A stretch of DNA of 64,000 nucleotides from a virus. Under the pieces are notes generated by a model. That model made no database searches and was not told the origin of the DNA. It saw only the letters and a program-made list of their open reading frames with translations. Made by a program: the position numbers and the translations under genes. The DNA lies in IMG/VR virus record IMGVR_UViG_3300008448_000024, positions 1 through 64,000 of that record; one strand, written 5' to 3'. Positions 1 through 64,000 of this stretch are shown one piece after another. The number at the start of each line of letters is the position of its first letter. Positions within the stretch are counted from its first letter, which is position 1.

Positions 1-1
1 T

Positions 2-205
2 CCCGTACGTACTAAGCGTCAGATGCGTGAGGCGCAAGAGTTCTTATCTATCTTCAAACGTGAGGTTGCTGAAGTTAATGCAATCGTTAACGAGTACCCT
101 ATGTCGTACGGTAAAGTCGATGAGAAGTTCGTTATTGATTGTATGAGCGAGTTGTTCGCTTACGGACTTACCGAACCCGTTATCAAACGCATCATCGGTT
201 ATTAA
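2..205 (+). CDS. C-terminal part of an unrecognised protein
   Basis: The frame is open from the first codon of the window, so this is the 3' end of a longer gene. An in-frame ATG at 23 would give 60 residues, but the reading frame continues upstream without a stop. The visible part is charged and probably helical, and ends in IKRIIGY. I do not recognise it. It is followed after 55 nt by another rightward gene. Confidence 0.6.
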   Translation, partial: PVRTKRQMREAQEFLSIFKREVAEVNAIVNEYPMSYGKVDEKFVIDCMSELFAYGLTEPVIKRIIGY

Positions 206-260
206 TCTCCGCACCTATGAAGAGCACCTATTCTTATTATTAATCAAAACAATCTTATAT

Positions 261-710
261 ATGCAGTTATCTCTTAAAGAATTAAATGAATTAATCTATT
301 GCGTTGGTACCGTAATGTCGTCAAAGACTAATACGTACGGCGCTGAAGATCGTACCGCGCTTTACGAAAAGCTTACTACTGAGTTAGAATCCCGCGTAAA
401 TGATCTCGTAGAGTTGGAGCGTGCACCTAAGAAGCGACCTACTCGAAAAGAGCTCTTCGGGGTTAACCGTTTGCAAGTATATAAATCCACTCAAAAAACA
501 GCTGTCACTAAAATCACTGAAATGCCCCAGTATGTTATGTGTATCGGTAGTTACGGTAAAGCTGAGGTTGGTAGGGTCTACAATACTTCTGACGAGAAGT
601 TAGCAGATAAGCTATTCAATTTATCTTGGGAGAAGGTATTGTTAACATTCGGAAATCTCAAAGGCGTTCATAATCAAGTGCTTCATCCAAGATTCGAAAG
701 CATGTGTTGA
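261..710 (+). CDS. Hypothetical protein, 149 aa
   Basis: The N-terminal half (residues 1-60) is a charged helical segment starting MQLSLKELNELIYCVG. A basic linker follows (KKRPTRKELFG near residue 55), then a compact C-terminal domain. I see no known motif. The start fits an A-rich leader without a Shine-Dalgarno sequence, as for most genes here. It lies upstream of the first tRNA-like element. Confidence 0.7.
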   Translation: MQLSLKELNELIYCVGTVMSSKTNTYGAEDRTALYEKLTTELESRVNDLVELERAPKKRPTRKELFGVNRLQVYKSTQKTAVTKITEMPQYVMCIGSYGKAEVGRVYNTSDEKLADKLFNLSWEKVLLTFGNLKGVHNQVLHPRFESMC

Positions 711-761
711 TTGGGACGACAATTATTAGTATAGGCAGACTCTCGACTTCAAAGGTAGGTT

Positions 762-834
762 AGTCAGGTGGTAGTAATTGGTAACGACTTTGCTTCATTG
801 CATGGAGATGCAGGTTCGAATCCTGCCCTGACTA
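762..834 (+). ncRNA. tRNA-like element E1 (AGTCAGG family)
   Basis: It has tRNA length (73 nt). A 7-bp acceptor AGTCAGG/CCTGACT, a D-like arm (GTAG/CGAC) and a perfect T arm (GCAGG, TTCGAAT, CCTGC) can be drawn. The anticodon arm is abnormal: the best fold has a 6-nt loop TTCATT that contains CAT. No CCA is encoded. The element ends 28 nt before the next start codon. A functional Met-type tRNA or a tRNA mimic are both possible. Confidence 0.6.
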
Positions 835-862
835 CAATTAATAAATAAATAAAATCAAAGTT

Positions 863-1498
863 ATGGCAAAAGTAAATGAATTAAAATTAGGAGACATCGT
901 AAGACTTTCTAAAACCAGTCAGTATTATTACGACGAGCCTAAAGATTCAGGCAGTAGTAACCCAATTAATATGGACGGTAAGATCATCTCTGTAGATGAA
1001 GATAACGATGGCTATCCATTAGAAGTACTTTGGGATAATGCGCAAACTAATGTATATGATTGGTGCGATCTTGACTTAGTATGGTCAGCCACGTATACAA
1101 AGAGCAAACCATCTAAAAAGAACCGCAGCGGTGCATATACAGTTGATGAAGAGTTCATTAAGCAAGCACACGAAGCCGCATGTTCAGATTGGAAATCCCG
1201 GATCGAAGACAAATTCCCTGAGTTATTCCCTACTAATAAGTACGTATGTGCTTTATTTGATTCGAAAGACGTCGATAAGGCGAAAAGCGCAGATCTATAT
1301 GTAAAGCTGGAGGATGGTTCATACGTAAAGAGTAAAATACAGATTATACATGGTCTTGCGGGTTTAGAAGGTATTGATAAACGAGCTAAAGGCTGTGGTA
1401 TCTATATACCTCGTGGACATGACATAAGCCTATGCATTGCAAAAGAGTATACAGGCCCAGGTTCAGTAATTCTTTTCGAACCAAAAGAAAGTAAGTAA
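863..1498 (+). CDS. SH3/KOW-like family A protein (member 1), 211 aa
   Basis: This is the first of six paralogs (863, 3056, 8486, 9200, 9941, 13519). The N-terminal 70 residues look like a small beta-barrel (GDIVRLSKTSQYYY, then a VEVxW-like strand). Next comes a helical repeat around residues 92-120 (EEFIKQAHEAACSDWKSRI), of which this member has only one copy while others have two. The C-terminal domain carries the family signature (GLAG...AKGCGIYI). It follows tRNA-like element E1 with a conserved A-rich leader ending AAAGTTATGGC. The function is unknown; a nucleic-acid or ribosome-binding role is only a guess from the barrel. Confidence 0.75.
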   Translation: MAKVNELKLGDIVRLSKTSQYYYDEPKDSGSSNPINMDGKIISVDEDNDGYPLEVLWDNAQTNVYDWCDLDLVWSATYTKSKPSKKNRSGAYTVDEEFIKQAHEAACSDWKSRIEDKFPELFPTNKYVCALFDSKDVDKAKSADLYVKLEDGSYVKSKIQIIHGLAGLEGIDKRAKGCGIYIPRGHDISLCIAKEYTGPGSVILFEPKESK

Positions 1499-1531
1499 TT
1501 ATAAACATATAAAACAAAAACAATAAGAGTT

Positions 1532-2341
1532 ATGGCAAGACAAGCAACAATGTACAGCAACATTACCGGCATCTCAATGGAAGTAGCAAAGGAAAAAGCA
1601 CCGGCTATCTTTGCAACCAAGCCCGCAGATTATATTAACCTTAAGCGATATAAGTTCACTCCAACTACGGAGATCATCGACTACATGAAAGACATGGGTT
1701 ATGTATTAACAGACGCTAAACAGTCTAAGACAAAGATTCCCTTAAGGAATACCTATGGTACCCACATCGTAACCTTCCAACATCCTGATCTGTATGTAAA
1801 GGATTCTGAAGGAGGATTAGAAGCAAGACCTACGATCGTATTACTGAATAGCCATGACGGCAGCAGGCCAATCCAATTTGAAATGGGACTGTTCAGATTA
1901 GTATGTTCCAATGGCTTAATGATCAAGAGCATGGATATGGGAAGCTTCAAAGAAAGACATACTAAGTATACCTTCCAAGAAGTAAAAGACCTGATCAGTT
2001 CAAAGGTAGATACCCTTCCTAAGGTAATCAATAAGATCAACGACTGGAACATGGTAGAGATGACTGCTAAACAACGTAGACAATTTGCAGTAGATGCCTT
2101 GTTACTTAGATTAGGTGAAGATCGGCAAGTAGAAGACTACGAGATCAACTCTGTATTAGAGACTCGCCGCGTAGAAGACAAAGGCCAATCCTTATGGAGA
2201 ACCTTTAACGCCGTACAGGAGAACATCATCAAAGGCGGCTTCCAAATGAACGAACGTACCGCCCGTGGCATCACCAACCCTGTACAGGATATGGTACTGA
2301 ATCAAGGCTTATGGCAGTTAGCCGATAGCTACGCCAACTAA
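1532..2341 (+). CDS. DUF932-family protein, 269 aa
   Basis: The core resembles DUF932 phage/plasmid proteins: an IVLLNSHDGS region near residue 105, FRLVCSNGLMI near 120, and a C-terminal LWRTFNAVQENIIKGGF near 222. Members of this family are widespread in large phages and plasmids but their biochemical role is not established. The length is within the normal range. Codon use is slightly more GC-rich than in the neighbours. A GC-rich run of hairpins ending in a T-run follows the stop. Confidence 0.8.
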   Translation: MARQATMYSNITGISMEVAKEKAPAIFATKPADYINLKRYKFTPTTEIIDYMKDMGYVLTDAKQSKTKIPLRNTYGTHIVTFQHPDLYVKDSEGGLEARPTIVLLNSHDGSRPIQFEMGLFRLVCSNGLMIKSMDMGSFKERHTKYTFQEVKDLISSKVDTLPKVINKINDWNMVEMTAKQRRQFAVDALLLRLGEDRQVEDYEINSVLETRRVEDKGQSLWRTFNAVQENIIKGGFQMNERTARGITNPVQDMVLNQGLWQLADSYAN

Positions 2342-2344
2342 TCA

Positions 2345-2470
2345 CACTGCTAGCGGTCTACTAGTACATGCTAGTAGGTCGCTAAGCGGTTGTTAGCGCC
2401 CCGCCAAAGCGCTAATTAATGTAGCTAGGAAGGGCTAGCCCCGGGGGCCTAACTTTAGGTCCTTTTTACC
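2345..2470 (+). terminator. Three GC-rich hairpins ending in a terminator
   Basis: After the DUF932 stop there are stacked inverted repeats: CTACTAG/CTAGTAG, then TTAGCGC/GCGCTAA, then a GGCCTAA...TTAGGTCC stem followed by TTTTT. The last one fits a Rho-independent terminator. The first two are unusually strong and GC-rich for this genome. Confidence 0.65.
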
Positions 2471-2534
2471 AGCATCGGAAATTTCGAAATATTTTTTAAT
2501 CATATATACAAAAACATAAAAACAAACATTCATT

Positions 2535-2969
2535 ATGAAACAAGGAGTAATCGCATTCGCAGTAAAATCAAAATATTTTTCTATCTATGAAGCATTTGTA
2601 AAAGAGCTTAAAACAATCGGTTACAGATGGAACGATAAATTCAACTTATTTACAGTAAAGGACTACGAGCGTTGTACATGTGTCTATGTATCAGATTTCT
2701 GGCAAGGAGACGCTACTGGTCCTATGATGAGTTTTAGTAACCCAGGTAGTGGTACAAAAGTCATTGACCTTGACACAGATTTTCATACTGCAATTTCTAC
2801 AGCTAAAGAGCAGTACAGAGACTGGAAATCGAGTTCAATATCAGTAAAATTAAACTCCGAGTATACAGCGGTTATCAGCAAATCAGGTATCAAAGTAGGT
2901 TGTCAAACGATCGATGTCAGTGTCGCTAAGGAGCTCAATAAAGCTTTTATAAAATTGGGATTAGTATAG
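2535..2969 (+). CDS. GCQT-module protein, 144 aa
   Basis: The N-terminal 95 residues are an unrecognised domain (MKQGVIAFAVKSKYF). The last 40 residues carry a module shared with the genes at 5313, 14682 and 15883: EYTA, then an 8-12 residue spacer, V-x-[IV]-GCQ[TS], and a final helix (here KVGCQTIDVSVAKELNKAF). A module reused at the end of different proteins suggests an interaction or targeting domain. Function unknown. Confidence 0.7.
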   Translation: MKQGVIAFAVKSKYFSIYEAFVKELKTIGYRWNDKFNLFTVKDYERCTCVYVSDFWQGDATGPMMSFSNPGSGTKVIDLDTDFHTAISTAKEQYRDWKSSSISVKLNSEYTAVISKSGIKVGCQTIDVSVAKELNKAFIKLGLV

Positions 2970-3055
2970 TAAAAACCAGGCACCAGAATTTCAGTAAAAT
3001 AGTTCAAAATCACCGGGCCCACAGGGGCAAAATCAAACATAAAAAAACATAGTAT

Positions 3056-3739
3056 ATGCAAAAACAAACAAATGCACGCAAAAAGTTTAAAATCGGAGAC
3101 AAAGTAATGATCGCTGAAACCAGTGAATATTACATAAAAGGAGATCCTAGCAATCCTATCGATACAGTAGGCGAAGTAAAATGTTATAAGAAAGATGGTC
3201 TGCCTATTGAAGTACGCTGGCCAAATATTATTGTTAACTCTTACGAAGAACACGATCTTGTTTTAGCGTCATCTTCTGAACCAACAGTAGATGTATCTCG
3301 CGAATTTGTATTACGCGCATATGATTCAGCATGCTCAGATTGGAAAAGAAAAATCGAATCAGAGATTCCAAATCTGTTCGCGTTTACTCATCAAGTAAGA
3401 GTATCGTTTATTCGTGATGCATATAAAGCTGCTGACGCAGAATGGAAAAAGAACCTAAAACAAGCGTTTCCGAAATTATTTAAAGATGCGTATACTTGCC
3501 TGGTACCGGGAGTCAACCCTGAAGACTTAGGTTCTTACTTATATACTACAATTAGTGGAGGTAGTTATCGTAGTATCGAAGGCGTCTCATTAATAGATGG
3601 AATAGCAGGTCTTTCCGGTGTTCCTGAAGAAGCAAAAGGTTGTGGCTTTTATATCGATTGTAGCTTTTTAAAAGATAAGACGCTAATAATAAAAACATTA
3701 CCTACTGGCTCTAAAGTAATATATTTCAAAAACAAATAA
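3056..3739 (+). CDS. SH3/KOW-like family A protein (member 2), 227 aa
   Basis: Same architecture as the gene at 863, but with two helical repeats (SREFVLRAYDSACSDWK near residue 81 and VSFIRDAYKAADAEWK near 116). The barrel is at residues 10-68 (FKIGDKVMIAETSEYY) and the C-terminal GIAGLSGVPEEAKGCGFYI signature is present. Direct sequence similarity to the other family A members shows duplication inside this phage. Role unknown. Confidence 0.75.
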   Translation: MQKQTNARKKFKIGDKVMIAETSEYYIKGDPSNPIDTVGEVKCYKKDGLPIEVRWPNIIVNSYEEHDLVLASSSEPTVDVSREFVLRAYDSACSDWKRKIESEIPNLFAFTHQVRVSFIRDAYKAADAEWKKNLKQAFPKLFKDAYTCLVPGVNPEDLGSYLYTTISGGSYRSIEGVSLIDGIAGLSGVPEEAKGCGFYIDCSFLKDKTLIIKTLPTGSKVIYFKNK

Positions 3740-3770
3740 ACAATAAATCAAAAACAAAAAAACAAAGATC

Positions 3771-4229
3771 ATGGCAAAAACAAATTTACAAGTAGTAACA
3801 GTTACAAGCGCACCAGAAGCACTCGCAGTTCTTAACGAACAAATTAAGTCTTACAAACACATTCAAGATTCAGTGTATAAGACTCCGACTAAAGGTTCTT
3901 TACGACTTAGCGATGGATCGACAGTTGACCTTAAATCAGAAACAAGCATTGATAAGGTTGTTATGGCATTTGCTAGCGTACAATCACGCATTAAAGCTAT
4001 CGAAAGTGCTTATTCTGAATTAGGACGCGATGAATATCCAGTTGTTAAAATCGAAGGTGGTACCGAAGAAGAATGGAAGCAAGACTGTATGCTTCGTATT
4101 CAAATCATTGAGCAAAAAGATAAGCTTGATGAACTGAACGAATTGAAGAAAGAGTGGGAAGAACTTCTTGACAAGGAAGATCGTAAAGCTATTCTAATGA
4201 AAAAGATGGCGAACAAAGGATTGGTATAA
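3771..4229 (+). CDS. Coiled-coil protein, 152 aa
   Basis: The N-terminal half is mixed; residues 60-150 are strongly charged and likely a long coiled coil (IIEQKDKLDELNELKKEWEE). It starts from the common leader with ATGGCAAAAAC and is followed at once by a clean terminator. No family recognised. Confidence 0.7.
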   Translation: MAKTNLQVVTVTSAPEALAVLNEQIKSYKHIQDSVYKTPTKGSLRLSDGSTVDLKSETSIDKVVMAFASVQSRIKAIESAYSELGRDEYPVVKIEGGTEEEWKQDCMLRIQIIEQKDKLDELNELKKEWEELLDKEDRKAILMKKMANKGLV

Positions 4230-4243
4230 TATTTCTTCACACA

Positions 4244-4273
4244 AAGCCCCTTTGAAATATAAGGGGCTTTTTT
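4244..4273 (+). terminator. Rho-independent terminator
   Basis: AAGCCCCTT and AAGGGGCTT form a stem with an 8-nt loop followed by a T-run. It closes the 3771 gene. Confidence 0.85.
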
Positions 4274-4287
4274 AAATTACTATTTAT

Positions 4288-4518
4288 ATGTCTAAATTTA
4301 AAGTAGGTGATATTGTAGAATACTATAAGACGCCAACAGGAAGAGATTGGGTAGGCGTAGGTGAAATTAGTATACCATTTAAAATAGGTAGTATATTAAC
4401 GGTATGCGAGGTAAGTTCGAAAACGGGAGCTCTCAAATTTGACGATTATTACTACTATCCAAAACAATGCTTCAGACTCGTCGAACAACCGGAACCAGCA
4501 TTTATTTTTAATATTTAA
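4288..4518 (+). CDS. SH3-like family B protein (member 1), 76 aa
   Basis: A single small barrel-like domain starting MSKFKVGDIVEYYKTPTGRD with a conserved YPKQCFRLVE block near residue 60, then the tail PEPAFIFNI. It heads a tandem run of four small genes with the same C-terminal peptide. The starts of family A and B barrels (KVGDxV) are related in style. Function unknown. Confidence 0.7.
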   Translation: MSKFKVGDIVEYYKTPTGRDWVGVGEISIPFKIGSILTVCEVSSKTGALKFDDYYYYPKQCFRLVEQPEPAFIFNI

Positions 4519-4528
4519 ACTATTAGCT

Positions 4529-4759
4529 ATGGAACCATTTAAAGTAGGCGATATCGTAGAGTACTACAAAGAACCAACGTATGAAGATTGGGTAGGCGTA
4601 GGAGAAATTGCTATAAGATTTCAAATAGGCGATCATAAAGAAGTTAAAGCAATATGTCCACATTCTAGCGCATTAATGTTCGAAGACCAATATTTTTATC
4701 CAAAACAATGCTTCAGACTTATTGAAAAGGCAGAACCCGAATTTATTTTTAATATTTAA
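4529..4759 (+). CDS. SH3-like family B protein (member 2), 76 aa
   Basis: Close paralog of the preceding gene (DWVGVGEI, YPKQCFRL, tail EPEFIFNI). The start at 4529 is chosen because the paralog begins at the same point and because the leader ATTAGCTATG recurs before the 4770 and 5313 genes; an in-frame upstream ATG at 4439 lies inside the preceding gene. Confidence 0.7.
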   Translation: MEPFKVGDIVEYYKEPTYEDWVGVGEIAIRFQIGDHKEVKAICPHSSALMFEDQYFYPKQCFRLIEKAEPEFIFNI

Positions 4760-4769
4760 ACAATTAGCT

Positions 4770-5033
4770 ATGAAAAAATTAAAGCTAGGAAGCAAGGTTT
4801 TATATAGAGGAAAAATACATACACTTTTAGGATATACAAGATCAGGTACGAGTTGTGTTATTGAAGGTCCGGAAGGCAAGCATAGTGGAGATGTACTGAA
4901 ATATTGGCACGATGAGTACGGAAAACCAGTTGCTTACACTAATAAGAATTGGGAAAATAATCGAATATTTGTAACTGTAGCTGAGACTATTCCATGCGAA
5001 CAGTCAGAACCAGAATTTATTTTTAATCTTTAA
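4770..5033 (+). CDS. Small protein with EPEFIFNL tail, 87 aa
   Basis: The body (MKKLKLGSKVLYRGKIHTLL) differs from its neighbours but looks like another small barrel. It ends in EPEFIFNL, nearly identical to the tails of the 4529 and 5045 genes. The start at 4770 follows the repeated CAATTAGCTATG leader. Function unknown. Confidence 0.7.
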   Translation: MKKLKLGSKVLYRGKIHTLLGYTRSGTSCVIEGPEGKHSGDVLKYWHDEYGKPVAYTNKNWENNRIFVTVAETIPCEQSEPEFIFNL

Positions 5034-5044
5034 CAATAAATCAT

Positions 5045-5302
5045 ATGTCAGCAGAATATATCCCTAAAGTTGGGGACAGAGTTATTATAACAAAGAGTGT
5101 TCTAAATTGGAACAATGAGGGTAAAATGGATAAATACATCGGTTTAGAATTAACCATATCGCGTATAGGTCAAAATGGAGATCGTGCACAATTCGAGGAG
5201 GTTAAAGGCGCAGAGGATATTAATTATTGGGATTGGAATTTCAGACAAAGGCACTTCAAACTAGCCAGTAAATCAGAACCTGAATTCATTTTTAATATTT
5301 AA
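5045..5302 (+). CDS. Small protein with EPEFIFNI tail, 85 aa
   Basis: Starts MSAEYIPKVGDRVIITKS, with a GDRV turn typical of the small barrel families nearby, and ends EPEFIFNI. Part of the tandem array. Function unknown. Confidence 0.7.
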   Translation: MSAEYIPKVGDRVIITKSVLNWNNEGKMDKYIGLELTISRIGQNGDRAQFEEVKGAEDINYWDWNFRQRHFKLASKSEPEFIFNI

Positions 5303-5312
5303 ACAATTAGCT

Positions 5313-6392
5313 ATGAAATATAGTCCACTACTAGTAGACGACATAGGAAGACAGCTCAAAGAATTTAAAGTAGGAGAGTGGTATACGAATCCTAAGCATT
5401 ATATAAGCGAATTACCTGACACTCTCTACTTTAGAGTTGGTTCAGTCGAGATTTGTAAAGGCTGTTTAGGAGGGTACCACTACAATTCACTTGTCTTTGA
5501 TGCAGTAGCCAATGAAAATTGGGAAATTACAGAAATTAGAAAAACCCAATCAAATACTGATTATGATCAAGAAATGCAATTAGTTGAAAAGGTTCAACCC
5601 GAATTTAATTTAAAATTTAATAAAAACAAAACAAAAGTAGTTATGAACAAAAAAACAGTATCAATCGCAGCTTACGAAGCACTTAAAGAACAAGGAATGA
5701 AAATTGGATCTATGGTAAAGATCTTAGCCGCTTGGCCTGAAAAATCAGAAGGCTTTGATGCGTATTGGCCAGAAGATATGAATGCTACAGTCGGTAAAAT
5801 AGGTAAGGTTACTAATATTACAGTAGATCAAGATGAAGTACGAGTTTCTGTATCGATTCCAGGCTCAGATAGTTGGTGGTACCCAACAATGGTACTTAGT
5901 TTAGTAGAATCAAAACCAACTTTATTTGAAGTAAACGAAAAAATTAGCTTATATAATTTTGATGAAACTGCGCAAACTGCAAGTATTACTATCAAAGGAG
6001 ATAGCAACATAAGAGAGGTTACTTACGCTAGTATTAATGCTTTATACAAAGCGATTAAGCCTGAACCTAAAAAAATTAAATTTGCTAAAGAATATGAAGC
6101 AAATATTAATCACACAACCCGAACAGTATCTATCGGCTGTCAAAGCGTTAGCTTTGAAGAAATTGAAAGAGTCTACAAAAGAATCAATCAAATAACTGAT
6201 TTTAGTGTAGGTGACACAGTTGAATATTATAGACAACCAACAGCAGCCGAATGGGAAAAAATAGGTCGTGTAGATATTCCATTTTCAATAGGACAGAAAC
6301 TTGTTATTAAACGTATCAATAAATCTGCAGGATCACTCGAATTTGAAGATTCTATATATTGTTACCCTAAACAAGCTTTCAAATACGCTTAA
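5313..6392 (+). CDS. Fused multidomain member of the small-barrel/GCQT arrays, 359 aa
   Basis: The protein reads like neighbouring genes joined together. Residues 1-100 end in QPEFNLKF, the degenerate form of the EPEFIFNI tail. A stretch that looks like a translated intergenic leader follows, then an internal Met (about residue 111, MNKKTVSIAAYEALKEQG). Around residues 258-290 there is a GCQS module, and the C-terminus is a family B barrel (VGDTVEYYRQPTAAEW...YPKQAFKYA). It could be a true fusion, or the internal ATG near 5643 could be used as a separate start. Confidence 0.65.
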   Translation: MKYSPLLVDDIGRQLKEFKVGEWYTNPKHYISELPDTLYFRVGSVEICKGCLGGYHYNSLVFDAVANENWEITEIRKTQSNTDYDQEMQLVEKVQPEFNLKFNKNKTKVVMNKKTVSIAAYEALKEQGMKIGSMVKILAAWPEKSEGFDAYWPEDMNATVGKIGKVTNITVDQDEVRVSVSIPGSDSWWYPTMVLSLVESKPTLFEVNEKISLYNFDETAQTASITIKGDSNIREVTYASINALYKAIKPEPKKIKFAKEYEANINHTTRTVSIGCQSVSFEEIERVYKRINQITDFSVGDTVEYYRQPTAAEWEKIGRVDIPFSIGQKLVIKRINKSAGSLEFEDSIYCYPKQAFKYA

Positions 6393-6414
6393 TTATTAAT
6401 TGAATAAATGCATG

Positions 6415-6655
6415 TATATAGCGATAGGCCAAACAACCCCTAGTCGCACCCGAGCTGTCTGGCTAGCCTATAAAATAGCAGCCTTACAGTTAATCAATAC
6501 CAAAAACTAGTTGTACCCATGAGCTCCTGGTGAGTTCTGGGTGCAACTGATTGGTTTTGAAGGCTTTGCATAACTGATTGGTTTTCAATGGAGAATTTTT
6601 AAAAAAAGCTAAAATAAATTTTTTTATGTCAAAATAAGGCTATAATTTTACATTT
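6415..6655. repeat. Intergenic repeat/promoter region R1
   Basis: Member of a family of intergenic regions (R1-R5) that share CCATGAGCTC hairpins and ACTGATTGGTTTTCAATGGA blocks; here the latter occurs twice. The right end carries GGCTATAATTTTACATTTC, matching the promoter-like ends of R2-R4. Beyond the repeats I see no gene. Confidence 0.6.
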
Positions 6656-6671
6656 CTGCTCTTTTAAATAC

Positions 6672-6712
6672 GGTCAGGTGGCGGAATATTAACAACCCCG
6701 CTCTATTGGCAG
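6672..6712 (+). ncRNA. Truncated tRNA-like element E2 (5' part only)
   Basis: GGTCAGGTGGCGGAAT matches the 5' end of the AGTCAGG elements. The following ATTAACAACCCCGCTCTA is homologous to the D-loop insertion of element E9. No T arm or 3' end is present before the lipoprotein gene at 6749, so this is a broken copy. Confidence 0.55.
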
Positions 6713-6748
6713 AATAAAAATAGTACATTTACACATAAAAATAACATA

Positions 6749-6991
6749 ATGAAAAAAGTAATTTTATCAGTTTGTATCGGTTTGACATTAATCTCTTGCA
6801 CAGATAATCAACTTGCCCGTCGCTTCGGTGGCTCGGAAGAAGTGAAACTAAAACCTAACGAGGTTGTATTAAATGTTACTTGGAAGGGAGATGAATTGTG
6901 GATTTGTACACGAGATACTGTGACAAATGTTACATATTTTAAAGAAAAATCTAGTTGGGGAGTCGTAGAAGGAACAGTTATTTTAAAATAA
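6749..6991 (+). CDS. Small lipoprotein, 80 aa
   Basis: The N-terminus MKKVILSVCIGLTLISC is a signal peptide with a lipobox (LISC), so the mature protein starts at Cys17 and should be anchored in the envelope. The mature part is a short beta-rich domain. Surface lipoproteins of phages often act in superinfection exclusion, but that is inference. It lies between two tRNA-like elements. Confidence 0.75.
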   Translation: MKKVILSVCIGLTLISCTDNQLARRFGGSEEVKLKPNEVVLNVTWKGDELWICTRDTVTNVTYFKEKSSWGVVEGTVILK

Positions 6992-6998
6992 ATAGGTT

Positions 6999-7098
6999 GG
7001 TCGGGTGGCGGAATTGGTAGACGCACACAAGTGGGAGGTTCGATTCCTGTCTCTGGTGTCACTTGCGTACATTACAGGTTCGAATCCTGTCCTGACTA
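6999..7098 (+). ncRNA. tRNA-like element E3
   Basis: The acceptor GGTCGGG/CCTGACT pairs with two wobbles. A Leu-type D arm (GGCGGAATTGGTAGACGC) and a T arm (ACAGG, TTCGAAT, CCTGT) frame the element. The middle is closed by CAAGTG/CACTTG and contains a second T-arm-like segment (GGAGG, TTCGATT, CC), as if a fragment of another tRNA had been inserted. No normal anticodon arm is visible. Confidence 0.6.
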
Positions 7099-7125
7099 CA
7101 AAAAATATAAATGGCGATTTATTTG

Positions 7126-7274
7126 AATGGTAAATGAAGTAGGAAACCAAACGTAATAGTTTGCTGCAGACCCCAAATTTTTTAAAGCGCAAAAGGTAGC
7201 AGTTACTCCCGAATGAAGCCCTTAGGGCTGAGGAATACGCGGGTTTTACGGAAACGCATCGGGCATTTACCATT
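7126..7274 (+). ncRNA. Structured RNA between E3 and E4
   Basis: An 11-bp perfect terminal helix (AATGGTAAATG/CATTTACCATT) closes a 149-nt segment with internal hairpins CAAAC/GTTTG and AGCCC/GGGCT, followed by a T-run. There is no plausible gene. Candidate small RNA of unknown class. Confidence 0.55.
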
Positions 7275-7280
7275 TTTTAT

Positions 7281-7377
7281 AGTCAAGTGGCGGAATTGGT
7301 AGACGCAACAGCCGTAGGGGTTGGGATGAATATGATCGAATAAATCCAGTGTACAGGTTCGAATCCTGTCTTGACTG
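7281..7377 (+). ncRNA. tRNA-like element E4
   Basis: The acceptor is AGTCAAG/CTTGACT. Compared with the other copies (AGTCAGG/CCTGACT) one base pair has changed on both strands, a compensatory change that supports the stem. The D arm is GGCGGAATTGGTAGACGC and the T arm is perfect. The centre folds as CAAC/GTTG with a 10-nt loop plus a variable-arm-like GGAT/ATCC stem. The 7401 gene follows. Confidence 0.65.
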
Positions 7378-7400
7378 CTAAAGAACAAAACAAAAAAGTT

Positions 7401-7652
7401 ATGAAAGCATACCAAGTGTATAAAGGAGAGCAGGATAAGCACGGCCGTCAACGGTTCGATTTAGTAGCAACTTATTTAGATAAACAACGAGCGTTAGACC
7501 ATGCTGAAAAAATAGCTAAAGAGACGCCTCTATACGGTGATATATTAGAATATGATGGATGGTATGGAGAAGGTAAGTATTGTGGTTGGAGCGCAAGAGG
7601 GTGGGAAACAACTACTATCTCCCAATTCAGAGAGATTAATATCACAGAATAA
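7401..7652 (+). CDS. Hypothetical protein, 83 aa
   Basis: MKAYQVYKGEQDKHGRQRF starts after the usual A-rich leader (AAAAAAGTTATG) 23 nt downstream of element E4. A longer in-frame start at 7371 would lie inside the E4 acceptor and is rejected. Aromatic-rich C-terminal half (YDGWYGEGKYCGWSARGW). Not recognised. Confidence 0.65.
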   Translation: MKAYQVYKGEQDKHGRQRFDLVATYLDKQRALDHAEKIAKETPLYGDILEYDGWYGEGKYCGWSARGWETTTISQFREINITE

Positions 7653-7657
7653 ACTAT

Positions 7658-7755
7658 AGTCAGGTGGCGGAATGGTAAAGCCGTGGCTGGCGAAATACAG
7701 TAACCAGAGCGAAGAATAAAAAGAGTTCTTGCAGGTTCGAATCCTGTCCTGACTG
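7658..7755 (+). ncRNA. tRNA-like element E5
   Basis: AGTCAGG/CCTGACT acceptor, shortened D arm (GGCGGAATGGTAAAGCC) and a T arm GCAGG/CCTGT with one G-U pair. The centre forms CTGG/CCAG with a 13-nt loop and a variable-arm-like AAGAA/TTCTT stem. It begins 5 nt after the stop of the 7401 gene and ends 15 nt before the next start codon. Confidence 0.6.
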
Positions 7756-7770
7756 CTAAAAATTAAAATT

Positions 7771-7989
7771 ATGAAAGTATATAGAAAAAAGGGTGGAAAA
7801 ATTTTAGTTCTTACCAATCTTAGTCATGGAATGTTTGGTGGGACAGAAGTGGTATTTATGAATTACTCGTTGAAAGGAACATTACAATCAGTTTTTTTAA
7901 GTAATTATGAATACCTTAGAGAAGCAACTTTAAAAGAAATCAATCAATTTGGAGAACGTTTCCCTTCGAAAATAATTACAAGATGGTAA
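7771..7989 (+). CDS. Hypothetical protein, 72 aa
   Basis: MKVYRKKGGKILVLTNLSHG. A basic, beta-rich small protein with no recognised motif, sitting as a cassette between elements E5 and E6. Confidence 0.6.
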   Translation: MKVYRKKGGKILVLTNLSHGMFGGTEVVFMNYSLKGTLQSVFLSNYEYLREATLKEINQFGERFPSKIITRW

Positions 7990-7995
7990 TAAAAT

Positions 7996-8118
7996 AGTCA
8001 GGTAGCTCAGTTGGTTAGAGCAACTCCCTAAGATAATGAAATATCGCACCAAGTCTGGTAGGGCGCGGATACCGAAAGGTCAGTAAGGGGTCAGTCTTAA
8101 GTCATAGGTTCGAATCCT
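7996..8118 (+). ncRNA. tRNA-like element E6 with insertion in the anticodon loop
   Basis: Unlike the other elements this one has a class I D arm (GCTC AGTTGGTTA GAGC). An anticodon stem ACTCC/GGGGT can be drawn, but its loop is about 59 nt and contains its own hairpin (ACCA/TGGT). Removing about 52 nt would leave a 7-nt loop. The T arm is ATAGG/CCTGT. The 3' end reads CCTGATC instead of CCTGACT. It could be a tRNA with a small intron-like insertion. Confidence 0.6.
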
Positions 8119-8152
8119 GTCCTGATCACAATTAATAAACAAAATCAAAATT

Positions 8153-8434
8153 ATGGCTAATTACAGACACAATTACACCGGCGCGGTTATCAGTCAAGCA
8201 ACCTATAACGATCTTGAAGACTATGATCGCGAAGACTATTCACGAATTCCAGATACAAACGATCTGCAAGATGTAGTAGAAGATTATATAATATCTAAAG
8301 CAATTGATGCTCTATTAGACTTAGACCTTGGCGGAAGTAGTAGCAGTAAAATAAGCGAAGGAAGTTCAGGTGATAGCTTCGGAGGATTCGGAGGTGGATT
8401 GTTCGGTGGCGGTGGAGCAGGAGAAGATTGGTAA
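8153..8434 (+). CDS. Small protein with Gly-rich tail, 93 aa
   Basis: Residues 1-60 are acidic (YNDLEDYDREDYSRIPD); the C-terminus is a Gly/Ser/Phe-rich low-complexity tail (FGGFGGGLFGGGGAGEDW). The first part resembles small proteins common in Bacteroidetes phages and hosts, but I cannot name the family. It follows element E6. Confidence 0.65.
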   Translation: MANYRHNYTGAVISQATYNDLEDYDREDYSRIPDTNDLQDVVEDYIISKAIDALLDLDLGGSSSSKISEGSSGDSFGGFGGGLFGGGGAGEDW

Positions 8435-8485
8435 GTAGAAAGACATTATCATTATATAGATCATTAAATAAACAAAATAAAAGTT

Positions 8486-9184
8486 ATGGCAAAAGTAAAA
8501 TTAAAGTTAGGAGACAAAGTAAAGATCGCTAAAACAAGTGAATATTATGAAGAAGATAGACCATCCAATCCCCGTAATATCGTAGGCACAATTATTGAAC
8601 GTAATAAGGGTGCTGTGTGGATCAGAGTAAAATGGAGTAATGGAGAGGAAAATTCATACAGAGAGTACGATCTCGTTCTATTTAATGAAGACAGCGCTGA
8701 ATTAGTAGTATTTGCGCGTAGAGAGTTTGTACTCGAAGCTTATAAAGGTGCATGTTCGGAATGGAAAGCAAAGATTGCTGCTGAGGTACCTAATTTATAC
8801 GATGACGAAATACCGGTAAAAGAATCTTTTATCCGATTAGCATATAAAGCAGCTGATACTATATGGAAAGCTAAGATCAGATCAAATTTCCCTGAATTAT
8901 ATAAAGACGTTCAATGCACAAGCATTGTACCTAAGGACGTTGAAAACGTTAGTAGATTAAACGCTAAACTTTATACATATGATACGCGCGCAAGCAAATA
9001 TGTAGAATTAGACGGGATAGAATTACTTACTATAGCGGCAGGTAAAGATAATGTGCCTGAGGAAGCGGCCGGTTGTGGAATTTATGTTTGTGGTCGATTA
9101 GTAAAAAGCTCTGATATAGTTGTTAGTCACGCATCTGACATTAGTACAGGAGTTACCGCAATTTACTTTAAAACAAAACAATAA
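8486..9184 (+). CDS. SH3/KOW-like family A protein (member 3), 232 aa
   Basis: N-terminal barrel (KLKLGDKVKIAKTSEYYEED), two helical repeats (RREFVLEAYKGACSEWKAKI and SFIRLAYKAADTIWKAKI), and the C-terminal AAGCGIYV signature. It is immediately followed by members 4 and 5, making a tandem triplet. Function unknown. Confidence 0.75.
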   Translation: MAKVKLKLGDKVKIAKTSEYYEEDRPSNPRNIVGTIIERNKGAVWIRVKWSNGEENSYREYDLVLFNEDSAELVVFARREFVLEAYKGACSEWKAKIAAEVPNLYDDEIPVKESFIRLAYKAADTIWKAKIRSNFPELYKDVQCTSIVPKDVENVSRLNAKLYTYDTRASKYVELDGIELLTIAAGKDNVPEEAAGCGIYVCGRLVKSSDIVVSHASDISTGVTAIYFKTKQ

Positions 9185-9199
9185 AAATAAAATAAAGCT

Positions 9200-9892
9200 A
9201 TGGCAAAAGTAATTAAATTCGAAGTAGGAGACAAAGTAATGATTGCTACATCAAGCAAATACTATGCACAGAATAGTATAAATAATCCACGCGACGTTGT
9301 TGGCACTGTATCAGCTATTAGGGACGTGTCTAGTTTACCTGTAAGAGTTGAATGGCAAAATAATGGAGGAAATAGCTATAATCATTCAGATCTAGTATTC
9401 GCTAATACTGAAGACTCATATACAGTGAATCGTGAGTTTGTACTCGAGGCATATGAAAAAGCATGTACTGAGTGGAAAGAGAAGATTAAAAAAGAGGTGC
9501 CTAACTTATATGATAAAAAAGTAAATGTAAAAGCGTCCTTTATTACTGAGGCTTACAAAGCAGCTGATACTACATGGAAAGCTAAGATTAAAGCTAAGTT
9601 TCCACAACTATTTAAAGACGGACCTGAGTACGTACGTATCGTATCAGATAGTCACACTGATCTTGAAAGACTATCATCAAAGCTGTTTGTATATAGTTAT
9701 GAAACAGACTCATACACTGAATTAGAAGGCATAGAGCTAATTCAAGGCATCGCAGGAACCGCGAATGTGCCAGTTGATACACGTTGCTGCGGCTTATATA
9801 TAAACTCAGAACTTAATACAAAAGCTGATATTATTCACAGTAACATTGAACTAAAACTATCTTCAGTGATATATTTCAAGAAGAAACAATAA
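9200..9892 (+). CDS. SH3/KOW-like family A protein (member 4), 230 aa
   Basis: Very close to member 3 in layout (FEVGDKVMIATSSKYYAQ, NREFVLEAYEKACTEWKEKI, GIAGTANVPVDTRCCGLYI). The A of the usual AxGCG signature has become RCCG. Only 15 nt separate it from the stop of member 3. Confidence 0.75.
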   Translation: MAKVIKFEVGDKVMIATSSKYYAQNSINNPRDVVGTVSAIRDVSSLPVRVEWQNNGGNSYNHSDLVFANTEDSYTVNREFVLEAYEKACTEWKEKIKKEVPNLYDKKVNVKASFITEAYKAADTTWKAKIKAKFPQLFKDGPEYVRIVSDSHTDLERLSSKLFVYSYETDSYTELEGIELIQGIAGTANVPVDTRCCGLYINSELNTKADIIHSNIELKLSSVIYFKKKQ

Positions 9893-9940
9893 AATTATTA
9901 GTACTTAAAAACATACATCTTTAATTAAATAAATAAATTC

Positions 9941-10651
9941 ATGGCAAACGAAACAAAATTCAAAGTAGGCGACAAAGTAAAGATCACTAATCCAGGAAGA
10001 ACATACTCTACATACGATACGATGTTCCGAAAATTAAAATTTAATAACACTGAAAAAAACCCGTCTTGGCGAGAAGGCACTATAGGAGTCATATTTGCTA
10101 TGGATAATCATGAGTCAAGTAAAGAGTTGTTATTAGCAGTTCGTAGCTTAAAATCAAATAGCGATGGTGATGTTGATGAGTGTTTGATCCATGTAAATGG
10201 CGTTACACGAGTAATCACTAACGCCGTAACTATTACTAGAAAGGACGTACGAGACGTTATGAAGTTGCAAAGTATTTGTGCAGAATGGCGCAAAAAGATT
10301 GCTATACAGTTCTCTGAGTTTGAAGATGAGTGTATGGTAGAATCTGAATTTATCAAAGAGTGTCATTCCGAAGCTAATCTGCTTGTACAAGAATTCTTAG
10401 AAAAACGGTTCCCTGATGTCTTTAAAAAAATAGAAGCTATATCATTAATTAATGGAAATATAGACAGTGATTTTAGCTCGTATCGTATTGGTACAGAGGT
10501 TGGTATAGGTATTGTTAAGGGTCTTGCGGGTGAAGACGGAATTCCCAAAGAGCTTAGAGGTAGAGCATTATATTACAATAGTTCTAGATTACAACTAAAT
10601 GTAATGGAGGGTGGTAATAATAGAAGCATAATCTACTTTACAAAAAAATAA
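9941..10651 (+). CDS. SH3/KOW-like family A protein (member 5, divergent), 236 aa
   Basis: The N-terminal barrel is recognisable (FKVGDKVKITNPGRTYSTYD) but longer. The helical part is less conserved (LQSICAEWRKKI) and the C-terminal domain keeps GLAGEDGIPKELRGRALYY without the Cys. It is the most diverged copy. Function unknown. Confidence 0.7.
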   Translation: MANETKFKVGDKVKITNPGRTYSTYDTMFRKLKFNNTEKNPSWREGTIGVIFAMDNHESSKELLLAVRSLKSNSDGDVDECLIHVNGVTRVITNAVTITRKDVRDVMKLQSICAEWRKKIAIQFSEFEDECMVESEFIKECHSEANLLVQEFLEKRFPDVFKKIEAISLINGNIDSDFSSYRIGTEVGIGIVKGLAGEDGIPKELRGRALYYNSSRLQLNVMEGGNNRSIIYFTKK

Positions 10652-10667
10652 CCAAATACTAAAAGTC

Positions 10668-11192
10668 ATGACAAAAAGAATCGAAAACGCAATAGATATT
10701 TTTTTAGATGCTATTAATGAAGGAACACTAGCAAAGGGTACTTGTACTGCTTGTGCAGTTGGTAACTTAGTTGCTCATGGTATGGGTTCTAAGGTTGTCA
10801 AAGAAAACTTCCTTACCACGCTCCGTCACTATGCGACAAAGCCAAATGTGCCCAATTATGATTGGGCTTATTTATTCCGTACAGATAGCTACGGTCAACA
10901 AAGTGTAAAACCAGGGCTACATAAAGCATTAGCAGAGGATCGGTATAAAAACCTACGGGATGCTATAGAAAAAATCGATTTCACTATCGATGAACTTCGT
11001 CAAATTGAATACGTATTTGAAACAAATACTGAGCTCACATATGATGTTTATAAACACCGCACAAAAGAAGAAGTAAGAGCAGATCAAATTAAAGGACTTG
11101 AAGCAGTTGTTAAGTTGATGTTGACATTCGATGAACAAGTTGACGATGTTAAAGAAGTGTTCACAACTAAGGCGGAAGCGATTCCATGTTAA
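10668..11192 (+). CDS. Conserved phage-type hypothetical protein, 174 aa
   Basis: An N-terminal CTACAVGNLVAHGMG segment around residues 27-42 looks like a conserved Cys-containing helix start, followed by a mostly helical body. I have the impression of a family common in Bacteroidetes phages, but cannot name a function. Its stop overlaps the start of the next small gene. Confidence 0.65.
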   Translation: MTKRIENAIDIFLDAINEGTLAKGTCTACAVGNLVAHGMGSKVVKENFLTTLRHYATKPNVPNYDWAYLFRTDSYGQQSVKPGLHKALAEDRYKNLRDAIEKIDFTIDELRQIEYVFETNTELTYDVYKHRTKEEVRADQIKGLEAVVKLMLTFDEQVDDVKEVFTTKAEAIPC

Positions 11193-11377
11193 TTAATATG
11201 ATAACAAGTAGTTCGGAATTACGTAAAGTATTTGTAATCAAGAAACGGTCAGCAAAGTCGCTTAGGTTTTATAAGCGTATGAAAATTAGACGTAAAAGAT
11301 CTTTGATAAGAAAGGTTATGCATCATGCGAATATACACAAGATTCTTCATTCGTACTGTTTAAACGATCTCAGTTAA
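11186..11377 (+). CDS. Very basic small protein, 63 aa
   Basis: Rich in Lys and Arg (KKRSAKSLRFYKRMKIRRKR). It overlaps the end of the previous gene by 7 nt (ATGTTAA), which suggests translational coupling; a start at 11198 is equally possible. It may bind nucleic acid, judged only from charge. Confidence 0.5.
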   Translation: MLINMITSSSELRKVFVIKKRSAKSLRFYKRMKIRRKRSLIRKVMHHANIHKILHSYCLNDLS

Positions 11378-11400
11378 AATCTTGGTTTGATGTTTACCAT

Positions 11401-11504
11401 TGTGGACTATAAAGGGTTCGTATCTTTTATCACATCTATCGTAAGACTGATTTATCAGGGTTCGTATCTAGGTGTGATTTAATCGTAAGACTTTATAGTC
11501 CACA
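11401..11504 (+). ncRNA. Symmetric structured RNA with duplicated internal-loop motif
   Basis: A 14-bp terminal helix (TGTGGACTATAAAG, 11401-11414, with 11491-11504) and a second 9-bp helix (11429-11437 with 11470-11478) lead to a hairpin CTGAT/ATCAG. Between the helices the same internal loop occurs twice: GGTTCGTATC (11415, 11459) opposite ATCGTAAGA (11482, 11438), once in each orientation. This regularity is not expected by chance. No known RNA class recognised. Confidence 0.7.
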
Positions 11505-11511
11505 TAAAAAG

Positions 11512-11633
11512 TTGTAGTGATAAATTGTTGTCAGCGCAAGACTGAGTGGGGGCTAACCTGTAAAAAAGGATTAATTCAAACAGTAATGAAAGCCCTGACA
11601 TAGGCGTGTAAGTCTATTGGTTTATTACTACAA
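11512..11633 (+). ncRNA. Structured RNA, 122 nt
   Basis: The ends pair over 13 bp (TTGTAGTGATAAA with TTTATTACTACAA, one wobble). Inside are TGTCAG/CTGACA and GGGCT/AGCCC helices. The segment AGCGCAAGACTGA is identical to part of tRNA-Phe at 21334, so it may be tRNA-derived. Confidence 0.55.
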
Positions 11634-11635
11634 AT

Positions 11636-11734
11636 TGTGTTGTTCCTTTGAGAAAGGAATGCGAATGATAAGAGGCTATCCGTTACAGAAATGTAAGAAG
11701 ACAACCTACTCAACACAGAGGACTTCTCATCCTC
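11636..11734 (+). ncRNA. Repeated structured RNA, copy 1
   Basis: TGTGTTG/CAACACA ends enclose a TTCCTTT/AAAGGAA hairpin. A terminal hairpin GAGGA/TCCTC with loop CTTCTCA follows. The same arrangement with the same 3' hairpin occurs at 26408-26497. In this copy element E7 follows at once. Confidence 0.6.
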
Positions 11735-11738
11735 AAAT

Positions 11739-11822
11739 AGTCAGGTGGCGCAATTGGTAGACGGTTGGTGCTGGGCAGTAGGCTCCTCCAAAGGTATATA
11801 GGTTCGAATCCTGTCCTGACTA
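11739..11822 (+). ncRNA. tRNA-like element E7
   Basis: AGTCAGG/CCTGACT acceptor, Leu-type D arm (GGCGCAATTGGTAGACG) and T arm ATAGG/CCTGT. At 84 nt it has class II tRNA length, but the middle only offers TTGG/CCAA with a 19-nt loop, so no standard anticodon arm. The 11838 gene starts 16 nt further on. Confidence 0.6.
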
Positions 11823-11837
11823 CTAAAAATTAAAAAA

Positions 11838-11975
11838 ATGAAAAGAATAAAAACACTAATTCACGATTTTATGTCTGATCCTGAATATTATATTGTTCTA
11901 TATTTATCAGGAGGTTTTATATTAACAATTGTGAGTATGTTTTTATTTTCTCTAATAAAATATATTTTTAACTAA
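11838..11975 (+). CDS. Small membrane protein, 45 aa
   Basis: A single hydrophobic helix (YIVLYLSGGFILTIVSMFLF) follows a short basic N-terminus (MKRIKTLIHDF). It starts from the leader directly behind element E7. A single-pass phage membrane peptide of unknown role. Confidence 0.55.
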   Translation: MKRIKTLIHDFMSDPEYYIVLYLSGGFILTIVSMFLFSLIKYIFN

Positions 11976-11985
11976 ACAAGTAAAA

Positions 11986-12186
11986 ATGGAACAAACTAAA
12001 ATCAAACCAAAAGCAAAACTTATCGGAGAAGACGGCAACGTTTTTAATTTAATCGGTATCTGTTCAAAAGCACTTAAAAAAGCGGGTATGCATGATGAAG
12101 CTAAAGAAATGACCGAAAAGGTATTCTCTAGTAATTCGTATGATGAAGCATTAGCTATTATGGGTGATTATTGCGATATTGTCTAA
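11986..12186 (+). CDS. Small protein, 66 aa
   Basis: MEQTKIKPKAKLIGEDGNVF, then a helix-rich part (SKALKKAGMHDEAKEMTEKV). The pattern of an N-terminal strand with GEDGN followed by helices is common in small Bacteroidetes/phage proteins. Function not known. Confidence 0.65.
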   Translation: MEQTKIKPKAKLIGEDGNVFNLIGICSKALKKAGMHDEAKEMTEKVFSSNSYDEALAIMGDYCDIV

Positions 12187-12440
12187 ATAGCGCGTTTTGG
12201 AGCTGCTCCATCTTATAGGACAGCGTAAAATCTACTATATAGCATATTATACGCAACCATAGCGTACGCTAACCATGAGCTCCCAAACAGCTCCGGGTGC
12301 AACTGATTGGTTTTCAATGGATCCTATGCCCCTTGATTACCAATCAGTTGTAAATTCTTTATTGGAAACCAATAGACTATTTTCACCGAAATTTTTTTAT
12401 TTCAAGCCTATGGGGTACTTTTACATTTCACCAAACGAAT
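12187..12440. repeat. Intergenic repeat/promoter region R2
   Basis: It contains GGAGC/GCTCC, CCATGAGCTC and AACTGATTGGTTTTCAATGG, the blocks shared with R1, and a CCAATCAGTT in the opposite orientation. The right end CACCGAAATTTTTTTATTTC followed by TACTTTTACATTTC resembles the promoter signature seen elsewhere. No gene seen. Confidence 0.6.
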
Positions 12441-12444
12441 AGTT

Positions 12445-12678
12445 ATGTCTAAAAAAACAAAATTACCAAAACGTAGTACGTATATCGCGATCGACTCAGA
12501 AAATGAACAAACAATCTTTATCGGTGACCTTGATATAGTATTAGATCGTGTTAACGAGTATATAGACGAAGAGGAAATTACCGCCGAAGAAGCAAAATGT
12601 CGTATCGATATATTCGAGTTAGGCGATATTGTAGATGTGCAATACAAAGTACGAGCAACAGCAAGATTATTTTATTAA
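12445..12678 (+). CDS. Small acidic protein, 77 aa
   Basis: MSKKTKLPKRSTYIAIDSEN, then an acidic helical part (VNEYIDEEEITAEEAKCRI) and a C-terminal strand. Preceded by promoter-like region R2. Not recognised. Confidence 0.6.
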   Translation: MSKKTKLPKRSTYIAIDSENEQTIFIGDLDIVLDRVNEYIDEEEITAEEAKCRIDIFELGDIVDVQYKVRATARLFY

Positions 12679-12715
12679 ATAAAGTCATTATCTTTTTATA
12701 ATCAAAAATCAAATT

Positions 12716-12952
12716 ATGCAAAAACAAACAGCGGTTGAATGGTTGGTGAAACAAATAGTTGATCGCCAAAACGGTAATGGTGATTCAAGGGGTTTTGATG
12801 AAATTATTGAACAAGCCATACAAATGGAAGCGGAACAGTTAATTGATGCTTGGGAAAATGGGATTGATAATTGTGGAGAGTTTGACACTCCAACTATTGC
12901 AACCGGCAAACAATATTATAACGAAACTTACGGAGTAGTACCTACTAAATAG
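12716..12952 (+). CDS. Small phage-type protein, 78 aa
   Basis: MQKQTAVEWLVKQIVDRQNG, an acidic helix (FDEIIEQAIQMEAEQLIDAW), and a C-terminal QYYNETYG. Short proteins with this layout recur in Bacteroidetes phages and are unassigned. The downstream leader (TAGTTGGTAGTCTGAAAT) is repeated before the next two genes. Confidence 0.65.
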   Translation: MQKQTAVEWLVKQIVDRQNGNGDSRGFDEIIEQAIQMEAEQLIDAWENGIDNCGEFDTPTIATGKQYYNETYGVVPTK

Positions 12953-13007
12953 TTGGTAGTCTGAAATTAAGATCCTATCTTTAGGTATAATCAAAAATCA
13001 ATCAGAT

Positions 13008-13181
13008 ATGTTTATTTTACTTGATATTCTTAAGACCTATATTAAATATGTCTTGCTTCACAGATGGAATAAGATCGATAAGATAACTTTTGATATTCTT
13101 GATGAACACTGGGCATTAAAGCCTACTAAGGGTGTTCGGCTATGGATGTATAATAAGGTTAAGTCAAAGAACGGACTGTAA
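13008..13181 (+). CDS. Small protein, 57 aa
   Basis: MFILLDILKTYIKYVLLHRW, then a charged C-terminus ending KVKSKNGL. It sits between two copies of a repeated leader (12950-13005 and 13191-13250), each starting AAATAGTTGGTAGTCTGAAA, which supports a real gene. Function unknown. Confidence 0.55.
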   Translation: MFILLDILKTYIKYVLLHRWNKIDKITFDILDEHWALKPTKGVRLWMYNKVKSKNGL

Positions 13182-13250
13182 AACAGTTAAATAAATAGTT
13201 GGTAGTCTGAAATCAAGGTACTATTCTTTAGAATATTAAATCAATTAATC

Positions 13251-13478
13251 ATGACAGAGTTCAAATCATTACTCGATAAACTTAACCCGAAGATCAAAGC
13301 GACTATCGAATTAGATCGTACTAATTATCCTACTCTAGTTGAATGCTTATTTACGCGTCTAAACGAATTATATATTGTTGTTGATATGACATACGGTGAT
13401 GTGTTAACGCTAATGAATTATTACAAAGCTGCATTCGGTCGGAGTCCTATCGATCCTTGGGAATGTTTCGAAAACTAA
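13251..13478 (+). CDS. Small protein, 75 aa
   Basis: MTEFKSLLDKLNPKIKATIE, mostly helical with a C-terminal FGRSPIDPWECFEN. Preceded by the second copy of the repeated leader. Not recognised. Confidence 0.6.
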   Translation: MTEFKSLLDKLNPKIKATIELDRTNYPTLVECLFTRLNELYIVVDMTYGDVLTLMNYYKAAFGRSPIDPWECFEN

Positions 13479-13518
13479 TCAATATTATTAATTATAAACA
13501 AAAAATAAAATAAAAGTT

Positions 13519-14190
13519 ATGGCAACGCACACATTCAAAGTAGGAGACAGAGTAAGAATTCCAAAAGATAGTAAATACTATGGTAAAAGCGACCGGAATC
13601 CTGCAGATGTAATTGGTACTATTGAGCAGGTTGGCGAGATAATAGGTCCTTTTGTATATCGTGTATTATGGGACACAGCTGTATATAACTCTTATCGAGA
13701 AGGTGATCTAGTATCTGCGGTGGAAGATACTAAAGTAGAGTACGTGACTGTATCTACAGAGTTTGTACTTGAGGCTTATAATGCAGCATGTCCTACATGG
13801 GCGAAGAAAATTAAAGTTGTTGTACCTGACCTTTATGCGTTAGTAGTCAAAGTACCGAAGGCTTTTGTATACGAAGCTTACGAGGCAGCTGACAGCGAGT
13901 GGAAGAAGAAGCTTGAAGACAAGTTCGGATTCCTTAAAGGACCTGAGCACATACGTATAGTTGAAGAAGGGAACTATCAGACAGGTGTGTATTATAGGGC
14001 GAAGAGCGGCGTATTAAAAGATATGAATGGAATTAATATCTTACATGGCCTTGCAGGAACTAACGGAATTCCTAAGTCTGCGCAGGGTTGTGGGTTCTAT
14101 ATACCTTATGATGCGTTTGGCGATAAGGCCGCTAAGGTGGTAGTTAAGGAGATAGGCAGTGGTACTATAATCTACTTCGAGAAGAAATAG
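13519..14190 (+). CDS. SH3/KOW-like family A protein (member 6), 223 aa
   Basis: FKVGDRVRIPKDSKYYGKSD barrel, two helical repeats (STEFVLEAYNAACPTWAKKI and AFVYEAYEAADSEWKKKL), and GLAGTNGIPKSAQGCGFYI at the C-terminus. It starts from the AAAAGTTATGGC leader and shows that the family is also dispersed, not only tandem. Confidence 0.75.
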   Translation: MATHTFKVGDRVRIPKDSKYYGKSDRNPADVIGTIEQVGEIIGPFVYRVLWDTAVYNSYREGDLVSAVEDTKVEYVTVSTEFVLEAYNAACPTWAKKIKVVVPDLYALVVKVPKAFVYEAYEAADSEWKKKLEDKFGFLKGPEHIRIVEEGNYQTGVYYRAKSGVLKDMNGINILHGLAGTNGIPKSAQGCGFYIPYDAFGDKAAKVVVKEIGSGTIIYFEKK

Positions 14191-14253
14191 TAGTTGATAG
14201 ATAGAAAACTAAATCTTACGAGACATTCCATTATTTTTAAAAAATTTTTCAAA

Positions 14254-14334
14254 ATGAAAAATAGTAAAATCACAATTCCGGTAGACATTATTGAAGGATT
14301 GCCTTCTGATATTTGTATAATCTATTTAAACTAA
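14254..14334 (+). CDS. Possible 26-aa peptide
   Basis: MKNSKITIPVDIIEGLPSDI followed by CIIYLN. It has an A-rich leader and ends just before the next gene. Short enough to be chance, but the sequence is not low complexity. Confidence 0.3.
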   Translation: MKNSKITIPVDIIEGLPSDICIIYLN

Positions 14335-14343
14335 TTAAGAATT

Positions 14344-14658
14344 ATGGTAAAAGCTCACGTTATAGTAAAAGATAAAAAAGGCAAACAAGTTTTCACAAAA
14401 AAATGGGAAACTCCAAATCCGAATTTAGCAGCTACTAAATTTTCAGCGATGTACCCAGATTGCTTTGTTAGAGTTTATTATGGCAAAAACGAAATTTGTT
14501 TGCAGCCTCTAAACATGACAAAAGATCAAAAGTTAGTAGACTCTGGTTTATTATCTATCGGCAAATTCATGACAAAGTGGTTCGGTAAATCACCGGGCCC
14601 TCGTGCAATGAAAAAAGAATTAATACAAGAATTTGGAGAAGACGATATTATATTATAA
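14344..14658 (+). CDS. Hypothetical protein, 104 aa
   Basis: A beta-rich N-terminal half (MVKAHVIVKDKKGKQVFTKK) with FVRVYYGKNEICL, and a basic C-terminal part (KFMTKWFGKSPGPRAMKKEL). Not recognised. Confidence 0.65.
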   Translation: MVKAHVIVKDKKGKQVFTKKWETPNPNLAATKFSAMYPDCFVRVYYGKNEICLQPLNMTKDQKLVDSGLLSIGKFMTKWFGKSPGPRAMKKELIQEFGEDDIIL

Positions 14659-14681
14659 AAAACAAAAAAACAAAACAAGTT

Positions 14682-15488
14682 ATGAAAAAATCTGATTTAA
14701 AATCTGGAATGTTAATTAAGACTGGTGCAGGCAGTTGGGGAATTGTAATGTTAGGAACACCTCAAGGTGATTCAATTGTATGTGGTCGCGATGCTGAGGG
14801 TGTCGAGTATACATGGTTCCCCATGAAGTACTTGAGTGATGATCTAACTGAAGCGATTGAAGAAACTAGCTACCGAGTTGATGAAATATACTCGTATTCT
14901 TCAAACCGAGATGCTTGTTCATCCTCTATAAGCGATAGGAATCTATTATGGAGCCGGAGCCAAAAGCATCTATACCTAAACCCGGAGTACACAGCAGAAT
15001 TAAAAGAATCTGAAAGAAAGATCAAGATCGGTTGCCAAACAATGACATACGAAAAATTAAAAGAGTTGTACGATTTAATCAATTTACCTAAATCTAAGCG
15101 TTCACCGGAGCGTGAGGCGTTTGTAGTAAATACGCCTAACAAGGATATGTATGTGTTTATGATTGAATATGCGAACAAAAGGGATGTACCTGTATTCAGC
15201 GATACATTTGATGAACGTAATTCGGATAGTAAGTATATGAAATTTCCTATAGTTAAATTTGACGGCCGTGAAGTATGCGCTTCAAAAAGTGTTGGTTCCA
15301 ACTCGGTTATTAGTATAGACGCATTTATTGAATTCTGCGACAAATATAAGAACTTGATACCTCCAACTATTCAGTTAACCGATGACTACGAAGGCGTAGT
15401 TAACTACGAAAAAGAGGTAGTAGAGGCAGCTTCAAGCGAATATAGCTTTGATCTAGTTAAAAAACTTTACAAACTAACAATTCAATAG
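14682..15488 (+). CDS. Two-module protein with GCQT domain, 268 aa
   Basis: Residues 1-95 form a barrel-like start (GMLIKTGAGSWGIVMLG). Residues 101-140 are the GCQT module (EYTAELKE...KIKIGCQTMTYEKLKELY). Residues 145-235 are a second domain (VVNTPNKDMYVFMIEYANKR...FPIVKFDGREV...SIDAFIEFCDKY) also found in the 15883 gene, there in the opposite order. The modular shuffling is clear; the function is not. Confidence 0.7.
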   Translation: MKKSDLKSGMLIKTGAGSWGIVMLGTPQGDSIVCGRDAEGVEYTWFPMKYLSDDLTEAIEETSYRVDEIYSYSSNRDACSSSISDRNLLWSRSQKHLYLNPEYTAELKESERKIKIGCQTMTYEKLKELYDLINLPKSKRSPEREAFVVNTPNKDMYVFMIEYANKRDVPVFSDTFDERNSDSKYMKFPIVKFDGREVCASKSVGSNSVISIDAFIEFCDKYKNLIPPTIQLTDDYEGVVNYEKEVVEAASSEYSFDLVKKLYKLTIQ

Positions 15489-15491
15489 TAT

Positions 15492-15833
15492 ATGAGAATA
15501 AGATTCTATAACGAGGAGGGTCGGTGGTATGCCGACCTTCCTAAATATATCCAAGAAGGCGGAGACAAAGAAGATCTACTAATGGTTGCCGGTGCAGATA
15601 CTTGGTTAGATATACTAAGCGAGTGCGGTAGCGAGATAACATTAGAAATTAGTACTGAGCATTTTGACGGTTTCGATTCTAAGCTTCTATACGTTGGCGA
15701 CATTCACACAATCGGCGCTAGTACAGGTGACTATATAGTTTATCCTGATATGCATAAAATGTGGCTGTGTGGAGTTACTGTATGGGTGTTCGGCGAATAT
15801 CCGCAAGTAATCTACTATAAAGTTATTTCTTAA
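15492..15833 (+). CDS. DUF6717-like protein, 113 aa
   Basis: The N-terminus MRIRFYNEEGRWYADLPKYI and the following MVAGADTWLDIL match a small protein family I know as DUF6717, found in Bacteroidetes and their phages. The role is not established. It starts 3 nt after the stop of the 14682 gene, so translation is probably coupled. Confidence 0.65.
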   Translation: MRIRFYNEEGRWYADLPKYIQEGGDKEDLLMVAGADTWLDILSECGSEITLEISTEHFDGFDSKLLYVGDIHTIGASTGDYIVYPDMHKMWLCGVTVWVFGEYPQVIYYKVIS

Positions 15834-15882
15834 AATTAAAATAATAAACAATAAATCAAAAACAAAAAACAAAATTAAAGTT

Positions 15883-16239
15883 ATGAAAGAATTTGTAATT
15901 GCACCCAAGAATCAGATCTTCTACACGGCTTGTATTGATCTAGCATTAGCACACGGCGTGCCGGTTTATGAAGGTACTGTTAAAGATAAAGCAACCGATT
16001 TCCCTGAGTACCCTATCTTGAAATACGACGGTATTAACATTGGTGGTTCTAGATCTGGTGAGGGCTATAAAGAGCTTAGTCTAGATGAGTTTGAAGAATT
16101 CTGTAAATCTTATAGTGGTGTTCAGTTGAATGAAAAGTATACAGCTAAGGTTGATCGTAAGAAGGGTGTGGTTATTGTTGGTTGTCAGACGATCCCTTTC
16201 GAAAAAGTATTGCAGCTTGCCGAATTAATTAAAGGCTAA
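15883..16239 (+). CDS. Small protein with shuffled GCQT module, 118 aa
   Basis: Residues 1-75 match the second domain of the 14682 protein (FYTACIDLALAHGVPVYEG, YPILKYDGINIGGS, SLDEFEEFCKSY). Residues 80-118 are the GCQT module (EKYTAKVDRKKGVVIVGCQT). The domain order is the reverse of the larger paralog. Function unknown. Confidence 0.7.
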   Translation: MKEFVIAPKNQIFYTACIDLALAHGVPVYEGTVKDKATDFPEYPILKYDGINIGGSRSGEGYKELSLDEFEEFCKSYSGVQLNEKYTAKVDRKKGVVIVGCQTIPFEKVLQLAELIKG

Positions 16240-16265
16240 TTTATAATAAAAAAACAAATAATAGT

Positions 16266-16634
16266 ATGACTCAACAAGAGATTAAAAAATTGGCTTCAGA
16301 AATGATTGGCGATGACGGTACGCCGAATATGTGGTTTGTAACAGCGAGTCCCTACATAGCAGTTGAAGTAGATGCTAGTATACGTGGCGAAGGCATGTCA
16401 TATGAGCTTATTGACGGATACGAAAAAAATTCAGATACGCGTACTTATGGACCCTTCAATACATATGAAGATGCTGTTGAGTGTTACGATGAACAAGAGC
16501 TTTGTGCAGATAACGGAGTTGGGCAAGTTATGATCGAGGATAGGCAATGCGGTGTAGTTAAAGAAAAGTGGTTAGTAAAGAAAACAGTTGTTCAATATGT
16601 AGAAGACGAATATGACAATTCTCATTTATATTAA
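16266..16634 (+). CDS. Hypothetical protein, 122 aa
   Basis: MTQQEIKKLASEMIGDDGTP, a central acidic segment, and a C-terminal WLVKKTVVQYVEDEYDNS. No family recognised. Confidence 0.6.
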   Translation: MTQQEIKKLASEMIGDDGTPNMWFVTASPYIAVEVDASIRGEGMSYELIDGYEKNSDTRTYGPFNTYEDAVECYDEQELCADNGVGQVMIEDRQCGVVKEKWLVKKTVVQYVEDEYDNSHLY

Positions 16635-16654
16635 AAAAATTAAAAATCATACGC

Positions 16655-17374
16655 ATGACTTTATTTAGTAGATTTAAAGAATTTATCAACTCTTTGCCTA
16701 TAGGGCAAGTATATACTACGGACGAATTATATCACAAAGTAGGTTGTTTTGAAAATCAAACATGGTGGAAACGTTCAAATCGCCAAAGAATGTACAGAAC
16801 ATCTACGTATCAAACCTATCTAAAAAGATTAGGCGCGTTAGAGAATGTATCTCGAGGAAAATGGAAGGTACTGCATCATATACCTAGTTGGTTTTATTGT
16901 AAACATATAAACTATTTGCTTGGATATGCAGATAATAAAGGCACAATAGACGCTTCTGAATGTTCTAGCCAACGCATAGAAGATCAAATATTTATTCCAA
17001 CAGATCAGCGTCATAATCCATTTAAAAGTAAAAGTGGCGCAAATACAGTTGATGCAAAACTAACTTCTACTGAATTTGAAAAAGAGTTAGTTAACCTATA
17101 TATGCGTTGCGATTCTAAGAGTCAAATGGAATTAATTGATAAATTTCCAAACTTAGAAAACGCAATAGATGCATTAAAATACAAAGATCAAGATATATGT
17201 GAACTCGGATATGAATTAAAAATAACGACTAATACATGGACTGGTCCTTTAATGATCAATTATGGTATATTCGATTCTCTCGCTTTAAAAGCATTTATTG
17301 TTTCATGTCGCTATGAACCAATAATTGAGAAAATAGGCGAAAGAACCTTTATTTACTTTAAATTAAAAAAATAA
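16655..17374 (+). CDS. Possible winged-helix-type protein, 239 aa
   Basis: Residues 1-75 (FKEFINSLPIGQVYTTDELY, then YRTSTYQTYLKRLGALENVS, RGKWKVLHHI) have the rhythm of a winged helix with a recognition helix at TYQTYLKRLG. The remainder is unrecognised and ends TFIYFKLKK, similar in style to the ends of family A. The stop overlaps the start of the next gene. Confidence 0.6.
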   Translation: MTLFSRFKEFINSLPIGQVYTTDELYHKVGCFENQTWWKRSNRQRMYRTSTYQTYLKRLGALENVSRGKWKVLHHIPSWFYCKHINYLLGYADNKGTIDASECSSQRIEDQIFIPTDQRHNPFKSKSGANTVDAKLTSTEFEKELVNLYMRCDSKSQMELIDKFPNLENAIDALKYKDQDICELGYELKITTNTWTGPLMINYGIFDSLALKAFIVSCRYEPIIEKIGERTFIYFKLKK

Positions 17375-17580
17375 TGTTGAAATTAGTAATTAGCAAAATA
17401 AAGCGAGAGATATTTGGTGAAAGAGCAAAAGGCGAACCTATATATACGCATAGTACTCTTAAATCAAATAAGCAACCAGATAGGTCATTATCAACAATCG
17501 AAGACATAGAAGCATACAATAATTGGTGCAAATTTGTGAACTTTAGCGGAATGTATGTTAAAGATCATCGATTAAACTAA
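17374..17580 (+). CDS. Small basic protein, 68 aa
   Basis: MLKLVISKIKREIFGERAKG. The start overlaps the stop of the previous gene by one base (TAATG), which supports coupled translation. No motif recognised. Confidence 0.6.
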   Translation: MLKLVISKIKREIFGERAKGEPIYTHSTLKSNKQPDRSLSTIEDIEAYNNWCKFVNFSGMYVKDHRLN

Positions 17581-17622
17581 AAACGAATACTTTTTAAGAT
17601 CAAAAAATTGTCATATATTTAC
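17580..17622 (+). promoter_or_regulatory. Promoter-like signature P1
   Basis: AAACGAATACTTTTTAAG, then ATTGTCATATATTTAC (17607-17622). The same two blocks at the same spacing occur at 24837-24879 and 28648-28689, and weaker versions in R1-R4. The second block resembles the Bacteroidetes -7 box TAnnTTTG. It precedes the DNA-binding-like 17651 gene. Confidence 0.6.
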
Positions 17623-17650
17623 TTTATATTCTTTAATTAAATTAAAAAAA

Positions 17651-17908
17651 ATGGCAAGAAAAAAAGAAACAAATCGACCGCAAAGCTATCGTAAGCTTAC
17701 GTACATCCAAAAAATGGCATTAGTTAACAGAAAGCTTCGCAACGGTGACATCACTACAATTGCAAGTAGTATCAACTATTCTGTAACTCACGTATCAGAT
17801 GTATTACGCGGAAAACAAATTAATGAGCGAATTCTAAACAAAGCGTACGATTACACTCGTGGCCGTATTAACAACACGACTAAAATCGAAAGGTTACAAA
17901 ACGCCTAA
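17651..17908 (+). CDS. Small HTH-type regulator, 85 aa
   Basis: Basic N-terminus, then a segment that reads as a helix-turn-helix (KLRNGDITTIASSINYSVTH, VSDVLRGKQI). The layout resembles small Cro-like regulators of Bacteroidetes phages. It has its own promoter-like signature upstream and a terminator-like hairpin downstream, as expected for a regulator. DNA targets unknown. Confidence 0.65.
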   Translation: MARKKETNRPQSYRKLTYIQKMALVNRKLRNGDITTIASSINYSVTHVSDVLRGKQINERILNKAYDYTRGRINNTTKIERLQNA

Positions 17909-17921
17909 GATCAACTCCGAA

Positions 17922-18006
17922 GATCAACTCTACGATCTAGTTGATTAATTTTTATTTAAGATTCGCAATGCACTATATTTGTATATAAAGCAACGCGAAT
18001 CTTTTT
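17922..18006 (+). terminator. Two terminator-like inverted repeats
   Basis: ATCAACT/AGTTGAT followed by a T-rich run, then a 9-bp stem AAGATTCGC (17958) with GCGAATCTT (17995) followed by TTTT. The 28-nt loop of the second contains TATATTTGTATA, a possible promoter -7 box. Confidence 0.5.
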
Positions 18007-18303
18007 TATTATCAATTGATAGATTAACGCCCATATTTTACGTCCCAAAACAGCATATGAGCTCATGGGCATACTTAAAATTGAGGCCTAATAGTATTTA
18101 TAGTAATAAAATAAGCCTTGGCCATGAGCTTCTGGACGCATTGGGAGAAGGCTATTGGTAACCAATCAGTTATAACAGCATGATAATCAATTAGTTGCTA
18201 ACGCGTTGGTTTCCAATAAAGATTATTTTATACTTAAAACGAAAGTTTTTATGGCTAATTATTTTATAGTAATTTTATGTAATTCATTTCGAGAAGGGGG
18301 GCT
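18007..18303. repeat. Intergenic repeat/promoter region R3
   Basis: It holds CATGAGCT blocks, CCAATCAGTTATAA and a GGTTTCCAATAAAGATT stretch, then ACTTAAAACGAAAGTTTTTA and TTTTATAGTAATTTTATG. The last 60 nt are nearly the same as in R4. I see no convincing gene. Confidence 0.6.
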
Positions 18304-18306
18304 AAA

Positions 18307-18603
18307 ATGGCATGTTATAGTGTAAGTGTAAAAAACAGAAGCGAATTTTTGCAACTAATTAGAAGCAGAGATCCTGAAATGTTAATTGAAATGGCGAATT
18401 GTGTATTAGATGCAATTGATCGCGATCAAAAAGAAGTTGACATATTGCTTGTTAAATTTCAAACAGGCGAGGGTATGGTTATTAGCGCAATAGAATCTAA
18501 TTATAAGACTTTCTTAAATAAGTGTAAAGAAGATCTCATACTTATCGAAGAGTACGAAATGTGCGCAAAAATACAAAAGGCACTAAATAAAATCGATAAA
18601 TAG
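18307..18603 (+). CDS. Small helical protein, 98 aa
   Basis: MACYSVSVKNRSEFLQLIRS, then almost entirely helical with charged repeats. Its TAG stop overlaps the first bases of element E8 (AAATAGTCAGG), so the tRNA-like element begins exactly where the gene ends. Not recognised. Confidence 0.65.
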   Translation: MACYSVSVKNRSEFLQLIRSRDPEMLIEMANCVLDAIDRDQKEVDILLVKFQTGEGMVISAIESNYKTFLNKCKEDLILIEEYEMCAKIQKALNKIDK

Positions 18604-18680
18604 TCAGGTGGCGTAGTTGGATAGCGCAGAGATAGTGGCAGACCCCACCCCTTACACAGGTTCGAATCCTGTCCTGACTA
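18602..18680 (+). ncRNA. tRNA-like element E8
   Basis: AGTCAGG/CCTGACT acceptor, a D arm GCGT...GCGC with TTGGATA in the loop, and T arm ACAGG/CCTGT. The centre only gives GTGG/CCAC with a 6-nt loop. At 79 nt it is the element closest to a class I tRNA after E1, yet lacks a T33-type anticodon loop. Confidence 0.6.
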
Positions 18681-18796
18681 CTAAAATTGTGAGTGAAATA
18701 TATAGAACTCTCGTTATGTGATGTAAGGTTCTTATCGGTCACATACACTAAAGGTAAGTGCGGCACAATCACGGCCAAAAAAATAATAGTGGTGTT

Positions 18797-18977
18797 AGTC
18801 AGGTGGCGGAATGTTAACAACCCCGTTCTAGTTGTAAAAATAATGTGGTTAGAATCCACTACGGGGTTAATGTTAACTTGGTAGACGCTACAATTACTGG
18901 GATAAAGGAGATGATGATTAACGAATTCCCTTTTATGATTTCACATTATCTTACAGGTTCGAACCCTGTCCTGACTA
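18797..18977 (+). ncRNA. tRNA-like element E9 with nested minihelix in the D-loop
   Basis: The outer frame is the usual AGTCAGG/CCTGACT with T arm ACAGG/CCTGT. The D arm is split as GGCGGAAT ... TTGGTAGACGC by a 65-nt insertion (18813-18877) bounded by GTTAAC at both ends. Inside is a tRNA-minihelix-like hairpin: ACCCCGT/ACGGGGT stacked on GTGG TTAGAAT CCAC, the latter shaped like a T arm. The same insertion start occurs in truncated E2. Confidence 0.6.
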
Positions 18978-19118
18978 CGCAGAAATCCAACACAACGACG
19001 TGGTAGCCCATGCTCTTAGGAGATAGGGGAGAGTAACCGTGAAGTGATAGTAGCGGAGCATATCCTAAACAAGTATTAGGAACGTGCGATGGTTGACAGC
19101 TTGGAAAGACAGGCAAAC
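18978..19118 (+). ncRNA. Structured RNA between E9 and E10
   Basis: Helices ATGCTC/GAGCAT and TCCTAA/TTAGGA are clear, with CTCT/AGAG inside the first. No gene fits. It may be part of the E10 transcript. Confidence 0.45.
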
Positions 19119-19263
19119 AGTCAGGTGGCGAAATTGGTAGACGCTTAAAACATGATAAGGTTAACGTGGTGTAAATAGTCGAAGAGTTTATCCTTCACAT
19201 ACTAAAAAGTATCCATTTATGTTATACAGATTAACCATACAGGTTCGAACCCTGTCCTGACTA
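19119..19263 (+). ncRNA. tRNA-like element E10
   Basis: AGTCAGG/CCTGACT acceptor, D arm GGCGAAATTGGTAGACGC, T arm ACAGG/CCTGT. The 145-nt length comes from a long centre closed by GGTTAA/TTAACC. No standard anticodon arm. The 19277 gene follows after 13 nt. Confidence 0.6.
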
Positions 19264-19276
19264 CAAAAATAAAGTT

Positions 19277-19555
19277 ATGGCAAAGAAAAAAAAGTTAGAA
19301 TATTGGTTTTGCGAAATAGGTCCAATTGATAGAAGCAAAGTACCTTTTGGTGGTGATGGACCACTAAGAATGGCTATTCAAAATAAGTTTATAGAAATGT
19401 TTGATGAACAAGCTGAAAGATGTAGTAGTGGTTGGGGATTAACAGAAGAGATGAAAACTCGATTAGACATTATTTCTCTTTTACCTATAACAGACCCAAG
19501 CGGAAAGATATTAAAACAGATTGATGAAATTTTGAGTAAAAGGCCAATGAATTAA
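19277..19555 (+). CDS. Hypothetical protein, 92 aa
   Basis: MAKKKKLEYWFCEIGPIDRS with two central helices. Cassette between elements E10 and E11. Not recognised. Confidence 0.6.
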   Translation: MAKKKKLEYWFCEIGPIDRSKVPFGGDGPLRMAIQNKFIEMFDEQAERCSSGWGLTEEMKTRLDIISLLPITDPSGKILKQIDEILSKRPMN

Positions 19556-19561
19556 TAAAAT

Positions 19562-19684
19562 AGTCAGGTGGCGAAAAAGTAGACGCAGAGGGACTAACAT
19601 CCTCGGAATAGGGAGTATAAAAAAGTTAGGTTATAGGTACCGCACACTCCAGACCCCGTACAGGTTCGAATCCTGTCCTGACTG
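19562..19684 (+). ncRNA. tRNA-like element E11
   Basis: AGTCAGG/CCTGACT acceptor, degenerate D arm (GGCGAAAAAGTAGACGC), T arm ACAGG/CCTGT. In the centre GAGG/CCTC closes a 9-nt loop GACTAACAT. It ends 16 nt before the next small gene. Confidence 0.6.
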
Positions 19685-19700
19685 CTAAATAATAAGAATT

Positions 19701-19799
19701 ATGAAAGAAAAACTATTAAATGAAATTAAAAATTTCAACGTAATCGAATTTGGTATCAAATTAGTTTTTGTCTATCTATTAATTCAAATCCTGTCCTAA
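19701..19799 (+). CDS. Small hydrophobic peptide ending in a tRNA-like remnant, 32 aa
   Basis: MKEKLLNEIKNFNVIEFGIK followed by a hydrophobic stretch ending LLIQILS. The last codons (AATTCAAATCCTGTCCTAA) are the T arm and acceptor of a decayed AGTCAGG element, so the gene end seems to have been created from it. Weak coding evidence. Confidence 0.35.
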   Translation: MKEKLLNEIKNFNVIEFGIKLVFVYLLIQILS

Positions 19800-19803
19800 C
19801 TAC
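19782..19803 (+). repeat. 3' remnant of a tRNA-like element (E12)
   Basis: ATTCAAATCCTGTCCTAACT matches the 3' end of the E elements (GTTCGAATCCTGTCCTGACT) with three changes. The 5' part is missing. Confidence 0.6.
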
Positions 19804-19817
19804 TTAAAATAAAATAT

Positions 19818-20006
19818 ATGATAACACTACTAACAATTTTATTTATTTGGTTCTTTATATCAGTTTATAGAATCTATAAAAAATCAGGTTCATGGAAAGA
19901 ATTCGCTGTAACACAATCTACAGTTATTGATTTTCTAGGATTTATACTAGGTATATATGTAATAGTTGGCTTATTTGTATATATTTGCGTACTGTACCTA
20001 CCATAA
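19818..20006 (+). CDS. Small membrane protein, 62 aa
   Basis: Two hydrophobic segments (LLTILFIWFFISVYRIY and LGFILGIYVIVGLFVYICVL) separated by a polar loop. A two-helix membrane protein of unknown role; the size would suit a holin-like or exclusion protein, but nothing specific supports either. Confidence 0.6.
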   Translation: MITLLTILFIWFFISVYRIYKKSGSWKEFAVTQSTVIDFLGFILGIYVIVGLFVYICVLYLP

Positions 20007-20052
20007 TCTTTTTACCTTAATTTATATTTTAAGACAAACTAATTATAATCAT

Positions 20053-20295
20053 ATGGCAGAATTTAGTAAACAATGGTGTGAAGCTTTCGATCCTGAAGGC
20101 ATGCCTTGGGATTTTGATATATTAGATGAGTTTAATAAATTAAGTGAATCGATGTATATACCATTTATTTGTGAAGGGTATGGATTTATCGCTATAGGTA
20201 AATTTGAAGGAAAATGCAAATTAGCATTACCTAATTTCGAAGATAACACTGTACAATGGGTTAATTACGATGATGTAGTAAAAACAACAAATTAG
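20053..20295 (+). CDS. Small acidic protein, 80 aa
   Basis: MAEFSKQWCEAFDPEGMPWD. The start at 20053 is used because the upstream in-frame extension overlaps the previous membrane gene. It ends 13 nt before the tmRNA. Not recognised. Confidence 0.6.
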   Translation: MAEFSKQWCEAFDPEGMPWDFDILDEFNKLSESMYIPFICEGYGFIAIGKFEGKCKLALPNFEDNTVQWVNYDDVVKTTN

Positions 20296-20308
20296 ATCTT
20301 TTAAATAT

Positions 20309-20803
20309 GGGCCTGTCCGGTATTGATTGCTATGATGAATGGTAGTACCACATGCAGACAGAAGTGCTAGATGTCTTTAAATCTGCGCAGAACAATAAAC
20401 GACGCAAATAAACAAGCTCGTATCGCTGAAGGTGAAGCTATCTTAGCTTCTATTTTCTCTAGTGTAGCAGTAGCTGCATAAGCGGTGGGGGAGTTATCCC
20501 TCGCAACAGAAAATAACAAACGAGTACTTGCATAAAGCATGATCTAAAAGGCTATGCATTTTAATGTAGAAACAACTCATGTAGAGGTCTACATATACTC
20601 AATGTTTTCCTGATAGTCGTAAAATCAGGTGGTGGAATCGTTACCCAATTGGGTAGCCCCTTTACGGTGCAGATAAAAGAACCAGTTATCTAAAGGTTAA
20701 TTCCTGAAGAGCTATACGTCACATTTATCAGTACTAAGCATGTGAGACGTTGGTATTATGATTCCATAGTAAGACGCGGGTTCGATTCCCGCCAGGTCCA
20801 CCA
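20309..20803 (+). ncRNA. ssrA: tmRNA
   Basis: The 5' end GGGCCTGTCCGGTATTGA pairs with the 3' end CAGGTCC (acceptor with one wobble). The T arm is GCGGG TTCGATT CCCGC and discriminator plus CCA are encoded. An internal reading frame from about GCA at 20404 to TAA at 20479 encodes ANKQARIAEGEAILASIFSS followed by VAVAA; the AVAA end is of the type recognised by ClpXP-like proteases. At 495 nt it is longer than typical one-piece tmRNAs; the extra sequence lies between the tag frame and the T arm and includes an E-like GGTGGAAT...TTGGGTAG segment. It rescues stalled ribosomes. Confidence 0.8.
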
Positions 20804-20835
20804 AAAATTTTTTAAACATTTAAAACTAAGTAATT

Positions 20836-21093
20836 ATGAGAGTTTTTTCAGAAAAAAAGCTAATTGTTGGAGATAAGCATAGAACTAACAATATGTCTTT
20901 GCAAGAAGGTGGTTCGACAGTAGAAGTGCATTATAAAAACGGATTTATAAAGGTATATACAAACGTAAAATACCCTAATGCGTACATTAAAAAAATACTC
21001 GAAAAAACAAATCACTCGACTCTTTCTAGTATAAAAACAATAGATACTGTAAAAGGTTCCAAACAAAAAACGAAAATTATGTCGTTTGAATAA
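20836..21093 (+). CDS. Hypothetical protein, 85 aa
   Basis: MRVFSEKKLIVGDKHRTNNM, a beta-rich centre (VEVHYKNGFIKVYTNV) and a basic end. Directly downstream of the tmRNA. Not recognised. Confidence 0.6.
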   Translation: MRVFSEKKLIVGDKHRTNNMSLQEGGSTVEVHYKNGFIKVYTNVKYPNAYIKKILEKTNHSTLSSIKTIDTVKGSKQKTKIMSFE

Positions 21094-21127
21094 AAAGTTA
21101 TATATTTATAATAGTAAAAAAATAATC

Positions 21128-21274
21128 ATGGCACGTATATTATTACATAACAGCAAAAATTGGCAAGTAGAGCGTAGAAATACGTTGTCGCTTGGGTATT
21201 GCTTTAGTGTGAATATTGACGCGCAAGGCAAACCGCACGACACGGGGCAAAGTAGAGATACTGATCTTGGATAA
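21128..21274 (+). CDS. Small protein, 48 aa
   Basis: MARILLHNSKNWQVERRNTL. The start at 21128 (ATAATCATGGC) is preferred over an upstream in-frame ATG at 21086 that overlaps the previous gene. A Rho-independent terminator follows. Not recognised. Confidence 0.5.
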   Translation: MARILLHNSKNWQVERRNTLSLGYCFSVNIDAQGKPHDTGQSRDTDLG

Positions 21275-21299
21275 AGATTAACTATAAAAAAACTACAAA

Positions 21300-21328
21300 G
21301 GCCCCGATTAAAAAATCGGGGTTTTTTT
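21300..21328 (+). terminator. Rho-independent terminator
   Basis: CCCCGATT and AATCGGGG form a stem followed by a run of T. It separates the small genes from the tRNA array. Confidence 0.85.
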
Positions 21329-21333
21329 ATTTT

Positions 21334-21406
21334 GGTGCTCAAGCTAACTAGGTAGAAGCGCAAGACTGAAAATCTTGAGGACCCGGTTCGATACCGGGGA
21401 GTACCA
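21334..21406 (+). tRNA. tRNA-Phe(GAA)
   Basis: GGTGCTC/GAGTACC acceptor, anticodon arm CAAGA CTGAAAA TCTTG, T arm CCCGG/CCGGG. CCA is not encoded. Confidence 0.9.
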
Positions 21407-21453
21407 CACAAAAATTAGAAAAATGAAACGAAAACGGATATATAAATAAACAT

Positions 21454-21526
21454 TCCTCCTTAGCTCAGTTGGTAGAGTAAGCGACTCTTAATCGTTGGGT
21501 CATCAGTTCGAATCTGATAGGGGGAA
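21454..21526 (+). tRNA. tRNA-Lys(CTT)
   Basis: TCCTCCT/AGGGGGA acceptor, D arm GCTC/GAGT, anticodon loop CTCTTAA on an AGCGA/TCGTT stem, T arm ATCAG/CTGAT. Confidence 0.9.
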
Positions 21527-21538
21527 CAGAGTAAAGAT

Positions 21539-21611
21539 TCCCTCTTAGCTCAATTGGTAGAGTACGTGGCTTTTAACCATGGGGTTACAGGTTCGATCCC
21601 TGTAGGGGGAA
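21539..21611 (+). tRNA. tRNA-Lys(TTT)
   Basis: TCCCTCT/AGGGGGA acceptor, anticodon loop CTTTTAA on CGTGG/CCATG, T arm ACAGG/CCTGT. Near-paralog of the preceding tRNA-Lys. Confidence 0.9.
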
Positions 21612-21619
21612 CATAAGAA

Positions 21620-21631
21620 GTTCTTTAATAT
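21620..21631 (+). promoter_or_regulatory. boxA-like site
   Basis: GTTCTTTAATAT, matching the GTTCTTTGA boxA-like motif that recurs at 22698, 25798, 27488, 28720 and 31289. It precedes the tRNA-Trp gene. Confidence 0.45.
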
Positions 21632-21633
21632 AT

Positions 21634-21704
21634 GCGGGTATGGTGTAATGGTAGCACAATGGTCTCCAAAACCTTTAGTAGGGATTCGAATTCTCTTACC
21701 CGTG
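21634..21704 (+). tRNA. tRNA-Trp(CCA)
   Basis: GCGGGTA/TACCCGT acceptor, anticodon loop CTCCAAA on ATGGT/ACCTT (a T-T mismatch at 28:42), T arm AGGGA/TCTCT. Confidence 0.85.
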
Positions 21705-21718
21705 CAACATAACATGAT

Positions 21719-21846
21719 GGGGAAGAAGTTTAATAAACTTTACTGTTAAACATATTCTTCGGTAACGATAGTCAATCTAACAGTTACATCGGTAAAACAT
21801 CTAAATTGAAAATTAGAAATTGTTGGTTCAAATCCAGCCTTCCCCG
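21719..21846 (+). tRNA. tRNA-Phe-like gene with a 56-nt insertion in the D-loop
   Basis: GGGGAAG/CTTCCCC acceptor and T arm GTTGG/CCAGC are sound. The D arm is split: GTTT AAT (21728-21734), then 56 nt (21735-21790), then GGTA AAAC. Removing the insertion restores a perfect arm, GTTT AATGGTA AAAC, and a 72-nt tRNA. The insertion has a 7-bp helix (ACTGTTA/TAACAGT) and ends AACAGTTACATC, like the 3' border of the permuted tRNA at 25841. The anticodon loop (ATTGAAAA on TCTAA/TTAGA) has 8 nt, so GAA (Phe) is likely but TGA cannot be excluded. Confidence 0.65.
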
Positions 21847-21892
21847 CACTTAAAATTCTGTACCTTATGCATATTTATTATAAAACATAAGT

Positions 21893-22531
21893 ATGCTAAG
21901 GACACAGAAAAAATATAATTTCGTATATAAAACTACCAACATAAAAAATGGTAAATTTTATATAGGAATGCACTCAACGGATAACTTAGAAGATGGCTAT
22001 ATAGGATCTGGTAAAAGACTATGGCATTCGATAAATTATCATGGAAAAGAAAATTTCAAGTTTGAGATCTTGGAATTCTTCGAATCTAGAGAAGCTTTAG
22101 TAGAAAGAGAAAAGCAACTCGTTAATGAAGATCTTTTGAAAGATCAGATGTGCATGAACTTAAAACCTGGTGGAACTGGTGGTTGGCCTATTTTAAGTAA
22201 TGAGGTTAGAAAAAACATATCTAGATCAGGCGCTTATAAAATAAATAAAAAGAAAGATGAAGATCTTTTATTTAAAAAGTATGTTAACGATAGAATTCGA
22301 GATAGTTTAAAAAGCCTTTATAAAAAAGGCGAATTAAATGGATTAGATTGGACTGGGAAATCACATTCTGCTGAAACTAAAAAGAAAATTAGTAATTCTC
22401 ACAAAGGTAGACATTCTAATTCAAATAATTCTCAATACGGCACAATGTGGATTACCAATGGTATCGAAAACAAAAAAATAAAAAAAGAGGATTCTATACC
22501 AGAAGGATGGCAAAGAGGAAGAAAATTATAA
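21893..22531 (+). CDS. GIY-YIG homing endonuclease, 212 aa
   Basis: The catalytic N-terminal domain shows FVYKTTNIKNGKFYIGMHS (GIY-YIG motif in VYK...FYIG form), a conserved Glu-containing EILEFFESREALVEREKQ block near residue 60, and a DNA-binding C-terminus with a NUMOD3-like repeat (GKSHSAETKKKISNSHKG, residues 163-180). Free-standing endonucleases of this type cut near their own locus to spread. It lies between tRNA genes, a common site. A TATTTAT box lies upstream. Confidence 0.85.
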   Translation: MLRTQKKYNFVYKTTNIKNGKFYIGMHSTDNLEDGYIGSGKRLWHSINYHGKENFKFEILEFFESREALVEREKQLVNEDLLKDQMCMNLKPGGTGGWPILSNEVRKNISRSGAYKINKKKDEDLLFKKYVNDRIRDSLKSLYKKGELNGLDWTGKSHSAETKKKISNSHKGRHSNSNNSQYGTMWITNGIENKKIKKEDSIPEGWQRGRKL

Positions 22532-22534
22532 AAT

Positions 22535-22607
22535 GCTCCTGTAGTTCAATGGATTAGAACTCTAGACTACGGATCTAGTAATAACCGTTCGAGTCGGTTC
22601 GGGAGTA
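22535..22607 (+). tRNA. tRNA-Arg(ACG)
   Basis: GCTCCTG/CGGGAGT acceptor, anticodon loop CTACGGA on CTAGA/TCTAG, T arm AACCG/CGGTT with loop TTCGAGT. Confidence 0.9.
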
Positions 22608-22616
22608 CAAAAAAAT

Positions 22617-22688
22617 GGGCTTATGGCCGAGAGAAGTAGGTGCGGAGCTGCAACCTCCGTTACGTAGGTTTGATTCCTACTAAGCCCT
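22617..22688 (+). tRNA. tRNA-Cys(GCA)
   Basis: GGGCTTA/TAAGCCC acceptor, anticodon loop CTGCAAC on CGGAG/CTCCG, T arm GTAGG/CCTAC with loop TTTGATT. Confidence 0.9.
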
Positions 22689-22697
22689 CAAGTAGAT

Positions 22698-22712
22698 GTT
22701 CTTTGACATATT
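22698..22712 (+). promoter_or_regulatory. boxA-like site
   Basis: GTTCTTTGACATATT, the form known upstream of Bacteroidetes rRNA genes. It precedes tRNA-Pro. Confidence 0.5.
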
Positions 22713-22724
22713 GGTAGTAAAAAT

Positions 22725-22797
22725 CTAGGCGTGGCCGAGTTGGTGAGGCACTAGTTTTGGGAACTAGACCAGGCAGGATCGTCACCTGTCGCCTAGA
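22725..22797 (+). tRNA. tRNA-Pro(TGG) with unusual T-loop
   Basis: CTAGGCG/CGCCTAG acceptor and anticodon loop TTTGGGA on CTAGT/ACTAG are normal. The T arm is GCAGG/CCTGT, but the loop reads ATCGTCA instead of TTCRANY. tRNA-Asn at 24651 has a closely similar loop. Confidence 0.85.
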
Positions 22798-22839
22798 CAA
22801 ATAATCATAAAGGTTCGATATATATTATAAATAATTATT

Positions 22840-27549: not shown

Positions 27550-27987
27550 ATGAGAAAAGATTTAACAAAAGAAAGAGTTACAGAAGTTTGCAATAGTAGT
27601 GAGTCAATGACTATCGCTGCTATTAAATTAAAAGTTCATTTTAATACTCTAAAAAGAGTAGCAGAAAAGTTTGGATGTTATAAACCAAATAAAGGATTAA
27701 AAGGTGTTAAAAAACCTATTGATCCTAAAATACAACTAAAAGAGATTTTAGAAGGTAAGCATCCATCATTTCAGACGTATAAATTAAAAATACGATTACT
27801 AAAAGAGGGTATATTTAAAAATGAATGTAATATTTGCGGATTAGATTCTTGGTTAGGAAAACCATTAATGATCGAACTAGACCATATCGATGGTAATAGT
27901 CATAATCATAAAATTGATAACCTAAGAATGCTTTGTCCAAATTGTCATTCGCAAACACACACATTTCGTTCAAAGAAAAGAAATTGA
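27550..27987 (+). CDS. HNH homing endonuclease inside the group I intron, 145 aa
   Basis: The N-terminal 50 residues look like an HTH (SMTIAAIKLKVHFNTLKRVA). The HNH domain is at residues 93-140: CNICG, LDHIDGNSHNHKIDNLRMLC and CPNCHSQT, with zinc-binding Cys pairs. The enzyme would make the double-strand break that lets the intron spread to intron-less tRNA-Leu genes. Confidence 0.9.
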   Translation: MRKDLTKERVTEVCNSSESMTIAAIKLKVHFNTLKRVAEKFGCYKPNKGLKGVKKPIDPKIQLKEILEGKHPSFQTYKLKIRLLKEGIFKNECNICGLDSWLGKPLMIELDHIDGNSHNHKIDNLRMLCPNCHSQTHTFRSKKRN

Positions 27988-28231
27988 GTGCCTTTAGAGA
28001 AATCTAAAGAGTAGAATTCCGTAAATTCGGTGAAACCTTTAAAATGGTAATACCGAGCCAAGCCTGAAAGGGAAGGTGTAGAGACTAGACACGGAACACC
28101 TAAATTGAAAAATATGGTGAAGGTATAGTCCAGACTACAAACACGTTAATGTGGTAGTGAAAACTATAGTAGTAAGAAAATCTTGTGGACCGAAGGGTCC
28201 GTGTCGGTTCGACCCCGACCACGAGCACGAT

Positions 28232-28648
28232 ATGATAAAGAAAAAATACATCTACTTGGATGACATCAGAACACCTGTAGACGTTGAGAACTGGGTTGTT
28301 GTTAGGAATTACGATGAATTCACTGCTCAGGTAACACTAATAGGTATAGAGAATATCGAATTGATTTCACTTGACCACGATCTCGGCGAAACTGCTATGA
28401 AGGAGTACTTCAACAATGTTGCACCTAACTACGAGCTAGATTACGGTAACATAGTTGAAAAGACCGGATACGATTGTGCAAAGTGGCTGGTAAGCAAGAG
28501 TATGCAAACCAAAATACCTCTTCCGCAGATCTACGTTCATAGTGCCAATCCAATAGGGGCGGCAAATATAATGGGATATGTTAATAACTATCTCATGAAT
28601 TGTGGGTTACCGCAAACTTGTATAAGGGTAAAAATAAATCATACCTAA
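28232..28648 (+). CDS. Cyclic-phosphate-processing receiver-domain protein (cREC type), 138 aa
   Basis: The N-terminus YIYLDDIRTP, the central LISLDHDLGE block, GYDCAKWLV and the C-terminal VHSANPIGAANIMGYV match a receiver-like family predicted to act on cyclic-phosphate RNA ends in RNA-repair operons. The start at 28232 is used because the upstream in-frame sequence is the tRNA-Leu exon. It begins 4 nt after the tRNA, so the two are probably cotranscribed. The RNA role is a prediction for the family, not proven. Confidence 0.7.
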   Translation: MIKKKYIYLDDIRTPVDVENWVVVRNYDEFTAQVTLIGIENIELISLDHDLGETAMKEYFNNVAPNYELDYGNIVEKTGYDCAKWLVSKSMQTKIPLPQIYVHSANPIGAANIMGYVNNYLMNCGLPQTCIRVKINHT

Positions 28649-28689
28649 AACGAAAGTTTTTTAGATTGAAAAAGTTGATGTATATTTAC
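28648..28689 (+). promoter_or_regulatory. Promoter-like signature P3
   Basis: AAACGAAAGTTTTTTAGATT, then GTTGATGTATATTTAC (28674-28689), aligned with P1 and P2. It should drive the large non-coding RNA downstream. Confidence 0.6.
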
Positions 28690-28696
28690 ATTATAT

Positions 28697-29624
28697 CATT
28701 GTTAATTATATCAAATTAAGTTCTTTGAAAATATTGTTATCCATTCGAACATCTTCTTGATGGCTTCGGTTTAATTGAAGAAGTTCGATAAATAACATTC
28801 GGCGGCATATAGTCGTTAAATAAACCACGAAAGTGGTATAAAGTGAGACGCTTGACTGAAGCGTTTTGCGGCATCTGTAAAGATGCTCGAGTATGCAAGT
28901 AGGGTATTACGAATCCTTCAGTACTGAGGGTAACACTGTAGGGAAAGTGGATTTGTAATTGGGCGATGTGGGTCGTCCGATTGAGGAGGGAACTCCAATA
29001 AGAATAACCTATAGATTGTATGCAAAGGGCGTAGCTCATCCAGTTACGTGATTGCGTTAATCAATGTGAGAGGTATCTTAAAACCGAAAGGTATATGTTC
29101 GTACAGGTGGTGCTGTTGTTCATCTGCGATGTACTCTACCAAGAGTATGTTGCGTGAAGGAATCTTAAAACATGGAAATGGGGACATTTCAAAAGGTAGT
29201 TGAATATCTACTCTGCCAAAAGCGGAGCCGGTTCAGGGCAAGCCACTACCTTTACAATCCACAAGTCAAACTTTAATAATTTGCATTTGTAGCGAAATCT
29301 ATTAATCTAATAAATTAGAGCATAAGCGCTTGCCAGTCACGGACGAAAAATGCCTACATAGTATCTGGTCGTCAGATGCCATCTAAGGCCGCAAGCCGAA
29401 GGTGATTTTCTCGAAAAGGTCGTAATCTCGCAAGGATTAATCTGCTCGGCAGAGTAGAACGGACGGAGTAAGGAGAGAGTAGTCCAAACAAAGTGACTTA
29501 AGGGGTGATTAGTCTAACTAATCGGCATTGTCGGTATAATAGTCAAAAGCTATTGGACAAAAGAGGAAAATAATATAATCTCTTGAAAGTATCGACGTCA
29601 AGACTATAGTCTCAAGTCTTTTTT
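28697..29624 (+). ncRNA. Large structured non-coding RNA, about 900 nt
   Basis: No gene fits in this stretch. It starts after promoter-like P3 with a boxA-like GTTCTTTGAAAATATT (28720) and ends at a terminator-like AAGACT/AGTCTT hairpin with a T-run (29600-29624). Many short helices with GAAA and GCAA-type loops can be drawn. Size, position beside phage tRNAs and ornate folding recall the GOLLD and ROOL classes of phage RNAs. Its place between the cREC and Ro60 genes suggests a link to RNA metabolism. The class needs a covariance search. Confidence 0.6.
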
Positions 29625-29665
29625 AATTCAAATGGTTAACATAGGTTCGATTCCTATATGAATTA
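29625..29665 (+). ncRNA. Minimal tRNA-like remnant before the Ro60 gene
   Basis: AATTCAA/ATGAATT (6 of 7 pairs) encloses a 9-nt D remnant and a perfect T arm ATAGG TTCGATT CCTAT. There is no anticodon arm. This resembles a tRNA minihelix and may be a cleavage signal or a decayed gene. Confidence 0.5.
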
Positions 29666-29701
29666 CTTAAAACAATTCTCTAACTTTAAATTAGTAGTAA
29701 A

Positions 29702-31243
29702 ATGGCACGTTACAATGCAAAAGCAAAACCAAAAGTAACAGCAGTTACAAACCACCAAGGTGGTGTAGGGTACAAGTATGACCCTAAACATGAATTAGTA
29801 GCAATTCTAGCTACAGGATTAGACAACAAGTATTACGAAAAAGCAGGAGAGCGTGAACAACGTTTATCTAATGTAATCGCAGAGGTTGCAAAGAAAGATA
29901 AATTGTTCGCAGCAAAAGCTCTTATTTATGCTCGTACTGTGATGGGACAAAGAACAGTTACTCACTTCGGTGCAGTAGAGTTAGCAAAAGTTCTATCAGG
30001 CGACTCTTTAGGTGCTAAGTTCTTCTCTAAGAGAGCTCGTAAGGAAAACAAGGGCGGTATCATATTTCGTTTAGACGATATGCTTGAAATCGCATCTTGT
30101 TACATAGCACGTAATCCAGGAAAGCAACTTTCAAACGCTATCAAAAAGGGTTTCAAAGCAGCTTTAGAAAATGCTGATGAGTATGAATTAGCTAAGTACC
30201 AAGCGAAGAACCGTGATCTATCTTTAGTAGACATCGTTAACCTTGTGCACCCTAAGCCATCTGAAAAGATGAAGCCGGTGTTTGCAAAGTTAATGAAGGG
30301 CGAATTAAAGCAATTCAATACTGTTGAAGATAAGAACACTAAGGCTGGTCAAGAAGTTGCAGCTAAGGTTAAGTCAGGTACTATTACAGCTGAACAAGCA
30401 AAAGTTCAATTAGATCAAGCTAAGGAAGAAAACTATGCTGAATTAATTGCAACACGTAAGATTGGATATTTAGCGTTACTTCGTAACCTAAGAAACATCT
30501 TAAACACTGGAGCTAAGTCAGAAATTGTTAAAGGCGCTTGTGAACTCTTAACTGACAGCAAGCTAATTAAGCAATCGCTTGTGTTTCCGCACCAAATCGA
30601 TTTAGCATTAGAAATAATGTTAGATGAATTCGGAGCAAGTAAAGCAAGACCTTTCATGGAAGCTCTGAATAAGGCATACGAATTATCTATTCCAAACCTT
30701 ACAGAACTATTCACATCAGGTAAAACTGCAGTAGTATTTGATAGCTCAGGTTCAATGGACACTCCAATCAGACTTGTGAGCAATAAGAGAGGTTCAGAAA
30801 GAGCAATCGATAAGGCTGCTCTGATCGCAGCAACTCTCGCAAAAGGTATCAATGCAGATGTATACCACTTTGCTGACTCTTGCAGAATGATTAAGTTCAA
30901 TCCGCTTGATAGTGTTAACTCGCTTAAGCGTTTATTCACATCAGCTCAAGGTTCAGTAGGTTACGGCACAGCTTTCAACAGTATTATGCCAACTTTAGGA
31001 GGTAAGTATGATCGTGTATTCGTAATCAGTGATATGCAAGGACGTGATAGATTAGAACGTTCATCTTACAAAGATGCTCACGTATATTGTGTAGACATCA
31101 CTGGATACGGAACTACAATGTTCAAGCCAGGAGAAAAGATCTATCAAATCCATGGCTACTCAGCGGACATCTACGAACTGATCAAGAAGGTTGAAATTGA
31201 TCCAAAAGTGTTAATTAAGGCAATCGAGGCGATTGAAATCTAA
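29702..31243 (+). CDS. rsr: Ro60/TROVE-domain RNA-binding protein, 513 aa
   Basis: Residues 20-320 form the HEAT-like TROVE ring (NHQGGVGYKYDPKHELVAIL, YARTVMGQRTVTHFGAVEL). Residues 340-510 are a von Willebrand A domain with a MIDAS motif (VVFDSSGSMDTP) and a late FVISDMQGRD. Length and layout match bacterial Ro (Rsr). Ro proteins bind misfolded RNAs in the ring and Y RNAs on the outside; in bacteria they act with nucleases and often lie beside RNA-repair genes. Structured RNAs flank this gene on both sides. No obvious truncation. Confidence 0.9.
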   Translation: MARYNAKAKPKVTAVTNHQGGVGYKYDPKHELVAILATGLDNKYYEKAGEREQRLSNVIAEVAKKDKLFAAKALIYARTVMGQRTVTHFGAVELAKVLSGDSLGAKFFSKRARKENKGGIIFRLDDMLEIASCYIARNPGKQLSNAIKKGFKAALENADEYELAKYQAKNRDLSLVDIVNLVHPKPSEKMKPVFAKLMKGELKQFNTVEDKNTKAGQEVAAKVKSGTITAEQAKVQLDQAKEENYAELIATRKIGYLALLRNLRNILNTGAKSEIVKGACELLTDSKLIKQSLVFPHQIDLALEIMLDEFGASKARPFMEALNKAYELSIPNLTELFTSGKTAVVFDSSGSMDTPIRLVSNKRGSERAIDKAALIAATLAKGINADVYHFADSCRMIKFNPLDSVNSLKRLFTSAQGSVGYGTAFNSIMPTLGGKYDRVFVISDMQGRDRLERSSYKDAHVYCVDITGYGTTMFKPGEKIYQIHGYSADIYELIKKVEIDPKVLIKAIEAIEI

Positions 31244-31247
31244 TATA

Positions 31248-31273
31248 ACAGGCGGTATAACACGCCGCCTGTA
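31248..31273 (+). terminator. Terminator-like hairpin after the Ro60 gene
   Basis: ACAGGCGG/CCGCCTGT stem with a loop of 8 nt, followed by a T-rich but not pure T stretch. Confidence 0.6.
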
Positions 31274-31300
31274 TATTTATATATAATAGATCTTTGATAA
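31274..31300 (+). promoter_or_regulatory. TATTTATA box and boxA-like site
   Basis: TATTTATA at 31274, then ATCTTTGATAAAA at 31289. Together they may start the Y-RNA-like transcript. Confidence 0.4.
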
Positions 31301-31462
31301 AAACAATTAGGAAAAGGTGTAGGTAAAACAGCTGGAAGAGCAGCAACACAAGGGTACACACTTAGAACTCTCTTTTATGGTGTGTGAAGCAGCATCTGAG
31401 ATTATATCAACATTGTGATGTGTTAGCAAGATTCTTGACGAAGTTTACTATCTAATTGTTTT
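31300..31462 (+). ncRNA. Y-RNA-like candidate beside the Ro60 gene
   Basis: The ends pair over 11 bp (AAAACAATTAG with CTAATTGTTTT) and enclose about 140 nt with smaller stems such as ACACAC/GTGTGT. Y RNAs are about 100-200 nt with paired ends and are usually encoded next to Ro in bacteria. The Ro-binding consensus could not be confirmed by eye. Confidence 0.5.
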
Positions 31463-31730
31463 AAAATATTACCGTAGTAAGGGTATGAGGTACTTCGAAA
31501 TTAAAACCGTCCGCAAGGACAACTTTAAATTCAGATAACAAGCAAGAAATCCCTCCATATCTAAGTGAAGAGGACGTATACTGGTTTCCACAGGTGGGAG
31601 CTTGACAACGAGCGTAAATTCACTAGGCTGTTCGGAGCTACCGAACGACTCATCCCTATAATCTCGGTTACCTTATTAATACTGTAGTCATAATTGAGTT
31701 ACTTCGCAAGCAAATCGACACACACTCAAT
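31463..31730 (+). ncRNA. Second structured RNA after Ro60
   Basis: A GTCC GCAA GGAC tetraloop hairpin, a TTCGG/CCGAA hairpin, and AATTGAGT/ACTCAATT (8 bp) at the right end. TACTTCG occurs at both ends (31490, 31699), as at the borders of the split tRNAs. No gene before 31769. Confidence 0.45.
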
Positions 31731-31768
31731 TTAGTTTTCTCAGTCTTAATTTTTTAAACTCCACAGAA

Positions 31769-32227
31769 ATGGAAAAGGTATACAAAACACTATCTACAAA
31801 TGTGCATGTAGATTTAGTTAGCTATATAAAAAGCTACATTCGAAAGCACCCAGAAACGCAAGTCTTAATTGGTTGCGATTCTCAAAATAGAAAGAAAGAA
31901 ACAATATATGCTATTGTCATCGGTTTATATAAACCCGGTAAAGGTGCTCATGTGATTTACTCTAAATTTAGTACTATTCGGGAAAAAGAAAACGTTAATA
32001 GACTCTTAAATGAAGTTTGGTTTTCAGTTGAAGTAGCCGAAATTTTAAAACAAGACGTTGGAGTTGTGGCTACATGGATCGATATCGATCTTAATCCCGA
32101 TCCAAAATACAGATCAAATCAAGCATTAGCAAGTGCAGTTGGTATTGTAACAGGTATGGGATATAGTGTAAGACACAAAGGCCATAGTCCAGTGATGACA
32201 TATGCAGCAGATCATTTAGTAAAATGA
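31769..32227 (+). CDS. YkuK-like (DUF458) RNase H-fold protein, 152 aa
   Basis: The protein shows VLIGCDSQNRKKETIYAIVI, KFSTIREKENVNRLLNEVWF and WIDIDLNPDPKYRSNQALAS, and ends in HKGHSPVMTYAADHLVK. The Asp residues and RNase H-like order of strands match the predicted nuclease family YkuK. The start at 31769 is preferred; an upstream in-frame ATG lies in the structured RNA. A clean terminator follows. A role in RNA processing with Ro is plausible but inferred from position. Confidence 0.75.
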   Translation: MEKVYKTLSTNVHVDLVSYIKSYIRKHPETQVLIGCDSQNRKKETIYAIVIGLYKPGKGAHVIYSKFSTIREKENVNRLLNEVWFSVEVAEILKQDVGVVATWIDIDLNPDPKYRSNQALASAVGIVTGMGYSVRHKGHSPVMTYAADHLVK

Positions 32228-32231
32228 CCAT

Positions 32232-32257
32232 AAGCCCCTTAATTGGGGCTTTTTTTC
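32232..32257 (+). terminator. Rho-independent terminator
   Basis: AAGCCCC TTAA TTGGGGCTT followed by TTTTTT. Confidence 0.85.
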
Positions 32258-32260
32258 GTA

Positions 32261-32268
32261 TATTTATA
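32261..32268 (+). promoter_or_regulatory. Late-promoter-like TATTTATA box
   Basis: TATTTATA 12 nt upstream of the 32281 start. Confidence 0.45.
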
Positions 32269-32280
32269 ATAAATAAAACC

Positions 32281-32445
32281 ATGAACAAAGAACAAGTATT
32301 CGGTATTATCCGTCACACACTAACTTTCGCAGGCGGTATTCTAGTAATTAAAGGAGTAGCAGATCAAGCAATCGTAAATGAAGTAATTGGTAGCATCCTA
32401 TCTTCAATTGGCCTAGTATGGTCACTTATAAAAAATAAAGCATAG
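32281..32445 (+). CDS. Small membrane protein, holin-like, 54 aa
   Basis: MNKEQVFGIIRHTLTFAGGI, then two hydrophobic segments (LTFAGGILVIKGVA and EVIGSILSSIGLVWSLI) and a charged end. Similar small proteins are annotated as holins or membrane proteins in Bacteroidetes phages. Its stop overlaps the GTG start of the next gene. Confidence 0.65.
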   Translation: MNKEQVFGIIRHTLTFAGGILVIKGVADQAIVNEVIGSILSSIGLVWSLIKNKA

Positions 32446-32693
32446 TGAAAGATTTTGATTTAGTAAAATTTGTAAGAAATAACCAACTTCTAAACGAAGG
32501 CGTTGGTGGATATGTAGATATGAAATCTACTAAAGAAGAGTTAGGTACTGCTATGGAAGAAGATACAATGGCTAGTGATGAAAGAATCATGGGCTTAGGT
32601 GGTGATAAACTAGTAATGGCTACTCAATTTCTAGTAGATGATGGATTCGAAATAGATACTATATTAGACTTCCTTAGAAGAAATGTAAGATAA
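32445..32693 (+). CDS. Small virion-type protein with capsid-targeting-like N-terminus, 82 aa
   Basis: It starts at GTG (TAGTG overlap). The N-terminus MKDFDLVKFVRNNQLLNEG ends in LLNE-G, the form cut by T4-type prohead proteases ([LI]xE). The rest is acidic. A terminator (32713-32739) follows. Possibly packaged into the head. Confidence 0.55.
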   Translation: MKDFDLVKFVRNNQLLNEGVGGYVDMKSTKEELGTAMEEDTMASDERIMGLGGDKLVMATQFLVDDGFEIDTILDFLRRNVR

Positions 32694-32712
32694 CAAATAA
32701 CAACACTATTTA

Positions 32713-32739
32713 AAGACCCAACTTGTTTGGGTCTTTTTT
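32713..32739 (+). terminator. Rho-independent terminator
   Basis: AAGACCCAA/TTGGGTCTT stem followed by TTTTT. Confidence 0.85.
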
Positions 32740-32835
32740 TCGTTCTTACATGAAAGAAATATTGTTTTTCTTTAGCTTAATTTAGTATATTAGTAGTTAA
32801 TATTAGTTATGTTATAAAATCAATAAAACAAAATT

Positions 32836-33891
32836 ATGAGTAGCAATTTCAATTTTACTTATTTTACAGACTACGAAAAAAATAAGAACATTAAGATAGG
32901 CGTTTCAGCCATCGTTGGTAAGATAAGCAAACAAATATCTTCACACAAAGCTGGTTGGCCAACAATGATTGTTAATCAGTTAAAACATGCGGGATATACT
33001 GATGTAACTCTTATTCATGATCAAAAAACAAATTGGTCAGACTTTGAAGTTATTATAATTGAACACGGTATGGAATTCAAAGGAGTGTTTAATATATTCG
33101 GTGGTGCTAATGATGAACTATATGATCAAGTAAAAAGGATATTTACACAAGGCGTAAGACTTTATTCATTACATGTAGATATGCCGATGATTGGAGATTT
33201 GATTAAAGTTAGGCACAAAACAGGTACAGAGCAATTCAAATCATTATTAGATAAAGCAGATATTGCAAATAATATATGTACTACATCCATTCCTAGAGTA
33301 GATTTTATTGAAAAAACAGAAAAATTGGTTTTTGGAGACTCTCATTGTTTTAGTACTTATAGACCTGGTTTTATGGTATCAAGACATGATGGTTTGACTA
33401 TGCATGGAGCTTTAAGTAGAGGTCTAAATACGTATGTTTATCCATGGACAAAAGAACTTATTGTTTATATGGGAAATATTGACGTTCGACATCATCTTAT
33501 GAGGCAAGCTGATCCATTAGTGTCTATCGATAAGATGATTAGTGATTATGAAAACCAATTAAAGAGTCTTAATTTAGATAGTATCACTGTTGTAGAGGTG
33601 CTACCTATAGAAAACGTATCTAGAAAAATCCCTAAAACAGGTTGGTATAAAAAAATGCCGTACTTTGGAACTTGGGAAGAACGCTCAGCTTTGTCTAAAT
33701 ATATTAATATTAAGATTGAAATGATGTGTTTAGCAAATGGATGGAATGTTTATTATGTTCCTAATGTATTTACTAATGAAGCTGGTGAATTAGATTTTAA
33801 AGTAATGGAAAAACCTCAATCTGTTCATATATCAAGAGAGTTTCACTACTGGAATTACGAAGAAAATAAAATAAACGATAAAATACAATGA
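32836..33891 (+). CDS. First gene of a putative DNA-modification operon, 351 aa
   Basis: It contains VFGDSHCFSTYRPGFMVSRH around residue 168, with a GDSH motif reminiscent of SGNH/GDSL hydrolases, and a long C-terminal helical region. The ATG of the next gene overlaps its stop (ATGA). I cannot assign the reaction. Its tight coupling to the next four genes suggests one pathway. Confidence 0.6.
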   Translation: MSSNFNFTYFTDYEKNKNIKIGVSAIVGKISKQISSHKAGWPTMIVNQLKHAGYTDVTLIHDQKTNWSDFEVIIIEHGMEFKGVFNIFGGANDELYDQVKRIFTQGVRLYSLHVDMPMIGDLIKVRHKTGTEQFKSLLDKADIANNICTTSIPRVDFIEKTEKLVFGDSHCFSTYRPGFMVSRHDGLTMHGALSRGLNTYVYPWTKELIVYMGNIDVRHHLMRQADPLVSIDKMISDYENQLKSLNLDSITVVEVLPIENVSRKIPKTGWYKKMPYFGTWEERSALSKYINIKIEMMCLANGWNVYYVPNVFTNEAGELDFKVMEKPQSVHISREFHYWNYEENKINDKIQ

Positions 33892-35072
33892 CAAAACACA
33901 TTTCTAGTTTAGTAAAATATATTAAACCTACGAATTATTATGATGAGTTCATAAGATACTACCAAATGGCTAAAACTCAACAAGAGGAATGCAATTTAGG
34001 TATGTTAAAACATGCTGATTCAAGCGTTAATGACGATCTAATGAAGCATGTAGAGTTATATGATGTAGTAGAAAGAAAGTATGCAGGATTCTCTCAGATT
34101 GTTAACGATGCTTTTTATGGTTGGTCTCCTGATCATCCATATTGGCATAAAATGCAACAACAACATATGACTAAACAGAGAGAACTCGTGTCTAAAAATT
34201 GGACTGGTAAACAAAGTGTGTTTGGTCTAAAAGAATGGTTATTTCTTTTTATGTTCCATAGGTTAACTGGTTCAGGAATTAACTATTCAAAGAAGCCTTC
34301 AGGCTATCATAATACGCTCCTATTCGAACTACATAAAGCAGATAATATACCTCAAATGGTAGAAATTATCAAACAAGCTATAAAACCCTTCTATACTTCA
34401 GTAGGTTATCAATTTCCTAGTTTTCCAAAACCTCAAGGTCGATATAAACGTGGTGGTGATTATTTTATTTGCGAATATGTACCTAGATTAATTGATGACT
34501 TAGTTGTATTTTTAGAAACAGGAGAAAAGAAAAAAGACTTACGCGTAATTGGACAGTTTTTATTTGATTGGAATAAACGAAATGGTCTCCGTGCTTTTAA
34601 ATTCCAATATGCTGCATTTATAGCAGATATAGCGGATTGGTTTCCCGAATATGTAAATAGAGAAAGCGTATTTTATTACGGATCTAACGCAGAAGAGTGC
34701 ATAAGTTATTTAGCAAGTAAGACTATCAAAATGCCAAAAGAAGACTTTTTAGATGCCGTAATGTTAAAAGTATATGAAGATACAGGAGCTTTTCCTTATA
34801 ATGCGGAAGACGTGGCTTGTGATTTTATCAGATGGGTTGAAAACTATGTTAAACCTGGTGCAGACTACGATCATTTAGACTTAGATTATGTATGGAATAG
34901 TTGTAATATACTTGATCATCCTTACGGAAGACAAAAAGCAATGCTCGATCTAAACCTAGTGCCATCCTTTAATGGTATGAAAGATCACCCATCAGATGAT
35001 AAGGTTATTAAATCATTATTAATTACAGAGGAACAATACAAACAAAAAGTTAATCAATTATACGCATTATGA
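33888..35072 (+). CDS. Putative aGPT-pyrophosphorylase-like protein, 394 aa
   Basis: The sequence FLFMFHRLTGSGINYSKKPS and the following GYHNTLLFEL, with helical surroundings, resemble phage proteins of the glutamyl/putrescinyl-thymine pyrophosphorylase group (DNA-glycosylase-like fold), which take part in DNA base hypermodification. This is recognition by eye and should be tested. It overlaps both neighbours by ATGA. Confidence 0.45.
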   Translation: MTKHISSLVKYIKPTNYYDEFIRYYQMAKTQQEECNLGMLKHADSSVNDDLMKHVELYDVVERKYAGFSQIVNDAFYGWSPDHPYWHKMQQQHMTKQRELVSKNWTGKQSVFGLKEWLFLFMFHRLTGSGINYSKKPSGYHNTLLFELHKADNIPQMVEIIKQAIKPFYTSVGYQFPSFPKPQGRYKRGGDYFICEYVPRLIDDLVVFLETGEKKKDLRVIGQFLFDWNKRNGLRAFKFQYAAFIADIADWFPEYVNRESVFYYGSNAEECISYLASKTIKMPKEDFLDAVMLKVYEDTGAFPYNAEDVACDFIRWVENYVKPGADYDHLDLDYVWNSCNILDHPYGRQKAMLDLNLVPSFNGMKDHPSDDKVIKSLLITEEQYKQKVNQLYAL

Positions 35073-35344
35073 AACACTCACAAGTTGTAGAAATAAACGC
35101 GAATTTATTTAGACAATCTACATTAGAAAAAAATAAAGTTATAGATCACGTAACAAAAGAAATGGCTGCTAAATTAGGCATACATCTTTTAGAACAGAAA
35201 CTTATTAATATAGAAATTATTGATCCTAATGAACCTATAGAAGTTAAAAGATATGATGAAAAAGATCTAAACTATATACTCAGCAAAAGAAAACATCTTG
35301 AAGTTGAAAATAAAGTGCAAATAACAATAAGTATAAATCTATAA
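35069..35344 (+). CDS. Small protein of the putative modification operon, 91 aa
   Basis: MKHSQVVEINANLFRQSTLE, alternating helix and strand, ending in a beta-strand (VQITISINL). Starts inside the stop of the previous gene (ATGA). Not recognised. Confidence 0.6.
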   Translation: MKHSQVVEINANLFRQSTLEKNKVIDHVTKEMAAKLGIHLLEQKLINIEIIDPNEPIEVKRYDEKDLNYILSKRKHLEVENKVQITISINL

Positions 35345-35346
35345 TC

Positions 35347-35823
35347 ATGGATAGAAGTTTTAAACAAAAAGCCATTGGTACAATAGGAGAGAAAATTATA
35401 GCTAATAAGTGTACATCTAATGGTAAAAAAGTTATGTGGAATGTGCAAGAATTTGGTTATTGGGATTTAGAAATAGAAGATCTTAAGTGTCAAGTAAAGA
35501 CGTTAACTCCATTTGTAAAACATAATTCATGGTGCATATCTGAATCGAAAACAGGAAAAAATATAGAAAACATACTTAAGTGTGATTATCTTTATATTGT
35601 TAGTATACCTACAATAAAACCTCATAAAACAGATGGTAAAATAATAAAAATAGACACGTCAAAACTTTCTAGAAAAGACGTAATACTATTAGAAGGGAGC
35701 GAAACTCCATCTCTAGTTATCAATAGAGACGCTACGTATATATCAGAAGAATACACACTAGATCAACAAGAAGTTGCAGCAATTACCGAACATAAAATAT
35801 CATACTTCAATAAGAAATCATGA
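35347..35823 (+). CDS. PD-(D/E)xK-nuclease-like protein, 158 aa
   Basis: KAIGTIGEKIIANKCTSNGK gives a Glu on the first helix, FGYWDLEIEDLKCQVKTLT gives Asp and QVKT in the expected order of the restriction-endonuclease fold (E...D...QxK). It may act on DNA together with the modification genes. The stop overlaps the next start. Confidence 0.55.
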   Translation: MDRSFKQKAIGTIGEKIIANKCTSNGKKVMWNVQEFGYWDLEIEDLKCQVKTLTPFVKHNSWCISESKTGKNIENILKCDYLYIVSIPTIKPHKTDGKIIKIDTSKLSRKDVILLEGSETPSLVINRDATYISEEYTLDQQEVAAITEHKISYFNKKS

Positions 35824-36815
35824 GCAATATAATATATCAAAATACATGTGAAGTACTTTTTAAGGGAAAGAAGCCTATAGATAGTTGGATGAAGGATTGG
35901 ACTTTAGATCAACGCTTAGATAAGTTTTTTGAGTTCTGTCATAAATTCGACGATAGACAAGATGATTTACTAAAATCAGAATACCAGATCTTCTCACATC
36001 GTTTACATTGGCATGAACATCCATATTGCGAGTGGATGCAAAATGTTACTGATAACCGTGCTAGATTATTTTTAACTTTAGTCTTTAGTTTTACAAATGA
36101 ACATTGGGGTACATTCACTAAATTATATAATGAAGGCATACAAGCCACTAAAGAACACTTTAAAGAAAATAGGCATGCTCGTAATGATCTATTTCAAATA
36201 TATTATCCTAAGGGCACAAATGTAAAAGAGTGGATTCTCACAGGACCTAAGAAAGCTGCGGATGATTTATTCTATGTATTAGATGAGATTGAAAGCGGTA
36301 TACGACCTAAAATGACTATGATGCAATTTGCTAAATTCCTTGAGTCATATTTTAAAGAACATCAAAATTTTAGAAGTCCATTATATCCATGTAAAAATAC
36401 AGCAAGATACATTGCAATGTCATATCCTCATTTAGTAGACCCAGAATCTATACTATTTGGAGGAACTGGACATTTCGATGGGCTACATCAAATATTTGGT
36501 GGACAGAACTTAAATGGTAAAGTTAAATATACTATAAATGAATTAGGCGATTTTATACCTGAAAATAAACAAGCAGAAGAGTGGGTAAGACAGATGCAAA
36601 TTTTAGTAGAGCATCCTAATAATCCTATGAAAGAACAGAAGTATTTAAACGTAGAAGATAAAACGTGCTTTTTTTGGAAGCACATAGCTATATCTCATGG
36701 ACAAAAACGACCTACTAAAAACATTCCTTACACATGGATATTTAATGATAGTTTCAATTTAGGTAATAATCCTAAGTTTTTACAAGACATAAAAGATAGT
36801 AGTTTGATGTATTAA
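35820..36815 (+). CDS. Second modification-operon protein, 331 aa
   Basis: A helical protein with NTARYIAMSYPHLVDPES and FGGTGHFDGLHQIFGG. The combination resembles the glycosylase-like group suggested for the 33888 gene, perhaps another clade. The two together would fit a base-hypermodification pathway. Function tentative. Confidence 0.45.
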   Translation: MSNIIYQNTCEVLFKGKKPIDSWMKDWTLDQRLDKFFEFCHKFDDRQDDLLKSEYQIFSHRLHWHEHPYCEWMQNVTDNRARLFLTLVFSFTNEHWGTFTKLYNEGIQATKEHFKENRHARNDLFQIYYPKGTNVKEWILTGPKKAADDLFYVLDEIESGIRPKMTMMQFAKFLESYFKEHQNFRSPLYPCKNTARYIAMSYPHLVDPESILFGGTGHFDGLHQIFGGQNLNGKVKYTINELGDFIPENKQAEEWVRQMQILVEHPNNPMKEQKYLNVEDKTCFFWKHIAISHGQKRPTKNIPYTWIFNDSFNLGNNPKFLQDIKDSSLMY

Positions 36816-36861
36816 TACTATCTTTACTAAAATGCTTGATATTTATGTAAAAGATAATAGT

Positions 36862-37170
36862 ATGATTAATTTAACAGATTTATTGATAGAAAATGATACA
36901 GATAGTGAAAATATTTTTGTAAAAGAAGTTATGATTTTAAATAAATCAGCTTTTAAAATCGCTGGTATTATAGTACCAACTAAACGCGGATTTACTGGAT
37001 ATTTAAAAAAGTATGTGTCTAGTGATTTGCCAGCAGCTGGATTTAGAAGTCGGCCATCTTTTAGTGAATCTTATGGAGATACTTTATATAAAACTGAAAA
37101 ACCTTTTGCAACAAAAGAAGATTGCATTAAACATTTAGAACAAGCAGCGAATTCGCTTACAGTAAAGTAA
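36862..37170 (+). CDS. Small protein with capsid-targeting-like N-terminus, 102 aa
   Basis: MINLTDLLIENDTDSENIF: LLIE-N fits the [LI]xE cleavage rule of T4-type prohead proteases. The start at 36862 is chosen for this reason and because other genes here start the same way; an upstream in-frame ATG exists at 36832. Function unknown. Confidence 0.55.
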   Translation: MINLTDLLIENDTDSENIFVKEVMILNKSAFKIAGIIVPTKRGFTGYLKKYVSSDLPAAGFRSRPSFSESYGDTLYKTEKPFATKEDCIKHLEQAANSLTVK

Positions 37171-37171
37171 T

Positions 37172-37330
37172 TGTAATAGTATACTGCATATTTAATTGAT
37201 AGTCAATCAGTTATAACTCATTGATAACCAATACGCCCAAGACACACCAGGAGCTCACCAGAGCTCTTTTTTATGGCCTATATGTTATATTATCCCTTTA
37301 ATTAGACTCTGAGGATGAGCTCGGGTGCGC
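37172..37330. repeat. Intergenic repeat region R5
   Basis: GTCAATCAGTTATAAC, GAGCTCACCAGAGCTC and GATGAGCTCGGGTGCG match blocks of R1-R4. No gene seen. Confidence 0.55.
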
Positions 37331-37376
37331 TTTTGGGAAAGATCTATATATTGCCATACTATAAGCATTTATTACA

Positions 37377-37384
37377 TATTTATA
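37377..37384 (+). promoter_or_regulatory. Late-promoter-like TATTTATA box
   Basis: TATTTATA 15 nt upstream of the 37400 start. Confidence 0.45.
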
Positions 37385-37399
37385 CATAAAAACAATAAA

Positions 37400-37789
37400 A
37401 TGAAGCAGATAATTAACGAAGCGAAAAGATTACAAAAATTAGCAGGCATACTTACAGAAGCCGAAACATCATTTAATCAGTGGCTAAGTGATATATCTAG
37501 TGGACGATCTTACATTAAACAAGACCTAGATAAACTAGGAGTAGATGCTAATATAGTAACTCCTGAAGAATTTATGGATGCTGTTAGAAGTAGTGGTAAA
37601 TTAGTTAACCAAGATCTAGAAGCTTATAAGTTTGGAAATGCTACAACAGTTTATCCAAAATTTATATCATTTAATAGCGGATTAGAGACTTTTGGAACAT
37701 ATAGCCTTATGACTGGTAAAGGCGACATCACACCAAAATCACAAGATCCTAGAGCTAATATCTATCCTCAAGGGTCTAAAATGGACTAA
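37400..37789 (+). CDS. Protein with capsid-targeting-like N-terminus, 129 aa
   Basis: MKQIINEAKRLQKLAGILTE ends in ILTE-A, a typical prohead-protease site. Such starts are common in small T4-like virion proteins. The body (SFNQWLSDISSGRSYIKQDL) is unrecognised. Confidence 0.6.
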   Translation: MKQIINEAKRLQKLAGILTEAETSFNQWLSDISSGRSYIKQDLDKLGVDANIVTPEEFMDAVRSSGKLVNQDLEAYKFGNATTVYPKFISFNSGLETFGTYSLMTGKGDITPKSQDPRANIYPQGSKMD

Positions 37790-37800
37790 TTCAATATTTA

Positions 37801-38256
37801 TTATAATTCAGGATCAACTTTTACATCGCGTCTATAGTATCTTCCAGCGATAGTATCGTTATATGAATCAACATGCAACACTCTTAATTTGTGTTGCCAC
37901 TGCTCTTCGTAATAAGTACATTGTTTCTTATTAAAGCAGAATTCTAATATCTCTCTGTGAAAATGTTGAATACCTAATAGCTTTATGTCTTCTTGTAGTG
38001 CTTTATTACTTCCATTGTAGTCAATCCAATTACTCTCTTTCTTCTCTTTCTTTTTCTTTGGAATTCTACCTGGTTTGTCCCAGCTTTCAGTTTCTTTTTT
38101 AGTAAGCTTCTTAGTAAGTGTGTTGTGGAGTGTCTTCTTTCCGATGTAAAACTTTCCGTTAGTAGTGTTTGTAATCATATATACAAAACCTACACAACCT
38201 TCTGGAAATTCTGAAATAGTTACTATCTCTTTCCCTTCATATAACCAATTTGACAT
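37801..38256 (-). CDS. GIY-YIG domain protein, 151 aa
   Basis: FVYMITNTTNGKFYIGKKTL is the GIY-YIG core, with a REILEFC...YYEEQWQ block later. The start at 38256 (MSNWLYEGKEIV) is chosen because a TATTTATA box lies just upstream (38270-38277). Related free-standing proteins occur in many T4-like phages. Confidence 0.8.
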   Translation of the reverse strand: MSNWLYEGKEIVTISEFPEGCVGFVYMITNTTNGKFYIGKKTLHNTLTKKLTKKETESWDKPGRIPKKKKEKKESNWIDYNGSNKALQEDIKLLGIQHFHREILEFCFNKKQCTYYEEQWQHKLRVLHVDSYNDTIAGRYYRRDVKVDPEL

Positions 38257-38269
38257 ATACTTGTTTTTA

Positions 38270-38277
38270 TATAAATA
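38270..38277 (-). promoter_or_regulatory. Late-promoter-like TATTTATA box
   Basis: TATTTATA on the coding strand, 13 nt upstream of the 38256 start. Confidence 0.5.
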
Positions 38278-38278
38278 T

Positions 38279-38707
38279 CTAGCTATTTTGATTAGCAACT
38301 CTTTCCATATCGCCAAAACCCTCTTCCCCTTCTTCAAATTTAAAACCAAATTTTTTATAAAAATTAACTAATTGCTTATAATTTAGCTTATTTTTATCTT
38401 TTCCATAAGGTACAGGATCTAGCGCTATAGTTACATTATGTTTATCTGCTATCTTACAAATAGTAGTCATAACTTTAGTAGCATTGCCCTCTTTTTTTTC
38501 TATTGATTTTAAACTACTTATCCAAAGTCTTTTATCCCAATTTGAAACTTCAATTATTACTTTATCGTCTATTACAATTTCACTAGGATTTAAAGGATTT
38601 CTATAACCTAAACTACTTATATCATTTATTGCTTTATCTATATTAGATGGATCGCTTGGCGTGTATTCTAATAGAACACTCTTAAGTATATTTATTAAAT
38701 TAATCAT
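38279..38707 (-). CDS. GNAT-like protein with capsid-targeting-like N-terminus, 142 aa
   Basis: The N-terminus MINLINILKSVLLEY gives VLLE-Y. The C-terminus LNYKQLVNFYKKFGFKFEEG matches the last motif of GNAT acetyltransferases, while the acetyl-CoA loop is not clear. A packaged acetyltransferase-like protein is possible; a non-catalytic relative is equally so. Confidence 0.6.
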   Translation of the reverse strand: MINLINILKSVLLEYTPSDPSNIDKAINDISSLGYRNPLNPSEIVIDDKVIIEVSNWDKRLWISSLKSIEKKEGNATKVMTTICKIADKHNVTIALDPVPYGKDKNKLNYKQLVNFYKKFGFKFEEGEEGFGDMERVANQNS

Positions 38708-38724
38708 AATCTTTAAATAAATAT

Positions 38725-39567
38725 CTAACTATCCCAACGAATTATAAAAGTTAAATCTGTATTTGATGGAATAGGGTATGGAGTAGAGAGTTTTCCAACA
38801 ACAAGAAGTTCATCTGCTGAATTATAAAGTCCTACTGTAGTCGCATAAGGTCTAAAATCTGAACCTGTTACAGCATCTATATATGATCCTGTACTGCCTG
38901 CTTTGTTCGCGCTTGGGTTTAAAGTATAATTAAAGTCATTTTCAGATACTCTACATCTAACAGAGTTCTCATATATAGTACTCTCAGCTTGAAATGTTAC
39001 TAATGGATTATCTATACCTTCAGGATTAGGCGATTCAATCATTAAAGCTGATCCTGTTTTAGTAAATATTACAACGCCCTGCGAATATATAACGTTGCCA
39101 ACTCTTTCACTTCCACTAACTTTTACTAAATTTCCATTTCCATCGTCTATTACATGCAAGTTTGAGTAGGAGTGAGAAATTCTTAAGCTACTTGGAGATA
39201 TTTGTTCGCCTACAAGATCTCTTGGCATATATAAAACTTGAATATTTGCGTTAGATTCTGTTGGAAAATATCTATAATCATCATCCAAAGTGCCTGATGC
39301 TGCTGTAGATTGCAAAGAAGAATCCCAACCACTTCCAGAACCTAATAAAGAGCCTGATAAGTAGTTCATATAATACATTTGACGTATCATTCTATATAAT
39401 AAGGTCGAATAGGTTAAAGATCCGCTATTTGTAACGCTTCCATTTGACCCTGATAACACATGCGCATTATAAGTAGGATCAAAAGCGAACAAAGATTGCG
39501 AATATTTTACCTTTATTGGAACAGTAGATACATCAGATGTAAATATACTATTTTTGCATATGCTCAT
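38725..39567 (-). CDS. Tail/baseplate-associated structural protein, 280 aa
   Basis: A beta-rich, Ser/Thr/Gly-rich protein. Its C-terminal half (VRCRVSENDFNYTLNPSANK, YATTVGLYNSADELLVVGKL) is shared with the next gene. Paralogous pair in the late leftward operon; probably a peripheral virion protein. Confidence 0.65.
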   Translation of the reverse strand: MSICKNSIFTSDVSTVPIKVKYSQSLFAFDPTYNAHVLSGSNGSVTNSGSLTYSTLLYRMIRQMYYMNYLSGSLLGSGSGWDSSLQSTAASGTLDDDYRYFPTESNANIQVLYMPRDLVGEQISPSSLRISHSYSNLHVIDDGNGNLVKVSGSERVGNVIYSQGVVIFTKTGSALMIESPNPEGIDNPLVTFQAESTIYENSVRCRVSENDFNYTLNPSANKAGSTGSYIDAVTGSDFRPYATTVGLYNSADELLVVGKLSTPYPIPSNTDLTFIIRWDS

Positions 39568-39568
39568 A

Positions 39569-40600
39569 TTACCAATCTAATTTGACTCTAATCAACATTT
39601 CCTTTGTAAAGTCTTTAGTTAACGGTTTAGAAAGTTTTGCAACTGCTAAAAGGTCGTTATTATCGTTATATAAACCTACAGTTGTAGGATATGTTTGTGG
39701 ACTGTTAATGAAATTAGTGTATACCATCTCTCCAGATCCTGTTATAAATGATGGATTAGTCGTATAGTTATAATCACTATTTCTAACTCTAACAAATATA
39801 TAATTAGATGATATTGTCTCTTGAGATTGTAATTGGAAACCTAATCCTGAAGATATTGCAGAGTAAATTAAATCATTATTAGCTAAGTTTTGGTTAGCAT
39901 TACTACCTGAATAGAAAGGAATCGCTAATCCTCCTGAAGCGAATGGTAATGCTAATGCTCTTGGATTCAATATGATTGTGCCGATATCAGGTAAGAATAG
40001 TCCATAAGAACCAGATACTGTATACCCTTTTGTACTAGATCCTAAAGGTGCAGTAACAGTAGCAGAACTACCATTAGAGCCAGAAACTACGTTAAATACT
40101 CTTCCACAATCTAGATAATTAATAGTTGTAGCATCTATAGAGTTGTCAGTTAAGTGAATCTTACCTGCTGAGCTAGATAACGCTAAGTTGAATGTACCTG
40201 GCATTAAGCTCTCTTTATATCGGCTTCTATCAACTGATATTGCAATTAGATCATATGATGATGGATTTCCATCTCCAAAGTTAAAGCTAGATTCTGCATC
40301 TCCAAATACTAAATTTCTAAATTGTCCAAAGTTAATTCTTGTTGGAGTGTTTCCAGGAATAAGAGAGTTTATAGGAGCAGAACCTGATCCGTCGCTTCTA
40401 CCATAAGCTATTGAAAATTGAATAGCAGAATTAATACTAGAAGGATCTAAGTTATATACATCTCTATAAAAACTACTAGAAACTCCAGTAGAAGCGGTAT
40501 AAAATGTATTTAGTGTAGGAACATTACCACTCCATGCTGGAGCAGTTACTGAATCCGCGGATACTACAAAATCTGTTGCAGCTAATGTTGTAAATGACAT
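39569..40600 (-). CDS. Tail/baseplate-associated structural protein, 343 aa
   Basis: Paralog of the 38725 protein at the C-terminus (VRVRNSDYNYTTNPSFITGS, YPTTVGLYNDNNDLLAVAKL). It starts MSFTTLAATDFVVSADSVTA. Likely part of the baseplate periphery or tail fibre. Confidence 0.65.
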   Translation of the reverse strand: MSFTTLAATDFVVSADSVTAPAWSGNVPTLNTFYTASTGVSSSFYRDVYNLDPSSINSAIQFSIAYGRSDGSGSAPINSLIPGNTPTRINFGQFRNLVFGDAESSFNFGDGNPSSYDLIAISVDRSRYKESLMPGTFNLALSSSAGKIHLTDNSIDATTINYLDCGRVFNVVSGSNGSSATVTAPLGSSTKGYTVSGSYGLFLPDIGTIILNPRALALPFASGGLAIPFYSGSNANQNLANNDLIYSAISSGLGFQLQSQETISSNYIFVRVRNSDYNYTTNPSFITGSGEMVYTNFINSPQTYPTTVGLYNDNNDLLAVAKLSKPLTKDFTKEMLIRVKLDW

Positions 40601-40618
40601 ATTTTAAAATGAAGTTTA

Positions 40619-41278
40619 TTATGAATTAACTTTTGTTATTTGAACTGGAATAGATATTCTAGCACCTGAGTCTCTTCCTGTGATGATTAAAGTAGTATAT
40701 AAGATTGTTTGTGATCCGAATAATGTATTAACAGTAGTTGCTGTTAGATTTATAGTAGTTCCTATTACGGTCTTACTAACATTAGTTCCTATAGTTGTAG
40801 TAGCATTTAAAGCAGTCGCTTCAGCTGTATTTATACCAACTCCAGTAAATGAACTCATAGTTCTAACATCACCTATAGTAACGATGTAACCAGATGGTTC
40901 AAATTGTGTAGTAGCACTTAGGTAATTTAAAGTTTGAGGAGTTATAGAAAGCGACGCACCCTGTTTAAGTTGTATTGTATTGTATGGTATGCTAATCACA
41001 GGTATTTTTGCTGTGCCTCTTGGTAGAGTAATTAGCTTATACTTCATAATTTCATTATCATTAGGAAACGCTTGCAAAACTGGCATAGCTTCAATAGCTT
41101 CGCCATAGAAAGCAGATCCTGATGGATGTGTAGGATTATATAATGTATAATCTACTTCGTCATCAGATAATGAGAATTGAGTTATTCTAAAAGAGCCATC
41201 GTTTCTTGAAAGAAGCTCTCTACCTTTTTTAGTAAGTATTGCGTCTACTACTACTGAAGTTTGACTTAAATAAGACAT
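40619..41278 (-). CDS. Virion structural protein, 219 aa
   Basis: The N-terminus (LTKKGRELLSRNDGSFRITQ, FSLSDDEVDYTLYN) is typical of a structural protein family seen in large myoviruses. The C-terminal half is Thr-rich beta. A TATTTATA box (41297-41304, complement) precedes it. Confidence 0.65.
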   Translation of the reverse strand: MSYLSQTSVVVDAILTKKGRELLSRNDGSFRITQFSLSDDEVDYTLYNPTHPSGSAFYGEAIEAMPVLQAFPNDNEIMKYKLITLPRGTAKIPVISIPYNTIQLKQGASLSITPQTLNYLSATTQFEPSGYIVTIGDVRTMSSFTGVGINTAEATALNATTTIGTNVSKTVIGTTINLTATTVNTLFGSQTILYTTLIITGRDSGARISIPVQITKVNS

Positions 41279-41296
41279 GTTTTATTTTTCTTTAAA

Positions 41297-41304
41297 TATA
41301 AATA
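41297..41304 (-). promoter_or_regulatory. Late-promoter-like TATTTATA box
   Basis: TATTTATA on the coding strand, 18 nt upstream of the 41278 start. Confidence 0.5.
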
Positions 41305-41351
41305 TAATATTTTTCTGTTTCTCATAACTATTTTTATTATTGGTAGATAAA

Positions 41352-44300
41352 CTATATTAAGTTTTGAGATTTTAATGACTTAATAATATCCCCTGATTTT
41401 ATTCTTAGATCTTGATCAATATATTGAGGATATAGTAAACCTTCTTCTACTAAAGTAGAATTTTTTGGATTATATTTTAAAACAATATTAGTTTCGTCTG
41501 GCACTCTTTTCCATATTACGTATTTACAAGCTTTAAAATTTGCTAATGTCGTACTATCTGGAGATGCTGATTGTGTAAATAAATTTAAACCTGGGGTTTC
41601 TAATAAATCTACAACTAATCTAGACGAGGCAGAAGTTGGTATACCTGCAAAACCTATAGATTTTACAGTTAATTCAAATTTATCACTCCATCCTAAAGAC
41701 GCGCTATTATATAGTGAAATTTTATCTCCTGGTTGTAGATTGAACGGGTATACTACTCTTTCTAAATTTCCCTCTAATCCGACTAAATTTGATGTTTTCC
41801 AAGTAGAATCGCTATTAGAATCAAATATTGGTTGATTATTAGTATAAATGTCTTCTGTAGAAAGTTGATTATCATAATCAGATAGCTTTATAACTATTTG
41901 ATTTGATGAAGTGCTATAATATAAACAAGTTTGTGTAGTACTAGTTTGTGATGTATATGATATACTAGATCCAGAACTTGCGACTATGCCAGAACCAGTT
42001 GGCTGCAATATTGATATATACATAGAAGATGTGCTATATCTACCAGGATTTGCAGTGACTGTAAATATAGCATTAGAGGTATTAGTTGCGCTATATACTG
42101 AATTAGATGCTGTTATAACTAAGTTTGTAGTTAAAGTCGGTGCAGTACCTGGTGTAATTGGTGGCATAGTAATAGTTACACTAGCTGTTACATTTGTAGG
42201 CCATGTGGCATTATAGTATACTACAGCACCAAAATATTCAAATGGAGTTGAAGAATTATAAAATCTAACAGGTAAACTCCAATTTGAGACATTCCAAATA
42301 GGATCATTAGGATTGTAATTCCCTCCGGGTTCTACGTAAGGCGTTTCTACAGTAATTGGATCATCAAAATTAAAGCTAGAAGACGTCATATTTCCGCCTA
42401 AATTATGTAATATAGGCAAATATCTAAATCCTCCATCATATATTTTTAATGTTGAATTATTTGCTAATATTTGCGAATAAGGATTCAATTCATCATATTG
42501 AAATAATGCTACATCACAATTTTCACCACTCTTAAATACGTTTTGAATATCGAAGATATTAGAATTTCTTTTAGTTAAATCTAATACATTTTCATTGCTA
42601 TCTATTAAGTATTTAATTTGTGCATTACTTCTACCAGGGAAGTATATTGATGATGTATATATATCTTTTAAATACGCAAAACTATTTTTTATTTTATCAA
42701 TAGCTGCTGTTTTACCATAAGATTTATCTCCTGTATAAGATGTATCTACTTCAACATTAGAGGTTACTCTTATATATGTTGGTATAGGAGGAAAATATCC
42801 TCCTGGAGTAAATATTATAGTGCCTGTATCAGGATAATATGTATAATCGCTTGGATTAATTAGTCCGTATCCGCCTAAATATACTTGAATATTCGATAAT
42901 CCTATTATATTAGGATTAGAGTAAGTTGTAGGCTGTATTGCAAAATAAAACCACGCTAAACCACCAGGATTAGTTTCTGTAAAACTAAATGCAGTTTCTT
43001 CAATTGAACTTCTTGCAGGTCCTGTATAAGTATTATATAATTTACTTATAGTCTTTGATCCATAGTATCTAGGCTCTGTAAATGCCCTGCTAGCATAATT
43101 AGTATCTTGCAGTTGAGCATAAGGATTATATAGATTAGTGTATGTATTATAGTTATCACCTTGCGATTGAGATATAGATTGCGTTATCAATCCTAAATTA
43201 ACGGGCATCGATTGATCATAAGAGTAGTCTAAATCTAAAAACCTAGTTGATCTTACAGATGAACTAACATTTTGATAAATAGCTCCATAGTTAATTTGTA
43301 TATTTTGAGAAGATCCACTAGAATTTTTTGATAATTCTGTTTGTGATATAGCATCTCCATTAGTTACTTGTATGAAGCTACCACTAAATTCTCCATTATA
43401 CTTTTCTACATCTTGTGAAGAACTATAAGCGGCAAATCCTAAAGGAGTCATTACATTATTAGACCACGCTGTAGATTGAAATATCGCCATTGCGTCACCC
43501 GCGCTGATGGTTAGCATATCTATTGACTCTGATAGGTTATTATCAAAGCTCATACTTGGTTCGTGCCTAGCGTACTTATTACGCTCTAGGATATGACTTT
43601 TGATTATTATACCAGTAGATGTATTTGATCTAGCTGGTACATAGTCCTTAATCATTTTAAATAATGAGTTATTGTAATATTTAACAAGTCTCATGTATTC
43701 CCAAATGCTATGAGGATATGTGTAAGTACTAAAATAAGATTTCTTTTCTTCCTCTAAAGCAGGATATGTACTAAGTGTTTGGTATTCAGGATTTCCTATT
43801 AATTGATCAAGACTAACAAATCCAGATGAAGATACAAAATTAGCATTAATAGCGTCAGAAGGAGAAAATCCAACTTCAATATCAGTAGTATTTAATCTAT
43901 AATCGGTATTATATTTTTGTAATGTTGTCGTAGGATATAAAAGATTTGATTGTATTTGAGCGCTAGCTGTTATTACATTTATCTTTTCATCATTTATTTC
44001 ATATATACCGCTTCCAGTATATCTATTATTACCACCAAATTCATTAACGCTTAATATACTTTCTGGAATACCATAACAAGCTATTAAAGCTTTTATTCCT
44101 CTTTGCGTACCTTTTGTTTTTAAGAGATACGGTAAATTATGATAAATTCTCTTATATGTTTCTTTTTCAAGATCATTAGAAGATATTGTATCGATACTAG
44201 AAGTTACATAAGAGTTGATTAATTCAGAACCTGTAGGAGGTAGTAAAGATCCATCAGGATTTACTCCAAATAATGTGTAATATAGGTTATCTGATACACT

Positions 44301-45782
44301 TGTATTTGTGTATAATTTGATACCTAATGCTCTTAATGAATCTGCAACTAAATCCATAGACACTCCCGTATTAGGGTTGTTACTAGAATCATATCGATTG
44401 CTTACGTCTTTATAGTATAACCAAATATTATCGAAGTGTTGCGCAACCATATCAATAAATGTGACATATGGAGCATTATTTGGATCATCTAAAAGATATT
44501 GAGGAATAGCATTAGATAATTTATCTTTATTCGTATCATCGTAAAATGAAGCAGAATACAACATAGACACTGAAGTGTTGGTTGGCATGCTGTCTACCGA
44601 TCCTAACCAAGATATAGCTTCAGACGAAGTCACTGAATATAACTTATAAGGTACAGTACTAGTACTTTTTGGCCACGCAAAAGATTCTGAACTATAGTAT
44701 AGATAGTATTCGTAAGTATCGAATTTTTTAATGATATTATCTATATTATTTTGAATCAATATATTTGATTGGGTTACCGAAGATAGCGTATTAGCGCTCA
44801 TACTAGTGAACGTTAGAGATTCGTTTAATTCACTTTGGTAATCTTCTATTAATCTTAATTTATATGCAAAGTTATTTAGCCTTTCAACAGCGCTAGAAAA
44901 ATGTATAAAATTAGAAAAATTAGTGTAATCTACGTTTATAGCTATAGCCTTATCATCATAATAGCTAGATAACTTTTGCATAGATGATGATACAGTACTA
45001 GAAAATAATGCATCATATGTGTAATATGGAGTAGTTTGACCAACTCTATCAGATACTTTAATTTTAAAATTAGGTCCTCTAAGTTTATTCTCTAATATTA
45101 CCTCTTCTGCTTCTACTTGTGTATCTACGTCAAAACTAACAGACTCTGCAAGTTTATCAACAATCCATAAAGTTGTTTTTACATTAAAATCTACTGGAAG
45201 AGGTTCATAAAGTTTTACTAATAAGAATGTCTCTTCTCCTTCGGTAAATAAAGCAACATTATTTGCGATTACTAATCTATTTAAACCAAAATTTAGATAG
45301 AAGTCCGCAAAATAGTTTTTATTTGCGATATAAGTTTGAAAGTTATTAAACCCGTCAACTATACTATCATTACTTATTACTTGACTAGCTAATTTTAACT
45401 CTGTTCTAGACGTAGAAATTTCTTTAATCCAGTAGTTGTTTAGATAACTTGAATTAAATAGATTCTTTAAGAAGTTATATTGTATGTTTAATAGACCTCT
45501 GTCATATCCTAAATCACTTAAATTCTTTTTTGGATCTAGTTGTAAAGAAGAATATGTATTAGTTACAGGATTTACGCTATCACTCTCTGGTTTATAATCC
45601 TTAAGATCATAATTAATATCTAAAAACTGACCAGTTTCATCGTATATTACATACTCTATCGTATCATCAACTGCGCCATAAGATGAGAATATATAGTTAG
45701 ATATTACAAGATTATCGTCTGACGTATTATAGTCTTGATATGAAACCCCAGCACCTTTATAAAAAATATTAACTAATTCCAT
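41352..45782 (-). CDS. Large baseplate/tail structural protein, 1476 aa
   Basis: The largest gene in the window, with mixed helical and beta regions. A conserved block LPYLLKTKGTQRGIKALIAC with YGIPESILSV (about residue 555) recalls phage tail proteins of the P2 I/T4 wedge type. The C-terminal third is beta-rich and Thr/Ser-rich. It overlaps the start of the 45782 gene by one base. Probably a large wedge component. Confidence 0.7.
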   Translation of the reverse strand: MELVNIFYKGAGVSYQDYNTSDDNLVISNYIFSSYGAVDDTIEYVIYDETGQFLDINYDLKDYKPESDSVNPVTNTYSSLQLDPKKNLSDLGYDRGLLNIQYNFLKNLFNSSYLNNYWIKEISTSRTELKLASQVISNDSIVDGFNNFQTYIANKNYFADFYLNFGLNRLVIANNVALFTEGEETFLLVKLYEPLPVDFNVKTTLWIVDKLAESVSFDVDTQVEAEEVILENKLRGPNFKIKVSDRVGQTTPYYTYDALFSSTVSSSMQKLSSYYDDKAIAINVDYTNFSNFIHFSSAVERLNNFAYKLRLIEDYQSELNESLTFTSMSANTLSSVTQSNILIQNNIDNIIKKFDTYEYYLYYSSESFAWPKSTSTVPYKLYSVTSSEAISWLGSVDSMPTNTSVSMLYSASFYDDTNKDKLSNAIPQYLLDDPNNAPYVTFIDMVAQHFDNIWLYYKDVSNRYDSSNNPNTGVSMDLVADSLRALGIKLYTNTSVSDNLYYTLFGVNPDGSLLPPTGSELINSYVTSSIDTISSNDLEKETYKRIYHNLPYLLKTKGTQRGIKALIACYGIPESILSVNEFGGNNRYTGSGIYEINDEKINVITASAQIQSNLLYPTTTLQKYNTDYRLNTTDIEVGFSPSDAINANFVSSSGFVSLDQLIGNPEYQTLSTYPALEEEKKSYFSTYTYPHSIWEYMRLVKYYNNSLFKMIKDYVPARSNTSTGIIIKSHILERNKYARHEPSMSFDNNLSESIDMLTISAGDAMAIFQSTAWSNNVMTPLGFAAYSSSQDVEKYNGEFSGSFIQVTNGDAISQTELSKNSSGSSQNIQINYGAIYQNVSSSVRSTRFLDLDYSYDQSMPVNLGLITQSISQSQGDNYNTYTNLYNPYAQLQDTNYASRAFTEPRYYGSKTISKLYNTYTGPARSSIEETAFSFTETNPGGLAWFYFAIQPTTYSNPNIIGLSNIQVYLGGYGLINPSDYTYYPDTGTIIFTPGGYFPPIPTYIRVTSNVEVDTSYTGDKSYGKTAAIDKIKNSFAYLKDIYTSSIYFPGRSNAQIKYLIDSNENVLDLTKRNSNIFDIQNVFKSGENCDVALFQYDELNPYSQILANNSTLKIYDGGFRYLPILHNLGGNMTSSSFNFDDPITVETPYVEPGGNYNPNDPIWNVSNWSLPVRFYNSSTPFEYFGAVVYYNATWPTNVTASVTITMPPITPGTAPTLTTNLVITASNSVYSATNTSNAIFTVTANPGRYSTSSMYISILQPTGSGIVASSGSSISYTSQTSTTQTCLYYSTSSNQIVIKLSDYDNQLSTEDIYTNNQPIFDSNSDSTWKTSNLVGLEGNLERVVYPFNLQPGDKISLYNSASLGWSDKFELTVKSIGFAGIPTSASSRLVVDLLETPGLNLFTQSASPDSTTLANFKACKYVIWKRVPDETNIVLKYNPKNSTLVEEGLLYPQYIDQDLRIKSGDIIKSLKSQNLI

Positions 45783-46123
45783 TATGCGCTTATGTTATTT
45801 ATTGTTGTAAATGTATTACCTAACTCAATAAGTTGTTGTCTAAGTGAATTGATTTCTTCTACTAAAGCTGCTTTTTCTGCATCAAATATAGAACCGCCTA
45901 AATATTGAGTACTTCTTTCTATAATATACTTATGAGAGTTTATTTCACCTTCTACAGGTATATCGAAAAATAATTGATCATATAACTCAAAAAATCTTTC
46001 TACAGTTACAGCTTCTTCTACAGTTGGAACCTCTGGACTAATAAGCTCAGTAAACTCAGTATCAATTGCTTTTGTGTAAGTATTGACACCTCTAACTTTT
46101 TTGATTAAATCTACCTTTGACAT
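45782..46123 (-). CDS. Small virion-operon protein, 113 aa
   Basis: MSKVDLIKKVRGVNTYTKAI, acidic centre, and a C-terminal coiled coil (EKAALVEEINSLRQQLIEL). It overlaps both neighbours by single bases. Possibly an assembly factor. Confidence 0.65.
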   Translation of the reverse strand: MSKVDLIKKVRGVNTYTKAIDTEFTELISPEVPTVEEAVTVERFFELYDQLFFDIPVEGEINSHKYIIERSTQYLGGSIFDAEKAALVEEINSLRQQLIELGNTFTTINNISA

Positions 46124-47223
46124 TAATTAATTACTTTAAATATATAATCATTATCATACACAACCTTTTCTCCTGAAGGTAGAGCAGAAGATATTAATAT
46201 TTTATAATATCTTTCGGGTTCTAATCCATTCATATACATATTAAAATAGCTACTTGTTCCATCGCAGCTTATTTTAGTATAGTTATCATCAAAATCTATA
46301 ACTATGTCATTAGTTTTTGCATCTATTAATGACCAATAAGAGGTTTGTGGTAATCTTTTATTAGTAGTATATAGAGATGATGTGGTGAATACTCTAGTTG
46401 GATATTTATCTCTAGCGTTAACTCTAAATTTATATAGAGTAGTATCTGTTTTATATACACTTAAATTATTAGCTAATGTGACAACAGAGTTGCTATCTGA
46501 TAGAACGCTTAAACTTCCAGTAATGTATACGCTGTCATCCCAACGCATTTCAAGAGTTGGAGGATATATAGTATGTGTATCATTACTAAAAAAGTTTATA
46601 GCTATATAACTACCTGAATTATTTTCTACCGCAGTAGGATGCTTAATTAAAAATCCGTTATTAGGCGCTGAATCATTGAACCATGTGCTAACTATAGAAG
46701 TAACATCAGCTTCAACATCTTTGCTAGATTCGTTATTAAAAGATTGAGTTGCAAATGTATTAGTCCAAGATCCACCACCAGAAGTTAAATAGTATGATGG
46801 ATTTATCCAATCTGTAACACTACTATAGTATGCAGATGTATTATACCAACAAACTCCATTTCTAGTTTGTGGAGAATCTCCAAAGTGTCCTGTACCCATT
46901 GACCAAGACTGCGATACTTGTCTTATTTCTAAAGTATAATCAGTAGATAGATTTTCTGCATTAGCAATATACAGTTTTAAATAAGTTTTCCAAGATCCTG
47001 AAGCGTATTGCTTAATTAAGTCTAGATCAACATCAGAAAATTTAATAATAGATCTTCTTAAGTCATCAGATAAAATAGGTCCATATCCTGCTACTAAGCT
47101 ATTTGTTTGATCTTCACTATTTTTTACTGATACTTCTAATATTTCATCTAGTCCTGTATTCATAGCGGGGAACTTAGAATATATACTAGCGTCTTGCGAT
47201 GAGAATATTTTATATATTGCCAT
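46123..47223 (-). CDS. DNRLRE-domain structural protein, 366 aa
   Basis: The first 220 residues follow the DNRLRE pattern: SSQDASIYSKFPAMNTGLDE, a RSIIKFSDVDLD strand, YLKLYIANAENL and a GFLIKHPT end. A C-terminal fibronectin-like part follows. Likely an accessory virion protein. Confidence 0.7.
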   Translation of the reverse strand: MAIYKIFSSQDASIYSKFPAMNTGLDEILEVSVKNSEDQTNSLVAGYGPILSDDLRRSIIKFSDVDLDLIKQYASGSWKTYLKLYIANAENLSTDYTLEIRQVSQSWSMGTGHFGDSPQTRNGVCWYNTSAYYSSVTDWINPSYYLTSGGGSWTNTFATQSFNNESSKDVEADVTSIVSTWFNDSAPNNGFLIKHPTAVENNSGSYIAINFFSNDTHTIYPPTLEMRWDDSVYITGSLSVLSDSNSVVTLANNLSVYKTDTTLYKFRVNARDKYPTRVFTTSSLYTTNKRLPQTSYWSLIDAKTNDIVIDFDDNYTKISCDGTSSYFNMYMNGLEPERYYKILISSALPSGEKVVYDNDYIFKVIN

Positions 47224-47242
47224 TTATTTCTTTTTAAATCTA

Positions 47243-49099
47243 TTAGTATGTAACAACACGACCTTGAATATCTGTATCTAAGAACTTAACTTCGAATATA
47301 GATGGATCTAAACTAGGATATACGACTCCATTTACTGTTGCAGCACTAATATCATATGAATATAATGAATATCCGTTAGATACACCAGTTTTATTTACTA
47401 GTTCAACATTTTTTACTGTTTGAACACCATCTACTCTATCAAGTAGAATATAAATATCTGATATTATAATAGGCTCATTTATTTGCCAATTATCTATATT
47501 GAAGAAATCCTTTAATTGAACTATACACCTCGCTACTACATCTTGTCCAACATAGTTTGGTCTTATTGTAATATCAAAGTTGCAACCTAAATTAATTATA
47601 TATGCTGATTTTAGATTAATGGCGTCTGTCATCATTCTAAAGTCATTAAGATATGTTTGTAAATTAGTTAATAACGCATTCGTTGGAGTAGCTAAATTTC
47701 CATTAGAATCTAATCCAAGAACGTACATACTAACTAATGAATTATCTTTATTTGATGGGTCACCTTTATAGTAGTTTGCAAATGTAGAATCATCTTTTGT
47801 AATATATGCTTTAGATACTTTACCATATTTTGCGGGCATTGAAGTAGCTTTAACTAAGTAATCATCTTGAGTAACTGCTCTCATTTGACTTGCAAAAGTC
47901 GCTTGTATATTTAATCTAAGATCTTCTACCGTATCTCCATCACCTCCACCTGTAGCAGGATTAGGATTATTTATTGTTACTGTTCCAACATTAGTTGTAT
48001 TAATACCTGTTGCTACAATATTGCTTGGAACCGTTAATTCATTAGATAAAACATTATATCTAGCGCCTCCACCAGCTAAGTATGTAAATGTAATAGATGT
48101 ATTTGATGGAGCTATACCGTATGTTTTTGTAGTTACAAAGTTTGTAGGATCGAAAGCTGTATTAATCGTATCAGATCCTGAAGTTAAGCCAATTCCTACT
48201 GTTGCAGGATTAGGTAGTATAACTTCATCAGCAACGCTATTAACACCTGGACCAAACTCTATAACTAATGATTCATTGCTAGTAAATCTAGTTGTAAATC
48301 TACGATCAACTTTTACTTTCTCTAAAATATAAGGAACTTGATAAGAATCTTGATACATTCCTGGGTAATTAGAAAACGTATTAGCTACTGGATTGTATAT
48401 ATAATCTTGCGCTAAATATGGAACTTCATACCAAGTGTTGCCTGAAGAATCTACGGCGCTTACAATTGATACAATATCTGTGTCATTTATAGTTATCGTA
48501 GGGAATCTTTCAGCTGACCCAAAAGAGAATGACTGATTCTTTAATAAACCAGATATTCCATTAGCTTTCTTTTTTAACAAATATGAATTAGGGGATCCAT
48601 TTCCAGTTACTTCATAAACAGTAATCTCTGTCTCGTCTAAAGATGAAGAAACCCTAAAATCAACTTTTTCAGATACATAAAATCCAACAGATGGATTTAC
48701 ATTAGAAGATACTACCATACCTGGTTGTATAATCAATGCATAATCAAAATCAGGCGTTTTTAATCCTCCAACAGTTTTAGCGGGGATAACTTGATATACA
48801 TCTAATTCTGCTATAGCAGCTGATATTACTTTTGGTTTATACCCTAAAGTATATGCTAATGCGAATAGATTATTTTTCTGTTTCGCATATTGAACATATG
48901 TTTCTTGTATTTGATTATCTAAATAAAACGATAATACATCTCCTACATAAGAAGCCATGTTTATGAACATACTACCTGGAGATGCTTGTGTAAAGTCATT
49001 ATATACCGTTGGGAAATAAGATTTCGCATACTCTATCAAATCATTTTTGAAAGTATTAAAGTCTTTATTTAGGTACTTAATATCTGGTTTATTGGCCAT
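47243..49099 (-). CDS. Baseplate wedge protein, gp6/J-like, 618 aa
   Basis: The N-terminus (DIKYLNKDFNTFKNDLIEYA, FTQASPGSMFINMASYVGDV, LSFYLDNQIQETYV) is the hallmark of T4 gp6-type wedge proteins, and the central region (GGDGDTVEDLRLNIQATFAS, MRAVTQDDYLVKA) matches baseplate J. It is followed in the operon by a gp25-like gene, as expected. Confidence 0.9.
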   Translation of the reverse strand: MANKPDIKYLNKDFNTFKNDLIEYAKSYFPTVYNDFTQASPGSMFINMASYVGDVLSFYLDNQIQETYVQYAKQKNNLFALAYTLGYKPKVISAAIAELDVYQVIPAKTVGGLKTPDFDYALIIQPGMVVSSNVNPSVGFYVSEKVDFRVSSSLDETEITVYEVTGNGSPNSYLLKKKANGISGLLKNQSFSFGSAERFPTITINDTDIVSIVSAVDSSGNTWYEVPYLAQDYIYNPVANTFSNYPGMYQDSYQVPYILEKVKVDRRFTTRFTSNESLVIEFGPGVNSVADEVILPNPATVGIGLTSGSDTINTAFDPTNFVTTKTYGIAPSNTSITFTYLAGGGARYNVLSNELTVPSNIVATGINTTNVGTVTINNPNPATGGGDGDTVEDLRLNIQATFASQMRAVTQDDYLVKATSMPAKYGKVSKAYITKDDSTFANYYKGDPSNKDNSLVSMYVLGLDSNGNLATPTNALLTNLQTYLNDFRMMTDAINLKSAYIINLGCNFDITIRPNYVGQDVVARCIVQLKDFFNIDNWQINEPIIISDIYILLDRVDGVQTVKNVELVNKTGVSNGYSLYSYDISAATVNGVVYPSLDPSIFEVKFLDTDIQGRVVTY

Positions 49100-49100
49100 T

Positions 49101-49511
49101 TTATGCGTTTTCTATTTTTATTATGATACTATCATTTTCATTAGTATTTCTTAAAGTATAACTAAAATTTATTGTTATTGCTAAAGTACTTGGATCTCCA
49201 CTTACACTTAATCGACTAATAACTACATTAGGAAAATTAGATTCTATTTTAGATGTAATAGACATTTCTAATTCATCTAAAGAATCACTAGTTATCTGCT
49301 CAAATAATGAAGATCTTAAACCTGCACCGAATAAAACTAATGGTGTTTCTCTAGGATCACTTAAAAGAAAGTTTATTAAGTTATATTTAGTCTGTTCTTT
49401 TGTTGTATATACGCTAGTGAATACATTACCCGCAGAAAATGGTAGTTTTACGCCAATAGCGGTAGACGGTTTAAGGTCTATAGGAGATATTTGTTTTAGT
49501 CCGTAAGCCAT
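49101..49511 (-). CDS. Baseplate wedge protein, gp25-like, 136 aa
   Basis: Residues NLINFLLSDPRETPLVLFGA with GLRSSLFEQIT fit the gp25/GPW family, which initiates the sheath at the baseplate. It lies directly upstream of the gp6-like gene in the same operon. Confidence 0.85.
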   Translation of the reverse strand: MAYGLKQISPIDLKPSTAIGVKLPFSAGNVFTSVYTTKEQTKYNLINFLLSDPRETPLVLFGAGLRSSLFEQITSDSLDELEMSITSKIESNFPNVVISRLSVSGDPSTLAITINFSYTLRNTNENDSIIIKIENA

Positions 49512-49957
49512 TATATTAAGCCTTTACTCTTCATCGCGTTCATAACTCCAGAAAAATCTGGAACTGTATCTATTTCTACCATCTCTATTGCACTACTTCT
49601 TTTAGCACTCGCAAGCATAGCATCTACAGAACCAACTGATGCTTCTTTTTGATGCATTCCTTCCATAAATCCACCTTGCGTATTTGCAAAACCAGCAACA
49701 TCATCAGTTGTCATTGAAATAGCTGTTTCATTTAATAAAGAACCTAATGGATTTTTTGTATTAAATGAAGGTTTTGGTTTTGGTACAGATGTATTTAGAG
49801 TTAATGGCACTGTTTTACCTTCTACCTTTTCCTTTAATTGTTGTCTATAGTCAGACTTTTGCATAACACTTTCTTTAAGAATCTTAGGTAGTTCTTCTTT
49901 AATAACTGCTCTAAGTTCCTCTCTTATTAATTTTCTAAAAGAATCTAGTTTACTCAT
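49511..49957 (-). CDS. Small virion protein with charged N-terminus, 148 aa
   Basis: MSKLDSFRKLIREELRAVIK, then EELPKILKESVMQKSDYRQQ. The N-terminus is a helical charged segment; ILKE-S would fit a protease site. A TATTTATA box (49963-49970, complement) sits just before the start. Function unknown. Confidence 0.6.
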   Translation of the reverse strand: MSKLDSFRKLIREELRAVIKEELPKILKESVMQKSDYRQQLKEKVEGKTVPLTLNTSVPKPKPSFNTKNPLGSLLNETAISMTTDDVAGFANTQGGFMEGMHQKEASVGSVDAMLASAKRSSAIEMVEIDTVPDFSGVMNAMKSKGLI

Positions 49958-49962
49958 ATTGA

Positions 49963-49970
49963 TATAAATA
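49963..49970 (-). promoter_or_regulatory. Late-promoter-like TATTTATA box
   Basis: TATTTATA on the coding strand, 5 nt before the 49957 start codon. Confidence 0.5.
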
Positions 49971-49985
49971 TTTATGATTTAATTT

Positions 49986-51863
49986 TTATACTCTACTAGC
50001 GATATTATTTGATAATCTTCCTGATGGATCTGTCGAACTTAAGTTAGATTGTAAGTTATTTTTATTTTTTTCCATCATTTTTCTCATTCTACGTCTAAGT
50101 CTATTGCTACCTTTAATACTATTTAAGAATGCATTTAGACCTAGATTATCATCACTCTCTGTATTACTATTTGGTGAATCTAATGAATAACCACCTACTT
50201 CTATATTATCCCAATTAATACTATCATCATACAGATATGCAGTAGACTCATTAATAGCATCCTCTTCTTCTAACGAATATACGTTTATTTTTGCTTTTAC
50301 TAAATTTTTTGCTGATAATAGTTGTTTTACTTCTTGTAGTATAATATTGTCATCAGAAGCAAATGTAGGAGTTGATTGCAGTATTTTTATCCCTCTATTA
50401 TCTAAAGCAACACCGTATCTTCTTCTAAGCGTAAACGTTTCATCAACAACTTCTTCTTCTATTATGCTAATAGTATATTCTCCAAATTGATTATTTCTTG
50501 ATTTTACTTTATCATTAGTTTGTTTATTTTCTAAAAACTTATTAAATGAATCTACAGTAGATTTTAAATCGCTAGATACTTTTTGTAATTGATTGATTAT
50601 ACCCGTCTCGTCTAATGTATTAAGACTATTACATGCTTGTAAATTAGCTATTAATAGGTTTAACTTAGCAATAACATCATTTAGAATAGGTATTAACGTA
50701 TTTAATAAATTTACTATTAAACCTAAAAGTATATTTACTTGATTTAATCTAGTTATAAATCCATTTACACCTTGTTTTTCTAACTTTTCTGTTATTGTAG
50801 AAAACGTTGTTGTTATACCACTAGTTGTATATAAGTTTGGGATTGGACTAACCTTAAAAAATGTTATTATCGCTTTAAATACTTTTACTAAAGTAGTAGC
50901 TAATGTTATAATTAATTGACCAAATCTTATTATAGTAGATATATTTGTACAAATTCTTTGTATCTTTACACACGCATTCACTATTTTTTTTAATGTTGGT
51001 ATAGCTTGAGCTGGATTTATTATATCTTGAATCCTTTTTATAGATTCGTTAAGAGCGTTTCCTACTCCAAGTGCACCTAATGCAGCTGTTACTGATGCTG
51101 GTGTATTAAGCGCTTGTATTAATACACAATATTCTCGTATTTTATCTACGCTATTTATGATTTTTTGTAAATCACTACTAGGTATTTGTCTATAGTCAGT
51201 AAATTTTTCATATGAACTAATTTTATCATTTACGTAGCTACCAACTTTTTTTAATACTGGAAATGTAGTAATAAGTAAATCAATAGACTGTTCAGGGGTA
51301 GCAATATTTGCAAGTGTTGCAATATCTCCGGGAATTTGTGGAGTAGTCGATGATTGACTATCTATGTCTTTTTTAATTTTATTTGTAAACGTTGAAAAAT
51401 TATGTTTAACATCATTCACTAAATTAAATAGAGCGTTTTTACTTTCTGGATTATTGGGATCTGTATAATTTCTATAGTACTTATCTATTTCTGTTTGTAC
51501 AGTAAATGCGGTATTTTGAAAATTCCATTTAACAAGTCCAAATGTGTCTGTAGGTTTTTTATTTGGATCAAAACTAGACGCAACAGGTATATTACTTATT
51601 GCATAATTAACTATATCGCAGTAATTTACAGACACTATTTTATCTAAGATAGGTATTATTCCTAAGTCTAATGGGTTTTTAGGTCTACTAGTATTTTTAG
51701 CAAAGCTAGCACTAGTTAAAGGTTTTCCATAAAAAATAGTGTTCATACCTTCACTAAGATCCATAACAGTAAGACAGCTTTTTAGAATCAAGCCTTCTAA
51801 TCCTTTAGCGTCACTTTTAAAATATGATTTTAAACTATTTGAGTATGTTTCTTTTAATGACAT
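49986..51863 (-). CDS. Large baseplate hub-type structural protein, 625 aa
   Basis: Long helical regions with hydrophobic stretches (VNILLGLIVNLLNTLIPIL) and a basic end (RLRRRMRKMMEKNKNNLQSN). It lies between gp25-like and spike genes. It could be a hub or tape-associated protein; I cannot assign it further. Confidence 0.6.
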   Translation of the reverse strand: MSLKETYSNSLKSYFKSDAKGLEGLILKSCLTVMDLSEGMNTIFYGKPLTSASFAKNTSRPKNPLDLGIIPILDKIVSVNYCDIVNYAISNIPVASSFDPNKKPTDTFGLVKWNFQNTAFTVQTEIDKYYRNYTDPNNPESKNALFNLVNDVKHNFSTFTNKIKKDIDSQSSTTPQIPGDIATLANIATPEQSIDLLITTFPVLKKVGSYVNDKISSYEKFTDYRQIPSSDLQKIINSVDKIREYCVLIQALNTPASVTAALGALGVGNALNESIKRIQDIINPAQAIPTLKKIVNACVKIQRICTNISTIIRFGQLIITLATTLVKVFKAIITFFKVSPIPNLYTTSGITTTFSTITEKLEKQGVNGFITRLNQVNILLGLIVNLLNTLIPILNDVIAKLNLLIANLQACNSLNTLDETGIINQLQKVSSDLKSTVDSFNKFLENKQTNDKVKSRNNQFGEYTISIIEEEVVDETFTLRRRYGVALDNRGIKILQSTPTFASDDNIILQEVKQLLSAKNLVKAKINVYSLEEEDAINESTAYLYDDSINWDNIEVGGYSLDSPNSNTESDDNLGLNAFLNSIKGSNRLRRRMRKMMEKNKNNLQSNLSSTDPSGRLSNNIASRV

Positions 51864-52303
51864 TACGCGGTACGTGTTATATTTGATAGAGTAGAATCAA
51901 GTCTTTCTTTTAAATTAGTAGCATTTATATTGACATTTTTACCAAATAAAGCTATATACGTCATACTAGAACCTAATTCTTTAGTAGGTGCTGTCGCTCC
52001 AGCTGAAACCTTCATTAAAAAATCACTAGCTGCTATTAAAGACGATAAAAACTCTTTTAACTCTTTTACAAATGTATCTCCTAAAATAACTCTTTCTTTA
52101 GCATTAACATCACCTAACTTAACACTTGGAGATTGTAATATAATACCATTAGATGCATCTAAATTTACAGTATTTGTTGACGATAAACTAACTGATTGTT
52201 TTGCAAATAAAAATACAGAATCTGTTTTTGCTAGTAAGTGTACTCTATCAGAAGCTACTATTACTTGTTTACCATCATATGGAAATTTAGGTTTATAATC
52301 CAT
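51863..52303 (-). CDS. Central spike-like protein, 146 aa
   Basis: Short repeating strands (VIVASDRVHLLAKTDSVFLF, AKQSVSLSSTNTVNLDASNG) resemble the C-terminal beta-helix of gp5/VgrG-type spikes. The C-terminus is helical. With the OB-fold hub gene upstream it may form the membrane-piercing spike. Confidence 0.65.
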   Translation of the reverse strand: MDYKPKFPYDGKQVIVASDRVHLLAKTDSVFLFAKQSVSLSSTNTVNLDASNGIILQSPSVKLGDVNAKERVILGDTFVKELKEFLSSLIAASDFLMKVSAGATAPTKELGSSMTYIALFGKNVNINATNLKERLDSTLSNITRTA

Positions 52304-52312
52304 TATTAAATA

Positions 52313-53221
52313 TTATTTTAAATTAGCAATATCTTGAGAAGCAGCACTAGTCGCACTATTGCTAGTTGCAACACTATATTTTTTAATTACAGATTTAGAT
52401 TCTATAGCAGTTATACCAAATGACTTTAATGGAAAACTTGATATATCTTTTATATTTATTTCTTGACCCGATGTCATCCATATTGTAGAATCATCAACAT
52501 TAATATCTTCTACTGTTTGTTCAAAGTAATCTTTACTTTTTTGTTGACCTTGACCATTTCTGATTATGGTTATTGGAGAACCAGGAGCTCCTGAATTAGA
52601 CCATGGATTCTGAGTTTTAGAAGCCAATATAGTACTGCTAAATCTTATGGATTGACCAAATCTAGATTCAATTATAGTATCTCCTTCAAATGGTTTTAAA
52701 CTTCTAATGTTAGTATTTTCGCTAAATGTGATACCAACTGGTAAACTAGGAAAATCTGCAGCATCTCTTAACTTATTACTATATTCATCACTATTATAAA
52801 GTTCTCTTAAAGTTTCTGCATACTCTTCCATATTAGGAAAAGCATTATGATTTAAAGAGTTCCAAATAGAATAAGGAGGAAAGTAATAATATTCTTGTCT
52901 ATCTAAAGATTCATTTAGATTTGAGCTAGGACCTGGAACTATATATACTATCTCTGAAATTAATGGATATTGTCTAATAAAACTAAATATAGGATACGCT
53001 GATTCAAATGCTACGTTTGATTTACCTACACTTATATTAGTGTATAATATTTCATAGGTTATTTTTCCTAAATCTTTTGGGTTTTTATACTCTTCATTAG
53101 GAGTACCATCATACTTATTTTTACTTAAAACAATGCTCTTAACACGACCTATTATAAAGCCTGAACCTTTGCTTTTCCCTGATTGAGGATTAGAACTTTG
53201 TCCATAATAGTATTGAGCCAT
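52313..53221 (-). CDS. Baseplate hub protein, OB-fold type, 302 aa
   Basis: The N-terminal half (GSGFIIGRVKSIVLSKNKYD...YPLISEIVYIVPGPS) reads as an OB-fold of the gp5 N-terminal kind, followed by a linker and beta regions. Its position immediately upstream of the spike-like gene supports this. Confidence 0.6.
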   Translation of the reverse strand: MAQYYYGQSSNPQSGKSKGSGFIIGRVKSIVLSKNKYDGTPNEEYKNPKDLGKITYEILYTNISVGKSNVAFESAYPIFSFIRQYPLISEIVYIVPGPSSNLNESLDRQEYYYFPPYSIWNSLNHNAFPNMEEYAETLRELYNSDEYSNKLRDAADFPSLPVGITFSENTNIRSLKPFEGDTIIESRFGQSIRFSSTILASKTQNPWSNSGAPGSPITIIRNGQGQQKSKDYFEQTVEDINVDDSTIWMTSGQEINIKDISSFPLKSFGITAIESKSVIKKYSVATSNSATSAASQDIANLK

Positions 53222-53580
53222 TATTCAGGTAATTTTTTTTGATTTACAGGCACATTTATTGATGATACTTCTTCGAATAATTGCTGTATATCTTTTTCAG
53301 ATAGTAAATCTGAATCTTGATCGCCTGCTTTTTTAGCTTCAGAATTTTGTTTAAATAATTGTAATATCTTTAAAAGAACATCATTATTTTTTACATTAGT
53401 ATCAAAAAGCTCTTTTATATGAGGAATAATAACAATAGCATCACCAGCTCCTTCTATAAAAGAAGATAAACGTTCAACTTCTTGTTTAATTGCTTGCTCT
53501 TGATCTTTCTGTTTATTATACACGTCTTCTATAATATCAGAAATTTTTTTATCAGCAAACACTATTTTTTCTAATTCCAT
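53221..53580 (-). CDS. Coiled-coil protein of the late operon, 119 aa
   Basis: MELEKIVFADKKISDIIEDV and a heptad-rich body. It overlaps the hub gene start by one base. A TATTTATA box lies 9 nt upstream (53590-53597, complement). Function unknown. Confidence 0.6.
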   Translation of the reverse strand: MELEKIVFADKKISDIIEDVYNKQKDQEQAIKQEVERLSSFIEGAGDAIVIIPHIKELFDTNVKNNDVLLKILQLFKQNSEAKKAGDQDSDLLSEKDIQQLFEEVSSINVPVNQKKLPE

Positions 53581-53589
53581 AGCTTTTTA

Positions 53590-53597
53590 TATAAATA
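53590..53597 (-). promoter_or_regulatory. Late-promoter-like TATTTATA box
   Basis: TATTTATA on the coding strand between the sigma gene and the late structural genes. Confidence 0.5.
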
Positions 53598-53598
53598 T

Positions 53599-54369
53599 CT
53601 AGTAATACATTTTTTTAATATGATCTTGTAATACTTGCTTATATATAGTCTTTAATCTCTTAATGACTTTTGTTATAGAATTTGTAGGCACATCAACCAT
53701 TTCTTTAATGTAGATGTATATTAATTTTTTATTTATAAGTAGTTTACTAAATTCATCAACATCTTTTGTTTTTTGAAATAGATCTACTATAGAAACTGCG
53801 ACTTTAAGATCATTTTCTGAACTAAAGAGTTCGAACATATTAGTATCTACATAATTTATAAACTCATCTACAACTTTTTGTGTATCTATTTCTGAACTAA
53901 AGTCTTCATAAATAAGAGAATCAATTGTTTTGTTTTCATTATCAATCTCTTCTACTTCTACTTTTGCTACTTTATTAGAATAATTCTTTTTATTATAAAC
54001 TATTAAGTATCTTTTAACTATCGTGCCAAAGTAAGAATATGCTTTACCTTTATCTTCGTTATATAAATCTATTTTTTGTAATAAAAAAGATATAACTTCG
54101 TATTTTAAGTCCTCAATAGACTCAGAATCAAGATAGTAAAACTTAAATGTATGTATGATATTTTCAACTAACTTATAAAAAGCATAGTGTATTTTCTCTC
54201 TATATAATTTGTCCCTTTCATCTTGGTTTTTACTAGCTCGAAATACTAATATAGCTGCTTGAGTTTCTTCTGTAAAATAATCATTACTCTTCTTTGGTTT
54301 TCTTTTACGTATTTGCCCTTTTTTTGTGAGCAATAAGCTATCGTCTATAGTCTCTAATGATCCTTCCAT
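53599..54369 (-). CDS. Late-transcription sigma factor, gp55-like, 256 aa
   Basis: The core AYSYFGTIVKRYLIVYNKKN is the region-2-like segment of T4-type gp55 sigma factors; the preceding YYLDSESIEDLKYEVISFLL matches too. Longer than T4 gp55 (185 aa) through a basic N-terminus and a C-terminal region. It should direct host RNA polymerase to late promoters, and TATTTATA is a candidate target. Confidence 0.75.
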   Translation of the reverse strand: MEGSLETIDDSLLLTKKGQIRKRKPKKSNDYFTEETQAAILVFRASKNQDERDKLYREKIHYAFYKLVENIIHTFKFYYLDSESIEDLKYEVISFLLQKIDLYNEDKGKAYSYFGTIVKRYLIVYNKKNYSNKVAKVEVEEIDNENKTIDSLIYEDFSSEIDTQKVVDEFINYVDTNMFELFSSENDLKVAVSIVDLFQKTKDVDEFSKLLINKKLIYIYIKEMVDVPTNSITKVIKRLKTIYKQVLQDHIKKMYY

Positions 54370-54370
54370 A

Positions 54371-54640
54371 TTAATCTTCGTATTGTTGCGCTAATTGTTG
54401 CATTTCTTTTATATTCTCAAATAGTTCAATGAACTCAGGATCGGATTGAATCCAAATTTTAGAGTCTATTTTGTTAACTAACTCACTAAATCTTTTTAAG
54501 TTAGCTTTCATTTCTAATGTGAATTCTGCTTGTTTAATTAGCATGTTTTCCAACTTTACATTTTTATTGTATAAGTTGTAGATAACGTACCCTACAATTG
54601 AGATTATCCATAATGCTACTGATGCTATGATATATTCCAT
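54371..54640 (-). CDS. Small membrane-anchored coiled-coil protein, 89 aa
   Basis: An N-terminal membrane helix (IIASVALWIISIVGYVIYNL) is followed by a coiled coil. Possible spanin- or anchor-type protein; no firm evidence. Confidence 0.6.
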   Translation of the reverse strand: MEYIIASVALWIISIVGYVIYNLYNKNVKLENMLIKQAEFTLEMKANLKRFSELVNKIDSKIWIQSDPEFIELFENIKEMQQLAQQYED

Positions 54641-54644
54641 TTTT

Positions 54645-55295
54645 TTATTTTATTTGTTTTTCTACTCTACTAGCCATAAGATCTGCTTGATGCAGTATAT
54701 AAACTAGGTTTGTTTTAATTTCAAAATCGCTACTGTAAGTGATATAGTAAGGTTTGTTCGCTTCTTCATATAAGCCATCATGCAATTTAATAGCTAAAAA
54801 CTCTGTTTCATTAACCGCAATGCCAGCTTCTTGTAATGCGTATAAACTACGATCAGCTATTCTCATATGAGGTATGCTCTTATTATATTTATAAAAAGTA
54901 CCTTGTTTTTCTATTTGCCAAGTTTCATCATTTGGTTGATAGAAAGGCTGATCATTAGTTCCAAGTTTGCCTAAATCATGGTTAATAGCAGAGAATACAA
55001 GTTCTTCAGTTGTATAGTCTTTTTGCTGATTAAATCTATCCCATACTTTATCAAAAACTAAAGCTGCTTCAGTAACTCTAATAACATGATCTACATATCC
55101 ACCAGCAAAACAATTATGATGAGAGATTTTGCTTGAGGCTGGACTAGTTGCTAATGTTAATTCTATGGAGTTATAGAACTGAGTTAGTTTTTCTTTTCTT
55201 GGAGAGCTTATATATTTGTCAATTAGCTCGTAAAACCTTTCTAAATTTGATCTAATCTCATCTTCAGTTAGAGATTTCATTTTAAATGTTGCCAT
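54645..55295 (-). CDS. HD-domain hydrolase, 216 aa
   Basis: HHNCFAGGYVDHVIRVTEAA and AINHDLGKLGTND give the His and HD metal ligands, and KLHDGLYEEANKPYY a later His. The order fits HD phosphohydrolases. It may degrade nucleotides or cyclic nucleotides, for example as counter-defence, but the substrate cannot be read from sequence. Confidence 0.8.
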   Translation of the reverse strand: MATFKMKSLTEDEIRSNLERFYELIDKYISSPRKEKLTQFYNSIELTLATSPASSKISHHNCFAGGYVDHVIRVTEAALVFDKVWDRFNQQKDYTTEELVFSAINHDLGKLGTNDQPFYQPNDETWQIEKQGTFYKYNKSIPHMRIADRSLYALQEAGIAVNETEFLAIKLHDGLYEEANKPYYITYSSDFEIKTNLVYILHQADLMASRVEKQIK

Positions 55296-55312
55296 AACTT
55301 ATATTTTAATTA

Positions 55313-55492
55313 TTAAATGCTGTCTTGTTCTGTGTTAATTAATACTTGCACTTCATGTATCTTTTCTAGCATTCTTTCTAGTTGAAACTTAAGTTCTTCT
55401 GGAGATCTCAATTGAGAGATGCTAGATGATTGAGAATGGATTTGATTTTTTAATTCTTCCAATTTCTTTTGGATTAGTTGTTTGTACCTCAT
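55313..55492 (-). CDS. Small coiled-coil protein, 59 aa
   Basis: MRYKQLIQKKLEELKNQIHS, then a second helix (EELKFQLERMLEKIHEVQVL). Its ATG overlaps the TGA of the glutaredoxin-like gene, so it is likely translated. Function unknown. Confidence 0.55.
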   Translation of the reverse strand: MRYKQLIQKKLEELKNQIHSQSSSISQLRSPEELKFQLERMLEKIHEVQVLINTEQDSI

Positions 55493-55860
55493 TTTTTTAT
55501 TTCTTTTTTTAATTTTTCTAACATCTCAGTTAGAGTTAATACTGGAATACCTGTATAATTTTGTGATAATTTAATTTTTTTAGAATCCTCTTCATAATTA
55601 GAAGCTAAGTATAGTATAGTGTGATCATCTATGTATACACCAAAGCCTCCACGATCAACATATTTCTTTTTTACAACGTCTATCATAGGGTACATATAGC
55701 AATTTGTTGTTTTTTCAACTTCATCGCATTTATAGCTGCTATCTTCACATAAGATTAATCTATGATCTATTCCAGCCTCATTTAAGTACTCAACCATAGC
55801 TTTACATTTAGAACAAGCAGATAATGCGTACAATATAATATTACTCTTCTCCATCTTCAT
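55489..55860 (-). CDS. Glutaredoxin/thioredoxin-like protein, 123 aa
   Basis: YALSACSKCKAMVEYLNEAG gives a CxxC active site after the first strand. A central insertion with more Cys (SSYKCDEVEKTTNCYMYPMI) is unusual. It may reduce phage ribonucleotide reductase or other proteins. Confidence 0.75.
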   Translation of the reverse strand: MKMEKSNIILYALSACSKCKAMVEYLNEAGIDHRLILCEDSSYKCDEVEKTTNCYMYPMIDVVKKKYVDRGGFGVYIDDHTILYLASNYEEDSKKIKLSQNYTGIPVLTLTEMLEKLKKEIKK

Positions 55861-56008
55861 CTAATAGTTTTTGATCTAATTCAGACAATAAATTAAATAA
55901 TGCTACTTTCTCTTCAGGTGAAAAATCATCTTCATTTTCACTTATGTAGTAATATAACATTATTATGTCTTCTTCTTTTAAATTACTTTTTAGTTCATCA
56001 ATATTCAT
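55841..56008 (-). CDS. Small acidic protein, 55 aa
   Basis: MNIDELKSNLKEEDIIMLYY, then an acidic helical end (LSELDQKLLDEDGEE). It overlaps the start of the glutaredoxin-like gene by 20 nt. First gene of the leftward unit. Not recognised. Confidence 0.5.
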   Translation of the reverse strand: MNIDELKSNLKEEDIIMLYYYISENEDDFSPEEKVALFNLLSELDQKLLDEDGEE

Positions 56009-56368
56009 ATAGCTTTTTTTCTATAAGCACTTCCCGCTTTAAAGGGTTGTGTTTTTTTCCGTTTTAATATTTGTTTTATTTCTAGTTCCCCTTAGCGGTT
56101 TTATCCGTCGGCTCCTATCCGATATTAAACTAGGTTTTATAACTTATATCTATTTATATACCTGACGCTATATTATTAAGACACCTGGTAGTTTTGTTGC
56201 CATTTAATCTAAAAACTCGCTCATGGAATTTCACCAAGCTACGGTATAGAGCTTAAATCAAAACATTAATACAGCTAATATAACAAATAATATTGATATA
56301 AAAAAATTAATTTCACAATATTTTTAATTTTTTTTATTAAACAATACTGTATTATATTAGTAGTACTT
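56009..56368. promoter_or_regulatory. Divergent intergenic region between leftward late and rightward replication genes
   Basis: No gene fits. It contains CCCGCTTTAAAGGG and TCGG/CCGA inverted repeats that may shape the 5' leader of the leftward operon. Near the right end is GTATTATATTAGTAGTACTT; a similar TATATTAGTAGT lies upstream of the 32836 gene (about 32787), so it may be a promoter type. Confidence 0.4.
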
Positions 56369-57355
56369 ATGACTAGACAAAATCTAAAAATAAATACTGA
56401 CATTTCTGATAAAACAACGCAACAACTAGTATTAGGCGTATTAGAAAACAGTTTTGGTAAGGCAAAACGCGATAAAAAAGATAATTATATATTCCATTGT
56501 CCATTTTGTAATCATAAAAAGCCTAAATTAGTTGTCAATATTAAGACTGGAAAGTATAACTGTTGGACGTGTGAGCCTGCAACGAAAGGAACAAAGCCAG
56601 ACTCTTTATTAAAGAAGGCAAATGCTTCAAAAGAAGCTATAAAAGAGATTAGGTCTTATTATAATATAAAGAAGTTTGATCTTAATGAGAAAGAAGAGAC
56701 TAGAGTAGCTGCACTACCAATTGAATATAAGAGCATTAATATTCCAGGTAAGTCTCTACTAGAAAAAAAGGTAGTAAATTACTTAATAAATGATAGAGGT
56801 TTGTCAAAATTAGATATTATTAAGTACAATATAGGTTATTGTGAAACTGGAAAATTTGCTAATAAGGTCATCATACCTTCATACGATTTAGATGGTCGTT
56901 TAAATTATTTTGTAGCAAGATCTATAGATAAATTAGCTAAGTCAGCACATGACGCTTGTAGTGTAGATAAGAATTCATTGATTGGATTTGAATACTATAT
57001 TAATTGGGATGTACCAATCGTATTATGTGAAGGCGCTTTCGATGCTATAGCGATAAAAAGAAACGCTATACCATTATTTGGTAAGACAATATCTAAGGCG
57101 TTAATGAAAAAATTAGTAGAATCTAAAGTAAAAACTATTTATGTAGTATTGGATAATGATGCACTTAAAAAATCTATGGAATATGTAGAGACTCTTATCA
57201 ATTATGGAAAAGATGTGTATCACATAAACTTAGAAGAAAAAGATCCTTCGAAGATTGGATTTAATGGTATGATTAAAATATTACAAAAAGCAAAACCTAT
57301 AAAATCCGAAGACCTATTTTTTAAAAAAATGCAAATGATAATAGCTAGAGCATGA
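56369..57355 (+). CDS. DNA primase (DnaG-type), 328 aa
   Basis: Zinc ribbon at residues 45-70 (FHCPFCNHKKPKL...YNCWTC). TOPRIM domain at 215-285 (VLCEGAFDAIAIKRNAIPLF; VLDNDALKKSMEYV with the Asp pair). It should make RNA primers for the phage replisome. Its stop overlaps the start of the next gene (ATGA). Confidence 0.85.
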   Translation: MTRQNLKINTDISDKTTQQLVLGVLENSFGKAKRDKKDNYIFHCPFCNHKKPKLVVNIKTGKYNCWTCEPATKGTKPDSLLKKANASKEAIKEIRSYYNIKKFDLNEKEETRVAALPIEYKSINIPGKSLLEKKVVNYLINDRGLSKLDIIKYNIGYCETGKFANKVIIPSYDLDGRLNYFVARSIDKLAKSAHDACSVDKNSLIGFEYYINWDVPIVLCEGAFDAIAIKRNAIPLFGKTISKALMKKLVESKVKTIYVVLDNDALKKSMEYVETLINYGKDVYHINLEEKDPSKIGFNGMIKILQKAKPIKSEDLFFKKMQMIIARA

Positions 57356-60300
57356 GTAAAGTAAAAAAATGTAAATTAAAGATTAGTAAATTAGATAGAA
57401 TCATTCATATATCTGATATACATGTAAGAAATTACAAAAGACATGATGAATATAGACGAGTATTTCATACTTTGTACAATCAACTAAGAGAAACGATTAA
57501 AGAGAATGATCTTATTTGTTTGACTGGAGATATTGTGCACTCAAAAACTGATGTTAGTCCTGAACTATTTCAAGAGGTGCAAGATCTATTAAAAAATTTA
57601 AGCGAGATAGCGCCTGTATTAATGATTCCAGGTAATCACGACGCTAACTTAAATAATGCGCATAGAATGGATGCATTAACGCCAATAGTCAATGCAATCG
57701 ATAATGATAATTTTGTATACTTTAAAAATTCTGGTATACTTCAAATAGCAGATGTTAAATTCTATCATTGGTCTGTGTTTGATGAGATTTCTAAGTACCC
57801 TAAAAGACAAGTTGAAGATACGTGCACCAGCATAGCATTATTTCATGGATTAGTAAATAATTCGACAACCGAAGACGGCTTTATATTACAATCTGAGAGC
57901 ATTAAGGCTTCTATGTTTAGCGATTTTGACTTAACTCTATTAGGAGATATACATAAGCACCAATACTTAGATGAAAATAAAACTATAGCATATCCAGGTT
58001 CACTTATTCAACAAAACCATGGTGAAGATTTAGTGCATGGATATATGATATGGGACCTAAACAATAAATCTTCTGAATTTGTTGAGGTGGTTAATGATAC
58101 TGCTTTTTATACGATAGAGATTAATAATGGTATATATGAAAAATTACCAACTAATTTACAAAAAAATCTGTATTTACGAATAAAATACAAAAATACTGAT
58201 CAATCTACTATAAAAACTATTGTTAATGAAATAAAGCAAGATCATAATATAGTAGAACTATCTTATAAACCAATACGTGATTTTTCTGCAAGAAGTAGTA
58301 GTGCCAATGAAGTAAAAGGCGTAGATTTTAGATCTGTAGATCAACAAAAATTATTATTAAAGAAGTATCTAAATCAAAAATATAAATTAAGTAAAGAATC
58401 ACTATCAATAATATATGCTATAAATGATCAAGTAAATAAAAGTCTAAGTAAGAACGAAATACCTAGAAATAGTCTATGGTTGCCTAAATTCTTTGAGTTT
58501 GAAAACATGTTTAGTTATGGAAAAGATAACCATGTAGATTTTTCAAAAATGGAAGGGACATATGGTATATTTGCGCCTAATGCAAGCGGTAAATCTACAC
58601 TATTAGACGCATTAACCTATTGTATATTCGATAAATGTACTAAGACTACTCGAGGACATCAAGTTATGAATAGTTCTAGTAATTCTTTTTATTGTAAATT
58701 AAACTTTGAATTGAATGGTATAGATTATTTTATTGAAAGAAATGCAAAAAGACAAAAAAATGGAAATGTTAGAGTTGAGGTAGATTTTTATCAATTAGAT
58801 AGAGAAGGTAATAAGACTTCTTTAAATGGCAAGGAGCGTACAGATACTAATAATAATATTAAAAATCTTCTTGGCAACTATGAAGACTTTGTGTTGACTA
58901 CTTTATCTACTCAGAGTGGTAATTCTGGCTTCATTGATATGAATCAAAAAGACAGGAAAGATCTTCTTTCCCAGTTTCTAGACATAGGCGTATTTGAAGA
59001 ATTATATAGTATTGCTAATGAAAGTTCAAAAGAAGCAGGAACTATATTTAAACATCACCAAAAAACAGATTATGAAGCGGAATTAACTATTGCAGACTCT
59101 GAAATTAAAGAAAAGCAAAAGCTATTAGACTTAAAACAAAAAGAACGTAATAAACTTGTAAAAGATAGAACAAATTTATCAGATAGAGCATTACAATTAG
59201 CAACAAAATTACAATTAGTTGATGAGTCGCTAATAGATGAGACTATGCTTATTGATAGAAAAAATGATGCTAATTCTATACTTAGTTCAACCTTAGTAAA
59301 ATTAAAGATAAATGAAGGTAAACAAACCACTAATAACGAAGAATTAGACAGTATAAAAAAACGTTTAGACTTAATTGATGTTACAAAAATAGAAAGCGAT
59401 GAAAAAGAATTAAAAGCTCAAATGACTGAGTATCACAATCTTAATTTAGAAGTAAAAAAGATGGAAAGTGATATGTTACATAAGCGTAAAAAAATGGAAA
59501 ATCTTAAAGAATTAAAGTATGATCCTAATTGCGTTTATTGCATGGAAAATGTATTCGTTAAGGACGCTATTAAGACAAAAGATGAAATAGAGAAGGATGA
59601 ATTAGCTCTTAGTAAAATATTAATAGCTAAAAGTCAGTTAAAAGATAAGTTAGATGAGTCTACAAAAAAAAATGAAGCGATAAAAAGCGAATATTCTAGT
59701 CTAATAAACCAATTAAATAACTGTAACAAAAATAATTTAATATACCAAAAAGAATCCATAAGTTTAAATGATACAATAGAAAAAATAAAACAAGGCATAC
59801 AAAAAATAGAAGATAAGTTACAAGAAAGACAAAGATTAGAAAAAACTATTCAGCAAAACCAAAAAATAAATGACGAACTAGTAATAGTCAAACTAAATTT
59901 AAAAACAGTAGAGGATAGTTTAAACCAAATAGATGATTGTATATCAAAAACTAGCATAGATGTTAAGGTACTAGAAAATACTATAAGATCTATACATCAA
60001 AAGATAGAAGAACGAAATAAATACGAAGAGATATATAAGCACTATCAATATTATTTAGAGGCGGTACATAGAGATGGCATACCACATGACTTAATAGCAA
60101 TAACTATACCTCAAATAGAAGAAGAGGTGAATAACATACTATCACAGTTAGTAGATTTTAAAATAGTATTACAAACTGATGATAAGAACGTTAACGCCTA
60201 TATCGCATATAGTGAAGATCACTTTTGGCCATTAGAATTAACGTCTGGGATGGAGAAATTTATATCTTCTTTAGCTATTAGAACATCATTAATTGGAATA

Positions 60301-60516
60301 TCTACATTGCCTAGACCTAATTTCATCGCGATTGATGAAGGCTTTGGAGCTCTAGATAAGTCTAATTTATCATCTATGGCAATGCTATTTGATTATTTAA
60401 AATCTCAATTTAAGTTTATACTAATTATATCACATATAGATTCTATGAGAGACATAGTTGATTCACATGTAGAGGTTAATAAAATCAATGGAAAGTCAAA
60501 CGTAAAGCACAACTAA
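57352..60516 (+). CDS. Fused Mre11-Rad50 (SbcD-SbcC, gp47-gp46) nuclease, 1054 aa
   Basis: Residues 1-330 are a metallophosphatase with IIHISDIHVRNYK, CLTGDIVH, PGNHDANL and LLGDIHKHQ (the five metal-binding motifs). Residues 375-1054 are an SMC-like ATPase: Walker A GIFAPNASGKSTLLDAL, a coiled coil with zinc hook PNCVYC near residue 725, the signature ELTSGMEKFISSLAI, and Walker B FIAIDEGFGALD. The two are separate genes in T4. It processes DNA ends for recombination-dependent replication. Confidence 0.9.
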   Translation: MSKVKKCKLKISKLDRIIHISDIHVRNYKRHDEYRRVFHTLYNQLRETIKENDLICLTGDIVHSKTDVSPELFQEVQDLLKNLSEIAPVLMIPGNHDANLNNAHRMDALTPIVNAIDNDNFVYFKNSGILQIADVKFYHWSVFDEISKYPKRQVEDTCTSIALFHGLVNNSTTEDGFILQSESIKASMFSDFDLTLLGDIHKHQYLDENKTIAYPGSLIQQNHGEDLVHGYMIWDLNNKSSEFVEVVNDTAFYTIEINNGIYEKLPTNLQKNLYLRIKYKNTDQSTIKTIVNEIKQDHNIVELSYKPIRDFSARSSSANEVKGVDFRSVDQQKLLLKKYLNQKYKLSKESLSIIYAINDQVNKSLSKNEIPRNSLWLPKFFEFENMFSYGKDNHVDFSKMEGTYGIFAPNASGKSTLLDALTYCIFDKCTKTTRGHQVMNSSSNSFYCKLNFELNGIDYFIERNAKRQKNGNVRVEVDFYQLDREGNKTSLNGKERTDTNNNIKNLLGNYEDFVLTTLSTQSGNSGFIDMNQKDRKDLLSQFLDIGVFEELYSIANESSKEAGTIFKHHQKTDYEAELTIADSEIKEKQKLLDLKQKERNKLVKDRTNLSDRALQLATKLQLVDESLIDETMLIDRKNDANSILSSTLVKLKINEGKQTTNNEELDSIKKRLDLIDVTKIESDEKELKAQMTEYHNLNLEVKKMESDMLHKRKKMENLKELKYDPNCVYCMENVFVKDAIKTKDEIEKDELALSKILIAKSQLKDKLDESTKKNEAIKSEYSSLINQLNNCNKNNLIYQKESISLNDTIEKIKQGIQKIEDKLQERQRLEKTIQQNQKINDELVIVKLNLKTVEDSLNQIDDCISKTSIDVKVLENTIRSIHQKIEERNKYEEIYKHYQYYLEAVHRDGIPHDLIAITIPQIEEEVNNILSQLVDFKIVLQTDDKNVNAYIAYSEDHFWPLELTSGMEKFISSLAIRTSLIGISTLPRPNFIAIDEGFGALDKSNLSSMAMLFDYLKSQFKFILIISHIDSMRDIVDSHVEVNKINGKSNVKHN

Positions 60517-60531
60517 TGTATATTTATTTAT

Positions 60532-61473
60532 ATGGTAAATAAAGTAATAGCTGTATATCCAGGCAGATTCCAACCTATGGGAAGACACCATGCCGCTACA
60601 TTTAAGTGGCTTCAAGACAAGTTTGGTAAAGAAAACTCTTACATAGTGACTTCTGATAAGGTAGAAATGCCTAAAAGTCCATTAAACTTTTCAGAAAAAG
60701 CTACAATTGCGAGCAAATATGGATTTGGAGACAATATTGTTAGAGTTAAAAACCCATATAAAGCAGAAGAAGTAACTTCAAAGTATGATCCAGAGACTAC
60801 TGCCATTGTTTTTATGGTAGGTAAAAAAGATATGGAAGAGGATCCAAGATTTAAGATAGGCGTAAAGAAAGATGGAACGCCCGGATATTTTAGAAAGTAT
60901 GAACAAGGTAAGAAAATGCAGCCTTTTACAAAACATGGTTATTTAATAGTAGCTCCTCACGTATCTCTTAAAACACCAGATGGACAAGAGATGAGCGGAA
61001 CAAGTATACGTTCAGTGTTATCTAATCCTAAATCAACACCAGATGAATTTAAAAGTATATTTGGTTGGTATGATCCAAAAATAGAGAAAATGATTAAATC
61101 TAAATTTCATATGAAAGAAGAAAGAATAAGTCTTATGGAATTATTAGAAGAAGATCTTAGTCATGGGCTAATAACTTTAGCTATTATGGGTGGAGTAATA
61201 TTAAGTGCTGATATTGGTACATGGATGGATGATCCTAATGCATCTATTCTTAAAGGATGGTTCAATAATTTAAAAACAGCGTGGAAAAAATTTAGATTCA
61301 AGAGAGAGGTGCTACCCATTATCAATAAATTAAAAGATGATCCAGAAATTCTAGATTTTTTAAAGCAACCTCAAAATATACAAATTGGTAATTGGAAAAA
61401 ATTAATTGCTAAAAAGCTAAATGATAAAGAAATGCAGTATTTGGATAAAATCTATAAAAAGTATTTCCTTTAA
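60532..61473 (+). CDS. Nucleotidylyltransferase-like protein, 313 aa
   Basis: The N-terminal domain has the cytidylyltransferase/NMN-adenylyltransferase signatures YPGRFQPMGRHHAATF and GTSIRSVL. The C-terminal part starts with SLMELLEEDLSHG, which has the form of a prohead-protease site inside the chain, and contains a hydrophobic segment. A similar fusion is known from T4-like marine phages. The substrate is not certain. Confidence 0.7.
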   Translation: MVNKVIAVYPGRFQPMGRHHAATFKWLQDKFGKENSYIVTSDKVEMPKSPLNFSEKATIASKYGFGDNIVRVKNPYKAEEVTSKYDPETTAIVFMVGKKDMEEDPRFKIGVKKDGTPGYFRKYEQGKKMQPFTKHGYLIVAPHVSLKTPDGQEMSGTSIRSVLSNPKSTPDEFKSIFGWYDPKIEKMIKSKFHMKEERISLMELLEEDLSHGLITLAIMGGVILSADIGTWMDDPNASILKGWFNNLKTAWKKFRFKREVLPIINKLKDDPEILDFLKQPQNIQIGNWKKLIAKKLNDKEMQYLDKIYKKYFL

Positions 61474-61489
61474 GATATAAAATAAAAAT

Positions 61490-62542
61490 ATGAATTTAAT
61501 TAAAATTTTATTAAGCGAAGGTGGAACTGGTGGTCATATGGCACATCCATTCGATTTACCTCAAGTAAATACTGGAAATGAGTTACTAAAGTCTTTTATA
61601 TATGCAGTAAAATCATTACAAAAAAATCCCGCATCGGTTAAAATAGATGGAGTAAATGCATCAGTTAGGTTAGTTAAATTAGACGGAAAACAACAATTTG
61701 TTATGGATAGAGGCTCTAATAAGCCTTTAGACGTAAAAGGTATAACTAAAGCTGACTTAGAAGATAGATTTGCGCCTGGTCATGGTATGGTTAAGATTGG
61801 AGGAGAGGTATTAGACATATTTAATGAGTCTTTACCAAAAATAACCAAAGAGCTACAGGTTTTAGGTCTACTTAATGATCCAAATATACTACTAAATATA
61901 GAATATGTATCAGGAAAGACTAATGTTCAAGATTATGGTAAAAACTTCTTAGCAATACATGGTCTTTTAAAAATAGAGCAAGTTACTCCAACTAGAAGAG
62001 CTGCAAAAGAGACATCTTATGATAAAAAAGCTTTAGATTCGATGATAAAAAAGATGGGTCCTATAGCTAAGTCAAAGGATTTTGAAGTATTAGGATCTAT
62101 ACCAGCTACTTTTAAAAATGAGCCAAACTTTTCAAGTGAATTATCAAAATCTTACACAGTTAATTACACAAAAGATAAAAAAGAGACTAAAAGTTTAAAA
62201 GATTGGTTAAAAACTACTAAAGTTCCTAAAGGCGTAAAAATAACCTTAGCAGATGGTAAAAAAGTAGATGCTTTAAGTAAGCAGGTATTTGTTGCTATAA
62301 AGAATGGAACGCCTTTAGATAAATTAGTAGCAAATAAAAACGAATACAAGAGTGCAATAGATGGATATGTTACCTATCTAGCAACAATGCAATTAGGCGA
62401 TTCAGTATTAAAATCAATGGAAAGTCCACTTGGAGACGTAGATCAACAAGAGGGCATCGTAATAAGAGATAAAAGTATATATGATAAGCCCTTTAAGATA
62501 ACGGGTTCATTTATTTTAAGAGGATTAGGTACATCATTTTAG
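61490..62542 (+). CDS. Ligase-like nucleotidyltransferase with capsid-targeting-like N-terminus, 350 aa
   Basis: MNLIKILLSEGGTGGHMAHP gives LLSE-G, a probable prohead-protease site. Further on PASVKIDGVNASVRL carries the KxDG nucleotidyl-lysine motif of DNA/RNA ligases, NIEYVSG a motif III-like strand, EGIVIRD motif IV and KPFKITGSF motif V. So this is a covalent nucleotidyltransferase, more likely an RNA-ligase-like than a replicative ligase. If the N-terminal tag works as in T4, the enzyme would be injected with the DNA. Confidence 0.65.
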   Translation: MNLIKILLSEGGTGGHMAHPFDLPQVNTGNELLKSFIYAVKSLQKNPASVKIDGVNASVRLVKLDGKQQFVMDRGSNKPLDVKGITKADLEDRFAPGHGMVKIGGEVLDIFNESLPKITKELQVLGLLNDPNILLNIEYVSGKTNVQDYGKNFLAIHGLLKIEQVTPTRRAAKETSYDKKALDSMIKKMGPIAKSKDFEVLGSIPATFKNEPNFSSELSKSYTVNYTKDKKETKSLKDWLKTTKVPKGVKITLADGKKVDALSKQVFVAIKNGTPLDKLVANKNEYKSAIDGYVTYLATMQLGDSVLKSMESPLGDVDQQEGIVIRDKSIYDKPFKITGSFILRGLGTSF

Positions 62543-62548
62543 TAGTGT

Positions 62549-64000: not shown

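Follow-up and report, generated by a model that had tools for sequence, protein, structure and literature searches.

Why would a single hairpin in a phage genome carry the same large internal loop twice, in opposite orientations? The question is raised by 104 bases at 11401-11504 of the window, i.e., the whole 64,000-nt stretch of viral DNA analysed here. The window belongs to a 94 kb record, and a near-identical 180-kb record exists; their source is a freshwater-type bacterial virus, T4-like and tRNA-rich, whose baseplate protein has 45% identity to Flavobacterium phage relatives. The element, which we call the twin loop, is known from this one phage species through these two records, which are too alike to inform on polymorphism. 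One difference between them is a segment of ~81 bp at 15126-15206 of the window record, missing from the otherwise near-identical second record.

The twin loop sits among small genes, all in the same orientation, and structured RNA modules. It starts 23 nt past the stop codon of one ORF and ends 334 nt ahead of the start of the next, and the space between it and that next ORF is occupied by two RNA domains and a tRNA-like element. The region is fast-changing, and its genes were not found in the related records examined.

Sequence, symmetry and fold

The original prediction proposed one internal loop used twice, in opposite orientation, on either side of a 9-bp helix and within a 14-bp outer helix. 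Its coordinates and letters are exact, both helices are where it placed them, and the outer one is a perfect inverted repeat. The parts are as follows:

11401-11504, + strand: twin-loop RNA-like hairpin, 104 bases, coordinates and letters checked exact
11401-11414, + strand: outer helix, 5' strand, 14 bp, a perfect inverted repeat with 11491-11504
11413-11425, + strand: loop strand A copy 1, AGGGTTCGTATCT, 5' side of the outer loop, identical to 11457-11469
11429-11437, + strand: connecting 9-bp helix, 5' strand, pairs with 11470-11478
11438-11448, + strand: loop strand B copy 1, ATCGTAAGACT, 5' side of the inner loop, identical to 11482-11492
11447-11458, + strand: apical hairpin CTGA-TTTA-TCAG, from the predicted fold
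11457-11469, + strand: loop strand A copy 2, AGGGTTCGTATCT, 3' side of the inner loop, identical to 11413-11425
11470-11478, + strand: connecting 9-bp helix, 3' strand, pairs with 11429-11437
11482-11492, + strand: loop strand B copy 2, ATCGTAAGACT, 3' side of the outer loop, identical to 11438-11448
11491-11504, + strand: outer helix, 3' strand, 14 bp, pairs with 11401-11414

Both loop strands were also said to be repeated exactly, which holds for GGTTCGTATC (11415-11424 and 11459-11468) and ATCGTAAGA (11438-11446 and 11482-11490), and the true repeats are longer: 13 nt for AGGGTTCGTATCT and 11 nt for ATCGTAAGACT, each present twice and both with a spacing of 44. The first copy of A lies opposite the second copy of B in the outer loop, and the first copy of B lies opposite the second copy of A in the inner loop. 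Each loop copy reads 5'-AG[GGUUCGUAUC]U / A[UCGUAAGA]CU, with 10 nt facing 8 nt, a G-C pair closing one side and a U-A pair the other, and the two copies are related by a 180-degree rotation about the connecting helix. Fourteen layers separate the loops (U-A, U-A, U.U, U.U, 9 pairs, A-U), i.e., 12 pairs, one of them G-U, plus two U-U mismatches. Because there are exactly 14 layers between the two loops, the dyad is exact; its position in the connecting helix is 11431/11432. Beyond the inner loop, the hairpin is capped by a UUUA loop on four base pairs, CUGA/UCAG. The earlier description of a module used in tandem is thus right about a sequence-specific module occurring twice and wrong about its arrangement: the copies stand head to head, not head-to-tail.

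As + strand RNA, the element is predicted to fold at -36.6 kcal/mol, compared with -19.0 +/- 3.2 for shuffled sequences (z = -5.6). Pair probabilities mostly exceed 0.98 in the outer helix (0.54 for the terminal pair) and exceed 0.95 in the connecting 9-bp helix. The - strand also folds (-29.3 kcal/mol, z = -6.0), but only on the + strand does the minimum-energy structure give both loops identical internal pairing (UUCG with CG-U-AA). The predicted + strand loops have two purine mismatches, GG/GA, adjoining the closing G-C pair, and the single wobble pair of the element is a G-U on this strand. An alternative of two hairpins with kissing loops was rejected: it reaches -12.5 kcal/mol before kissing, against -36.0 for the twin-loop fold.

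The twin loop is not a chance structure. The A..B pattern occurs 2 times in the window and 0 times in 100 shuffles. An architecture scan covering both strands of retrieved phage DNA (0.9 Mb plus 1.0 Mb), which looked for two equal repeats (at least 9 nt) at one offset with complementary spacers and flanks (helices of at least 9 bp) and set aside simple repeats and tRNA pairs, had 11401-11504 as its sole match.

Comparing the two loops with each other shows which parts are kept. The loops agree in all 18 bases and in their closing pairs, whereas the pairs outside them differ by two-sided changes (AAAG/CUUU in one, UCAG/CUGA in the other). In direct register the two spacers, TTTATCACATCT and AGGTGTGATTTA, agree at 1/12 positions, yet they are mutually complementary. 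Constant loops and differing helices are the opposite of a pattern in which loops vary and helices are kept, and they mean that the repeats cannot stem from a single duplication, be it tandem or inverted: tandem duplication would have left the spacers similar, which they are not, and inverted duplication would have made the loops complementary, which they are not. The simplest account of these letters appears to be a constrained loop sequence and a free helix sequence; two independent local copying events are another possible source of identical loops.

Relatives of the twin loop

It had been suggested that the two loop strands be sought in other genomes. They recur in the near-identical record of the same phage, and nothing else with a twin loop came to light. 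Isolate phages yielded no relative. Among viral contigs, the A..B loop pattern found none beyond the same phage, the B..A pattern gave ~30 matches with the twin fold in none, and a relaxed B..A..B pattern gave 8 others, again with the twin loop in none. The loop pattern had one match in bacterial genomes (Pelagicoccus), and this had no second copy. A covariance model found only this phage, both in 15 TROVE-related records (14 besides this phage) and in ~100 loci carrying a neighbouring RNA module. Neighbouring proteins were also used as anchors: the 174-aa and 63-aa ORFs led only to the same phage, and the loci of distant relatives of the 66-aa protein encoded downstream contain no twin loop.

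Rfam 15 has nothing for the twin loop at the gathering threshold, and with E up to 5 across 11300-11900 it returns just two things, the tRNA-like element farther downstream and a snoRNA match attributable to chance. Strand A resembles the T-arm of tRNA (GGTTCGAATC, 9/10), but the likeness was judged not meaningful because the A58 position is lost and the T-arm stem does not form. The twin loop is therefore best described as real and unusual, with a plausible mechanism and, so far, one phage.

Separately, the window contains a GOLLD RNA followed directly by a gene for a TROVE (Ro60-like) protein, at 29192-31243, and TROVE relatives are present in many phages. The tRNA-like elements of the window could conceivably serve as Y-RNA-like partners.

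What the twin loop may bind

We tentatively favour a palindromic RNA site at which a partner with two-fold symmetry would dock, most probably a protein dimer or two proteins, because such a binder would need just this: identical, sequence-specific loops set in an exact dyad. We infer that the twin loop is transcribed from the + strand, that it forms a structured RNA domain as one module within a phage RNA array, and that it meets a partner there. Its two loops would make up a pseudo-palindromic double-stranded RNA site in which each strand reads 5'-A-helix-B-3'. The partner, a homodimer or two copies of a phage- or host-encoded protein, would dock on both loops simultaneously and span the 14-layer connecting helix, much as a dimeric repressor sits on a palindromic DNA operator. 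The role of the outer 14-bp helix would be limited to presenting the site, and the outcome may be that the surrounding transcript is controlled or processed, or that the partner is held.

One candidate partner adjoins the element:

11186-11377, + strand: 63-aa Lys/Arg-rich ORF, ending 23 nt upstream of the twin loop

Its start overlaps the preceding stop codon (ATGttaA), and its product would be very basic (17 Lys/Arg, 4 His; pI 11.6, charge +14), with AlphaFold2 predicting one long basic helix. It matches no protein family, and its relatives are confined to the same phage. A codon score at noncoding level makes its coding status doubtful, so this ORF stays a candidate and no more.

Known systems resemble parts of this arrangement. 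Archaeal box C/D sRNAs have a C-D'-C'-D topology in which a symmetric protein set binds both sites. The twin loop has a comparable A-B-A-B order, the outermost A and B forming one loop and the inner B and A the other. However, its spacers pair with each other, whereas those of box C/D sRNAs serve as guides, and its strands (GGUUCGUAUC and UCGUAAGA) hold no RUGAUGA/CUGA k-turn pair, CUGA following one B copy only. HIV Rev response element IIB and other sites for arginine-rich peptides share the possible G.A and G.G pairs and a bulged U within a helix, and here too a very basic ORF is at hand; in the twin loop, however, the pairing is only predicted, the binder is only a candidate, and there is no sequence relationship. 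The pan motif carries identical conserved bulges twice on a simple helix, from which its authors infer dimeric protein binding (PMC2864571). The twin loop likewise has the same motif twice in a helical context. The pan copies, however, sit on stems of their own that are arranged in tandem and carry bulged A residues, and they precede pantothenate operons (PMC2864571), whereas the twin loop has two 10x8 loops in one helix, with an exact dyad, in a phage RNA array; no relatives with its motif came to light, and no pan genes are among the nearby ORFs scanned.

A role of RNA alone, or a structural one, would leave the same traces as a protein-dimer site. In an RNA-only module, identity of the loops would reflect one tertiary or quaternary contact that both of them make without protein, e.g., by receiving another domain of the array or by joining two copies of the RNA in a symmetric interface. 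We consider this possible but somewhat unlikely. The phage also encodes GOLLD RNA, and GOLLD, ROOL and OLE form symmetric assemblies of RNA alone (PMC12286853); moreover, the twin loop is directly followed by two more domains, and its A1-B1-A2-B2 topology would permit A-B pairing between two molecules. On the other hand, the two-hairpin alternative is far weaker, and the search for a complementary or receptor-like partner brought up nothing conspicuous: shuffled controls give antisense matches just as long as the longest ones here, so an antisense target was rejected as well. It is unlikely that the element is a passive hairpin, i.e., a stability or spacer structure in a 3' UTR that binds nothing and whose loop strands were equalised by local copying. 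Such a hairpin would suit the position 23 nt past an ORF stop in a fast-changing region and the lack of relatives, but the copying would need to have happened separately at least twice, at an identical offset.

The analogy to twin aptamers in the original prediction draws no support from the context. Tandem riboswitches, e.g., glycine aptamers, use one module twice, head-to-tail; the twin loop shares the doubling, and its two identical, sequence-constrained internal loops would suit a small-molecule site, but it is a dyad and lacks an expression platform. The next ORF begins only after 334 nt and three intervening RNA elements, so the twin loop does not occupy a gene-adjacent 5' UTR; it also matches no riboswitch family in Rfam. 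Since every contextual sign of a riboswitch is missing, we regard this reading as improbable. Nor is the element an intrinsic terminator: it is followed by TAAAAAGTTG where a terminator would have a U tract after its GC-rich stem, and a terminator scan shows no terminator-like site at or near it. We give equally little weight to a DNA-level role (replication origin, recombination site or mobile-element end) acting as an extruded single-strand hairpin. The perfect 14-bp inverted repeat and the good folding of the - strand speak for it, but the G-U pair and two loops that fold alike point to + strand RNA, and the context is not transposon-like. There is one copy in each of the two records, no target-site duplication is visible, and the flanks differ, unlike what a mobile element (MITE) would show.

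A large internal loop used with exact two-fold symmetry inside a single RNA helix is unusual, and if a dimer does read the twin loop, it would be a clean case of RNA palindrome recognition.

The surrounding RNA array

Three further elements follow the twin loop:

11512-11633, + strand: second structured domain, a 15-bp closing helix and multi-hairpin junction (z = -4.3 for 11505-11636)
11637-11734, + strand: third domain, a widespread phage RNA module that recurs in 105 viral stretches
11739-11822, + strand: tRNA-like element at the end of the array (Rfam tRNA 31.2 bits, gathering score 29)

For the second domain (11505-11640), no homologue was found in other phages. The third module also occurs in the window at 26407-26498 and has no match in Rfam. 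It consists of a constant scaffold, GUGUUGUUCCCUUGAGAAAGGAAU ... ACAACACAGAGGACUUCUCAUCCUC, around a hypervariable arm of 20-80 nt, and two of its hairpin loops are perfectly complementary (UGAGAA/UUCUCA). Its copies were gathered by exact 3' sequence, so the invariance of that hairpin is built in. Independent evidence comes from a conserved 5' half, from one exchange in P2 (C-G replaced by U-A in 2 sequences) and from further copies recovered by a model search. A tRNA-like AGTCAGG element lies within 25 nt after the third module in 40/75 distinct copies.

Other modules of the arrays in the window recur in other phages. No such recurrence was seen for the twin loop and 11505-11640, which makes the twin loop resemble a private cassette within a type of array that phages share. 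Going further, it could be an RNA counterpart of the palindromic DNA operator, read by a dimer of phage or host protein, and an exchangeable cassette that belongs to a class of phage RNA array, possibly undescribed, with constant scaffolds and tRNA-like elements; we offer this combination as a speculative reading. The modules around the twin loop may outweigh it in importance. In tRNA-rich phages it flags an array of structured RNAs that await explanation, the widespread module included.

The tRNA-like elements form a family of ~11 members with constant ends, AGTCAGGTGGCGGAATTGGTAGACG ... CAGGTTCGAATCCTGTCCTGACTAC, in which unrelated inserts of ~25-130 nt replace the anticodon arm. They lie at the following window positions, many just upstream of small ORFs:

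~762, 6999, 7280, 7653, 7995, 11739, 18601, 18796-18978, 19118, 19561 and 26575: tRNA-like elements

Similar tRNA-like ends were found in 89 of the fetched array loci. Four other noncoding modules (7098-7280, 26195-26340, 26700-26920 and 27185-27357) lie between tRNA or tRNA-like genes; they have no match in Rfam and show ~69-88% identity to other phage contigs. Lastly, a AAAACGAAAnTTTTT...TATATTTAC repeat occurs in five copies (window 17580, 21067, 23692, 24837 and 28647), which are possibly phage promoters.

Follow-up and report, generated by a model that had tools for sequence, protein, structure and literature searches.

A phage-encoded tmRNA with a probable 26-residue tag and its place in a family of long-tag phage tmRNAs

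The window analyzed here, a stretch of 64,000 nucleotides that is part of a large lake phage (it codes for a baseplate wedge/J protein, a DNA primase and SbcD-SbcC), carries its own ribosome-rescue RNA, and the tag of this RNA is one branch of a large and apparently undescribed family of phage tmRNAs. The gene, at 20309-20803 on the + strand, is a one-piece tmRNA of 495 nt that matches the model RF00023 end to end (positions 1-374, 68.5 bits, E 1.5e-24, cut-off 47 bits). A phage-encoded tmRNA had been claimed in an earlier note on this DNA, with an Infernal comparison to this model as the proposed check; the match above the cut-off bears the claim out, and the coordinates and length given were exact. 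A near-identical tmRNA is present in a second phage contig of 179.6 kb (G001), and the gene is therefore no assembly accident of one record; G001 and the window code for identical baseplate and SbcCD-like proteins. ARAGORN made no call at 20309-20803, so tmRNAs of this sort may have been overlooked. The features of the gene and its surroundings are as follows.

20309..20803, + strand: one-piece tmRNA gene (ssrA), 495 nt (RF00023 68.5 bits, full model)
20309..20315, + strand: 5' strand of the acceptor stem P1, GGGCCTG; G3 is 20311 and pairs with the U of CAGGTCC (sequence)
20356..20388, + strand: PK1, formed by AGACA 20356-20360 with TGTCT 20372-20376 and by GTGCTAGA 20364-20371 with TCTGCGC 20382-20388, one bulge (agrees with the Rfam alignment)
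20396..20400, + strand: UAAAC, equivalent of E. coli U85-C89, with A20397 as the equivalent of A86; sets the resume codon (the motif precedes the tag in relatives too)
20401..20478, + strand: tag frame of 26 codons, DANKQARIAEGEAILASIFSSVAVAA; resume codon GAC 20401-20403 (sequence)
20462..20479, + strand: P5-like hairpin across the end of the tag frame (predicted fold)
20479..20481, + strand: tag stop codon TAA (sequence)
20482..20720, + strand: pseudoknot region past the tag, longer than that of the relatives (alignment to relatives; stems)
20776..20792, + strand: T-arm GCGGG TTCGATT CCCGC (sequence; 5/5 pairs)
20793..20803, + strand: 3' strand of the acceptor stem, CAGGTCC, discriminator A and encoded CCA (sequence)
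21297..21326, + strand: intrinsic terminator, 13-bp stem and T tail, past the tmRNA and a small ORF and before a tRNA-Phe gene

The window sequence is complete in the tRNA-like domain, PK1, the UAAAC motif and an open tag frame with its stop. The P1 stem GGGCCTG/CAGGTCC contains the alanine identity pair G3-U70 required by AlaRS. PK1 was assigned by hand; the solution of the automatic finder for the window was spurious. GAC 20401 is the most likely resume codon; it lies directly after UAAAC, 12 nt past PK1, and has an A (A20397) at -4. In E. coli, 12 nt separate PK1 from the resume codon, which is immediately preceded by UAGUC; A86, at -4, is essential, the change A86C abolishing or shifting tagging (PMC2481249). 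The tags of the relatives begin directly after UAAAC or UAAAU with GCA or GAC as first codon, and the calls that ARAGORN itself made on them have the same placement, tags starting with D included. The earlier note had read about 25 residues from GCA 20404, a start that would place a C at -4; its frame stands, but the adjacency to UAAAC, the spacing from PK1, the A at -4 and the placement in the relatives argue for GAC 20401 and a tag of 26 aa. This frame is open up to the small hydrophobic end ...AVAA, as had been noted, and the TAA, and the alternative frames meet a stop after 14 and 2 codons. The tag is indeed more than twice the usual length: of the 87 tags that ARAGORN read in a baseline set, which was fetched by a generic 3'-end pattern and comes mostly from prophage edges with host-type tags, 67 were 10 aa long. 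It can be called unusual against such tags, but not within this phage group, where 23–31 aa is the norm.

A first set of relatives, 15 contigs with a related TROVE protein, was scanned for tmRNAs regardless of the tag. Nine had a tmRNA over the cut-off, and the tags in this set were ANVELSTWTIEDALAFVDGEFALAA, ANVELSTWTIEDALAFVDGEAMAIAA, ANVELSTWTFEDAMAFADGEFAMAA and DELSTMTFDDLMAFVGADYALAA; none was found in some close relatives, for example the 167-kb contig G003. A tag-alignment scan of 2.9 million viral contigs gave 101 loci, of which 80 were kept, and 19 of the 20 loci checked passed RF00023. More than 80 contigs of uncultivated phages have tmRNA tags of 23–26 aa with the common core ELST[MW]TFEDAMAFVGADYAVAA, and 34 distinct tags of this length contain it. 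The G3-U70 pair was present in all 65 unique RNAs, and the resume codon was GCA or GAC in 62 of them.

The tag of the window, DANKQARIAEGEAILASIFSSVAVAA, does not have the core ELST[MW]T[FI][ED]D..AF that lies near the middle of the family tags, but its length, D start and ...AVAA end are retained. Judged from its sequence, the window RNA is therefore a relative of the long-tag family, with a common backbone and phage lineage, and not a bearer of the core tag. Its 5' half and several 3' segments match a locus (L029) whose tag has the core, and the baseplate protein is 44–62% identical in 14 of the other phages searched. The N-terminal part of the window tag may have been replaced by recombination or have diverged rapidly in this lineage. 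This tag is carried by two near-identical contigs only, the search for relatives having returned just the twin contig, and PDB and PHROGs gave chance-level matches only. L028 has the same tmRNA as L029 with a 77-nt internal deletion, by which the tag end would become ...VGRLIK, either an allele or an assembly error. A full tmRNA of the 484-kb phage LR756508.1 carries a very long tag, 32–34 aa, that ends in ...KPAAV.

A sign that the tag matters as a peptide comes from the substitutions within the family. For 38 unique cores, picked by a peptide pattern, pN/pS was 0.31 in the tag frame, whereas the shifted frames gave 1.4 and 1.8. Since selection by peptide pattern favors conservation, a tag-blind sample was drawn by matching an 18-base pattern placed before the resume codon, in which the first base was the only part of the tag to be considered. 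Among the 54 contigs obtained, 39 had a core tag of 24–25 aa and six a different long tag of 29–31 aa, ANVYN[SA]ED[MI]MSIPTS[IL]TR... (L261, L272, L273, L303, L304 and L313; one runs off the contig end). A tag of 14 aa was found in four and the 9-aa tag GVNNYALAA, which resembles Bacteroidota tags, in one (L286), while the remaining four were not tmRNAs by eye. In this sample pN/pS was 0.22 (19 unique cores). Related sequences not being independent, these figures are summaries and not P-value tests, and they cover the family core and not the divergent tag of the window. Between RNAs, the tag peptide has a mean identity of 73%, compared with 58% (nucleotide) in the pseudoknot region behind it. 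These comparisons indicate that the family tag is kept as a peptide by purifying selection.

A core motif of the family tag gave 216 pattern matches in 84,980 prokaryotic (bacterial and archaeal) genomes, none of which was confirmed, and the scan yielded no host tag. A tblastn search of the tags against 50,697 cultured-phage records, for which a 24-aa query is weak, gave no match; a mycobacteriophage tag gave none either and was excluded from use. Phage SmpB was also used as a host probe, but the pattern search of the same 84,980 genomes found no host, and the SmpB of G005 had no close relative there. Shine-Dalgarno sequences precede none of the 52 window genes and their upstream regions are A-rich, a combination typical of Bacteroidota translation. 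Among cultured phages, the baseplate protein had its best matches in Flavobacterium phage immuto and Microcystis phage Mel-JY01 (45% each). The lack of Shine-Dalgarno sequences, the A-rich upstream regions and the cultured relative on Flavobacterium suggest that the host is probably a member of the Bacteroidota. Given the peptide-level conservation of the family tag and the failure to find it in bacterial genomes, it is plausible that proteins bearing it have a fate different from that given by the host tag. The earlier note had also suggested rescue after tRNA cleavage, to which the one pointer is the neighboring block of more than 20 tRNAs.

We consider it probable that the window codes for a functional phage tmRNA that works with host SmpB in ribosome rescue during infection and adds a phage-specific degradation tag with N-terminal docking. 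Host AlaRS would charge the RNA with alanine, and host SmpB and EF-Tu would carry it to stalled ribosomes. The ribosome would accept the alanine, restart at GAC and append DANKQARIAEGEAILASIFSSVAVAA, the ...AVAA end would mark the product for a host protease of the ClpXP type, and the freed ribosome would again be available for making phage proteins. In the family tags, the long N-terminal part may serve as a phage-specific dock for a protease or adaptor; docking is proposed because selection keeps this part as a peptide across the wider family, by analogy with the 27-aa tag of Mesoplasma, which is recognized by Lon (PMC9097571). A further step, which we put forward tentatively and hold to be rather doubtful, is a private channel of trans-translation, in which the long phage tag is read by a protease or adaptor blind to the short host tag. 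Unfinished infection proteins would then be handled apart from those of the host, and some of the phages do have SmpB or ClpP-like genes.

Simpler explanations have to be weighed against this proposal. The RNA could be an ordinary rescue tmRNA in which only the AVAA end is a degron and the tag length reflects drift or history. The window tag has only its length and end in common with the family, the template of the E. coli tag tolerates changes with hardly any loss of rescue (PMC2481249), and tags of 9 and 14 aa follow the same upstream sequence. However, the N-terminal core of the family is as conserved as the end (pN/pS 0.2–0.3, tag-blind sample included), and we regard this explanation as unlikely. 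A decoy that inhibits host trans-translation by titrating SmpB, with the tag incidental, is precedented in that phages can have RNAs with little beyond the tRNA-like domain and tmRNA is inhibited by molecules like them (PMC4131195), and a 112-nt tmRNA-like RNA is found in LR756508. Against this, the window RNA retains a complete open tag frame, PK1 and the frame-setting bases, and its relatives retain the tag as a peptide, which makes a decoy very improbable. Nothing was found in favor of a recent copy of a host tmRNA acquired with flanking DNA, and there is hardly any room for it, given that a core motif of the family tag was not found in the about 85,000 genomes scanned and that the tmRNA is common to many diverged phages. 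The 112-nt RNA (LR756508.1 414804-414915; L022 1501-1612; RF00023 58 bits) has G3-U70, a P2-like stem and no tag region, and resembles the TLD-only RNA of mycobacteriophage DS6A.

About 2% of phages have a tmRNA gene in their genome (PMC9004378, PMC7162821, PMC4131195), and phage tmRNAs and long tags being both already known, the tmRNA of the window is not new in kind. Like the tmRNAs of mycobacteriophages, Bacillus phage G, Pelagibacter/OM43 phages and huge phages, it is a gene of a lytic phage, often located beside tRNAs, but its tag is 26 aa long, compared with 13 aa in phage G and 12 aa in PegLeg. The tag of PegLeg, a cultured mycobacteriophage, is AAFVDADYAVAA, strikingly close to the C-terminal half of the family tag, with AMAFVGADYAVAA as its last residues, a likeness that could be due to either common descent or convergence. 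As for the Bacteroidota one-piece tmRNA, the upstream frame-setting sequence recurs in the phage RNA of L286, with its Bacteroidota-like tag GVNNYALAA, whereas the window tag is about three times longer and of another sequence. Mesoplasma and Mycoplasma tags of 27 aa are likewise long, with elements beyond the C-terminal degron and, there, dedicated recognition by Lon (PMC9097571); however, their sequence is unrelated and here the tag is phage-encoded. None of the tag strings tried was found in the open-access literature searched, where a large phage tmRNA group with long tags under peptide-level selection is unreported. Phage tmRNAs commonly appear among the accessory genes, with no tested role. 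A tag that distantly related phages conserve as a peptide, and that was not found in bacterial genomes, suggests that in infection the tag as such is of importance, and that phages may operate their own version of the bacterial clean-up system for ribosome rescue. With the family tag there is now a defined sequence for experiments, and a candidate new degron for uncultivated phages with probable Bacteroidota hosts.

A search of G000 and G001 detected no SmpB gene in this phage, but two tag-bearing relatives carry one, G005 (4e-50; L050 1471-1932) and G029 (2e-47; L315 1483-1923). Of 24 tmRNA-bearing phages, 8 have a ClpP-like protease, which may be a prohead protease instead of a true ClpP; in three of them (G018, G019 and G020; L318-L320) about 4 kb separate its gene from the long-tag tmRNA; the ClpP search of G001 was negative and no phage protease was found there. 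In the window, a cluster of more than 20 tRNAs begins about 0.5 kb past the tmRNA, and a GOLLD RNA and a TROVE (Ro) protein are located about 9 kb downstream, so that an RNA quality-control island made up of GOLLD, TROVE/Ro, tRNAs and tmRNA is possible. The GOLLD RNA (29192-29618, 238.9 bits) ends 83 bases before the TROVE/Ro gene (29702-31243), and in the relative L115 a GOLLD at 2130-2549 is 0.36 kb from the tmRNA (2907). A group I intron match (27955-28154, 60.7 bits) lies between an HNH endonuclease ORF and an ORF with a cREC_REC domain. Far from the tRNA cluster there are weak tRNA matches at 762-835, 6999-7098, 7658-7755, 7996-8128 and 11739-11822, some of up to 133 nt and two with odd or unassigned anticodons.
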